NCBI GenBank assembly: GCA_022562155.1
Contig: JADFPV010000018.1
Location: forward strand, 1 to 41,284
DNA length: 41,284 nucleotides
Source of the DNA: Chloroflexota bacterium
GTDB taxonomy: Bacteria > Chloroflexota > Dehalococcoidia > DSTF01 > RBG-16-68-14
Reading direction: 5' to 3'
Below, piece after piece: positions 1-41,284 of this stretch (positions within the stretch are counted from its first letter, which is position 1; each line of letters starts with the position of its first letter). Both the position numbers and the translations under genes were made by a program. The notes beneath the pieces are model-generated. The model made no database searches. It was not told the origin of the DNA and saw nothing but the letters and a program-made list of their open reading frames with translations.

Positions 1-282
1 CCGCGAGAGATCTAGCTTGTCGACGACGGCTTCTAAATCGCTCGCGTAGGCGTCTAACGAAGCATCGTCAAACGTACGGTCTGAAAGGCCGAAGCCTCGA
101 TGGTCTAGACGAACTACCTGAACCTCGCTGGCCAACTGTGTATATGTCGCCTCCCACGCGCGCCATTCGGCGGCGAGGTGTGAAGGCAAGTCCAGGATCA
201 CGAACGGCACACCATCACCTACCTCGGAGTAGGCGATGCTCACGCCGTCATCGGTCTTCGCGTACTGGATGCGGGGCTCCAT
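1..282 (-). CDS. alpha/beta hydrolase, N-terminal part (cut by window edge)
   Basis: All 94 codons are open from an ATG at 282 to the left edge, so the gene continues outside the window. The translation starts MEPRIQYAKTDDG and contains VVRLDHRGFGLSD, the strand-turn segment that precedes the nucleophile region in alpha/beta hydrolases. The GxSxG nucleophile elbow lies outside the window, so the catalytic class cannot be assigned. A -10-like TAAGAT lies 9 nt before the ATG on the minus strand, so the transcript would have almost no leader. The gene diverges from lysC with about 105 bp between the starts. The family call is fairly safe; the substrate is unknown. Confidence 0.72.
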   Translation of the reverse strand, partial: MEPRIQYAKTDDGVSIAYSEVGDGVPFVILDLPSHLAAEWRAWEATYTQLASEVQVVRLDHRGFGLSDRTFDDASLDAYASDLEAVVDKLDLSR

Positions 283-387
283 GGCGGCACTATCTTAGCA
301 CTCTCGGAAGCTGATCGCATGAGCGCCACTCGCTAGCGTTCTCCAGCTTCAGTCCATACGATAGAGTGCGCATTAGGAGCGCATGCA

Positions 388-1623
388 ATGGCCCTCATCG
401 TCCAGAAGTACGGCGGAACGTCCGTAGCCGACGCCAAACGCATCAAGAACGTTGCGCGTCGCGTCGCCGCGCGCCACAAGGCCGGCGACAAGCTCGTCGT
501 CGTCGTGTCCGCGATGGGCGATACGACCGACGAACTAATCGAGCTCGCCTCGCAGGTCAGCGACCATCCCGAGGCGCGTGAGCTTGACGTCCTGCTCTCG
601 ACCGGCGAGATGGTCACCAAGACGCTCGTCGCGATGGCGCTGCACTCGCTCGATGTCGATGCCGTCAGCCTGACGGGCGCCCAGGCCGGTCTCCAGACCG
701 ACACGGCTCACGGCCGGGCGCGCATCCTGGCGGTGGAACCGGCGCGTATCGAGCGAGAGCTTGAGCGCGGCCGGGTCGTCATCGTCGCGGGCTTTCAAGG
801 CATCAGCGAGGAGTTGGAGGTCACAACGCTCGGCCGTGGCGCATCCGACATCACACCGGTCGCCCTCGCCGCCGCGCTGAAGGCGAAGCAATGCGAGATC
901 TACACAGACGTCGACGGCATCTACTCGGCCGACCCGCGCATCGTGCCGGACGCGCGGCGGCTGCAGGACATCAGCTATGAAGAGATGCTGGAGCTGTCAT
1001 CGCTGGGAGCAAACGTATTGCACCCGCGCGCGGCGGAGTTGGGGATGGTCTACGATATCCCGGTCATCGTCGCGTCCAGCTTCAACGACGAACCCGGCAC
1101 GCTCATCCACGGAGGTGTCATGATGGAGCAGTTCAACAAGGTACGCGGCATCGCGTCCGACGCTCACGTGGCCAAGGTCACGCTGCGGGGCGTCCCCGAC
1201 CGGCCGGGCATCGCGGCAGCCATCTTCGAGCCGCTTGCGGAGCATCACATCTCCGTCGACACGATCGTCCAGAACACCAGCGTGGAGCGGCTCACTGACC
1301 TCACGTTTACGATTGCGAGCAGCGACCTCAAGCAAGCGACGAAGATCGTAGAAGCCGCCGCGAAGCAGATCGGCGCAACCGAGGTGCTGGCCGAAGACAA
1401 CGTCGGCAAGGTCAGCATCGTCGGCACCGGCATCCAGTCGGCGCCCGGCTACGCTGCGCGCATGTTCCGTACCCTCAGCGACGCCGGCATCAACATGGAG
1501 ATGATCTCGACGAGCGAAATCCGTATCACGTGCATCATGAAAGCCACCGACGTGGAGAAGGCCGTCAAGGCGCTTCACAAGGCCTTCGAGATGGAGAAGG
1601 CGGAGGCATCAGAGTTGTCGTGA
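388..1623 (+). CDS. lysC: aspartate kinase
   Basis: This 411-aa protein phosphorylates L-aspartate, the first step of the lysine/threonine/methionine pathway. The kinase signature KYGGTSVAD is at residues 7-15. The amino-acid kinase domain covers roughly residues 1-235 and two ACT domains fill about 250-405, the usual layout of monofunctional feedback-regulated aspartokinases of about 405-410 aa. AGGAG lies about 10 nt before the ATG, and a -10-like TACGAT (357-362) lies about 25 nt upstream. The stop overlaps the start of the homoserine dehydrogenase gene (TGATG), so the two are translationally coupled and carry out steps 1 and 3 of the same pathway. The ACT domains suggest allosteric control by lysine and/or threonine; which one cannot be read from sequence. 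Confidence 0.96.
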   Translation: MALIVQKYGGTSVADAKRIKNVARRVAARHKAGDKLVVVVSAMGDTTDELIELASQVSDHPEARELDVLLSTGEMVTKTLVAMALHSLDVDAVSLTGAQAGLQTDTAHGRARILAVEPARIERELERGRVVIVAGFQGISEELEVTTLGRGASDITPVALAAALKAKQCEIYTDVDGIYSADPRIVPDARRLQDISYEEMLELSSLGANVLHPRAAELGMVYDIPVIVASSFNDEPGTLIHGGVMMEQFNKVRGIASDAHVAKVTLRGVPDRPGIAAAIFEPLAEHHISVDTIVQNTSVERLTDLTFTIASSDLKQATKIVEAAAKQIGATEVLAEDNVGKVSIVGTGIQSAPGYAARMFRTLSDAGINMEMISTSEIRITCIMKATDVEKAVKALHKAFEMEKAEASELS

Positions 1624-2978
1624 TGGCGAAGGCTGGAGTTGGTCTTCTTGGCATCGGCAACATCGGCAAGGAGGTCTTCGCCTATCTGAAGAGCTCCAAT
1701 AACGCTCAGGTGACTCGCGTCGCTCGCCGTCGCATCAATGCGCCCGCTCCCGCAGCGATCAAGAAGCTGGTGACACGAAGAGCCGAGACGGTCATCGCGG
1801 ATCCGTCAGTAGATATCGTCGTCGAACTGACAGGTGATGGCAAACGTGGCGCTCAGTACATGCTCGATGCGATCGACCAGGGCCAGCATGTTGTCACCGC
1901 GAACAAGGAGGCGATAGCCGTGCGCTGGCGCGACATCATGTCGCTGGCCCGCAAGCGCGGCGTCTCGGTCGGGTTCGAGGCGACCGTCGGTGGTGGTATG
2001 CCCGTCGTCCGCGCCATGCAGCGCCACAACGCCGCCGACGATATCCAGAGTTTCGCCGGGATTCTCAACGGCACCTGCAACTTCATCCTGGGCCGCATGA
2101 AGGAGTACGTCGTTCGCCACATGGACGACCCCAACATCCAGAAGCGCTCCCTGCCGCTGGAGGACGCGCTCGCGGAGGCCCAGAAGCTGGGCTACGCGGA
2201 GCCCGACCCGACGATGGACATCAACGGCTTCGATACGAAGTTCAAGGTCGCCATCCTCGCCAACCTCGCATTCGACAGCTACTTCGACCCGAATGACATC
2301 TACTGCGAGGGCATCTGGGACCAGAACCAGCGCATCCTCGCCTCCGATTTCTACTTTCTGCACCACCAGCGTTACCTGGGCGGCAAGTACGCGCTAAAGC
2401 TGGTCGGCGTCGCCGAGCGCACCGGACGCCGGCCGACGCTCCGGGTCCATCCAGCCCTCATCGAGACCGATGGCCCGCTGGCGGACCTTGCCGCTGTCGA
2501 GGGGAGCTTTAACGGCCTGACCGTGGAAGGGCGCCGACTCGGCACGCAGTTCATCAAAGGCCTCGGCGCCGGCCCCAAGCCCACAACTATCTCGGTCGCC
2601 AGCGACATCCACGAGATCGCGGCCGCCGTCCTTAGCTCGCGCGGCACCGGCTGCCACGCCGGGCCACCCGTGCCGGCCGCGAGGCGCGCCGGCTCGCCCG
2701 GCAACGTCGACCGTGTCCAAACGCGCGGGTTCATCAGATCGGTCTCCCCCGACGTAAAGGGCGTCTATGCGAAGAAGCTGGATATCCTCGCCCGCCACAA
2801 GGTGAACGTGCAGTCCGTCGTAAACGTCAAGGAGTTCGTGTACGGCCGCGACCGCTACATGCCTGATTACATCGAAATCGATCCGGCGCCGGACGGCGCC
2901 GTCCGCGAAGTGCTGAAAGCGTTCCGCCGGCTACGCGGTGTCCGCGACCCAATGTACTTCCGCATCCTCGAACTGTAG
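1623..2978 (+). CDS. hom: homoserine dehydrogenase
   Basis: The 451-aa enzyme reduces aspartate semialdehyde to homoserine with NAD(P)H. The N-terminus carries the Rossmann motif GLLGIGNIGKEV (about residues 7-18). The family segments TANKEAIAV, GGGMPVVRAMQ, GILNGTCNFIL and DPTMDINGFDTKFKVAIL follow, and an ACT-like regulatory domain occupies about the last 80 residues. The open frame extends 93 nt upstream, but ATG 1623 is preferred because it gives the normal N-terminus just before the nucleotide-binding motif and couples to the lysC stop. No homoserine kinase or threonine synthase gene follows, so the threonine branch is not all here. Confidence 0.95.
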   Translation: MAKAGVGLLGIGNIGKEVFAYLKSSNNAQVTRVARRRINAPAPAAIKKLVTRRAETVIADPSVDIVVELTGDGKRGAQYMLDAIDQGQHVVTANKEAIAVRWRDIMSLARKRGVSVGFEATVGGGMPVVRAMQRHNAADDIQSFAGILNGTCNFILGRMKEYVVRHMDDPNIQKRSLPLEDALAEAQKLGYAEPDPTMDINGFDTKFKVAILANLAFDSYFDPNDIYCEGIWDQNQRILASDFYFLHHQRYLGGKYALKLVGVAERTGRRPTLRVHPALIETDGPLADLAAVEGSFNGLTVEGRRLGTQFIKGLGAGPKPTTISVASDIHEIAAAVLSSRGTGCHAGPPVPAARRAGSPGNVDRVQTRGFIRSVSPDVKGVYAKKLDILARHKVNVQSVVNVKEFVYGRDRYMPDYIEIDPAPDGAVREVLKAFRRLRGVRDPMYFRILEL

Positions 2979-2989
2979 CATCAGCAAGC

Positions 2990-3754
2990 ATGCCCGCCCT
3001 CGAACCACTTCTTGACGGCTTCGTGGGCGCCTGTCGTGACATCTTCGGTGAGGACAAGATCGAGGGCATCATCCTCCATGGGTCGGCCGTCAAGGGCGGC
3101 ATCATCCCGGGCTACTCAGACATCGACTTCATGGTCTTCCTCAGCCCGGACGCCTTCCGCGACGACGGAACACTGCCAGACCAGGCGGCGTTCGCCATGC
3201 AGGAACGTATCGGACCGATGCCGTGGCGAAAGGCCGGCTTCGGCTACCCACAAGCCTACTTCTACGACGCGCGCAGACTACCCGAGTGGTGGACGGGCCC
3301 GGTGCCGGGCGCGTTTCGAGCGCTCGTGGGCGAATTGCCGGAAGAGGCTAGGGCAACGGAGGAGGGCCTGCGCGCCGGCGCGCGCCGGTTCCTCAGCGAA
3401 ACCCTACCTGGCCGCCTCAACGGCATGGTCAGCAACTACGCCGATAGCGCCGACGAGCAACTCCCGCGTCGCGTCAGGCTGCTGGGCACCGACCTCACGC
3501 CGGCGGTGTTCTCGCTGGCATCGCTGCATACAGACGACCTGCTTACGCTCTGGGGCCAACGGAAGTACGAAGCGCTGGAGATCCTCGAGGAAGCTTATCC
3601 TGTTGCGGACGGCCCGCCTCTCGCGAAGCAATTCTACGCCAACGTCGAGCGGCTCTACGGGGAGGAGTTCGATGTGGACTTAGGACGAGAGACATTTCGC
3701 ACGGGCGTCGTCTTCATGCGTTGGGCCGAGCAGATCGGCAGATCGCTGGACTAG
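2990..3754 (+). CDS. minimal nucleotidyltransferase-fold protein
   Basis: The 254-aa protein has the polymerase-beta nucleotidyltransferase signature near its start: HGSAVKGG with G31-S32, followed by SDIDF with Asp44 and Asp46 as the expected metal ligands. The rest looks helical and resembles aminoglycoside-adenylyltransferase-like proteins, but no substrate-defining motif is recognisable. It begins 11 nt after hom stops, so it probably belongs to that transcript, though a link to amino-acid synthesis is not obvious. Its last four bases (CTAG) are shared with the stop of the convergent membrane-protein gene. The fold is well supported; the function is unknown. Confidence 0.8.
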   Translation: MPALEPLLDGFVGACRDIFGEDKIEGIILHGSAVKGGIIPGYSDIDFMVFLSPDAFRDDGTLPDQAAFAMQERIGPMPWRKAGFGYPQAYFYDARRLPEWWTGPVPGAFRALVGELPEEARATEEGLRAGARRFLSETLPGRLNGMVSNYADSADEQLPRRVRLLGTDLTPAVFSLASLHTDDLLTLWGQRKYEALEILEEAYPVADGPPLAKQFYANVERLYGEEFDVDLGRETFRTGVVFMRWAEQIGRSLD

Positions 3755-4497
3755 GTCAGGTAGGGAACATTAACGCCGTTCGCACCCAGGAACGCCAGCA
3801 GCAACCCTCGGATGTTCTTGCCAATCAGCACCGCGATCATGAAGCGCCAGAAGTGCATTTTCGAGGCGCCCGCCGTGATGCCTGCCAGTTCGAAGGCTGG
3901 GTTGGGTATGGCGGAGAGCACCAACAACGTGACGAACCCATAACGACCCATCAACCAGTCGACCCAATTGATAATCCGTTCGACTGCCGGGCGGACCAGA
4001 CGGGGGGCCTGTATCTGTTCGTCCTTCACGACGCCGGAGCCAACGGTACCAGCGACGTAGGCAGTCACCTCTCCCAAAGCCATGCCTGTTCCGCCGAGGA
4101 GCCCGACCAACACCGGATTGAGGATGTCACCTTGCTGGAGGATCAGCGCCTGTCCGATGGCCGTCAGGCCGGGCACAGGGATGAACACAGTCGCGGTGCT
4201 CGCCAGGTTCGCCAGAAACACGCCGGAATAGCCGAACGTGGCGAAGCGCTCTTCGCTCAGATCGACCCAGATCGGCAGGATCAGAAGCCCGATCGACAGG
4301 CCTAGCACGATTGCGCCGAACACGACCGCCAGAACGAGCCGGCCTCGCCTACTCTGCGGCAGGCGGTCGACCACCCGCTGGTAGGCGGTCGTCGCCCAAG
4401 GCAGTTCCGCGCGGGTCGCCGAGTCGGCCTTCACTGACTCGGCGTTAGCCGAACCTGAATCCGCGTCAGTAGTGGCTGACTCGCCTTCGCTCTCCAT
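3751..4497 (-). CDS. VTT/DedA-like (SNARE-associated) membrane protein
   Basis: The 248-aa protein has a charged, Ser/Glu-rich N-terminal tail of about 60 residues, a transmembrane segment, and then a VTT-type core. The core contains FIPVPGLTAIGQAL, a glycine-rich loop (GLLGGTGMALGEVTAYVAG), and a C-terminal IPNPAFELAGITAG stretch typical of the YqaA/DedA side of the family. Such proteins sit in the inner membrane and are linked to lipid scrambling or transport and envelope homeostasis. No strong ribosome site precedes the ATG at 4497. The start therefore rests on frame length, and a shorter start inside the Ser-rich tail is possible. Confidence 0.82.
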   Translation of the reverse strand: MESEGESATTDADSGSANAESVKADSATRAELPWATTAYQRVVDRLPQSRRGRLVLAVVFGAIVLGLSIGLLILPIWVDLSEERFATFGYSGVFLANLASTATVFIPVPGLTAIGQALILQQGDILNPVLVGLLGGTGMALGEVTAYVAGTVGSGVVKDEQIQAPRLVRPAVERIINWVDWLMGRYGFVTLLVLSAIPNPAFELAGITAGASKMHFWRFMIAVLIGKNIRGLLLAFLGANGVNVPYLT

Positions 4498-4595
4498 GGC
4501 GTCAGCTTATCGCGACACGGATCGCCTGGCTAGACAGCTTGACGTGTGGCCTCCGGCGCCACTACGCTGGGGCCACTCAGGAAAGGAGCTAACCC

Positions 4596-5444
4596 ATGCT
4601 TACTTACGTCGACCGCATGCAGCTCGCCGTGCGCGATCGCACACAGGCAGCCGAGACGTTCCGCGACCTCCTCGGAGCGGAGCAGGTCCGGGAGGACACC
4701 GTCGCGCTGCTGAGCGCCACGCGCACCGTCGTGCAGGCTGGCATCAGCGAGTTCGAGCTACTCCAACCTTCGGGCGACGGCCTCGTACAGCGGCACCTTG
4801 ACCAGTGGGGCGAAGGCATCTTCGCGGCCGGCTTCTCCTCACCTACGCTCTCGGAGCTGGGCTCGCGCCTCACGGATCACGGCGTCGCCTGGCGCGACGA
4901 GGGTGAACAGCTCTTCATCGAGCACGGCGAGACGCCCGGCATGCGGATGGTGCTTTCGCCGGAGAGCCAGCGTTCGCCGGTAGGCCTCATCAGCTTCCTA
5001 TATGAGGCGACGAACGTCATCGACGATCACGAGGCGGCCGCCAAATTCTACGCCGATGCCTTCGGCCTGGACGCCAAGCGCTTCTCACCTCTTGCGAGCG
5101 AGCAGTACGGCTACACCGGCCAGTTGACTCTCTTCGATCCGCCCGCCCGGCTCGATCGCATCGAGCTGTCGCAGATCAGCGATCCTACGGGCGCGATGGG
5201 CCGCTTCTGGAAGAAGCGCGGCCAGTCGATCTACATGTGCTACGTCGAGACGCCGGACGTCAGCGCGATCGTGGAGCGGCTCCAAAAACGCGAGGCGCGC
5301 TGGACCGGACGCACAGACGACCCCAATCTGGAAGGCCTGTTCATCCACCCGACCGCGCTGCACGGCACGCTGATGGGCGTCAGCCGCACAAACCTGGCCT
5401 GGCGCTGGTCCGGCAGGCCGGAATTGGCAGCCTCCCCGGCGTAA
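4596..5444 (+). CDS. two-domain VOC (glyoxalase/dioxygenase fold) protein
   Basis: The 282-aa protein consists of two tandem VOC modules. The first (about residues 3-115) starts TYVDRMQLAVRDRTQAAETFRDLLG. The second (about 128-265) includes DHEAAAKFYADAFGLD and an HPTALHGTLMGV strand near the end. The second module has the His/Glu-type spacing expected in VOC metal sites, but the metal set cannot be confirmed without a structure alignment. AAAGGAG lies 8 nt before the ATG, and a -10-like TACGCT lies about 30 nt upstream. A role in aldehyde detoxification or ring-cleavage chemistry is possible; the substrate is unknown. It is a single-gene unit. Confidence 0.82.
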   Translation: MLTYVDRMQLAVRDRTQAAETFRDLLGAEQVREDTVALLSATRTVVQAGISEFELLQPSGDGLVQRHLDQWGEGIFAAGFSSPTLSELGSRLTDHGVAWRDEGEQLFIEHGETPGMRMVLSPESQRSPVGLISFLYEATNVIDDHEAAAKFYADAFGLDAKRFSPLASEQYGYTGQLTLFDPPARLDRIELSQISDPTGAMGRFWKKRGQSIYMCYVETPDVSAIVERLQKREARWTGRTDDPNLEGLFIHPTALHGTLMGVSRTNLAWRWSGRPELAASPA

Positions 5445-5493
5445 GGGCTGGACGCACCACCGAGTCATATCAGAAACGTGGTATGCTAGCGCC

Positions 5494-5610
5494 ATGACTG
5501 AATTCGGTCTGGCAATCCTCCTCATCGGTGCGCTGCTCATCACCGATCGAGACCGCCTCGAGTGGATCTCCGCCAAGGTGCGCGAACTCGCCGATTGGCT
5601 CGCGACGTAG
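5494..5610 (+). CDS. 38-aa single-span membrane peptide
   Basis: A short frame encodes an N-terminal hydrophobic stretch (LAILLIGALLI) followed by an amphipathic, charged helix (DRDRLEWISAKVRELADWLA). This is the layout of small membrane peptides. An extended -10 box (TG, one base, then TATGCT at 5482-5487) ends only 6 nt before the ATG, so the transcript would be leaderless. I do not recognise the peptide. Support comes from promoter placement, sensible amphipathic design and an otherwise empty intergenic stretch; conservation is untested. Confidence 0.5.
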   Translation: MTEFGLAILLIGALLITDRDRLEWISAKVRELADWLAT

Positions 5611-5657
5611 CCTAGTATTTCCCCACCGGCACCTCATACCTTCCACCTTCACAGCTC

Positions 5658-5686
5658 TTGACAACAGAACACCCGTTCTGTATTAT
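5658..5686 (+). promoter_or_regulatory. sigma70-type promoter with embedded LexA-type operator
   Basis: A consensus TTGACA (5658-5663) and TATTAT (5681-5686) are separated by exactly 17 nt. The spacer is almost entirely the palindrome described in the next entry. Transcription would start near 5693, about 32 nt before the zinc-ribbon start codon. This is the strongest canonical promoter I see in the window. Confidence 0.85.
5664..5681 (+). promoter_or_regulatory. LexA/SOS-box-like operator
   Basis: ACAGAACACCCGTTCTGT is a perfect 7-bp inverted repeat with a 4-nt centre. Its core GAAC-N4-GTTC is the Gram-positive LexA box consensus. It lies between the -35 and -10 boxes, where a bound repressor would block RNA polymerase, so SOS control of the downstream unit is a reasonable inference. 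No lexA gene is in the window. Confidence 0.72.
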
Positions 5687-5724
5687 GGAGTGAGAAGAGA
5701 ACACTTGTACTACTAAAGGTAACC

Positions 5725-5820
5725 ATGAAACGTCATCGATGCCCTGACTGCGGCGGACCACTGGTCTACGGAGAGGGCTGCGCGTGCTGCCCCGTCTGCG
5801 GTTTCACCGCCTGCGGCTAG
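5725..5820 (+). CDS. 31-aa zinc ribbon resembling the class II ribonucleotide reductase C-terminal tail
   Basis: This short frame encodes a cysteine-rich peptide: CPDCGGPLVYGEGC (C6, C9, C19) followed by C22, C25-G26 and C30. The order CxxCG...EGCxxCxxCGxxxC matches the C-terminal zinc-ribbon/redox tail of B12-dependent ribonucleotide reductase (NrdJ), but here it stands alone. An AAAGG-type ribosome site lies about 6 nt before the ATG. The promoter is consensus and carries a LexA-type palindrome. A stand-alone reductase tail under SOS control could help re-reduce NrdJ or bind nucleic acid; both ideas are inference. It could also be a remnant, but the intact promoter, ribosome site and cysteine pattern argue against that. 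Confidence 0.6.
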   Translation: MKRHRCPDCGGPLVYGEGCACCPVCGFTACG

Positions 5821-5821
5821 T

Positions 5822-6115
5822 GCAGACAGACTCCCTCTGCTACGCGTCAAGGTCCCCTGACCCCCAGTCAGGAACCCTAACCAGAGGCCTGCCTGTAGAA
5901 GATACGGAGCATCTTCCAAGCTCACCGTCAGGTGAGACAGAAGCCAGCGCTGACCGATAAGGTCAGACCTTCTGCCAACTTACCTGGGATTGGCCTGCGT
6001 GGAACTAACACGCAGAAGCCCCAGCTTCTGCCCAGCTGACCCAAGGTCAGCCGCCCTTAGCTTAGTCGTCCTGCTCTACGCCCTAGCTCTTCGGCTGGAG
6101 CAGAAGTGGCTCTTC
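5822..6115 (+). ncRNA. array of at least nine consecutive stem-loops (candidate structured RNA)
   Basis: Starting right after the zinc-ribbon stop codon, nearly every base can be placed in a hairpin. Stems are 5822-5826/5836-5840, 5856-5861/5867-5872 (extended by 5851-5853/5874-5876), 5898-5903/5911-5916, 5921-5926/5931-5936, 5950-5955/5961-5966 (outer stem 5938-5943/5969-5974), 5974-5978/5990-5994, 5995-6001/6009-6015, 6014-6019/6024-6029, 6035-6041/6045-6051 and 6071-6076/6098-6103. CTGACC/GGTCAG stems and CAGAAG...CTTCTG arms recur. Some stems share bases, so alternative folds are possible. CTGT (5893) and ACAG (5937) could close a three-way junction. No convincing ORF covers it. It would be transcribed from the LexA-type promoter as the 3' part of the zinc-ribbon mRNA or as its own RNA. 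I recognise no tmRNA, RNase P, SRP or 6S signature. Confidence 0.6.
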
Positions 6116-6126
6116 CTTCACTTTCG

Positions 6127-6154
6127 TTGACCACTCGGCGGGATACGCTATGAT
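6127..6154 (+). promoter_or_regulatory. promoter for the AmaP-scpB unit
   Basis: TTGACC (6127-6132) and TATGAT (6149-6154) are separated by 16 nt. The resulting leader of about 110 nt can fold: GTCTAG (6158-6163) pairs with CTAGAC (6203-6208) around an inner GTGAA/TTCAC hairpin (6176-6189). Confidence 0.6.
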
Positions 6155-6272
6155 GGCGTCTAGCTGTGCCTACCCGTGAAGGTCTTCACCCCTCCGGCAG
6201 CCCTAGACCTGCCAACCGGCCTGCGGTAGACGCGCCAGAACCAACATCAACAGCACACAAGGACGGGAGCGC

Positions 6273-6995
6273 ATGGACGATCTAACCAATCGCATCATGG
6301 CCGTGGCGTTCGCGCTCTTCTGGATCTTCGCCGTCCTCCTGATCATTCTGCTCGTCTGGAGTTCACCCGACGAGAGCATTACGCGCATCAGCGACCTCGC
6401 CGGTTACTTGGACGACCACAACACGACGGAAGCGAAGCTCATCATCACGTTCGGTGGCATTATCCTCATCTTGCTCGCAACGCTGCTGATCCTGTTCGAG
6501 TTGGTGCCGGCCGAGAGCAACAACCTGAAGATCCAGCAGGTGGGTGGCGGCGACGTTGAGATCAGCGCCGAGGAAGCCGTCCTGCGGGTGGAGGAAGAGC
6601 TACGGCTGGTACCGCAGGTCGATCAAGTCCAGGCGAAGATCGTAGGAAAGGGCAAGAAGGCGGAGGTCAGTCTCACACTGCACGTCGCTGCTGATGCCAA
6701 TCTTGCAAACACGGCGGACGAGGCCGTTGCCCGCGCCACCTCGTTTATCGAAGAGAAGATGGGCATCCAGCTCGCCAAACCGCCGTCCGCGGAAATCCAC
6801 TATCGCGAACTGCGCGTCGGCGCCCAGCCTCCAGTGAGCCGGCCGGCGTCGGTGGCCGTAGCGCCCGCCGCGCCACCGGCCACAGAACAGCCACCAGCGG
6901 CTGGGCAGCCAGCAGCGGCAGCGCAGCCTGCAACGGAAGAAGCCACACAGGAGAATTCGGATGCGCCCAGAGAAGATCCCGCGACCGGCTCCTGA
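6273..6995 (+). CDS. membrane protein with AmaP/Asp23-like domain
   Basis: The 240-aa protein has two transmembrane segments (about residues 9-30 and 55-77). An alpha/beta segment of about 80 residues follows (GGGDVEISAEEAVLRVEEEL through SAEIHYRELRV), with the look of the Asp23/AmaP alkaline-shock membrane anchor family. A long Ala/Pro/Gln-rich tail ends it. AmaP anchors Asp23-type proteins to the membrane during envelope stress. GGGAG lies just before the ATG. Its last 35 nt overlap the scpB start, so the two are translationally linked. The tail contains the scpB ribosome site, so its sequence may be under double constraint. Confidence 0.7.
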   Translation: MDDLTNRIMAVAFALFWIFAVLLIILLVWSSPDESITRISDLAGYLDDHNTTEAKLIITFGGIILILLATLLILFELVPAESNNLKIQQVGGGDVEISAEEAVLRVEEELRLVPQVDQVQAKIVGKGKKAEVSLTLHVAADANLANTADEAVARATSFIEEKMGIQLAKPPSAEIHYRELRVGAQPPVSRPASVAVAPAAPPATEQPPAAGQPAAAAQPATEEATQENSDAPREDPATGS

Positions 6996-7617
6996 CCAGC
7001 TACCAGCTATCATCGAAAGCCTGCTCTTTGTGGCCGAAGAGCCGCAAGAGATCGGCACGCTCTCCAAGACGTTGAACACGCCACGCCAGGGCATCGAGCG
7101 CGCAATCGAAGCACTCATCGAATCGACCGGCGGCCGCGGCATCTACCTCCAGCGAAACGGCGATCGCGTCCAGCTCAGCACGACGCCCGAAGCCGCGCCG
7201 TACATTGAGCACTTCCTAGAGGTCGAGCACGGACGGCTCTCGCGGGCTTCGCTGGAGACGCTCGCCATCATCGCGTATCGGCAGCCTGCGACGCGCGGGA
7301 CGGTTGAGAGCGTGCGCGGCGTAAATTCGGACCATTCGGTCGCGACCCTCCTGGCGCGAGAGCTAATCGAGGATGTGGGCCACGTCCCCGGTCCGGGTCG
7401 CGCCGTTCTCTTCGGGACGACGCTACGCTTCCTCGAATACTTCGGCCTTCAGAAGCCCGATGACCTGCCACCGCTACCGGAGGTGGAGCAGGATGAGGGC
7501 GAAGAGGTCGCCAACGAGCTGCGCGCAGAGGCGCCGACAGACGACCCTGAGACGGACGAGCCTTCGACCGAGTCTGCGGACGAAGCCGAGCCTGAACTCA
7601 GCGCCGTCGAGCCCTAA
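6961..7617 (+). CDS. scpB: segregation and condensation protein B
   Basis: The 218-aa protein matches ScpB, the winged-helix partner of kleisin ScpA in the SMC condensin complex that organises the chromosome. It shows the paired winged-helix layout (IIESLLFVAEEPQEIGTLSK at the start; SRASLETLAIIAYRQPATRGTVESVRGVNSD in the second domain). A strongly acidic tail of about 45 residues follows, longer than in many ScpB proteins. AGGAG lies 7 nt before ATG 6961, which fixes the start even though it lies inside the preceding gene. scpA is not in the window. Confidence 0.93.
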   Translation: MRPEKIPRPAPDQLPAIIESLLFVAEEPQEIGTLSKTLNTPRQGIERAIEALIESTGGRGIYLQRNGDRVQLSTTPEAAPYIEHFLEVEHGRLSRASLETLAIIAYRQPATRGTVESVRGVNSDHSVATLLARELIEDVGHVPGPGRAVLFGTTLRFLEYFGLQKPDDLPPLPEVEQDEGEEVANELRAEAPTDDPETDEPSTESADEAEPELSAVEP

Positions 7618-7625
7618 CGCATCAA

Positions 7626-7925
7626 ATGACCATGGTTGTTGGCGTCTGCCGGTTCACGCTCCGGATGCCTGAGAACAGCTCGCTCAAGGACAAGCGACAG
7701 GTGATTAAGTCGCTCACGACCCGCCTGCGCAACAAGTTCAACGTCGCGGTGGCGGAAGTCGAGGATAACGAAACGTGGCAGATCGCCACGATCGGCCTGA
7801 CCTGCGTTTCAAACGACGCCCGCCACGCGAGGCAGATACTGGATAGCGCTATAGAGTTCGTGGAGCGGACACGCCCTGACGCTGAGCTGCTGAATAGCGA
7901 GATTGACGTGTCGCAGGTGTTCTGA
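7626..7925 (+). CDS. DUF503 / YlxP-like protein
   Basis: The 99-aa protein matches the DUF503 family in length and motifs: VVGVCRFTLRMPENSSLKDKRQVIKSL at the N-terminus and NVAVAEVEDNETWQIATIGLTCVSND in the middle. Bacillus YlxP, encoded near rbfA, is a family member whose role is not firmly known but is often linked to ribosome assembly. It starts 8 nt after scpB stops and lacks a strong own ribosome site, so it probably depends on scpB translation. Confidence 0.9.
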   Translation: MTMVVGVCRFTLRMPENSSLKDKRQVIKSLTTRLRNKFNVAVAEVEDNETWQIATIGLTCVSNDARHARQILDSAIEFVERTRPDAELLNSEIDVSQVF

Positions 7926-7928
7926 GCG

Positions 7929-8609
7929 CTACCGGCTCGCGAGGATAGTAACGACCGTGTCGTCATCCGCGGGCGTGCCTGGCGATGGGCTCTGATTGAA
8001 GATGATCCCCTGAGGCACGTCTTCGTTCTCAACTTCCACGACCACGTAGCGCATCCCGGCATCGGTGAGCGCCGTGATTGCCACCAGTAGGTGATGGGCT
8101 TCCAGGTCGGGCACGATGCCTTCTTCGATAACCAGCTCCGCATCAGGGCCGGCGAATGGTCCGTTCGGCGGCTCGGCGCCCTGACCGCCGTTGTCTGAGA
8201 TCGGATCCGGCACCACGACGGACGTCGCGCCGTCCCCACCGCGATTCCAGAACATGAATAGCCCGACGACGAGCAGCAGGACAACGACCACGCCCGCGAT
8301 ACCCCAGCTTGCAGATACAAGCGGCGCCTTGGCTTCACGATGCACGTCCGGCAGGCGTGGCAGCTCCGGCTCGGGCTTCGCGCCCGGAAGCTGCTGAACC
8401 AGCTTTGAGGCATCCAGGCCGAGGTATTGGGCATACGTCCGCGTGAAGGCGCGCGCGTAGACTGGCGCCGGCAGCGCCTCTAGGCGCCCCTCTTCCAATG
8501 CTTGCAGGTATTTGGTGGAAATGCGAGTGTCGCGCTCTATATCGCGGAGGGTGAGGCCGCGAGCCTCCCTGGCTTCGAGCAGCGCGTTCCCGAACTCTTT
8601 CGTGGTCAT
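7929..8609 (-). CDS. RodZ-like HTH membrane protein with PASTA-like tail
   Basis: The 226-aa protein has a RodZ-type helix-turn-helix at residues 1-65 (LLEAREARGLTLRDIERDTR, then YLQALEEGR), a Pro-rich linker and one transmembrane helix at about 102-121. An external C-terminal domain at about 167-226 ends in IIFNQSPSPGTPADDDTVV, typical of PASTA domains. RodZ links MreB to the wall machinery, and PASTA domains bind muropeptides or lipid II. The combination points to a cell-shape or wall-sensing protein. It converges on DUF503 with a 3-nt gap. Confidence 0.85.
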   Translation of the reverse strand: MTTKEFGNALLEAREARGLTLRDIERDTRISTKYLQALEEGRLEALPAPVYARAFTRTYAQYLGLDASKLVQQLPGAKPEPELPRLPDVHREAKAPLVSASWGIAGVVVVLLLVVGLFMFWNRGGDGATSVVVPDPISDNGGQGAEPPNGPFAGPDAELVIEEGIVPDLEAHHLLVAITALTDAGMRYVVVEVENEDVPQGIIFNQSPSPGTPADDDTVVTILASR

Positions 8610-8758
8610 GAATGGTGCGTCAAGCCGACTATAACTTTGGTGGAGGTTGGGGGCAAGGAACGCGTCGCTTGCGGCATGTTGTCGGTCACCATGCCGGTGG
8701 TTATCATAAGACTGCCTGCCTTCTATAACCGGTTCAGTACAGAGGAGCCAGCGACAAC

Positions 8759-9820
8759 ATGCGCGTTCTCATCATCGGTGGCACGCACTTTATTGGGCCT
8801 CCGGTTGCTCGCCGCCTGCACGAGGCGGGTCACGACGTCACGGTCTTTCATCGAGGCCAGACCGAGGTCAACCTGCCCAAAAAGGTCGCGCACATCCACG
8901 GTGACAGGATGCTGCTGGCCGCACACCAGGAGGCCTTCAAGAAGCTCCTGCCGGATGTAGTCGTGGACATGGCTGCGTTCACGCAGCAAGAAGCGCTGGC
9001 GACCTTGAGCGCCTTCCGGGGAATCGCGCGGCGTCTCGTCGTGATCAGCAGCCAGGACGTCTACCGCGCCTACGGCCGCTTCCACGGCGGCGAGCCGGGG
9101 GTCCTAGAGCATGTGCCGCTGACTGAAGACTCGCCGCTCCGGGAACAGCTGTACCCATATCGTGGGACGGGCCGCGGGCTCGATGGCTACGAGAAGATCC
9201 TCGTCGAACGGGCAGCGATGAGCAGCGCCCTGCTCCCTGGAACGGTGCTGCGGCTTCCGATGGTCTACGGCGAAGGCGACTATCAGCACCGTCTGATGCT
9301 GGAGCTGAAGCGCATGGACGACCAACGCCCCGCGATCCTCCTGGAGGAGCGTGTCGCGGGTTGGCGATGGACGCGCAGCTACGTCGAGAACGTCGCGGCG
9401 GCCATCGCGTTGGCTGCGAGCGATGAGCGCGCCGCGAACCGGACCTACAACGTAGGTGAGCCGGAAGCGCTCAGCTACGCGGCATGGCTGCGCCTCGTAG
9501 GCCGCGCGGCCCGTTGGGGAGGCAGCGTAGTCGTGGCGCCCAACGACTCGCTGCCGGCGACGCTCAACCTGCCGCAGGCCAACTATGACCAGCATCTGGT
9601 CGTCGATACGTCGCGCATCCGCCAGGAGCTGGGCTACCAAGAGCCGGTACCGCGAGATGAGGCGCTGCGCCGGACGATCGCCTGGGAGCGCGAGGCGCGG
9701 CCCAAGGACATCGACAGGCTGCTGGATTACGACGCCGAGGACGCCGCGCTGGCGGAGCTGCGGGCGAAGGTCTCTGCGAGCGACTCGGAGCCGGAGCCGC
9801 GTTCCGCTCTGCTACCCTAG
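8759..9820 (+). CDS. NAD(P)-dependent epimerase/dehydratase (extended SDR)
   Basis: The 353-aa protein starts with the dinucleotide motif GGTHFIG (residues 7-13) and continues with HRGQTE, VVDMAAFT and VVISSQDVYRAYG, as in CSP41-like extended SDRs. The usual YxxxK pair is not clean: around residues 140-150 it reads YRGTGRGLDGYEK, so catalysis is uncertain. The C-terminus is a family-like substrate domain. GAGGAG lies about 10 nt before the ATG and a TATAAC box lies about 35 nt upstream. The substrate is probably a nucleotide sugar or related compound, but nothing nearby confirms it. Confidence 0.85.
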   Translation: MRVLIIGGTHFIGPPVARRLHEAGHDVTVFHRGQTEVNLPKKVAHIHGDRMLLAAHQEAFKKLLPDVVVDMAAFTQQEALATLSAFRGIARRLVVISSQDVYRAYGRFHGGEPGVLEHVPLTEDSPLREQLYPYRGTGRGLDGYEKILVERAAMSSALLPGTVLRLPMVYGEGDYQHRLMLELKRMDDQRPAILLEERVAGWRWTRSYVENVAAAIALAASDERAANRTYNVGEPEALSYAAWLRLVGRAARWGGSVVVAPNDSLPATLNLPQANYDQHLVVDTSRIRQELGYQEPVPRDEALRRTIAWEREARPKDIDRLLDYDAEDAALAELRAKVSASDSEPEPRSALLP

Positions 9821-9824
9821 GTCC

Positions 9825-10034
9825 ATGTGTCGAAGCATCAAAACGCTCCGGGGGACCGAATTCTCAGACGAGGAGATCAGCGCTGCCGCGCTCCAGTTCG
9901 TGCGCAAAGTGAGCGGCTATCGCAAGCCGTCCAAGGCCAACGAAGAAGTGTTCGACGCGGCGGTCGATGAGATCGCCGACGCCTCGAAGCGGCTGCTGGA
10001 TTCGCTGGTAGCGGGCTCTAAGAGAGCAGGCTAG
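9825..10034 (+). CDS. DUF2277 family protein
   Basis: The 69-aa protein begins MCRSIKTLRG and has the DUF2277 pattern (ALQFVRKVSGYRKPSKANEEVFD). The family is small and of unknown function, and this length is normal. The frame is open further upstream inside the epimerase gene, but the MCRSIKTL start is characteristic and lies 5 nt after the epimerase stop. The stop codon overlaps that of the convergent acetyltransferase gene through a shared CTAG. Confidence 0.9.
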   Translation: MCRSIKTLRGTEFSDEEISAAALQFVRKVSGYRKPSKANEEVFDAAVDEIADASKRLLDSLVAGSKRAG

Positions 10035-11254
10035 AAAACCTCGGGTGTCCACGGCAACGGCGACCAGCCGAACGCGGCGTCGGCGCGACGCAACACGTCG
10101 ACTTCGCCCTCCACACGACCGGCGCGCGCCAGCGTCGACAGATGCGTGCCACCCATGTACACCGCCCCCAGGTCCGCGGCGCTCAGCGTGATGTCGGCGT
10201 CGGCGTCTGTGCGTTTGCAGGTCGCACCGTCCGGACCGCCCTCGAGCTGGTAGCGGCCCTCCGTCCAGTCGCAGAACGAGTCGCGAACGTCAATGACAAC
10301 GTCGATGTCGGCCGCATAGCGTCGGGCCTCCAGGGCCGCGGGCACGTCGACGACGCGCACCCAGAGCGAGTCCATCTGCTGGCGCTCTAAGCGGCGCGGG
10401 TCGGACAGCATCCAGTAGAGCGGCTCGTCGCTGCGCCGGTTGTGCGCCAGGATCGTCCCGATCAGGTCGACGCCGAACAGGTACGACCAGAGCCCTGTGT
10501 AGGCGCCATCGCTGGCGGCCATCAGCTCTTGGACGGCTAGCGATCCGTCAGGCGCGCCGTCACCGCCGCCCTCGCGGGTGCGATAGCGAGCATATCCAAG
10601 CGGTTCGCCGTCCTCTTCGTAGAGGACGTAGAACCTGCCGCCAAAGTTCGTCCGGCGGTCTTCTTTGTCCGGCAACGTGTGGTGCTTCCACCAGGTCTCG
10701 CTGCGGGAGTACATGCCGGGTTGTCCGGGCAGGACCTTGTCGTAAACCTTGGGCCATGTCGCCTGCGCTTCCTCGCGAGAAAGCAGGCGCGTGCTGCCGG
10801 TCGCGGGCGGCTGGCTCGCGAACTTCGTCCGCAAGCGGTCGATCTTGATCTGGCTGCTCTGGGCCGCGATGCCGTAGCCGAACCTTCCGTAGATCACGCT
10901 CTCCGACGCCCAGAGCGCCGCGATTGGCTCGTTGCGATCGCGGATGTCGCTGAGCTGTTGTTTCATCATGGTTGTGAGCAGGCCCTTGCGACGATGCGTC
11001 GGCTTGACGCTGACCCAGGTCACGCCGGCCGTTGGCAGCGAGCCGCCGGGGACCGTCATGTCAAACGAAAAGATGCCGGTGGTGCTGACGATCTCCTCGC
11101 CGTCGAAGCTGGCCAGCGTGCGATCGTATTCGCAGAGCGCCTTCGTGTTCGCCGTGTCTTCCGGAGGCGCGACGGGCGCCCCAAAGCCGATGAAGGTCGT
11201 GGTGACAAAGGTGTCGAACTCTTCCGGCGTGACCGGCCGCATTTCGATGCTCAT
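10031..11254 (-). CDS. Eis-like GNAT acetyltransferase with SCP2-like C-terminal domain
   Basis: The 407-aa protein has the layout of Eis (enhanced intracellular survival) acetyltransferases: an N-terminal GNAT domain whose acetyl-CoA loop reads HRRKGLLTTMM, a second GNAT-like domain, and a C-terminal sterol-carrier-like domain (DADITLSAADLGAVYMGGTHLSTLARAG). Eis proteins acetylate amines on aminoglycosides or protein lysines; the substrate here is unknown. The open frame runs 39 nt further upstream, but GGAGGAGG just before ATG 11254 fixes the start. The first about 215 coding bases plus 38 nt of upstream sequence are duplicated at 13681-13934. Confidence 0.88.
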   Translation of the reverse strand: MSIEMRPVTPEEFDTFVTTTFIGFGAPVAPPEDTANTKALCEYDRTLASFDGEEIVSTTGIFSFDMTVPGGSLPTAGVTWVSVKPTHRRKGLLTTMMKQQLSDIRDRNEPIAALWASESVIYGRFGYGIAAQSSQIKIDRLRTKFASQPPATGSTRLLSREEAQATWPKVYDKVLPGQPGMYSRSETWWKHHTLPDKEDRRTNFGGRFYVLYEEDGEPLGYARYRTREGGGDGAPDGSLAVQELMAASDGAYTGLWSYLFGVDLIGTILAHNRRSDEPLYWMLSDPRRLERQQMDSLWVRVVDVPAALEARRYAADIDVVIDVRDSFCDWTEGRYQLEGGPDGATCKRTDADADITLSAADLGAVYMGGTHLSTLARAGRVEGEVDVLRRADAAFGWSPLPWTPEVF

Positions 11255-11292
11255 GATGCCTCCTCCGTGATTGGGTGAAGAGCAGTGTAGCA
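11039..11292. repeat. source copy of duplicated acetyltransferase 5' end
   Basis: This 254-bp segment holds the first codons of the acetyltransferase, its ribosome site and 38 nt upstream. It matches 13681-13934 with only scattered substitutions and constant offset, so the copy was made without internal gaps. Confidence 0.93.
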
Positions 11293-11673
11293 TGTGCGGT
11301 TTTGTAGCCTGGTTTGGGCGACTGGACTGGTCTGCTCGCTAATCAGACGGCCTGCTCCCAAACATCTCCCACTCAGCGGCGTAACTAACGACTGACGCTC
11401 CGAGCGTTAGCCGTCCAGCTATCAGGCAGTTCGCACGCGCTTGCGCCGAGACAGAATAACATTTCCACTGCTATACTTATGTCCTGCTGCCTGGGCTTCT
11501 GGGGTGGGAGCGTGGCCTGGCGGCGTCGTCGGATCGGCCGGCGATGTGTGGTCACTGTCCGCAATACGAGAGAGCGGCTAGCAAATCACATTCGACGGCC
11601 CCATGCAGGGCTTGAGTGCACGGACGCCTTGAAACCCCGCCGTTAGTTCGCCGTTATAGCGAATGTAGCGTTC
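11255..11673. other. intergenic stretch with one promoter-like box and two hairpins
   Basis: No convincing gene is seen. An extended -10 box (TGC-TATACT, 11469-11477) points toward the cohesin gene and would give a leader of about 190 nt. A hairpin with stems TTCGC/GCGAA (11647-11651/11659-11663) sits just before the cohesin start. A second inverted repeat (CTAACG...CGTTAG) lies near 11383-11410. Confidence 0.5.
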
Positions 11674-13179
11674 ATGGAAGGCGTAGGTGACTCACCAACC
11701 CCGACACAGCCCGAACTTGGAGATGCCGCGATTGTGATGGAGCCGCCCTTCGAGTTGCTCGGTCACCGTCCGAGGTCTGCCTGGCCGCCTAAGCTGACCA
11801 TCGGCTTCTTCGTGATCCTCGTGTTGAGCGGGGTGCTCGCGACAACGAACGTCGGCGCAGGGTCGCCGACAACCGTCGTGCGGATCGAGCCAGAATCGCA
11901 GTCGGTCCCTGCTGGCAACAACGTCATCATCAAGATCCTCGTCGACGACGTCACCGGCCTCGGGGCCTACGAATTCGAACTCCACTACGACCCGTTGGTC
12001 CTGACATTGGTGTCGGTCACAAACGGCCTCTTCCTCGGCAGCGACGGCAGACTCCCGACTTGCGGCGAACTCGATGCCGGCGCAGGCGCCGTACACTACG
12101 GGTGCACGACAAATGGACCGCCGCCACCAGACGCGCCGAGCGGAAGTGGCGTCCTCGCGACGCTAAAGTTCAGCACATCAATCCCGGGCGTTAGCCAACT
12201 CAGCTTTTCCAGAGTCGGCCTTTCCACGACGCTAGGCGAAAAGATTGCTAGACAGGTCTTCAACGGCCAAGTAACCGTTTCAGGGTCCACACCGACGCCC
12301 ACACGGACGCCCACACCGACGGTAACAGCGACGTCAGAGACTGCGACAGCGACCGATACGCCGACTGACGTGCCGACTGACGTGCCGACTGACACCAATA
12401 CTCCAGAACTGACGCCGACCACTCCAGTATCGACGTCAACGACTACGCCCGACGGAACCCCACCGACGGCAACAGCGACGTCAGGGACTGCGACAGCAAC
12501 GTCCACCTCGACTCAAGTACCCACATGGACGCCAGTGCCAACGTGGACACCGGAGCCGACCTGGACACCGAGCGGAGGGCCAACGCCAACGTTTACGCAA
12601 GTCCGGCCCCCTTCTACAAGCACACCGGGCACACCGGGCCCGCCCGGCACTGCAACGGCCACATCGGTCGGGCCAACTTCGACTGATCCGCCATCAGCTG
12701 GCACTGCCACGAACACGCCTCCGGCCGTGCCGCCGACGGTCACGCCGCCTCCAGATGGAACCGATTTGACAGATACACCAGCGCCCGCCACCTTAACAAA
12801 CACGCCGCCGGGCGGAGGCGGAGGCCTGGAAACACCAACGCCCCCAGGCGGTGTTGGGCCTCCTCCGCGCCCACCCCTAGCGGGCACTGGCTCTTCCTCA
12901 CCACCGGAAGGGAGCTGGATGGCGCTTTCGATCGCGGCGCTGGCACTCGCTCTTGCGCTGCTCCTGATCGGCTCAGCCCAACAACTCTGGTGGCGGGGAC
13001 ACCAACCGCTGGTCGCACAAGGCTTTACTCCAGCGTTCCGCTTCGCCGTGGAGAAGGACCGGAGATTGGCGCCGTGCGCCCACACTACGTTCTCAGAAAT
13101 GTCGATTCAGAGCGTAGCTTGGAAGCACGCCCACTCCACCCCGGAGTGCCTGTCTGCCAGCCGAATTACCGAACCCTAA
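11674..13179 (+). CDS. membrane-anchored cohesin-domain protein with Thr/Pro stalk
   Basis: The 501-aa protein has a cytoplasmic N-terminal tail, a hydrophobic helix (about 42-58) and one cohesin domain at about 67-205. Key segments are VRIEPESQSVPAG, GLGAYEFELHYDPLVLTLVSV, GSGVLATLKF and FNGQVTVSG. A Thr/Pro-rich stalk of nearly 200 residues follows, then a second hydrophobic helix (about 418-437). Cohesins bind dockerin modules in a calcium-dependent way, and a dockerin enzyme lies at 29794-31908. Just before the second helix is LAGTG (402-406), the form recognised by class E sortases. The tail after the helix is about 60 residues, too long for a normal sortase signal, and low in recognisable features, so the 3' end may be altered. 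The start has no strong ribosome site. Confidence 0.82.
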   Translation: MEGVGDSPTPTQPELGDAAIVMEPPFELLGHRPRSAWPPKLTIGFFVILVLSGVLATTNVGAGSPTTVVRIEPESQSVPAGNNVIIKILVDDVTGLGAYEFELHYDPLVLTLVSVTNGLFLGSDGRLPTCGELDAGAGAVHYGCTTNGPPPPDAPSGSGVLATLKFSTSIPGVSQLSFSRVGLSTTLGEKIARQVFNGQVTVSGSTPTPTRTPTPTVTATSETATATDTPTDVPTDVPTDTNTPELTPTTPVSTSTTTPDGTPPTATATSGTATATSTSTQVPTWTPVPTWTPEPTWTPSGGPTPTFTQVRPPSTSTPGTPGPPGTATATSVGPTSTDPPSAGTATNTPPAVPPTVTPPPDGTDLTDTPAPATLTNTPPGGGGGLETPTPPGGVGPPPRPPLAGTGSSSPPEGSWMALSIAALALALALLLIGSAQQLWWRGHQPLVAQGFTPAFRFAVEKDRRLAPCAHTTFSEMSIQSVAWKHAHSTPECLSASRITEP

Positions 13180-13680
13180 ACGCCACATAACTCTCCCACC
13201 TCCCGCTGCCTTGATCGGGGTGTAACAGAGCTGTCCGAAGACGAGAACCGGTCCTGCGTTGGTAGCAATGTCCGGTCGGCTTCCCACCTACGCAGAGCTG
13301 TGCGTGCGCGAGGAGGAGCTGGGGATAGGGTGGCTGTGTCTCGCGGAGAGGTCGCTGGACGACAATCGTACATCAAAGCACGTAGTACCTTCACCGAAGG
13401 AGACAGGTTCCCATGTCAACTCCGCTCGATGACCTCACCAACCTGGATTTCAAGAGCGCTAGCGGCTGTGCTCGCCATCTCCTGCTGTGGCGGCCGGAGC
13501 TTAGCACGCATCCGCGCGGACGGGCTATGCTAGTATATGCGTTTGCAAACTCCTCCCGCGGGGCAGCTACATCATCCTCCCTGATGTACATCCCTAAGTA
13601 GCGGAGACAGGATGAGCCAGACGACACCAACGCTTATTCCGGAAGCCGACAGTAGAAGCGCGGCCTGCACCCCGATGAGG
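13180..13680. other. mosaic of truncated gene starts, no intact gene
   Basis: Three short starts follow one another. At 13284-13325 the sequence reads PTYAELCVREE, like the N-terminus of the cyclase at 37836. At 13413 an ATG behind GAAGGAGA begins MSTPLDDLTNLDF. At 13612 an ATG behind GGAGACAGG begins MSQTTPTLIPEAD. Each loses coding character within about 20-60 codons. About 13475-13510 also resembles 15950-15985 (shared peptide SCCGGRSLAR). The last fragment runs straight into the duplicated acetyltransferase segment. Confidence 0.5.
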
Positions 13681-13934
13681 CGAGCCGCCGGGGACCGTCA
13701 TGTCAAACGAAAAGATGCCGGTGGTGCTGACGATCTCCTCGCCGTCGAAGCTGGCCAGCGTGCGGTCGTATTCGCAGAGTGCCTTCGTGTTCGCCGTGTC
13801 TTCCGGAGGCGCGACGGGCGCCCCAAAGCCGATGAACGTCGCGGTGACAAAAGTGTCGAACTCTTCCGGCTTGACCGGCCGCATTTCGATGCTCATGATG
13901 CCTCCTCCGTGATTGGGTGAAGAGCAGTGTAGCA
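13681..13934 (-). pseudogene. truncated copy of the acetyltransferase 5' end
   Basis: This minus-strand fragment repeats the first about 72 codons (MSIEMRPV start at 13896, ending near DMTVPGGS) of the gene at 10031-11254, with its GGAGGAGG ribosome site. After the junction at 13681 the frame continues into unrelated sequence until a stop at 13594. The GNAT acetyl-CoA loop and everything after it are missing, so it cannot be an active enzyme. A few amino-acid changes (for example T to K at position 8) show it has drifted since duplication. Confidence 0.9.
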
Positions 13935-13992
13935 CGCCAGCGCAGCATCGACGGGCCCTGCTGTCGAGTTCGTCAGCGAATCAGGGAGGAGA

Positions 13993-14646
13993 CTAGTCCG
14001 AGAGCGGGTACGGCCGCTCAAACACATCATCCTCCACGTCGGTCGAGGCGGCGACTGCCGTCAGGTTGACCACCATCCCCACGACGGGCGGATATTGGAA
14101 CGGTCCGGCTCGGGCCGAAAGCAGTAAGCCCTCTTCCGAAACACACATCTCCAAGGCCGAATATTCGACTCGGGCTAAGGGTAGATCGAATTCCAACTTG
14201 TAGCACTGAGCAACCAGGCCCGCGATCGTCTCGCTGCTACTTCCCACGACGCTAACCCCACTGCCTTCCAGCACCGGCGTCACGAACGTCGCGTCAAAGT
14301 TTGTCGGTCTGCAGCAACTATCCACGGAACACCGTGTTTCGCCCTCTACCGGTCTACAAAGGTAGGAAGTCGGTGCAACGATCCTGATGCGAAGGCCACG
14401 GTCGCCCGAAGTGTCCAGCCGGTCGAGCCCAGGTGGAAAGTCATCGGTACCGTCGTGATACCAGACTGCATCGCTCACGGTCGTCTCCGCCTTTTCTATC
14501 GTCTCCACCACATATGTCACCGTGAACGTTCCACTTCGGAGCGTTCTCAGGCGCTCGCGGAGGCCTTCTATGTCGACGGAATCATCTCCACAAGCTCCAA
14601 CAGCAAAGGCTGCGATGACGACGAGGAACCCTAGACGCCACATCAT
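13993..14646 (-). CDS. lipoprotein of unknown function (LolA-like appearance)
   Basis: The 217-aa protein begins with a lipoprotein signal: a hydrophobic stretch and lipobox AVGAC with Cys at about residue 19, followed by GDDS. The mature part starts with LRERLRTLRSGTFTVTYVVE and is rich in beta strands, with a disulfide-like CRPVEGETRCSVDSCC cluster. Its shape recalls LolA/LppX-type lipid-handling proteins, but I cannot assign a family. It overlaps the upstream lipoprotein gene by ATGA, so the two are co-translated and probably work together at the cell surface. Confidence 0.75.
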   Translation of the reverse strand: MMWRLGFLVVIAAFAVGACGDDSVDIEGLRERLRTLRSGTFTVTYVVETIEKAETTVSDAVWYHDGTDDFPPGLDRLDTSGDRGLRIRIVAPTSYLCRPVEGETRCSVDSCCRPTNFDATFVTPVLEGSGVSVVGSSSETIAGLVAQCYKLEFDLPLARVEYSALEMCVSEEGLLLSARAGPFQYPPVVGMVVNLTAVAASTDVEDDVFERPYPLSD

Positions 14647-15941
14647 CTGCCGCCTCCTAGCTGGCGTCGATGCAAAACAGCCAGAACAGACTCAAATGGC
14701 TCTGGCTCATCAATATACCCTCCAACGTCCGAACGCACATCGACCACCACGTCTTCAAACTCGATCACGGCGATCCGGCCGTACGGGATCATCCAAAGCT
14801 CGTGGTACTGCTGCTCACAGCGTTCTTGATCGGTCTGAGGATTGTTCACCGCAATTGGAGCGCGCCAAGCGATGAGGTCGTACGAGATGCCCTCCGTGCC
14901 GGAGACAGTGATGGGTTCACTCTGCGCGCAGGATGCGCCCACGAGGAACTTACCCTGCGCCGTCAAGGTGTAGCGCGCCCAATCGGCCGGCGTCCAGAGA
15001 AAGACGTAGACTCCTGGGACGCCGGAGGGCGTCTCGTAGTAGAGGTGGAGGCCGTAGGTCTGACCCTCCGGATACGGCCCTTCGTCTGGTGGAAACGTTA
15101 GCTGCGTCTCAACTCTCGCAAGGACGAGGCCATTAGAGCCGTCGAGATCGACGTCTTCGCCGAGCCAGTAGACAGAGACTTGAGACTCGATGACGTCTAG
15201 CTGGCCGCTGGCGTCTCTAATGCCGTAACCGATCGACCTGGGGTCGAAGAAGTCCTCCGCAAGGCTGCCTCGCGGAACGTATTCGTGCTCGAAACGAGAT
15301 ACGATCTCGACCTCCTCGTCTGGCGAAGACGCCAGGGTGATTCGCGCGATGGGAAGCATCGTAGACGCATCCAGATAGACTCGCGTCTCGAACGTAGTGC
15401 TGCCCGGCGCACTCCTTCCATGAAAGACAAGCACGATGGCGGAAGTACCTTCGTACTGGGCGTCGGTTTCAAGAGAAACCGCCAGAGCATTGAACCCACC
15501 CATCGGGAATAAAGCGCACCCGAGGAGGACCGAGATGAGGATGCTATCGCTTTCAGGACAACGTGTATCGATGTCTTGTCGCAGCGCTTCGTCCGGGTCG
15601 TCAGGGAAGTAGGCGTAGCGGCCGTCGAAGATCGTCACGCCCTGCAAATCGAGATCGCCCTCGAAATCGGGAGGGAGGACATACTCCTGCCTGCCAACGC
15701 CTCGCCCTGCATCCAGCCAGATGTCTACCTCAATGATGTCCTCAGATTCGTTGCCCTGGGCCAGGTCCGTCGTGATCGTCGTGTGTAGCACGGACCGGCG
15801 TGCTTGCAGGCCTGCGGCCAGCGCCTGGTATGCATCATCGACTGTCGTAACGTCTGGCGCTGGACGCGAGCCTTCACCACCACAGGCCACGACCACAAGC
15901 GCGATTGTGATGCCGGCGATTGCTGCTGTGCGTAGTGTCAT
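14643..15941 (-). CDS. large lipoprotein, LolA-like N-terminal half
   Basis: The 432-aa protein has a signal with lipobox VVVAC followed by GGEGS. The N-terminal half (DDAYQALAAGLQARRSVLHTT, then FETRVYLDASTMLPIARITL) looks like the LolA/LppX fold that carries lipid moieties across the cell wall. The C-terminal half is a second beta-rich domain with no clear family. The frame is open to a GTG at 15950, but ATG 15941 is chosen because AGGAGG lies 8 nt before it. It is the first gene of the two-lipoprotein operon. The upstream region carries a perfect ACGCGCG/CGCGCGT inverted repeat (16001-16022). Confidence 0.78.
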   Translation of the reverse strand: MTLRTAAIAGITIALVVVACGGEGSRPAPDVTTVDDAYQALAAGLQARRSVLHTTITTDLAQGNESEDIIEVDIWLDAGRGVGRQEYVLPPDFEGDLDLQGVTIFDGRYAYFPDDPDEALRQDIDTRCPESDSILISVLLGCALFPMGGFNALAVSLETDAQYEGTSAIVLVFHGRSAPGSTTFETRVYLDASTMLPIARITLASSPDEEVEIVSRFEHEYVPRGSLAEDFFDPRSIGYGIRDASGQLDVIESQVSVYWLGEDVDLDGSNGLVLARVETQLTFPPDEGPYPEGQTYGLHLYYETPSGVPGVYVFLWTPADWARYTLTAQGKFLVGASCAQSEPITVSGTEGISYDLIAWRAPIAVNNPQTDQERCEQQYHELWMIPYGRIAVIEFEDVVVDVRSDVGGYIDEPEPFESVLAVLHRRQLGGGR

Positions 15942-16054
15942 GCACGCCACCTCCTGTTGTGGTGGTCGGAGTCTAGCAAGGCAGGAAGGAAGAGCGGGAG
16001 ACGCGCGTGCTCACCCGCGCGTGGGAAGGCAGCGAGCGCGGAAGGGGCGCTTCT

Positions 16055-16221
16055 ACTAATGACGCAACCTAGCCGCTTCCGCCCGCGCATGCTACAGTAT
16101 TTACAACAAGCTCCCTCGTCTTCGACCCGCAGGTGGAGACTCCCACCTTCCTTCTGCACTCGGACGGCTAGGACACGAGTCAGAAGGTTTTTATTCACGA
16201 ACACCCAGCACACCGCCAGCC
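16055..16221 (+). promoter_or_regulatory. structured leader element, copy A (before the DEAD-box unit)
   Basis: An extended -10 promoter (TGC-TACAGT, 16090-16098) is followed by a leader sharing about 165 nt with 18825-18990. Hairpin 1 pairs 16119-16124 with 16134-16139 around loop ACCCGCAGG. Hairpin 2 pairs CCTTCTG-C-ACTCG (16150-16162) with CGAGTCAGAAGG (16176-16187), with one bulged C. Hairpin 1 keeps pairing here through two G-U wobbles where copy B has Watson-Crick pairs, which supports selection on RNA structure. Downstream are the 127-aa ORF and the helicase. Confidence 0.65.
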
Positions 16222-16317
16222 TACTACTCGACCAGATGAGACGCCGCCTCGTGGGCGGTCGCTCGGACCCGCCCAAAGAGCGATCTGGCGGCTGACGCCT
16301 GTTGGGTTCAATACAAC

Positions 16318-16701
16318 ATGGGGGGCGCGGTGAAGTTCGGCGATCGGCAACCCGGTACGTCGATCACGTTCCTTGACGCCGGGTCAGCAGAGAGCATCTT
16401 GCAGCTTGCATCCGATGCTGATGGCGTCCACTTGGTATCGTTCCATCTGTACGATTCTGAAGGCTCCCTTGTCGCAGAGCGCGAAGGCCTGGAGCACTTC
16501 CCGGACGGGGTCGATGTTCGTTCCAGCGGTGGCGAACTGCTGCTGTCTGTTCCAAAGAACGCTGACGAGAACATCCGATATCGCCTGTATGGCCATGATG
16601 GAGAGCTCCTCACGAGCTCCGATGGTGTCCGCACCAGGATCTATCAACGCCTCCACACAGAGGGGGGCGGACGCAACTGGGTAGCCCACTCCAAGAAGTA
16701 G
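16318..16701 (+). CDS. hypothetical protein between leader A and the helicase
   Basis: I do not recognise this 127-aa protein. It appears soluble, with no signal or membrane segment, and alternates beta-type stretches (LVSFHLYDSEGSLVAE, GGELLLSVP, YRLYGHDGELLTS) in a way that suggests a compact beta domain. The ATG at 16318 lacks a ribosome site; a GTG at 16330 preceded by a run of G could be the true start. It is the first gene after leader copy A and ends 59 nt before the helicase start, so both are probably on one transcript. Confidence 0.6.
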   Translation: MGGAVKFGDRQPGTSITFLDAGSAESILQLASDADGVHLVSFHLYDSEGSLVAEREGLEHFPDGVDVRSSGGELLLSVPKNADENIRYRLYGHDGELLTSSDGVRTRIYQRLHTEGGGRNWVAHSKK

Positions 16702-16760
16702 CCCGCGGGACGGTTCCGCTACCCCCAATCATCAATGAATCTCACAGGAAAGGTACGCAT

Positions 16761-18029
16761 TTGACTACATTTCAGGACTTCCAACTGAGCGCCTCGCTTC
16801 TGAAGGCCCTCGATGCGATGCAAATCGAAACGCCGACGCCCATCCAGTCAGCGGCGATCCCTCCGCTGCTTGAGCGCCGCGACGTGATGGGCCAGGCGGC
16901 CACAGGCTCCGGCAAGACCCTCGCGTTCGGGCTGCCACTCGTGCAGAGTGCGAAACCCGGAGAGCGGACGCCGAGCGCACTAGTCGTAGTGCCGACGCGT
17001 GAACTTGCGCAGCAAGTCGGCGGCGTGCTCTCGCAACTCATTGCCGGGACGGGCCTGCGCTCAGTCATCGTCTACGGCGGCCGGCCGATCGGCCCCCAAG
17101 AAAAGAACATCCGCAAAGGCGTGCAGATCGTTGTGGGCACGCCGGGGCGGCTCGTCGATCTCCTGCAGCGAGGCTCGTTGCGCCTGGACCGGGTGCGCTA
17201 TCTGGTGCTCGACGAGGCGGATGAGATGCTCGACCGCGGGTTCGCGCGAGACGTCGACCGCATCCTCGGCGCCACGCCGCGAGAACGCCAGACGGCGCTC
17301 TTCTCAGCAACAATGCCGGCGGTTCACGACGTTTCTGGCAAGTATCTGCGCGACCCCGTGGTGATTGTGTTGGACGCGGAACAGGAAGCGCAGCCGGACA
17401 TCGACCACGCGATCTACGAGGTCGGGAGCGATGACAAGTTTGACGTGCTCCGCCGTCTACTTGACGAGCCGACATCGGGCGGGACACTTGTCTTCGGGCG
17501 CACGAAGCACGGTGTGCGCCGCTTGGGCCAGCGGTTGGAACGGTCGGGCTACCGCCTGGGCGTGCTTCAGGGCAACCTGAGCCAGCCACAACGCGACCGC
17601 GTGCTGCGCGAGTTTCGTTCAGCCAAGACGCCTGTCCTGCTGGCGACGAACGTCGCAGCGCGCGGGCTAGACGTGCTCCACATCGAACGTGTCATCAACT
17701 ATGACCTGCCGGAGACCCACGATCTATTTACCCATCGCGTGGGGCGCACAGGCCGGATGGGCCGCTCGGGGCGTGCCATTACGCTGCTGGGGCCGGCCGA
17801 TTTGCCGAAGTGGAACAAGATCGAACGCGGTCTGGGCCGCAAGCTGCCCCGCATGACATTGGACGGCAAGCCGGTCGCGACGCCACCCCAGACGAACGGC
17901 GCCCAGCGGAGGCGCCGGATCTCCAGCTGGCACGGACCGCGGCGAACCCCCCAGACTCAGCACGCGGCCCCCTCACGAGCGCCCGCCCAACGGAACCGCC
18001 ACCAGGCTCGGCGTCGGCAACGCGCGTAA
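16761..18029 (+). CDS. DEAD-box ATP-dependent RNA helicase
   Basis: The 422-aa protein has all core helicase motifs in order: Q motif (FQDF through PTPIQSAAIP), motif I ATGSGKT, Ia PTRELAQQ, Ib GTPGR, II DEAD, III SAT, and VI HRVGRTGR. A short basic C-terminal tail rich in Arg and Gln replaces a folded RNA-binding domain. DEAD-box helicases of this size unwind short RNA duplexes in ribosome assembly, RNA decay or cold adaptation. The start is a TTG behind AGGAAAGG. Leader copy A upstream, shared with the CspA gene, suggests cold-linked control; that link is inference. Confidence 0.94.
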   Translation: MTTFQDFQLSASLLKALDAMQIETPTPIQSAAIPPLLERRDVMGQAATGSGKTLAFGLPLVQSAKPGERTPSALVVVPTRELAQQVGGVLSQLIAGTGLRSVIVYGGRPIGPQEKNIRKGVQIVVGTPGRLVDLLQRGSLRLDRVRYLVLDEADEMLDRGFARDVDRILGATPRERQTALFSATMPAVHDVSGKYLRDPVVIVLDAEQEAQPDIDHAIYEVGSDDKFDVLRRLLDEPTSGGTLVFGRTKHGVRRLGQRLERSGYRLGVLQGNLSQPQRDRVLREFRSAKTPVLLATNVAARGLDVLHIERVINYDLPETHDLFTHRVGRTGRMGRSGRAITLLGPADLPKWNKIERGLGRKLPRMTLDGKPVATPPQTNGAQRRRRISSWHGPRRTPQTQHAAPSRAPAQRNRHQARRRQRA

Positions 18030-18098
18030 GAGCGACCACCCACCTACGCAAAGCTATCCACGCGCGAGGACGCGGTCCTGCGCCCAAGCAGCGGCCTG

Positions 18099-18170
18099 CC
18101 CTGGCTGCCCGCCGCAGGTGGGAGCCGAACCGCAGGGGCCGCGACTACGACTCTCGTCTCCCGCTCCAAC
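18099..18170. repeat. palindromic intergenic repeat, decayed copy
   Basis: The core CCGCCGCAGG and the tail CGTCTCCCGCTCCAAC match the copies at 18671-18780 and 26714-26810. The far arm of the palindrome is lost here. It lies directly after a stretch (18041-18075) reading PTYAKLSTREDA, which resembles the N-terminus of the cyclase at 37836. Confidence 0.6.
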
Positions 18171-18269
18171 CCCAACATCTCGGAAGGGGCCGCCAACTTT
18201 ATCTGATGGCCAGTTGACGTCCCCAGTCGTAGCTACTGAAAGAGGCAGACGAACGACATCCACTCTTGG

Positions 18270-18275
18270 TACAAT
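18270..18275 (+). promoter_or_regulatory. -10 box giving a leaderless transcript
   Basis: TACAAT ends 6 nt before the ATG at 18282, so transcription would start at or next to the start codon. The same box and spacing are kept in the second copy (31974-31979). No ribosome site is present in either copy, consistent with leaderless translation. Confidence 0.65.
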
Positions 18276-18281
18276 CCAATC

Positions 18282-18608
18282 ATGAAGAGAGTTGGATCAG
18301 CAGTATCACTCGCCGGCGCCGTCCGGCCCGTTCTCGGCCCGCTCAACCGAGAACTCGCGAGCCGCAACGCACGAGCCGTGAGCAGGGAAGAATGGCCCGA
18401 ACTGGATGACATCCTGCACGAGCCCAATTCCGCCAGTGTCATTATGGGCATGCGTTGTTCGTCCTGCGGCGGCTACCTCGACACCGACGGAGATGGGGAG
18501 TTCACGTGCCTCAATTGCGCACGCTCCGCCTTTCCTCGACGCGAGGTTGGCGAGCTAGTCGAACGGCTAGCGGGGCGACTGATCGAGTACCGCAATCGCC
18601 AGGACTGA
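18282..18608 (+). CDS. small zinc-ribbon protein, paralogue 1
   Basis: This 108-aa protein is not recognised as a known family. The N-terminal half is helical and charged (SREEWPELDDILHEP). Residues about 58-79 form a treble-clef or zinc-ribbon-like CSSCGG...CLNC pair separated by an acidic DTDGDGEFT loop. The last 25 residues form an amphipathic helix (REVGELVERLAGRLIEY). It could bind RNA, DNA or a partner protein. The second copy at 31986 differs at only five residues outside the zinc site, so both are probably functional. It sits between the helicase and CspA genes but has its own leaderless promoter. Confidence 0.75.
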   Translation: MKRVGSAVSLAGAVRPVLGPLNRELASRNARAVSREEWPELDDILHEPNSASVIMGMRCSSCGGYLDTDGDGEFTCLNCARSAFPRREVGELVERLAGRLIEYRNRQD

Positions 18609-18670
18609 AACAGCCCCTGCAATGCTGGCGCTTCACCGGAATCGAGCGAGATGCTACCCACAGAGGCCTA

Positions 18671-18780
18671 CCCTGCCTGCCCGCCGCGGGAGGGAGCCGG
18701 GTCGCAGGGGGTCGGGAGTCCCCGCAACGGCGGGCCCGTCTGGGCCTGCCCGTCCGGGCAAACCTCATCTCAGGCTCCAA
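18671..18780. repeat. palindromic intergenic repeat, intact copy
   Basis: Inverted arms GCCCGCCG and CGGCGGGC enclose a GGGAGGGAGC...CCCCGC centre. The element ends with a GGCTCCAA tail related to those of the other copies. It is very close in sequence to 26714-26810 and flanks the zinc-ribbon unit on its right side. It resembles REP or MITE-like non-coding repeats. Confidence 0.75.
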
Positions 18781-18824
18781 CTCAGCAGTCAATCTCTAGC
18801 CCGCCCCCGTTGAGGGGACCCCGT

Positions 18825-18990
18825 ACTCACGACGCGAGCTAGCCATTTGAGCTCACGGATGCTACAGTGTTCGCAACAAGCCCCCTCGTCTTCGAACCGC
18901 AGGCGAAGATTCCCACCTTCCCTCTGCACTCGGCGGCCAGGACGCGAGTCAGAAGGTTGCTATTCACAACCACCTACCACACCGTCACCC
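18825..18990 (+). promoter_or_regulatory. structured leader element, copy B (before the CspA gene)
   Basis: The same element as 16055-16221: an extended -10 box (TGC-TACAGT, 18860-18868), then hairpin 1 with stem TCTTCG/CGAAGA (18889-18894/18904-18909) and loop AACCGCAGG. Hairpin 2 pairs 18920-18932 with 18945-18956, with one mismatch relative to copy A. The cold-shock gene starts about 80 nt after hairpin 2. Long structured leaders are typical of cspA-type mRNAs in other bacteria, where they act as temperature-responsive switches. Confidence 0.68.
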
Positions 18991-19036
18991 GAGCGCTGCC
19001 GACCGGCGGCGACGTAGACTCTAAGGAGGAACACGC

Positions 19037-19267
19037 ATGGCGACAGGAAGCATCACCAGAATCGTTCGTGACCGAGGCTTCGGCTTCATCAAGCCCTCAG
19101 ACAGCACAGAAGAGGTCTTCTTCCACAGCAGTTCGGTGGACGATCCCACATTCGACGAGCTGAACGAAGGCCAGACGGTCGAGTTCGATGTCGAGCCCGA
19201 CCCCAGGCAGCCAGATCGAAGTCGCGCGTCCCACGTACGGCTCGGCAGTAGCTCAGACGCAACCTAG
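19037..19267 (+). CDS. cspA: cold-shock domain protein
   Basis: The 76-aa protein is a single cold-shock domain with RNP1 (RGFGFIKP, about residues 14-21) and RNP2 (VFFHSS, about 31-36). It binds single-stranded RNA or DNA as an RNA chaperone. AAGGAGG lies about 8 nt before the ATG. The 160-nt structured leader and extended -10 promoter upstream match those of the DEAD-box unit. The desaturase-like gene begins 7 nt after its stop and is probably co-transcribed. The symbol is given for family only; the genome may hold several paralogues. Confidence 0.93.
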   Translation: MATGSITRIVRDRGFGFIKPSDSTEEVFFHSSSVDDPTFDELNEGQTVEFDVEPDPRQPDRSRASHVRLGSSSDAT

Positions 19268-19274
19268 GCGAGAC

Positions 19275-20171
19275 ATGTCCGACGTCCCGCTGCTGCCCTC
19301 GCTCGAACCCGAGGTCGCGAGGCTGCTCGCGCGGCACAACGAGGCCTCGGCCCGCATCGACTGGTCGTACCGCGAGTTCCTGCCGCTGGAGGCGCTGCAT
19401 GCGCCCAGCACCACCCCTCCCCTTTCGGACCTGGCGTACACCGCTGTCGAGACCGCGCTCCTGACCGAAGTCAACCTCCCCTGGTACACCGCCGTTCTCC
19501 ACGAAGGCCTCCGCGATTCGCTCCCGCCTCTCCAGGAGTTCGTCCGCGTCTGGACCTCGGAGGAGGACCAGCACTCCACCCTGCTGGAGACGTACCTGCT
19601 GCTTACCGACAACGGCGACCACGCAGAGCGCGGCCGCCGACGCAAGGCCGTACTGGCCGGCGGCTTCTCACATCAGCTCGAAGGCGCTTTCGAGGCCATG
19701 GTCTACACCACGATTCAGGAGCTGGCCACCCAGGCCTTCTATCTGCACACCGCCGACGCCGTAGAAGCCCAGGACCCCACCCTATCTCGCGCGCTCCGCC
19801 GCATCGCTAAAGATGAGACGCGCCATTACGCCTTCTACCGCGACGTGGTGAAAGCCCATTTGGACGCCGACGCTGCCTACGTCATTCCGCTCGTGGGCGT
19901 GCTCGTCCAATTCCAAATGCCCGGCCGCGTCATGAGCGACTTCGACGAGCGCAGCCTGATGCTCGCTTCGGAAGGTGTCTTCGGGCCAGAGCAGTACCTC
20001 GACGACGTCGTTGACGTAGTATGCTCGTTCTGGGAGGTCGACGAACTTGCGGCAGCTGTGCCCGAAGCGCGGCGAACGGTTGCACGGATGCGCGCGCTTC
20101 GCGCTGGGCTCAAACGTCTCACCAAGCGAATAGGCACGCACAGCGCCCGCCAGCTCTCCAAAGTCGGCTAG
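19275..20171 (+). CDS. acyl-ACP desaturase-like diiron protein
   Basis: The 298-aa protein belongs to the soluble fatty acid desaturase/ferritin-like group. All six diiron ligands can be placed: E65, E97 and H100 (EEDQH), E149, E181 and H184 (DETRH), with the same spacing as plant stearoyl-ACP desaturase and mycobacterial DesA. It would insert a double bond into acyl chains, and co-transcription with a cold-shock gene fits membrane fluidity control. The open frame begins at 19188 inside the cold-shock gene, but ATG 19275 is preferred because it follows that gene's stop by 7 nt. Its 3' half is duplicated at 24694-25129. Confidence 0.85.
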   Translation: MSDVPLLPSLEPEVARLLARHNEASARIDWSYREFLPLEALHAPSTTPPLSDLAYTAVETALLTEVNLPWYTAVLHEGLRDSLPPLQEFVRVWTSEEDQHSTLLETYLLLTDNGDHAERGRRRKAVLAGGFSHQLEGAFEAMVYTTIQELATQAFYLHTADAVEAQDPTLSRALRRIAKDETRHYAFYRDVVKAHLDADAAYVIPLVGVLVQFQMPGRVMSDFDERSLMLASEGVFGPEQYLDDVVDVVCSFWEVDELAAAVPEARRTVARMRALRAGLKRLTKRIGTHSARQLSKVG

Positions 20172-20371
20172 CGCACCGCAGCACCGCAACCGCACCGACG
20201 CTGAGCAGAGCTAAACCCACCGCGAGGACGCGTCTGCTTCCCAAGCTGACGGGGTTTCGAGTTCGAACCTGATTCCCCGCTCCAAGCCCAACTTCTGATG
20301 TTAGGAACGCCATTCGGCAAGAGGACACGTCCAGCACGGCGGGTCTCAGAAGCCGCCTCCTGGCCCGACTG
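20172..20371. other. intergenic stretch with decayed repeat sequence
   Basis: About 20205-20295 is related to 18043-18190: both have AGCTA, CGCGAGGACGCG, CCCAAG and a CCCGCTCCAA tail in the same order, with a different middle. A GGCGG/CCGCC hairpin near 20340-20360 could serve as the terminator of the convergent cupredoxin operon. No gene seen. Confidence 0.45.
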
Positions 20372-20758
20372 TTACGGCAGAAGCCGGACGGTCACAAGAC
20401 CGTGCATGTTCGAGTGTGGCTTGCAGTGGTAATAGTATTCGCCGGGCGTGTCGAACGTATGGCGGAACGTCTCGGTCTTGCTAAACTGCTCGCTCTCGAG
20501 CTCCTCCCCCTCGTCGCTAGTCACCGTATGGCCAACGCCGTCGTAGTTCGTCCAGATGACGGTCGTCCCGGCATCGATCACGATGTTTGCGGGCGCGTCA
20601 CCGAAGTCCTCCAGACGGACCTCGGTGACGCCAAAAGCCGGCGTCTCCTTCGAGGGGTCGCTGCCAGCGCCATGAGTGTAACACGCTGCTCCGAACAGAA
20701 GCAGCGCGCCAACCATGGCCACCAGACTAACAAGCCAGCCTTTGCCGAGACCCCTCAT
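20372..20758 (-). CDS. cupredoxin (plastocyanin-like) lipoprotein
   Basis: The 128-aa protein has a lipoprotein-type signal (LLLFGAAC) and one cupredoxin domain. The type-1 copper ligands are visible: His in GVGHTVT, then Cys, His and Met in YHCKPHSNMHG. It would carry single electrons at the outer face of the membrane. The frame is open 114 nt further upstream, but GGAGGAG lies just before ATG 20758. It is the last gene of the padR-pspC-mmpL operon, 35 nt after the exporter stop, so its electron-transfer role may be tied to envelope stress. Confidence 0.9.
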   Translation of the reverse strand: MRGLGKGWLVSLVAMVGALLLFGAACYTHGAGSDPSKETPAFGVTEVRLEDFGDAPANIVIDAGTTVIWTNYDGVGHTVTSDEGEELESEQFSKTETFRHTFDTPGEYYYHCKPHSNMHGLVTVRLLP

Positions 20759-20793
20759 GATATTACTCCTCCTTGCTGCCCGGCCTGCGCGAT

Positions 20794-23007
20794 TCACGCT
20801 GCACGGCCTAACGCCGTCGTCGCGTCGTCTCGCTCTCCTTCGATGCTGAGGTGCGGGAGCCATTCCAGCCACGAGGGCAAATACCAGTTTGCACTGCCCA
20901 GGAGCGTCATGCTCGCGGGCACGACGATAGTCCGGATAATGGTCGCGTCCAGCAGGATCGCGAAGCCAAGACCGAAGCCCATTTGCTGAAGAGAGGCGTT
21001 ATCGCCGAGCGCGAAACCGCCAAACACAGCGACCATGATCAGCGCCGCTCCCGTGATCACCGAGGCCGTCGACCGAACACCGTAGGCTACCGAGGCCGTG
21101 TTATCGCCCGTCTCGTTGTATCGTTCGCGGATGCGGCTCAAAAGGAATACGTGGTAATCCATGCTGAGGCCGAACAGTATCGCGAAGAGCATCAGGGGCA
21201 ACCAGGCCTCAATCGCTTCCACCTGGGTGAAGCCAAGTAGGTCGGCTCCAATTCCCTCCTGGAAGACGAGCGTTAGCATTCCGTACGTCGCGCCCACCGA
21301 CAGCAGGTTCATCAGGATCGCCTTGATCGGTACCACTATGGAGCGGAAGACTACCATCAGAAGCAAGAAGCTCAGCCCAAGGACGAACGCGAACACGATC
21401 GGCGTGTAGTTTGAGATGACGTCGAACATGTCTACGAACTCCGCAGTACGTCCGGCAACATAGACCGATGCACCGGTGCCCGCGAAGTCCGGCTCCACGT
21501 AGTCCGCACGGAGGCGCCGTATGGCTTCGTATCCCGCGTCTCCATCTGCTGCTGTAGCAAGCGAAATCGAGACCAATGTGAGATCGCCGGCGTCGTTCGT
21601 TTGAACGTCTGCGAAGTCGAAGCCTTCATCAGCTTCAACTTGGGCCAGAAGCGTTTCGATTCCGGCATCAACCGCTGCTTGGTCCGCTCCTATGCGGTCA
21701 ATCACGACCTCCGCCGGGGCGGACAGGCCGGCGCTGAAGTCCGCCATGAGCACGCCGAATGCCTGTCTCGCTTCAGAGTCCTCCGGCATCGACTCGACGC
21801 CAGAAAAGCCAGCCTTGATTGTTGTGGCAGGGATAGCCACGGCGACCAAGACGCCCACAGCAAGAACGAGACTCAGCACCGGGTGCCCCATCACTCCCCG
21901 GGCGACAGAAGCCCAAAAGCCGCTGTCGTCGTCAGCGGAGCGCTGCCGCCGGAGCCCAGGAATGCTGAGCCGGTTGATCTTTGGCCCAAGCAGCTTCAAC
22001 ACGGCCGGCAGCAGCGTCAGTGCCCCGAGCACCGCGAGCATCACGACCACGATCGAGCCGAACGCAATGCTGCGGTAGATGTTCTGGGGGATCAGCAGCA
22101 GGCCGAGCAGTGCGATGACAACCGTTGCGCCCGAAAACATTACGGCTCTGCTCGCGGTGGCCCCAGCCTTTGCAATCGCCTCAACAACGTCATCTCCCTT
22201 GGCATACTCCTCGCGGTAGCGCTGAACGATAAACAGCGCGTAGTCGATACCAACGGCTAGGCCGATCATCGTAATGATATTGACCACAAAGAAACTAAAC
22301 GACCACCACTGGCCGAACAGCGCCGTCACGCCGATGGCGCCAACGATGGCAAAGATTGCCAGCAGGAGGGGAAGCAGCGCGGCCACCAAGGCCCCGAAGA
22401 CCACCAGTAGGATGATCAGCGCGATCGATATGCCGATAGACTCTCCGGTCTGGAGGTCACGCTCGGTGATCTCCTGGACCTCCCTGTTCGCGCTCCCCGG
22501 CCCGAAGACCAGGACGTCGAATCCGCCACCAGGCTCCAAGTCACGGACGTAGTCCACGAGCGGCCCCACGTTGTCCGAACCTTCCTTCGCTTCGCCTTCA
22601 AGCTCAACTTGAATGAGTGACGCGGTGCCGTCCGCGGAAACCATTGCTGGCGCATTGGTGTCAAAGTAGCTGGCTGCGGACGCCACCGTGCCCTCAAGTG
22701 CGCGAACGTCGTCTACGATCCTGGCGACCAGCTCCTGGTACGCAATGTCCTCAACCGTCAGCCCTTCGGACCGGACGATGATGAACTCCAGTGCCCGTTC
22801 CTCGCCTCGCAATCGCTCTTCAAGCAGATCCGCACCCACGGTGGAGTCTGGGTTGTTTAGGACCGCGAACTCTGTTGTGAGAGCGTCGCCGACCTGCGTC
22901 GCTGCGGCTACCATGACGATGAATCCGGCGATCCAAACACCGACGACGGACCAAGGCCGCCCTGCGCTGGCCCGCGCGAGCCGTTCTGTAATACCCATCG
23001 ATCCCAT
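20794..23007 (-). CDS. MMPL/RND-family exporter
   Basis: The 737-aa protein has the two-fold RND layout of MMPL transporters: a first transmembrane helix at about 20-40, a soluble porter domain, a block of five helices, then the same again. Characteristic segments are VNIITMIGLAVGIDYALFIVQRYREE and its second-half counterpart LFGLSMDYHVFLLSRIRE, each carrying the charged residues used for proton coupling. MMPL proteins export lipids, siderophores or antibiotics. The start at 23007 has GGGGAG 7 nt upstream. It is the third gene in the operon, 32 nt after pspC. The substrate is unknown. Confidence 0.94.
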   Translation of the reverse strand: MGSMGITERLARASAGRPWSVVGVWIAGFIVMVAAATQVGDALTTEFAVLNNPDSTVGADLLEERLRGEERALEFIIVRSEGLTVEDIAYQELVARIVDDVRALEGTVASAASYFDTNAPAMVSADGTASLIQVELEGEAKEGSDNVGPLVDYVRDLEPGGGFDVLVFGPGSANREVQEITERDLQTGESIGISIALIILLVVFGALVAALLPLLLAIFAIVGAIGVTALFGQWWSFSFFVVNIITMIGLAVGIDYALFIVQRYREEYAKGDDVVEAIAKAGATASRAVMFSGATVVIALLGLLLIPQNIYRSIAFGSIVVVMLAVLGALTLLPAVLKLLGPKINRLSIPGLRRQRSADDDSGFWASVARGVMGHPVLSLVLAVGVLVAVAIPATTIKAGFSGVESMPEDSEARQAFGVLMADFSAGLSAPAEVVIDRIGADQAAVDAGIETLLAQVEADEGFDFADVQTNDAGDLTLVSISLATAADGDAGYEAIRRLRADYVEPDFAGTGASVYVAGRTAEFVDMFDVISNYTPIVFAFVLGLSFLLLMVVFRSIVVPIKAILMNLLSVGATYGMLTLVFQEGIGADLLGFTQVEAIEAWLPLMLFAILFGLSMDYHVFLLSRIRERYNETGDNTASVAYGVRSTASVITGAALIMVAVFGGFALGDNASLQQMGFGLGFAILLDATIIRTIVVPASMTLLGSANWYLPSWLEWLPHLSIEGERDDATTALGRAA

Positions 23008-23039
23008 CCCAGAGCTCCCCTTCTGTTCTCTTAATTAGT

Positions 23040-24242
23040 CTAGGTCGCGTCCAGCGAAGGCATGTCACTTGCCTTCTGCACGATGCGGTCGGTCAGCCTG
23101 ACAACCTCGAGCGAGTCCTTGTGACCAACGGCCTCGGACCGGGGGGCCGCATCGTTGGAGAACACGTGGTCGCAGCCGTCGGTGTCCCGAACGCGCTCGA
23201 ATCCGTGGTCGAGCGATAGACACAACGTCTCACCGAAGACCTCGATACGCCCCTCGCCGTCGAGGAGGTCTCGGACCTGGGCACTCGAAGCTACCGGGAT
23301 CGTGACGAAGCTGATCGCGGCAGCCGTCATGAAGACGAACCAAACAGCGACGGCCGCCGAGCCGAGATTGCGCCGTTGCGATGGTGCGGCTAGGTACCGT
23401 GAACCCGCCGCGAGCGCCATGATCACGCCAGCCACGAGCCAGAACACGGACGAGACCCAGATTGCGATCGTCCAGGTCGAAGTACCGCTATCGAAGGCCG
23501 TGGCGAGTGGCTCCGAGTCGACGAACAACGAGATGACAGCGATGACCCACGCTACGAGCACGACCCAGATCGCAAGGACAAACACCCAGTAGATCACGTT
23601 GGCTAACACGTGCGTCACCTCGCGAAGCGCCTTACCCACGGAGGCCAGCGCCGGACCTGCGTTCTCTCTCGCACGCGACATCACTTCTTTGGCGGACACG
23701 CCGTAGCCGCGAACGGCCATGCGTTCGTCCGGCGAGGAGGCGGCGGGTACGATCAGCGCCATCGCTCCGTAGACCAGCGCCACCGCGCCGAGGCTGACGA
23801 GCGCAGCGATGACCGTGACGACGCGGACGACGGTAACGTCGACATTCAAGTAAGCGGCGACGCCGGCGCAGACACCGGCGATCATGCCTTCGTCCTCGCC
23901 TGTGAGCCGGTAGAGCTGACGGTCGCGTAGGCGGGTCTCGGCGGCGGCGATAGGTTCCGTTTCCACCGCCTCGCCGTCCGAGGTGCCAGCCGGCTCGACC
24001 GGACCGAGGGCGGAGAGTATCTCCTCGACGACGGGTGTAGTGACGACGTCGGTTTCGCCAGTCGTTCGGGCCGAGCAGCGATCCCCGATCGCCTGTTCGA
24101 AGTCGGCGAGGAGTTCGTCGCGGTCGGGGTCGCCTTCGAGGGTCGCTCGCGCGGCCTCCATCCAGCGGTCGATGGCTTCGGCGCCGTCGTCTTCCACATA
24201 GAGGGCGCGACCGGCGAGATTGATAAGCGTTACTCTATTCAT
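23040..24242 (-). CDS. PspC-domain membrane protein
   Basis: The 400-aa protein has an N-terminal soluble part resembling DUF1700-type proteins (AIDRWMEAARATLEGDPDRDELLADFEQAIGD). A PspC domain follows at about 107-170 (RQLYRLTGEDEGMIAGVCAGVAAYLNVD, then a hydrophobic helix), and then several membrane helices and a small external C-terminal domain. PspC proteins sense envelope stress and damp or signal the phage-shock response. Its start overlaps the stop of the PadR gene (ATGA), the usual PadR-PspC/DUF1700 pairing, so the regulator probably controls it. Confidence 0.87.
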   Translation of the reverse strand: MNRVTLINLAGRALYVEDDGAEAIDRWMEAARATLEGDPDRDELLADFEQAIGDRCSARTTGETDVVTTPVVEEILSALGPVEPAGTSDGEAVETEPIAAAETRLRDRQLYRLTGEDEGMIAGVCAGVAAYLNVDVTVVRVVTVIAALVSLGAVALVYGAMALIVPAASSPDERMAVRGYGVSAKEVMSRARENAGPALASVGKALREVTHVLANVIYWVFVLAIWVVLVAWVIAVISLFVDSEPLATAFDSGTSTWTIAIWVSSVFWLVAGVIMALAAGSRYLAAPSQRRNLGSAAVAVWFVFMTAAAISFVTIPVASSAQVRDLLDGEGRIEVFGETLCLSLDHGFERVRDTDGCDHVFSNDAAPRSEAVGHKDSLEVVRLTDRIVQKASDMPSLDAT

Positions 24243-24571
24243 CGTAGGGCTCCTAGCTCAGTCAACGTGTCGTCCAGTTGCCTCCAGTAGGCGATGAGCT
24301 GCACTAGCCGCTCCGTTCCGGATTTTGTCACCCGGTAGTACTTGCGCGGCGGTCCGCTGTCGGACTCCTCCCACTCATGATCCAGCAGACCATCGCGTCG
24401 CATCTTGCTGAGCAGCGGATAGAGTGTGCCTTCTTGCGTGGCGAAGGGCGTCTCGGCCAGGCGCTCCAGGACATCGCCCGCGTAGTGGCGCCCCGTCGAC
24501 AGCGCGGTCAGGACAGCGAACTCAAGGAGTCCTCGGCGGAGGGGCTTGAAGAGATTGGTGGTGCCCATCAT
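24239..24571 (-). CDS. PadR-family transcriptional regulator
   Basis: The 110-aa protein is a typical small PadR: a winged helix with LLEFAVLTALSTGRHYAGDVLERL, the wing segment TQEGTLYPLLSKMRRDGLLDHEWEESDSGPPRKYYRVT, and a C-terminal dimer helix. PadR proteins repress nearby transport or stress genes until a ligand binds. It heads the four-gene operon and overlaps pspC by 4 nt. A -10 box TATACT (24580-24585, minus strand) ends 8 nt before the ATG, so the mRNA is nearly leaderless and the operator overlaps the promoter. Confidence 0.93.
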   Translation of the reverse strand: MMGTTNLFKPLRRGLLEFAVLTALSTGRHYAGDVLERLAETPFATQEGTLYPLLSKMRRDGLLDHEWEESDSGPPRKYYRVTKSGTERLVQLIAYWRQLDDTLTELGALR

Positions 24572-24572
24572 A

Positions 24573-24598
24573 GTACCTTAGTATACAATGGTACCTTA
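24573..24598 (-). promoter_or_regulatory. promoter with direct-repeat operator for PadR
   Basis: GTACCTTA occurs twice in the same direction (24573-24580 and 24591-24598, plus-strand reading), 18 nt apart start to start, on either side of the TATACT -10 box. Repeats bracketing the promoter suggest autoregulation by PadR, though the usual family operator is an inverted rather than direct repeat. Confidence 0.5.
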
Positions 24599-24693
24599 AT
24601 GGGCGCCGGCACGCAACCCCGGCTTACATCCAGCCGACGCTGGCTCTTCAAGCGGACCCTCGATGCTGGTTGTTATGGGCGAGCGGCAAAGCT

Positions 24694-25129
24694 GGCCTTC
24701 TATCTGCACACCGCCGACGCCGTAGAAGCCCAGGACCCCACCCTATCTCGCGCGCTCTGCCGTATCGCCAAGGATGAGACGCGACATTACGCCTTCTACC
24801 GCGACGTGGTGAAAGCCCATCTGGACGCCGACGCTGCCTACGTCATCCCCCTCGTGGGCGTGCTCGTTCAATTCCAGATGCCCGGCCGCGTCATGAGCGA
24901 CTTCGAGGAGCGCAGCCTGATGCTCGCCTCCGAGGGTGTCTTCGGGCCAGAGCAGTACCTCGACGACGTCGTTGACGTAGTATGCGCGTTCTGGGGCGTC
25001 GACGAACTTGCGGCAGCTGTGCCCGAAGCGCGGCGGACGGTTGCCCGGCTGCGCGCCTTACGCGCCGGGCTCAAGCGTCTCGCCAAGCGTCTCGGGGGCA
25101 GCGCCCGCCAACTCTCCAAAACAGGCTAG
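24694..25129 (+). pseudogene. 3' half of the acyl-ACP desaturase gene, duplicated and truncated
   Basis: From the codons for AFYLHTADAVEAQ onward this copies 19733-20171 at high identity, with one codon deleted near the end (RIGTHSARQ versus RLGGSARQ). The first about 153 residues are missing, so four of the six iron ligands (E65, E97, H100, E149) are lost and only the second ExxH remains. A long open frame runs in from 24377 through the PadR gene on the opposite strand; it is a chance frame. No ribosome site or promoter precedes the fragment. Confidence 0.88.
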
Positions 25130-25166
25130 CGCACCGCGGCGCCACCCACGACCGAAGCCACGTTAG

Positions 25167-25521
25167 CTAGGGCCGTCCTTCCGGCGGGCTGTACTCCGGA
25201 TTCCATGTGCGGTAGCCGAACGCCCGCGCTAGCGGCGCGACCAGAGCGAACAGCGGTCCCTACAAGAACGCGAGTGGGCGAGCCGGCCGGACCTCATCGT
25301 GGTGTTCGTGCAGCAGCGGTGCCGCACGCGCCAGGCCCGGAACGCCGTTCGTCTTACTGTCCCTTTCCAGCCCATACAACGTCTCGAACAACGTCTCTGT
25401 TCTGGTGCCGCACGCCGGGCGAGACGCCGAACGACTCCTCCGCTTTGTAGACATGTTCGTGACCGTCGATCCGGGTCCAGACCTGACCATCTAGCACCTC
25501 GAACCGCTCCGCCTCTGGATG
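25167..25521 (-). pseudogene. decayed cupin-domain gene
   Basis: Read on the minus strand, HPEAERFEVLDGQVWTRIDG (from 25521) matches the metal-site strand of small cupins, where HxRQEERFEVL is usual. The frame then shifts near 25400, with some family length missing, and continues as ETLFETLYGLERDSKTNG. A TAG stop at 25260-25262 interrupts it. The end reads LFALVAPLARAFGYRTWNPEYSP with a final stop at 25167-25169, the C-terminus normal for this cupin group. Internal loss, a frameshift and a stop make it inactive. The start is replaced by a Thr-Pro coding stretch (25530-25600). Confidence 0.75.
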
Positions 25522-25608
25522 GGATGGTGGCGGTCGGCGTTGGCGTGCTTGTCGCGGTCGGCGTGGGCATGCTCGCGGCCGTCGTCGTAGAAGTCGCGGG
25601 GTAGATCA

Positions 25609-25638
25609 CAGTACCGCCAGCCGAAGCCGGCGGTACTG
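25609..25638. terminator. perfect 10-bp hairpin
   Basis: CAGTACCGCC pairs with GGCGGTACTG across a 10-nt loop. There is no T-run, so it is a transcript-end or RNA-stability hairpin rather than a classic intrinsic terminator. It lies at the edge of the cupin remnant. Confidence 0.5.
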
Positions 25639-25696
25639 ATTGGTCCCATCTTCAGTGGGCTGGCTTTTGACCCCAGTTACGCCTGCGATAGAAGCA

Positions 25697-25724
25697 GGGG
25701 GCGGGGCCTCTAGGCCCCGCCCCC
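25697..25724. terminator. very strong GC palindrome (13-bp arms, 2-nt centre)
   Basis: GGGGGCGGGGCCT and AGGCCCCGCCCCC form a near-continuous palindrome, extended by GATAG/CTATC outside. It lies about 75 nt after the stop of the Thr-Pro protein gene on the minus strand and could end transcription from both sides. No T-tract follows on either strand. Confidence 0.55.
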
Positions 25725-25797
25725 TACTATCCTGTTTCCTTTCAGCCCCTAAGCTGTGAGGCTGTCTTCGTGCACAACACCCGCCGGTGGAAACGGC

Positions 25798-26532
25798 CTA
25801 GTACGGAATTTGGGAATTAGCCGAAACAACCCCGGCATCACCGGTTGATGCTGACTGGCCCGTGAGACAGTAGTTGTCGGTCTCTGAGTCACCGCTGAAC
25901 GGGTCTGGGGATTCGGGCCTCGCTAACGCACTGACCATGGCGGCGCCAGTACCGCTGTCGCCGCCCAATATTTCAACTTTGACCATGTTATCAACGTCAG
26001 TTCCCCCTCCGCCCAGCGTATGGCTGACACTGAGCGACTCACTCGCGGGTATGAAGAATGTAACCGAATCGAGGTCTCTGAACGTTATCTTGAGGCTTCC
26101 GGCTGTTGTTCCAGGCGTCACAGTGACGTGCAACTCCCAGGGCTCTGACACCGAGTTATCTACGCCGCACCATACCTTGTCGCTGGTTGCAAGGTTCAGA
26201 AGCGCAAAGTCGGACTGCGAGAGCGGCTTCTGCAGCGGCGTTGGCGTGTTGGTGGGCGTGTTCGTGGGCGTGTCCGTCGCTGTGGGCGGTATGGGCGTGT
26301 CCGTCGCTGTGGGCGGTATGGGCGTGTCAGTCGCTGTGGGCGGTATGGGCGTGTCGGTCGCCGTCCCCACGGGCGTGTCCGTCGGCCTTTCCGAGGCCGA
26401 GGCAGAGTCGTCACCCGTCCACAGCGGCGTGGCGGCGACCACAAGGATGACTGCCGCAACCGCCGCGGTTACAAGGATCACCCACCTGGCCCTAACGCTC
26501 CTCTCGAACAGATCCCTTAACTTGTGAACCAT
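25798..26532 (-). CDS. membrane-anchored Thr/Pro-stalk protein with unknown outer domain
   Basis: The 244-aa protein starts with a short basic cytoplasmic part and one transmembrane helix (WVILVTAAVAAVILVVAA). A Thr/Pro stalk follows with three exact 9-residue repeats TDTPIPPTA and further NTPTNTPTP units. An outer domain of about 140 residues then starts SDFALLNLATSDKVWCGVDNS and ends SDNYC-like, with one Cys pair (WCGV and NYCL). The outer domain is beta-rich but not recognised. The stalk type is the same as in the cohesin protein and the dockerin hydrolase, suggesting a shared surface-display style. The repeats are encoded by a 27-bp tandem array. Confidence 0.75.
   Translation of the reverse strand: MVHKLRDLFERSVRARWVILVTAAVAAVILVVAATPLWTGDDSASASERPTDTPVGTATDTPIPPTATDTPIPPTATDTPIPPTATDTPTNTPTNTPTPLQKPLSQSDFALLNLATSDKVWCGVDNSVSEPWELHVTVTPGTTAGSLKITFRDLDSVTFFIPASESLSVSHTLGGGGTDVDNMVKVEILGGDSGTGAAMVSALARPESPDPFSGDSETDNYCLTGQSASTGDAGVVSANSQIPY
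26266..26346. repeat. three 27-bp tandem repeats inside the stalk gene
   Basis: Units at 26266-26292, 26293-26319 and 26320-26346 are identical except for two bases in the third. They encode TDTPIPPTA. Such arrays can change length by slippage and so vary the stalk. Confidence 0.92.
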
Positions 26533-26964
26533 GTTTTAACCTCCCTGCTAAAAGAAACGGGCGGTAGTGCTTCACCCGCTCGCATTTTGTGCGGCTACCG
26601 CCGTCGGTAACCACGATTGAGGGGAAGTATGGACAATTTCGAGTGGCAAGTCAAGTCCAGGTCCCAGCGACGGCCCAGGCTCCTTCCATAACACCGATTT
26701 CGTCTATTCAGGGCCCTGCCGGCCCGCCGCGGGAGGGAGCAGAGCCGAAGGGGTCGCGAGTTCCCGCCACGGCGGGCCCGTCTGGGCGACGCTCGTCTCC
26801 CGCTCCAACCCACGCCTAGTACATAGAGGGCATCCCGGCCGGCGGGCAGAGCGCCCCACAACTCCGAGGTTGACCGCGAAATGGACGCGGAGGTATTGTG
26901 CTGCTCTTGGGCGACGGTGGCTTTTTCGGGTCATCTGGCTGCTATGGGGAACGCCGGAATCGAC
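26533..26964. other. intergenic stretch holding one palindromic repeat
   Basis: It separates divergent genes. Apart from the repeat at 26714-26810 and an in-frame extension of the SDR gene (open from 26881), I see no gene. No clear promoter box is visible for the stalk gene. Confidence 0.5.
26714..26810. repeat. palindromic intergenic repeat, intact copy
   Basis: GGCCCGCCG pairs with CGGCGGGCC around GGGAGGGAGC and CCCGCCA. The CGTCTCCCGCTCCAACC tail is nearly identical to that of the copy at 18099-18170, and the palindromic part to that of 18671-18780, so this copy joins features of both. Confidence 0.75.
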
Positions 26965-27885
26965 ATGAGCGCACAACCTGATCTCTCAGGCCGGACGTGC
27001 ATGGTCACGGGGGCCAGCCGCGGCATCGGCAAGGCGACAGCGGCTGCGCTGGCAGGCATGGGCGCGCCCGTCGTGCTGGTCTGCCGCGACCCGGAGCGGG
27101 GCGAGGCGGCACAGAGCGAGATCAGGGCAGGGAGCGGCAGCGAGGCTGTCGAGTTCATGATTGCGGACCTTTCATCGCAGCGGCAGATCCGGCAGCTCGC
27201 GTCCGACTTCCGATCCAAGCACGACCGCCTGCACGTGCTGGTCAACAACGCTGGCACGTATGAGAGCGAGCGTTCAGAAACGGAAGATGGGCTGGAGGCG
27301 ACGTTCGCCGTCAATCACCTCGCGCCGTTCCTGCTGACGAACTTGCTGCTTCCTGCGCTGGTGGCAGGCGCGCCGTCTCGAATTGTGACCGTTAGCTCGG
27401 CCGGCCACGGCTACGGAACGAAGATCGACTTCGACGATCTGCAAGCTGAGCGCCGCTACGGCGCGGGGCGGGCGTACTCGCAATCAAAGCTCGCCAATGT
27501 GCTGTTCATGTATGAGCTCGCCCGCCGGCTCGAAGGGACGGGCGTCACAGCCAACTGCGTGCATCCCGGCGCCGTCGACACGGGCTTTCTACGCTACAAG
27601 AGCGTTCTGGGCATGGTCGTGCGCGGGCTGATGGCCGCAGCGCGGCCGGTTCTGTTGAGCGCCGAGCAAGGCGCGGCAACTTCGGTGTACGTGGCCTCTT
27701 CGCCAGAAGTGGACGGCGTGACGGGACGGTACTTTAGGAAGCAGGAGATCGCCGTCTGGCCAATGGGGTTCAACGCCCCCGTGCGGGCGGTCGAGTCCAG
27801 CAAACAGTCGCGCGATGAGTTAGTGGCGCGACGGCTCTGGGCGGTCAGCGAGGCGCTGACGGGCGTTCGACAGGGAGTGCGATGA
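26965..27885 (+). CDS. short-chain dehydrogenase/reductase (retinol dehydrogenase-like)
   Basis: The 306-aa protein is a classical SDR: cofactor motif TGASRGIG near residue 16, NNAG in the middle, active-site Ser in VSSAG and the pair YSQSK. The RDPERGEAAQSEI helix and long C-terminal part resemble the retinol dehydrogenase/WWOX-like subgroup. It oxidises an alcohol or reduces a carbonyl with NAD(P)H; the substrate is unknown. The frame is open from 26881, but the conserved N-terminus and length favour ATG 26965 (ATG 26944 is the alternative). The enoyl-CoA hydratase gene follows after 73 nt behind its own promoter. Confidence 0.9.
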   Translation: MSAQPDLSGRTCMVTGASRGIGKATAAALAGMGAPVVLVCRDPERGEAAQSEIRAGSGSEAVEFMIADLSSQRQIRQLASDFRSKHDRLHVLVNNAGTYESERSETEDGLEATFAVNHLAPFLLTNLLLPALVAGAPSRIVTVSSAGHGYGTKIDFDDLQAERRYGAGRAYSQSKLANVLFMYELARRLEGTGVTANCVHPGAVDTGFLRYKSVLGMVVRGLMAAARPVLLSAEQGAATSVYVASSPEVDGVTGRYFRKQEIAVWPMGFNAPVRAVESSKQSRDELVARRLWAVSEALTGVRQGVR

Positions 27886-27917
27886 CCCATATCATCCCCC
27901 AGGGCGTGATACGAATG

Positions 27918-27923
27918 TATACT
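27918..27923 (+). promoter_or_regulatory. extended -10 box for the enoyl-CoA hydratase gene
   Basis: TATACT preceded by ATG lies about 35 nt before the start codon, with CGGAGG 6 nt before the ATG. No -35 match is visible at the normal distance. Confidence 0.5.
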
Positions 27924-27958
27924 GCTGGAGCCCGCGCGATACCACCCGGAGGCCTGCC

Positions 27959-28765
27959 ATGAGCAGCTACGAATTCATCAAGACTGAGCGCCAAGAGTCA
28001 GCCGTGATTGCGCGGCTGAGCAATCCGCCACGCCACCTTTTGAACGCCAAAATGGTGCTAGAACTCGGCGCGCTGGCGCGCGAGGTCGAGGAGGACGGCT
28101 CCGTCCGCAGCCTGATCCTCACCGGCGACGCCGAGGGGACGTTCATCACACACTACGACGTGGGCGAGCTTTCGGCAGCCTCGGACGCTACGCGCAAACA
28201 AGAGCCGCCAGCCGGCGACAGCGAGGTTGAGTTGCACGGCATGCACAAGCTGTTGCTGTTCTTACAGGAGATGTCGAAGCCCGTCATCGCGGCGATCAAC
28301 GGCACGGCGATGGGCGGCGGCTGCGAACTGGCCCTCGCCTGCGACTTCCGGTACATCGCGCGCGGCGGCGTCTTTGGCCTGCCTGAAGTGCGCGTCGGCA
28401 TCCTGCCGGGTGCGGGCGGCACGCAGCGGATGACGCGGCTACTGGGGACGGCGAAGGCGCTGGAGTTGATGCTGTTAGGCGAAGTCGTGAGCGCCGATGA
28501 GGCCGAGCGCATCGGCTTGGTGCACAAGGCGGTCGAGCCGGACCAGCTCCTGCCACAGGCTCTCGTGCTGGCCAAAGAACTCGCCTCGCGTCCAGCGCTC
28601 AGCATCGCACTCATCAAGCGCTGTGTTCTCAGGGGAAGCGAACTGCCGCTGGTCGATGGGCTGAAGCTGGAGCAGGAAGCGTTCATGGAGACGATGCGCT
28701 CCGACGACGCCTCGCGACTGATGCGCGAGTACAACGCCGGCGACACGCCTCTCAACGAAAGCTAG
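27959..28765 (+). CDS. enoyl-CoA hydratase/isomerase family protein
   Basis: The 268-aa crotonase-fold protein has the oxyanion-hole and acid/base segments GTAMGGGCELALACDFRY and FGLPEVRVGILPGAGGTQRM. Both glutamates used by true hydratases are present (E in GGGCEL and in LPEV). It would hydrate 2-enoyl-CoA in fatty-acid or branched-chain degradation, although other crotonase reactions are possible. The first conserved segment reads FITHYDVGEL where many relatives have FSAGADL, a small departure that could affect CoA binding. It is followed closely by the patatin gene, perhaps in one lipid-related transcript. Confidence 0.9.
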   Translation: MSSYEFIKTERQESAVIARLSNPPRHLLNAKMVLELGALAREVEEDGSVRSLILTGDAEGTFITHYDVGELSAASDATRKQEPPAGDSEVELHGMHKLLLFLQEMSKPVIAAINGTAMGGGCELALACDFRYIARGGVFGLPEVRVGILPGAGGTQRMTRLLGTAKALELMLLGEVVSADEAERIGLVHKAVEPDQLLPQALVLAKELASRPALSIALIKRCVLRGSELPLVDGLKLEQEAFMETMRSDDASRLMREYNAGDTPLNES

Positions 28766-28790
28766 TAAGCTGAGACGTGGAAACTCCAAT

Positions 28791-29657
28791 ATGACTTCGC
28801 GCGCGCTGGTCCTGGGCGGCGGCGGCCCCGTGGGCATCGGCTGGGAAGCCGGCATGCTGAAGGGTCTGGCTGACGATGGCATCTATCTTGCCGAGGCCGA
28901 CCTGATCGTTGGCACTTCGGCTGGCTCAGCAGTCGGCAGCCAGCTCGCACTCGGGGTATCGCCCGCGGAGCTGTACGACGAACAACTAGAGCGCGTCGAA
29001 AACGCTGGGCCCGCCTCAGGCTTCACGCTTGACATGGAGATGCTGGTCGAGATCGGCAAGCGATGGATCGGCGGCTCAGAGACCACAGAGGCCATTCGCG
29101 CGGAGATCGGCGCGTTCGCCATGAAGGCAAAGACCCACGACGAACAGGAATGGACGAATTCGTTCAAAGAGTCGCTCGACTCGACTGAATGGCCGGAGAA
29201 GCCGATCCTCATTACTGCCGTCGATGTGAGCAGCGGCGAGTTCGTGACGTGGGACAGCTCCTCAGGCGTGCCGCTGCCGCTCGCGATCGCGGCGAGCTGC
29301 AGCGTGCCGGGCATAGTCCCGACCGTAGCTATCGATGGCAGACGCTACATGGACGGCGGCGTGCGCTCGGTGAGCAACGCCGACCTCGCCGAGGGCTACG
29401 ATCGAGTCGTAGTGATCGCGCCCAGTGGCGCCGCGGACAACCCGTTCGACAACAGCACGCGCCGCCAGCTTGAGGCTGAAGCGGAAGGACTGAGAGCCGG
29501 CGGCAGCCAGGTCGAGATCGTCATGCCTGATGCTGCGGCGCTGGCGGCGTCGGGGCCCAATCGCATGGATGTGGCGTTCCTCAGGCCCGCGGCAGAGGCG
29601 GGACTGCGCCAGGCCGGTACCGTTGCCGAGCGGGTACGCGCTGTCTGGAAACTGTAG
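28791..29657 (+). CDS. patatin-like phospholipase
   Basis: The 288-aa protein has the patatin elements: an oxyanion loop GGGGPVGIGWEAG (about residues 9-21), a nucleophile elbow GTSAG with Ser43, and the DGG dyad motif with Asp188 (MDGGVRS). Patatins hydrolyse acyl chains from lipids with a Ser-Asp dyad. No signal peptide is visible, so it acts in the cytoplasm or at the inner membrane face. It starts 25 nt after the enoyl-CoA hydratase gene without a clear ribosome site. The pair suggests release of fatty acids followed by beta-oxidation, an inference from proximity. Confidence 0.9.
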   Translation: MTSRALVLGGGGPVGIGWEAGMLKGLADDGIYLAEADLIVGTSAGSAVGSQLALGVSPAELYDEQLERVENAGPASGFTLDMEMLVEIGKRWIGGSETTEAIRAEIGAFAMKAKTHDEQEWTNSFKESLDSTEWPEKPILITAVDVSSGEFVTWDSSSGVPLPLAIAASCSVPGIVPTVAIDGRRYMDGGVRSVSNADLAEGYDRVVVIAPSGAADNPFDNSTRRQLEAEAEGLRAGGSQVEIVMPDAAALAASGPNRMDVAFLRPAAEAGLRQAGTVAERVRAVWKL

Positions 29658-29793
29658 CCGTCCTGCTGCTCTTGATGTAGGATAACCCTAACATGAGGCC
29701 TCGTTTCTAGTCTGAAGAGACCAAGGATGGTTTCGTCAAGTCTTGCCATGCTGGGCGGGCTTGCGCGGTCGGCGAACTACAGAGGGAGCTACG

Positions 29794-31908
29794 ATGAGTT
29801 ACCGGCTGGCCCTTCTGCTCCTCGCGATAGTTCTTCTAGGCGTTACCAGCATCGGTGGCAGCGCAGGCGCGACCACACAGGTGCGCTCTCAGAGCGACCC
29901 CACGGCCTGGTGGTGGTACTACGGCCAGACGCCCGCGCAGGTCACTGACCTGATCGATGACAACAGCGCCCGCATCGTGGACATCGAGGTGCAGGATGTC
30001 TCGCCCCTACGCTTCGCCGTGGCGATGGTGCGAAACGAAGGCGCTTACGCCAGCGGCTGGTGGTGGTACTACGGCCTCACCGCCCAACAGGTGAGCGACA
30101 ACCTGAGCGACAACAGCGCCCGCCTCATCGATTTGGAGCCGTACCAGACCGGCGCCGGGCTGCGTTTCGCGGCTCTGATGGTGCCGAACACAGGCGACCA
30201 AGGCAAAGCCTGGTGGTGGTACTTCGGCGTGGATCCTGCGTTCATCGCCGACGCCCTCAGCGATAACAATGCGCGCCTCGTTGACTTCGACACCTACCTG
30301 GCAGGAGCGCAGAAGGTCTACACGGCTGTCATGATCTCCAACACAGGCGACGACGCCAAGGGTTGGTGGTGGTACTTCGGCGTGGATACTACGTTCATCG
30401 CCAACGCCCTCAGCGACAACAATGCGCGACTGATTGACATCGACGTGCAGAGCGCAGCCGAGGGCACCTTCAACGTGGTTATGGAGGCCTGCCCCTGCCC
30501 CTTCTGGTGGTGGTACTACGGCGTCACGGAAGCCCAGGTGAACAAGTTCGCTGCCGAGGACGGTGCCCGCATCGTCGACGTGGAGACGTATCTCGTCGGC
30601 GGCCAACGGCGATTCGCCGTACTGTTGATCAACAACTCCAACGCGCTTACCAGCCGCGTCGGCAATCTCCTGCGAACGGGCACCGACGGCGCCGTAGGGC
30701 TCTACCTGAAGCAAGTAGGCGGACCGGTGCTGGCTGCGCTTCAGGAGCGGCGCATCTTCGAGCCCGCCAGCACGATCAAGGCCCTGATCCTCCTGCACGC
30801 CATGCAGCAGGTCCAAGCCGGGAACGCCGCGCTCACGGACCAGATCGTCGCCTACCCGGACACCAGCTGCCCGAACGGTGCCCCGCTCGGAACCACCCAG
30901 ACGTTGCAATCGGCGCTGGCAGGGATGATGCAGGTCTCGAACAACTCCCAGACCCGGGCGGCGGCCGATACGTTTGGCTTCGCTAGCATCAACGGCACGG
31001 CGCAGGCCAGCGGCATGACCGACACGCAGATTAACCAGACGCTAATCGGCTGTGGCACGCCGCCGTTCAACGACCTGACGCTTGTCGACATCGGCCTCTT
31101 GTACGAGGGCGTGGCGGATGGCACGTTGCTCAACACCACCAACCGCGATGTCTTCTTCTCTCTCATGGCGGGCCAGAAGATGTTCCAGGCGCAGGGGTTC
31201 GACTTCGTCGGCATCTGGGAAGACATCCGAACCATCGTCGCTGAAGAAGCGCCGGCCCTGTTGAACGCGGCCCAGAGGCAGGCGTTCCTGGACCAGATGG
31301 GCGAGAACGCCAAAGCCGGTGGCTACACCACCTGTCCCAGGACGGGTCCCTGCTCCCTGGTGGAATATCGGTCCGCCGGCGGCTGGGCGCGCATCCCCTT
31401 CTGCCAGAACTCGACCGTGGTGCCTCGCGAGTACGTCTTCGGCTTTTTCATCGACGAAGCGACGAACCAGTCCAACGCCAACAGCACCTTTGGCGCGGTC
31501 AGGGCTGAACTCCTGCGTGAGCAGATCCGCTCCGCGCTGAGCGGCTGGGGGCCGTGCAGCACCACACCGACGGCGACACCCACACCAACGCCCACAGCGG
31601 GGGTGACGACGGACACGCCAGAACCGACGGACACGCCCACGCCGACGGACACGCCAGCACCTGCGGACACGCCTACGTCTACGCCCACGCCGACTTCAGA
31701 GCCAAGTGACGCAAGCGGCGACGCTAACGGCGACGGCGACGTCACCAGCGTCGACGCAGCTATCGTGCTGCAGTTCGTAGCCGGGCTGCTGGACAGTGCA
31801 GGTTGCCCGGTGTGCGCGGACGCCAACCAGGACGGCGACGTGACGGCGATAGATGCGACGCTGATACTGCAGTTTGTGGCAGGGCTGCTGAGTAGCCTGC
31901 CGCCATAG
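29794..31908 (+). CDS. secreted beta-lactamase-like serine hydrolase with tandem WWWY(Y/F)G repeats and dockerin
   Basis: The 704-aa protein has a signal peptide (LALLLLAIVLLGVTSIGGSAGA). Five repeats of about 50 residues, each opening with WWWYYG or WWWYFG, cover about 39-285; they resemble the bacterial tandem repeat domain found with polyglycine hydrolases. A class-A beta-lactamase/penicillin-binding-type domain follows with S326-T-I-K329, S382-N-N and K507-A-G as the expected active-site motifs. A Thr/Pro linker leads to a C-terminal type I dockerin with two Asp-rich calcium loops (DANGDGDVTSVDA and DANQDGDVTAIDA). It is probably a peptidase or esterase docked to a cohesin such as that at 11674-13179. 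GAGGGAG lies just before ATG 29794; an upstream in-frame ATG at 29743 is less likely. Confidence 0.85.
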   Translation: MSYRLALLLLAIVLLGVTSIGGSAGATTQVRSQSDPTAWWWYYGQTPAQVTDLIDDNSARIVDIEVQDVSPLRFAVAMVRNEGAYASGWWWYYGLTAQQVSDNLSDNSARLIDLEPYQTGAGLRFAALMVPNTGDQGKAWWWYFGVDPAFIADALSDNNARLVDFDTYLAGAQKVYTAVMISNTGDDAKGWWWYFGVDTTFIANALSDNNARLIDIDVQSAAEGTFNVVMEACPCPFWWWYYGVTEAQVNKFAAEDGARIVDVETYLVGGQRRFAVLLINNSNALTSRVGNLLRTGTDGAVGLYLKQVGGPVLAALQERRIFEPASTIKALILLHAMQQVQAGNAALTDQIVAYPDTSCPNGAPLGTTQTLQSALAGMMQVSNNSQTRAAADTFGFASINGTAQASGMTDTQINQTLIGCGTPPFNDLTLVDIGLLYEGVADGTLLNTTNRDVFFSLMAGQKMFQAQGFDFVGIWEDIRTIVAEEAPALLNAAQRQAFLDQMGENAKAGGYTTCPRTGPCSLVEYRSAGGWARIPFCQNSTVVPREYVFGFFIDEATNQSNANSTFGAVRAELLREQIRSALSGWGPCSTTPTATPTPTPTAGVTTDTPEPTDTPTPTDTPAPADTPTSTPTPTSEPSDASGDANGDGDVTSVDAAIVLQFVAGLLDSAGCPVCADANQDGDVTAIDATLILQFVAGLLSSLPP

Positions 31909-31933
31909 GCCTCAGATCCAACACTAGGTTTCT

Positions 31934-32344
31934 TAGCTGCTGAAAGAGGCAGACGAACGACATCCACTCTTGGTACAATCCAACCATGAAGAGAGCTGGA
32001 TTAGCAGTATCACTCGCCGGCGCCGTCCGTCCCGTTCTAGGCCCCCTCAACCGAGAACTCGCGAGCCGCAACGCACGGGCCGTGAGCAGGGAGGAGTGGC
32101 CCGAACTGGATGACATCCTGCACGAGCCGAATTCCGCCAGTGTCATTATGGGAATGCGTTGTTCGTCCTGTGGAGGCTACCTCGACACCGACGGAGATGG
32201 GGAGTTCACGTGCCTCAATTGCGCCCGCTCCGCCTATCCTCGACGCGAGGTTGGCGAGCTAGTTGAACGATTAGCGCGACGACTGATCGAGTACCGCAGT
32301 CGCCAGGACTGAATACAGCCCTGCCCTGCTGGCGCTTCACCGGA
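31934..32344 (+). repeat. duplicated zinc-ribbon gene unit, copy 2
   Basis: Equal in length (411 bp) to 18230-18640 and collinear with it, including the upstream region, the TACAAT box and about 30 nt after the stop. Sequence outside these ends is unrelated. No target-site duplication or inverted terminal repeat is visible. Confidence 0.93.
31986..32312 (+). CDS. small zinc-ribbon protein, paralogue 2
   Basis: The 108-aa protein differs from that at 18282 at five positions (V4A, S6L, F84Y, G97R, N104S), none in the CSSCGG or CLNC zinc pairs. Many DNA differences between the copies are silent, which suggests purifying selection after duplication. TACAAT (31974-31979) ends 6 nt before the ATG, as in copy 1. 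It lies between the dockerin hydrolase and ltrA genes, a wholly different context from copy 1, so the gene does not depend on its neighbours. Function unknown; a nucleic-acid or protein-binding adaptor is possible. Confidence 0.75.
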   Translation: MKRAGLAVSLAGAVRPVLGPLNRELASRNARAVSREEWPELDDILHEPNSASVIMGMRCSSCGGYLDTDGDGEFTCLNCARSAYPRREVGELVERLARRLIEYRSRQD

Positions 32345-32351
32345 GTAGGCC

Positions 32352-33566
32352 CTAGTGGTGCGCCGAGGCCTCAGGGCTAGACGCTCGCGGGCCGGCACGG
32401 AGCACTTCGAAGAGCGTCTGGCCAAGCACCACGGCAAACGCAAGCGGGACAAGCGCACCCTGGTCGATCTCGCCGCCGATGTAGATCAGTGCCACCATCG
32501 CGGCCGCGGTTATGAGTCTCACGATGACGACTGCGTCCATCGTCAACCTAGTGTTGAACTGAATCACCGCGCACGAGAAGAAAAACGTCGCTAGGCTCGC
32601 CAAGAAGATGCTGCGTTCGACGATGGTCGATGCGTGGCCACCGGAAGCAACGTCGATGGCGATCTCGACGCCGATCGCGGCCGCCGCGATGCCGACGTAT
32701 ATGCCAAAGTGCACGTACCCCCAGACGAACGCCCTGACGATCGCGTCGCGACGGACAACAGTCGATTCGACGAAGTCGAAATAAACCCACCAGACGCACG
32801 CCGCGATGCCGAAGCCCGTCGCGGCGGTCAGCGCCGTGCCGAACTCCCAGCCAGTACTCGAGATCCCTGCGGCAACGGCTACGATCGATTCGCCCAGCAC
32901 GATGATGGTGAATAGCCCGTAGCGCTCCGGGATGTGTGAAGAGTCGAACGGCTGGCCATGGTATGCGCGCACCGCGTACATGGGAGTGATCAAGAGGACC
33001 ACCATCGCGATGCCCCAGACCCAGTACTGGGCGGGCGTCGGGAGCGCTAGCGACGCCAACCAGATCCCTGCGCCAAGCATGTCACCCGCCGCATAGCGCG
33101 TCGTCAATGTCTGCGTTTCATGCGCATGCTGCCGGGCGCGGAGGTACAGACCGGCCACCACGGCCTGCATGATCACGTACGAAATCACGAATCCTGTGGC
33201 GTCACCATCCTTCACCGTTCTGACGTTCACTGCTATTGCGACGATAGCCAGCATCGAGATGAGGAGACTGAGGCGGTAGATGACGTCGTCGGTATCGAAC
33301 GCGGTCGCGTACCAGGTGATGCCCATCCATCCCCACCAGATCGGCACGAAAAGGCCCGCGAACCTCAGGTAGCCATCCCAAGTCTGATCGGAGTGCAGGT
33401 CAACGCCGAGGGCCGCGATCGCCGCGACGAAGCAGAGGTCGAAGAATAGCTCCAGCCACGTCGCGCTGCGCTCCTCACGATCGACCAGGCGAAGGACTGG
33501 CGGGCGCAGCCAGCGTTTTTGAGCACTGTGGTCGCCTTCGGCTGACCTCGGTGGTGTGTCAGACAA
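32352..33566 (-). CDS. ltrA: low temperature requirement A (LtrA) family membrane protein
   Basis: The 404-aa protein has the LtrA hallmark after the first 35 residues (ATWLELFFDLCFVAAIAALG) and about 10-12 membrane helices, including ERYGLFTIIVLGESIVAVAAG, the second conserved LtrA segment. In Listeria the family was named for growth at low temperature; its molecular function is unknown. With the DEAD-box, CspA and desaturase genes, it is another gene with a possible cold link in this window, though it lies 12 kb away. No clear ribosome site is visible. The next gene on this strand is folE, upstream. Confidence 0.9.
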   Translation of the reverse strand: MSDTPPRSAEGDHSAQKRWLRPPVLRLVDREERSATWLELFFDLCFVAAIAALGVDLHSDQTWDGYLRFAGLFVPIWWGWMGITWYATAFDTDDVIYRLSLLISMLAIVAIAVNVRTVKDGDATGFVISYVIMQAVVAGLYLRARQHAHETQTLTTRYAAGDMLGAGIWLASLALPTPAQYWVWGIAMVVLLITPMYAVRAYHGQPFDSSHIPERYGLFTIIVLGESIVAVAAGISSTGWEFGTALTAATGFGIAACVWWVYFDFVESTVVRRDAIVRAFVWGYVHFGIYVGIAAAAIGVEIAIDVASGGHASTIVERSIFLASLATFFFSCAVIQFNTRLTMDAVVIVRLITAAAMVALIYIGGEIDQGALVPLAFAVVLGQTLFEVLRAGPRASSPEASAHH

Positions 33567-33641
33567 GGCGTTCCACGGGCTCAGCTCTTTCTGCGTGGCG
33601 GACCGCTCATGGCATAGCGATGTCCAGCGGCGCCAATTCGG

Positions 33642-34280
33642 TCACCGCTGCAAGCCGCTCGCTGAAAAGAACTCCGCGCGGAGTTCAGGACTAGTTTCGT
33701 AAGCCCCGCGCCAGTTCGTTGTGCGTGTCAGCGGCGAGAGTTCTCGCACGCCCCGCATCTGCATACAGAGGTGATGCGCCTCTAGGTACGTGGCGACGCC
33801 ATGCGGCTTGAGCAGCGTCTGTAACGTATCCGCGATCTGCTGGCCGATCCGCTCCTGCACGGAGAACCGCTTAGCATACAGCCGCACTAATCGCGTGAGC
33901 TTGGAGATGCCGATGATGCCCTCGTGAGCGATGTAACCCACATAGGCGTGCCCGTAGAATGGGAGGGCGTGGTGCTCACACAAGGAAAAGAAGTGTATCG
34001 GCCCCTCGATGACCTGGCTCAGGTCACAGTCCGGACCGCCGCTACACTCCGTTTCGAAGACCTTTAGGAGCTTGGGGTCACCATCATATCCTTCAGTCGA
34101 GTCAAACAGAGCCTTGATGAAGCGTTGCGGCGTTTCGTTCGTCGCCGGCGTATCGAGGTCCAGCCCAAATGCGGTGAACACCTCCGCCATATAGCGCTCG
34201 AACGTTCGCATCTGTTCTTCGGAAACGTCGCGCCGTTTCAGCTCGACTCCTTCCGGGTAGTAATCGTCAAGTTCGACCAT
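33642..34280 (-). CDS. folE: GTP cyclohydrolase I
   Basis: The 212-aa enzyme makes dihydroneopterin triphosphate from GTP, the first step to tetrahydrofolate and other pterins. Zinc and active-site segments are clear: SLCEHHALPFYGHAYVGYI, KLTRLVRLYAKRFSVQERIGQQIADTL, and HHLCMQMRGV near the C-terminus. It belongs to the canonical (FolE1) type. The frame is open 15 nt further upstream to a TTG, but GGAGG 7 nt before ATG 34280 fixes the start. No other folate gene is adjacent. It diverges from the LLM gene with about 220 bp between. Confidence 0.96.
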   Translation of the reverse strand: MVELDDYYPEGVELKRRDVSEEQMRTFERYMAEVFTAFGLDLDTPATNETPQRFIKALFDSTEGYDGDPKLLKVFETECSGGPDCDLSQVIEGPIHFFSLCEHHALPFYGHAYVGYIAHEGIIGISKLTRLVRLYAKRFSVQERIGQQIADTLQTLLKPHGVATYLEAHHLCMQMRGVRELSPLTRTTNWRGAYETSPELRAEFFSASGLQR

Positions 34281-34437
34281 CGCTCTTCCTCCCAAGACCC
34301 AACACTAGCCATGCATACGCGTGGTACGCCATTATAGACGACGCAAAGGATTGCCCACACTGAGGCTGAACGGCCCCTACCGGAACGCCAAGGTATCGAT
34401 CGCATTCCAACAAACAATCGCTCCGGCGCGTCCTCGC

Positions 34438-34466
34438 TTGACATGATGCTCTCCAACGGTAATGCT
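34438..34466 (+). promoter_or_regulatory. promoter for the LLM flavin enzyme gene
   Basis: Consensus TTGACA (34438-34443), a 17-nt spacer and AATGCT (34461-34466). A second -10-like TATGAT at 34477-34482 offers an alternative. The leader is short and carries GGAGG 7 nt before the ATG. Confidence 0.6.
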
Positions 34467-34500
34467 TCATGGCCGTTATGATGCACCCGGAGGAAGCAGT

Positions 34501-35793
34501 ATGAACCGTCTCAAGTTCGGCGCGTTTCTTGCGCCACACCATCCGCTCGGTGAGCACCCGATGCTCCAGTTCCAACGCGACCTCGACTTCGTTGAGCGCC
34601 TCGACCGGCTCGGCTACGACGAGTTCTGGTGCGGCGAGCATCACTCGTCCGGCTGGGAGATGATCGCGTCGCCGGAGATGTTCCTCGCGGCCGCCGGCCA
34701 GCGCAGCGAGCGGATCATGCTCGGGACCGGCGTCGTTTCGCTCCCCTACCATCACCCGTTCAACGTCGCGCAGCGCATAGCGCAGCTCGATCACATGACT
34801 AAGGGCCGCGCCATGTTCGGCTCCGGGCCGGGGGCCCTGCCCTCTGACGCCTACACGCTCGGCATCGACCCGATGGGCCAGCGCGACCAGCAGGACGAGG
34901 CGCTCGGCGTGATTATTAGACTGCTCCGCGGGGAGGAGCGCTTCAGCTACGAAAGTGAGTGGTTCACGCTGCGTGACGCGCAACTCCAGCTCCTGCCGCT
35001 TCAGGAAGACATGCCGATGGTCACGGCCTCTTCGATCAGCCCATCCGGCATGAAGATCGCGGGCAAGTACGGCATCGGCGTGCTGTCGATCGCGTCGGCC
35101 TCATCCGAGGGCCTCCAGTCGCTGCCGACTCAATGGTCGTTCGCGGAGGAAGCCGCTGCGGAACACGGCAAAACGGTCGATCGCAAGAACTGGCGGGTGC
35201 TGATGAGCTGGCACCTCGCTGAATCGAAGAAGGAAGCCAGGAAAGAGGCGCGGGACGGCCTGCACCGCTGGCACAACGAGTACACCGTGCGCGTGCTCGG
35301 CCGGCCCGGCGCTACCCGCGTCGACGACCCGGACGAGCTATTAGCTCAAGTGGCCGGGCAGGGGGCCTCCGGCGGTGGTTCGTCCGTCATCGGGACGCCG
35401 GACGAACTGGTGTCCACTATTCGCAACCTGCAGGAAATAACCGGGGGGTTCGGCGTGGTGATGGGGTTCGTCCACGACTGGGCGAACCCGGAAAACACAA
35501 TGCGGTCATGGGACCTCTTCGCGCGCTACGTCGCGCCCGAACTCAACGGGCACATACGGGGCCTGCAAGCGTCGGCGGACTTCGTGGAAGAGAACAAGAA
35601 GGAGTTAATCGCGGGCGCGACAGCCGCCGTCGTGGCCAAGATCCAGGAGGACCCCCGCGCCGCCGCCGCGATGAAAGTAACGATGGAGCAGGCGAAGAAG
35701 CAAGCGCAGGGCGGCGACTTCCGGCCCAACGAGCCAGACCTGGAGCAGGTGGCTAAGGAAGAAGCCAAGGCCACAGGAGGCGACGGCTCCTAA
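34501..35793 (+). CDS. LLM-class (luciferase-like) flavin monooxygenase
   Basis: The 430-aa protein is a bacterial luciferase-like TIM barrel: FGAFLAPHHPLGEHP at the start, YDEFWCGEHHSSGWE, IMLGTGVVSLPYHHPFNVAQRIAQLDHMTKGRAMFGSGPGA in the core. It resembles the alkanal monooxygenase/limonene monooxygenase subgroup and would use reduced FMN and O2. A helical, Lys/Ala/Gln-rich tail of about 60 residues follows the barrel. The substrate is unknown. ATG 34501 with GGAGGAAG upstream is preferred over the in-frame ATG at 34462. Confidence 0.9.
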   Translation: MNRLKFGAFLAPHHPLGEHPMLQFQRDLDFVERLDRLGYDEFWCGEHHSSGWEMIASPEMFLAAAGQRSERIMLGTGVVSLPYHHPFNVAQRIAQLDHMTKGRAMFGSGPGALPSDAYTLGIDPMGQRDQQDEALGVIIRLLRGEERFSYESEWFTLRDAQLQLLPLQEDMPMVTASSISPSGMKIAGKYGIGVLSIASASSEGLQSLPTQWSFAEEAAAEHGKTVDRKNWRVLMSWHLAESKKEARKEARDGLHRWHNEYTVRVLGRPGATRVDDPDELLAQVAGQGASGGGSSVIGTPDELVSTIRNLQEITGGFGVVMGFVHDWANPENTMRSWDLFARYVAPELNGHIRGLQASADFVEENKKELIAGATAAVVAKIQEDPRAAAAMKVTMEQAKKQAQGGDFRPNEPDLEQVAKEEAKATGGDGS

Positions 35794-35822
35794 TACCGCC
35801 TGCGTGACCGCGAGGTCCCTTC

Positions 35823-37295
35823 CTATCTGCTAGCCCTTCTCCTCGCGTACCACGCAGCGCCGCCGACGGCGACGAGGCACACGGCCGTAACGATGCCGGC
35901 CGCGACGCTCCAGAGCGATCTATCGGAACCGGTCGTCTCCAGCGGAAGCGATCGCAAGTCAGGATCGAGCGAGAGGCCGCCGACGGGCGTCGGTTTAAAG
36001 AGGTCGAATACGTAAGCGGCGCCTACGCGGAAGCTTAGATCACCCTCGGAGTATGCCCCCACGATGGCGGTGTCTCCCCTAATCGCCACGCTGGAGCCGA
36101 AACGGCCGCCGGCTGGGCTTATATGCCGGCCCGCCTCGCCCCAACTATCCACGCCACCAAGATCGCGCTGGAAGACGTACGCGGCACCGACAGAGTTCCC
36201 TTCTAAGTTCTCGCTCCACGCTCCTACGAGGAGCGCATCGGAGCTGAGTGCCACGCTCTCGCCGAAGTACGCTCGGGTCTCGGCGTTGGAGGCAGTGAGC
36301 TTCTCGACCTCACCCCAATTGTCCGGGCCGCCCTCGTCGCGCTGGAAGACGTAGGCGGCGCCAGCGTCACTGCCTCCAGCATCCTCGTGCGAAGCGCCCA
36401 CGACGGCGGTCTGACCGCTGACTGCAACGTCAAAGCCGAACTGGTCGCCTTCCTGTGCGTCGGAAGCCGTGACCTTCTCGACCTCACCCCAATTGTCAGC
36501 GCCGCCCTCGTCGCGCTGGAAGACGTAGGCGGCGCCAGAATCACTGCCTCCAGCATCCTCGCGCCAGGCGCCCACAATGGCGGTCTGGCCACTGACTCCC
36601 ACCGCAACGCCGAACTGGTCCTTTGCTTGGGAGTCCGACGCAGTGAGCTTCGCTACCTCCCCCCAATTGTCAGCGCCGCCTCGATCGCGGTAGAAGACGT
36701 AGACCGCGCCGGCTCCTCTGCCTCCGGCATCTTCTGAGGCCGCCCCCACAACCACGGTGTCGCCGCTGACTGCCACGCTCCAGCCGAAATGGTCCTCCTC
36801 TTCGGCGTCGGAAGCCGCAAGTTTCTTCAGCTCGCCCCAGTTGTCCGCGCCGCCCTCGTCGCGCTGGAACACATAGGCGGCACCGAAATGGCAACAGGAA
36901 GAGCTTCCACCGTCGAAAAGGGCGCCTACGATCACAGTGTCCCCGTCGGCCGCCACGCTGAAGCCGAAGTTGTCGAAAGGGTTGGCGTCAGATGCGGCGA
37001 GCTTCTTCACTTCACCCCAGTTCTCCGCGCCGCCAGCGTCTCGCTGGAAGACATAGACAGCTCCTTCGCTGCTGCCACCGGTAGTCTCGTGGTTTGCGCC
37101 GACCAATGCGGTGTCTTCGCTGACTGCCACGCTGAAGCCGAATTGGTCGGCGTCCTCTGCGTCGGAAGCCTGCAGCTTTCGGATCTCATTGAAGGATGCT
37201 GCCTCAGTGGTATCTGGCAACGCGAATGCCAACGCCACCGCCAGTCCAACTAGGATCGCCAGCCTGCTCATCCGGTGCAAGGGCCAATTCGCCAT
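35823..37295 (-). CDS. surface protein with seven FG-GAP-like propeller repeats
   Basis: The protein has a signal peptide (LAILVGLAVALAFALPDTTEA) and seven repeats of about 55-60 residues with pattern KL-ASDA...FG-SVAVSGDT-VVGA...GAAYVFQRDEGG-DNWGEV. This count fits a closed seven-blade beta-propeller. A linker, one transmembrane helix (SVAAGIVTAVCLVAVGGAAWY) and a RRRASR tail end it, so it is anchored outside the cell. Just before the helix is LETTG, similar to sortase motifs. FG-GAP propellers often bind calcium or partner proteins. The start is chosen at 37295 (GGGAG upstream); ATG 37271 and the longer frame from 37358 are alternatives. Confidence 0.83.
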   Translation of the reverse strand: MANWPLHRMSRLAILVGLAVALAFALPDTTEAASFNEIRKLQASDAEDADQFGFSVAVSEDTALVGANHETTGGSSEGAVYVFQRDAGGAENWGEVKKLAASDANPFDNFGFSVAADGDTVIVGALFDGGSSSCCHFGAAYVFQRDEGGADNWGELKKLAASDAEEEDHFGWSVAVSGDTVVVGAASEDAGGRGAGAVYVFYRDRGGADNWGEVAKLTASDSQAKDQFGVAVGVSGQTAIVGAWREDAGGSDSGAAYVFQRDEGGADNWGEVEKVTASDAQEGDQFGFDVAVSGQTAVVGASHEDAGGSDAGAAYVFQRDEGGPDNWGEVEKLTASNAETRAYFGESVALSSDALLVGAWSENLEGNSVGAAYVFQRDLGGVDSWGEAGRHISPAGGRFGSSVAIRGDTAIVGAYSEGDLSFRVGAAYVFDLFKPTPVGGLSLDPDLRSLPLETTGSDRSLWSVAAGIVTAVCLVAVGGAAWYARRRASR

Positions 37296-37835
37296 AACCA
37301 GCGACGCTCCCACATGCGAGAGGACGTTAATCCCCCAGGCGGGGTGTTTCTGAAACACAATGCTATGTGGAGATCACTCCCCACCAGTCAAAATCAAGTA
37401 TAGAGTGGCCTTCAAGGTTGTCAAGGTTCCTATCTCTCCGGACGCCGCGCCGCCCTCCCCTCTGAGCTACCTTCCGCCGCGCGTACCATGGATGCATGGC
37501 CACATCGACTCGCTATCTACAGCGGCGCCCCGTCACACCGGCTCGAAACGCGGTTGATTCAATCAAAATTCGCGCCACCTCCAGCACCCAAGCCGAAGCT
37601 AGGCAGCTCCGCAGAAGGCTCCAAAACGCCGATTTCAATCATATAATCAAAGGGCCTGACCCCCTCACCCCAGGCCAGTCTTGGACAAGACGTTGGGAGC
37701 CGGTCGCCCCTCTCCCTCCTCGAGGGAGAGAGCCTGCCCGCAGGGGGCTGGGGGTGAGGGAGCTGACAGGCTGACTGCTCACCAGCTAATAGCCCGCTAT
37801 GATGTCCCATCACACCACTAAGAAGGAGCATCACC
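37296..37835. other. intergenic stretch with one palindromic repeat and one promoter
   Basis: It separates divergent genes. It contains a 13-bp palindrome TTGATTCAATCAA (37554-37566), the large repeat at 37661-37760 and, before the cyclase gene, TATGAT (37798-37803) with AAGGAG (37823-37828). No gene seen. Confidence 0.55.
37661..37760. repeat. large imperfect palindrome of CCCTCACCCC type
   Basis: CCCTCACCCCAG (37662-37673) pairs with CTGGGGGTGAGGG (37748-37760). An inner 9-bp hairpin CTCTCCCTC/GAGGGAGAG (37710-37730) sits between. This class of CCCTCACCCC...GGGAGAG...GGGGTGAGGG repeat is known as an abundant intergenic palindrome in many GC-rich genomes. Confidence 0.7.
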
Positions 37836-38795
37836 ATGCCTGACATCGAGAACCTCCCTTCATACGCAGAGCTGTCTGAGCGCGAGGACGCGCCTAAGGG
37901 CTCCAACTGGGGCCTGTTCGGCGGGGACGACCAGCTCGGCACGCTGAACTTCCTCACGCCAGAGCGCGTCGCGGACGCGGCGCGGCTCGTGCGTCGCGGC
38001 GACGTCTTCCGGCTCGACCTGCCGCTGCACTTGCCCAACCCGCCGCTGTTCGGGCGCGGCAGCTACAAGCAAACGATCCTCCGGTCGCAGCGTCGCACCA
38101 TGGGCCATGACGACTATCTCGACAACTTCTACATGCAGGCCTCCAGCCAATGGGACAGCCTGGCGCACGTCGGCCACGAGGAGCATGGCTTCTACAACGG
38201 CGTCATGCCGGAGGACGTGACCGGCGAGGAGGGCTCCAAGAACGGCCTCGACCACGCGGCGAAACGCGGCATCACGGGCCGCGGTGTCCTACTCGACGTC
38301 GCGCGGCATCTCGAGTCCCAGGGCGATGCGTTCGACCCGATGTCGTCGCGGGCGATCACAGTCGATGAGCTGGACGCGACGGCCAGCGCGCACGGCGTCG
38401 AGGTGCGGCCCGGCGATATCCTGCTCGTACGCACAGGCTGGGAGACCGCCTACATGGCTGCGGACCAGGCGACGCGCGACGCCGTCGCGAAGGAGCTGCG
38501 CTCGCCGGGGCTGGAGGGCAGCCGCGAGATGGCCGGCTGGCTCTGGGACCACAGAGTCGCGGCTGTCGCGTCGGACTGCCCGGCGCTTGAGCCATGGCCG
38601 TGGGACCTGGAGGTCGGCGCGCTTCACATTCGCGCGCTCGCCTTCCTCGGCATGCCGTTCGGAGAGCTGTGGAGCCTGGAGGAGTTGGCGGCCGACTGCG
38701 CAGCCGACGGCGTCTACGAGTTCTTCCTGACGTCAGCGCCGCTGTACTATCGAGCGGCGATCGGCTCGCCGCCGAACGCGCTGGCGATCAAGTGA
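37836..38795 (+). CDS. cyclase-family (kynurenine formamidase-like) protein
   Basis: The 319-aa protein has the features of the large cyclase subgroup: N-terminal LPSYAELSEREDAPKGSNWG, the segment QWDSLAHVGHEEHGFYNG, GRGVLLDVARHLE, and VRPGDILLVRTGWE near the middle. The family motif HxGTHxDxPxH is only partly matched (HVGHEEHG), as in several members of this subgroup, so the metal site may differ. It would hydrolyse an amide, ester or cyclic bond; the substrate is unknown. AAGGAG 7 nt before the ATG and TATGAT upstream give it its own transcript. Fragments of similar N-terminal sequence occur at 13284, 18041 and perhaps 20210. Confidence 0.87.
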   Translation: MPDIENLPSYAELSEREDAPKGSNWGLFGGDDQLGTLNFLTPERVADAARLVRRGDVFRLDLPLHLPNPPLFGRGSYKQTILRSQRRTMGHDDYLDNFYMQASSQWDSLAHVGHEEHGFYNGVMPEDVTGEEGSKNGLDHAAKRGITGRGVLLDVARHLESQGDAFDPMSSRAITVDELDATASAHGVEVRPGDILLVRTGWETAYMAADQATRDAVAKELRSPGLEGSREMAGWLWDHRVAAVASDCPALEPWPWDLEVGALHIRALAFLGMPFGELWSLEELAADCAADGVYEFFLTSAPLYYRAAIGSPPNALAIK

Positions 38796-38814
38796 AAGAG
38801 AGAAGGTCCCCATA

Positions 38815-38934
38815 ATGAAGAACCAGGACGCTTTCTCCACTTTTTGCGAGGTGCGGAGAACGCATCCTGGCTCTTGCGGCGGGTGCTCCACGAGAGGGGG
38901 AGCAATTCCCGTGGTGTACCCTTCAGGCTCATAA
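38815..38934 (+). other. 39-codon ORF overlapping two strong hairpins (leader peptide or structured RNA)
   Basis: An ATG behind AGAAGG opens a frame for a 39-aa peptide (MKNQDAFSTFCEVRR..., with CGGC and ending VVYPSGS). The same DNA folds into two hairpins: 38823-38838 with 38855-38870 (14 of 16 pairs) and 38880-38889 with 38899-38911. Such overlap of peptide and structure is typical of attenuator leaders, but it could equally be a non-coding RNA or the 3' end of the cyclase transcript. The next gene starts 56 nt later. Confidence 0.4.
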
Positions 38935-38990
38935 TAGAGAGTAGATGTTAAGAAAGAACAAACGACTCCTTAAGAAGATACGAGACTTTT

Positions 38991-39341
38991 GTGACACCGG
39001 AATCCGAATCTAACGAAGCCGAATCTGCCCGACTGAAGCTGTCTGCTCTCTCTGGTAGCGCGCGCCGAATGCTGGATTACGTCGCATTATTGGAAGGTGA
39101 CGCACGTTACGCGGTGATTCGCCATATGGCGCGCGCGACTGAAGAAGATATGGTTGTGGACCTGCGTGAGGTCGTTGACGCGGACGTCATCAGTGTCGTC
39201 GCTGGCCAGCCGAATTTGTACGAGTTCATCGACCATGCGGCGCTCGAGATCGTCATGGCTGACATCGGCGAAGCGCGGCTGCCCAAGCTGCGCGCCCGCG
39301 CCAATGTCGCCCTGCGCCGGGTAACGGGCGACGCGCGATAG
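38991..39341 (+). CDS. hypothetical protein
   Basis: I do not recognise this 116-aa protein. It has an acidic N-terminus (ESESNEAESARLK), a helical first half (ARRMLDYVALLEGDARYAVIRHMARATEEDMVVDLREVVD) and a second half with a conserved-looking DADVISVVAGQPNLYEFIDHAALEIVMADIG. There is no signal or membrane segment and no cysteine. The start is GTG, without a ribosome site. It ends 16 nt before the amidohydrolase gene, so the two may be co-transcribed. The frame has normal codon use for the window, which supports a real gene. Confidence 0.6.
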   Translation: MTPESESNEAESARLKLSALSGSARRMLDYVALLEGDARYAVIRHMARATEEDMVVDLREVVDADVISVVAGQPNLYEFIDHAALEIVMADIGEARLPKLRARANVALRRVTGDAR

Positions 39342-39357
39342 AATACGCGGCGTACCC

Positions 39358-40589
39358 ATGGCCGACACGACTGTACTCGCCAACTGCACGCTCATAGACG
39401 GAACGGGTCGCGATCCACAGCCGGGCATGGCCGTCCTCGTCGAAGGCGAGACCATCGTGCGCGTCGCGAAGGCAGACGCGATCACTGCGCCGAACGGCGC
39501 AGCCGTGATCGATTGCCAGAGCAGGACCGTGATGCCCGGCCTCACCGACGCGCACGTCCACCTCGGTATCGTCGGCACGGACATGGCCACCCAGCGCGAG
39601 CCCGCGGGCGTCCTAGCGCTGAGGATCGCCAAGGCGATCGAAGAAACGCTCGACGCCGGCTTCACGACGGTCCGCGACGCCGGGGGCATCGATGGCGGCT
39701 GGTCGCACGCCGTGCGCAGCGGGCTGCTGCGCGGGCCGCGTATCTTGCCATCAGGTTCGATGCTCTCGCAGACGGGCGGGCACGGCGACTGGCGGCCGCG
39801 CTTCTCCGACGACGAACCGCAGAAGACTGTCCCCGGCCTGTTCGCATATCCGGAGATCTGCGACGGCGCCGATGACGTGCGTCGCGCCGCCCGCGAACAG
39901 CTCCGTCGTGGGGCAACGCAGATCAAGGTGATGGCCTCCGGCGGCGCGATGTCGCCGGCCGACGAGTTGGAGCACTCACAGTTCACCGTCGAGGAGCTGC
40001 GGGCCGCCGTGTACGAGGCCCGGGCGCAGGGCACCTACGTCCTCGCCCACGTTTACGCACCGCCGGCGATCCGGAACGCGCTGGAGGCAGGCGTCGAGTC
40101 GATCGAACACGGCAACTTCCTCGATGAAGAGACCGCCGCCGCCATCGAATCGGCGGGTGCCACATACGTACCTACGCTCGCCACGTACGAGCTAATCGAC
40201 AAGTTCGGCAAGTCGGGCGGCGTGCCGGAAACGAACCTGCGCAAGATCCGGCAGGCCAAGGAGCGCGGCGAGGAGGCCGTGCGTATCGCCCACGAGGCCG
40301 ACGTCACGATCGGTTCGGGCTCCGACTTGCTCGGGCCGATGCAACCGCTGAAGACGCGGGAGTTCGTCCTCAAGGCGGGCATCATAGGCAACATGGCCGC
40401 TATTGTGTCGGCGACGGCGACAAACGCCCGCCTCTTCCGCCTGGACGACCGCATCGGGACAGTTGTAGAAGGTAAGCAAGCCGACCTGATCGTGGTCGAC
40501 GGCAACCCGGTCGACGACATCACAATCCTCGAATCGGCCGACAACGTGAAGCTCGTGATGAAGGAAGGCCGCGTCGAGAAGCGGCTGGA

Positions 40590-40593
<4 letters not shown>
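39358..40593 (+). CDS. amidohydrolase (imidazolonepropionase/prolidase-like)
   Basis: The 411-aa protein is a metal-dependent amidohydrolase. HxH is seen in TDAHVHLG, the bridging Lys in IKVMASGGAMSPAD, later His ligands in VLAHVYAPPAIRNALEAGVESIEHGN, and the final Asp in IGSGSDLLGP. The small beta-sandwich made from both ends is visible (N-terminal IDGTGRDPQPGMAVLVEGETI; C-terminal GTVVEGKQADLIVVDGNPVDDI). This pattern matches the dipeptidase/organophosphatase-like group with a carboxylated lysine. It ends in a CTAG shared with the convergent murI gene. Confidence 0.92.

Positions 40594-41284
<691 letters not shown>

Follow-up and report, generated by a model that had tools for sequence, protein, structure and literature searches.

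The window, which is the whole 41,284-nt stretch of Chloroflexota DNA analysed here, contains a DEAD-box helicase unit and a cold-shock protein unit, and both are preceded by a similar leader. The locus raises the question of why two separate units have the same leader and whether this leader is an RNA switch.

Two copies of one element and the genes behind them

In the self-comparison of the window, 16054-16221 (copy A) and 18824-18990 (copy B) were 81.5% identical over 168 nt (E 1.2e-39), and the relatedness that the initial annotation had claimed for 16055-16221 and 18825-18990 is therefore real. An extended -10 promoter had also been claimed for each stretch, and TGCTACAGT is indeed found at 16090 and 18860. 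The promoter of copy A (16062-16098, plus strand) has CTAGCC at the -35 position and TGCTACAGT at 16090-16098; that of copy B (18832-18868, plus strand) has CTAGCC and TGCTACAGT at 18860-18868. The window contains three TGCTACAGT sequences, while 0.14 are expected by chance, and the third is at 2972 on the minus strand. Judging from the sequence, transcription probably starts just 3' of the -10 box (about 16103 and 18873). The putative leader of copy A is about 115 nt long (16103-16217, plus strand), with hairpin 1 at 16118-16140, hairpin 2 at 16150-16187 and a conserved 3' block that ends at 16217. The leader of copy B is at 18873-18986 (plus strand), with hairpin 1 at 18888-18910 and hairpin 2 at 18920-18956.

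All the genes behind the two copies are on the plus strand. Copy A is followed by a junction region (16218-16317), orf127 (16318-16701), a spacer (16702-16760) and a DEAD-box RNA helicase gene (16761-18029; PF00270 1.9e-49, PF00271 2.5e-26). Copy B is followed by a ribosome-binding site region recognised from its sequence (AAGGAGG, 19024-19036; CTAAGGAGGAACA is kept in relatives), by csp for a 76-aa cold-shock domain protein (19037-19267; PF00313 6.9e-16) and by a gene for an acyl-ACP desaturase, a fatty-acid desaturase of type 2 (19275-20171; PF03405 6.9e-39), which starts 8 nt past csp. The Pfam matches agree with the claim that both units encode cold-shock proteins, and they add the desaturase, the partner gene of csp, as a third member of the cold-adaptation gene set. 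All three protein types belong to the standard cold-adaptation repertoire: cold-shock proteins as RNA chaperones, desaturases in membrane fluidity and DEAD-box helicases in RNA unwinding. The orf127 product has no Pfam family. Members of its family accompany csp or DEAD genes (16318-16701; L048 2918-3265; L083 3656-4015), and genome G003 carries two of them.

The neighborhood contains several other repeats. A second, truncated desaturase copy is at 24377-25129; its N-terminal half is replaced, and the match at 24694-25143 is 91% identical to 19733-20185. A 415-nt duplication (93.5%, 18227-18640 and 31931-32344) carries a 108-aa ORF with CxxC pairs (zinc-ribbon-like, zr108). A 255-nt duplication (97.6%, 11038-11292 and 13680-13934) is a truncated copy of the start of a 420-aa ORF (10031-11293). 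A short GC-rich intergenic repeat is at 18661-18745, 18089-18138 and 26714-26787, with five or more occurrences genome-wide.

When the whole 2.77-Mb assembly was searched by blastn with copy B, only the two copies were found; a third match of 18 nt (E 0.6) is a chance match. Among 60 relatives, blastn identified one copy each in G001 and G002, which belong to the same genus as the window, and in G005 of the same family, and all three are directly upstream of csp. A scan of genome contigs with the desaturase alignment returned only the three known relatives (Chloroflexi MAGs SZUA-185, B85T3L11, and B45T1L10). The covariance model R1, built on the five element copies, scored 133.8 bits for copy A and 137.2 bits for copy B. 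It found no further credible copy over the order (18 genomes) or the class (393 genomes), so that the element is present in only 4 of the 393 genomes of the class, all from the window's family. Near-threshold R1 matches in G004 (23 bits), G008, G016, and G290 were not counted, and the one in G004 falls within an apparent coding region. The desaturase leader of G004 (L084, about 640-800), a candidate remote homologue, has only 16 nt in common with the element (P 0.002-0.06). In G003 (L014), csp directly follows an rpsU-like gene, and the element is absent. Four of the five copies precede csp and one precedes orf127-DEAD, and thus the copies are not placed at random relative to genes. A conserved leader of at least 100 nt directly upstream of csp, as in the cspA-like functional class, is present. 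A dispersed repeat or mobile element was rejected as an explanation, because the genome holds only two copies and the three relatives hold one each.

The order of genes in the relatives explains the common leader. In G002 (L045), the element, csp (3789), the desaturase gene (4026), orf127 (4995) and the DEAD gene (5430) form one operon, and G001 (L046) has the same gene order on the opposite strand. In both genomes, the orf127 orthologue lies between the desaturase and DEAD genes. Window positions 16276-17902 aligned with L045 4947-6574, beginning about 22 nt past the desaturase stop codon. On the other side, homology of copy A to the csp leader of G005 extends to about 16256, and homology to the desaturase-orf127 spacer of G002 begins at about 16275. 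Since the alignments meet at about 16256/16276, where the cassette joins orf127, copy A is the promoter-leader of the operon joined to its second half; by the same alignments, copy B is the promoter-leader with the first half. These alignments indicate that the operon is split in two in the window and that each half has its own cassette copy. Therefore, csp and DEAD units have a common leader owing to the history of the operon. The single operon in G001 and G002 and the junction in the window were found instead of what independent recruitment of a dispersed switch by both units would give. The split may have arisen by tandem duplication with reciprocal loss or through a transposed copy. The tree of the five elements gave no branching order among the two window copies and G005, and the two window leaders (86% identical) are as diverged as leaders between species (82-91%).

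Conservation and predicted structure of the csp-type leader

Between genomes, the leaders were 82-91% identical, whereas the neighboring csp and desaturase genes reached 55-74% at their fourfold-degenerate sites, and thus the leader is under selection. Conservation is high for about 90 nt past the -10 box, with its maxima in the loop of hairpin 1 and in ACCUUCCUUCUGCACUCGG. The leader alignment A6 has one-base gaps at columns 10, 15, and 62, so that the transcribed part is apparently non-coding; these single-base indels between copies also speak against a leader peptide, which was rejected.

Hairpin 1 of copy A is GUCUUCG-ACCCGCAGG-UGGAGAC, and that of copy B is GUCUUCG-AACCGCAGG-CGAAGAU. The bases quoted in the initial annotation were exact: CGAAGA in one copy is TGGAGA in the other with pairing through G-U, and the loop CCGCAGG is unchanged. 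The same loop sequence is present in each of the five known copies. At the three positions where the 3' arms differ, G-U pairing preserves standard pairs, and the changes are one-sided only. Hairpin 2 is CCUUCUG(C)ACUCG/CGAGUCAGAAGG, and copy B has one C.A mismatch in it. A third hairpin, GGUUG/CAACC in copy B, was rejected because its registers differ among copies. In the five copies, 97.9% of the cells of hairpins 1 and 2 are paired, compared with 36-45% when the arms are slid, a value that largely reflects sequence conservation. Stem columns are less variable than the rest (7/38 vs 24/67).

It had been proposed that the two units share an RNA switch, which would call for stems kept in additional copies. 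Most pairs were retained, which favors this weakly, but 6 of 8 stem changes retained a pair, which is no better than chance (P = 0.21). The common leader of the csp and DEAD units stands; reading it as a switch is less well supported, given stem changes at chance level and the lack of compensatory changes. Double compensatory changes were not found among the five copies, which are too few to prove or exclude structure. Folding energies were ordinary relative to shuffled sequence (z -0.6 to -1.6), and hairpin 1 is absent from the minimum-energy fold of both window copies. No segment of the leader paired with the csp Shine-Dalgarno sequence better than shuffled sequence (P 0.16-0.69), and CUUCCUU was rejected as an anti-Shine-Dalgarno sequence because its duplex energies were no better than shuffled. 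With five sequences, no double change, ordinary energies and no Shine-Dalgarno pairing, a structured leader is plausible within these limits.

For a competing hairpin, GCAG..GAAG with CUUC..CUGC, each of the five copies retains all 8 pairs. It draws on the conserved hairpin 1 loop as well as the 5' arm of hairpin 2, and its use of the loop would explain why the loop is invariant. Thermodynamic prediction gave this hairpin as the cold form in 2 of the 5 copies (copy B and G002), and no refolding on cooling was predicted in copy A, G001, or G005.

Proposed function and its alternatives

We consider it probable that the element serves as a cis-regulatory cassette, conserved and with a structured leader, and that it controls a cold-adaptation operon split by duplication or deletion, with a choice between folds as the proposed mechanism. 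The regulatory function is well supported, RNA switching by the leader is plausible on the modelled folds, and temperature sensing is offered as a hypothesis. The cassette of about 165-200 bp would combine the extended -10 promoter with about 115 nt of structured, non-coding 5' leader downstream of it, and it would control an operon of csp, acyl-ACP desaturase, orf127 and DEAD-box helicase genes. In the window's genome, duplication or deletion would have split this operon, and each half retains a cassette copy, so that helicase and cold-shock protein would stay under the same control. The nascent leader might form hairpins 1 and 2, or instead the competing hairpin, in which GCAGG(CGAAG) from the hairpin 1 loop and 3' arm would pair with CUUCCUUCUGC from the hairpin 2 5' arm. 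The choice might be set by temperature directly, or by the Csp or helicase binding to pyrimidine-rich single-stranded stretches (autoregulation), and it might alter translation or stability of the mRNA. We also count in favor of the cassette that leaders with predicted pairing at the ribosome-binding site precede DEAD genes that stand alone, or different csp genes, in relatives.

The strongest alternative, although we find it rather unlikely, is a plain duplicated promoter region whose role is confined to the DNA level, as a promoter and possibly an activator site, with the transcribed part kept for initial transcription or mRNA stability. The promoter part (CTAGCC and TGCTACAGT), kept in all five copies, is equally conserved, and neither covariation nor anti-Shine-Dalgarno pairing was found in the leader. 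However, the roughly 90 nt conserved past the -10 box, with peaks at the hairpin 1 loop and ACCUUCCUUCUGCACUCGG, exceed what a promoter needs. Conservation of the leader could still be due in part to promoter function at the DNA level. Less probable still is an attenuator or small RNA, in which hairpin 2 and a U-rich tail would terminate transcription to give an RNA of about 90 nt, with read-through in the cold. Copy A does have CCUUCUG..CAGAAGG followed by UUUUUAUU, but the tails in the other copies are UUGCUAUU, UUUCUAUC, UUCCUAUU, and UCUCGAUU. Hairpin 2 was not reported by a terminator scan either, which counts little since the scan has a loop limit of 8 nt. A neutral leftover of tandem duplication without shared regulation would fit the duplication-prone neighborhood (partial desaturase at 24694-25143, zr108 at 31931-32344), but it is very improbable, as the window copies diverged as much as those of different species and yet have lost neither the promoter nor more than a few stem pairs, and three other species carry one conserved copy each.

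The cassette with a structured leader, which we prefer, was compared with known cold-shock leaders. The cold box is common to the E. coli cspA-family and csdA (deaD) leaders, near the 5' end. The window resembles this system in having one leader element common to csp and DEAD-box helicase genes, but the sharing here stems from a split operon, and no cold box was found at up to 3 mismatches to the consensus in 16103-16217 or 18873-18986. The Rfam cspA thermoregulator matched neither the window at the gathering score nor 15900-19300 up to E 10, which, with the missing cold box, bears out the earlier view that the element is distinct from the cspA leader. No family of Rfam 15 matched any scanned locus, and neither the csp-type nor the DEAD leader (see below) is present in it. 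We found nothing in the literature on csp leaders in Chloroflexota. The E. coli cspA mRNA is described as a thermosensor (Giuliodori 2010, as cited in PMC9947658). The element would resemble the cspA-family leader in being a long, structured 5' region ahead of a cold-shock gene and in allowing competing folds; unlike that leader, the element has no Rfam match and no sign of a leader-paired Shine-Dalgarno sequence, and it comes from another phylum with another sequence. A thermosensor has also been described for Thermus thermophilus, the ttcsp2 5'-UTR (Mega et al., as cited in PMC9800685); like the element, it is a csp leader from outside Proteobacteria for which a temperature-dependent fold is predicted, a likeness drawn from its description. 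The csp-type and DEAD leaders are new sequence families, analogous to the cspA and cold-box leaders. Through the element, an operon for cold adaptation that encodes a cold-shock protein, a membrane desaturase and an RNA helicase is defined in an uncultured Chloroflexota family, together with a leader that marks it, and the element gives a case in which the control region is retained on both halves when an operon breaks up.

A separate leader of solo DEAD-box genes

A second leader, in front of DEAD-box helicase genes, emerged from the comparison as well, and it is directly testable as an RNA switch. Solo DEAD genes have a leader of about 100 nt that is unrelated to the csp type, in G003, G004, and G005 of the window's family and in G008, G011, G013, and G014 of the sister family. 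The loci are L076 3280-3381 (minus strand) and L077 3378-3479 from G008/G013, and L070 5067-5178, L071 2998-3109 (minus), L082 3198-3298, L083 3255-3352 (minus), L084 3117-3216 (minus), and L101 1501-1599. Its stem, UCUUC/GAAGA and ACG.CCG.UGCGA/UCGCA.UGG.CGU, is 97% paired. Alternatively, the arm UUUCG can close the Shine-Dalgarno sequence CGAAAGG (88% paired), and the two pairings are mutually exclusive. The model R2 of this leader found it in 8 of the 393 class genomes, with matches below 27 bits in G005, G006, and G015 left out. Only G038, from another family, was outside model building, and its match (E 4.9e-11) lies exactly before the DEAD-box start codon. Two double compensatory changes occur, G-C to A-U in G005 and C-G to U-A in G038; with eight sequences, and 65 of 500 shuffles doing as well, this covariation is suggestive only. 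On these predicted pairings, the DEAD-box leader appears better supported than the csp-type leader as an RNA switch candidate.

The DEAD leader is absent from G000, G001, and G002; in these genomes, the DEAD gene either belongs to the csp operon or is headed by the csp cassette, and of the DEAD leader only the Shine-Dalgarno end remains. In the window, the spacer 16702-16760 keeps this end (GGAAAGGTACGCATTTG) and scored below threshold with the DEAD-leader model (13 bits, E 0.58). Tentatively, this Chloroflexota order might have two unrelated, undescribed cold-shock leader RNAs. The UUUCG of the DEAD leader would pair with a conserved 5' arm, leaving the Shine-Dalgarno sequence free, or with CGAAAGG, closing it. 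The helicase gene would have lost its own switch on joining the csp operon and taken a copy of the csp switch at the split, so that RNA cassettes were exchanged and cold control was kept. We consider this possible, though doubtful.

The csp genes of the sister family have yet another conserved leader (L015, L016, L022, L023, L030, L031, and L032). It has a variable CACGACG/CGUCGUG stem, and in several members its 5' CUCCUG can pair with the Shine-Dalgarno sequence. Predicted pairing of the 5' segment with the Shine-Dalgarno region was better than in shuffled sequence in 4 of 11 sister-family csp leaders (P 0.003-0.013).
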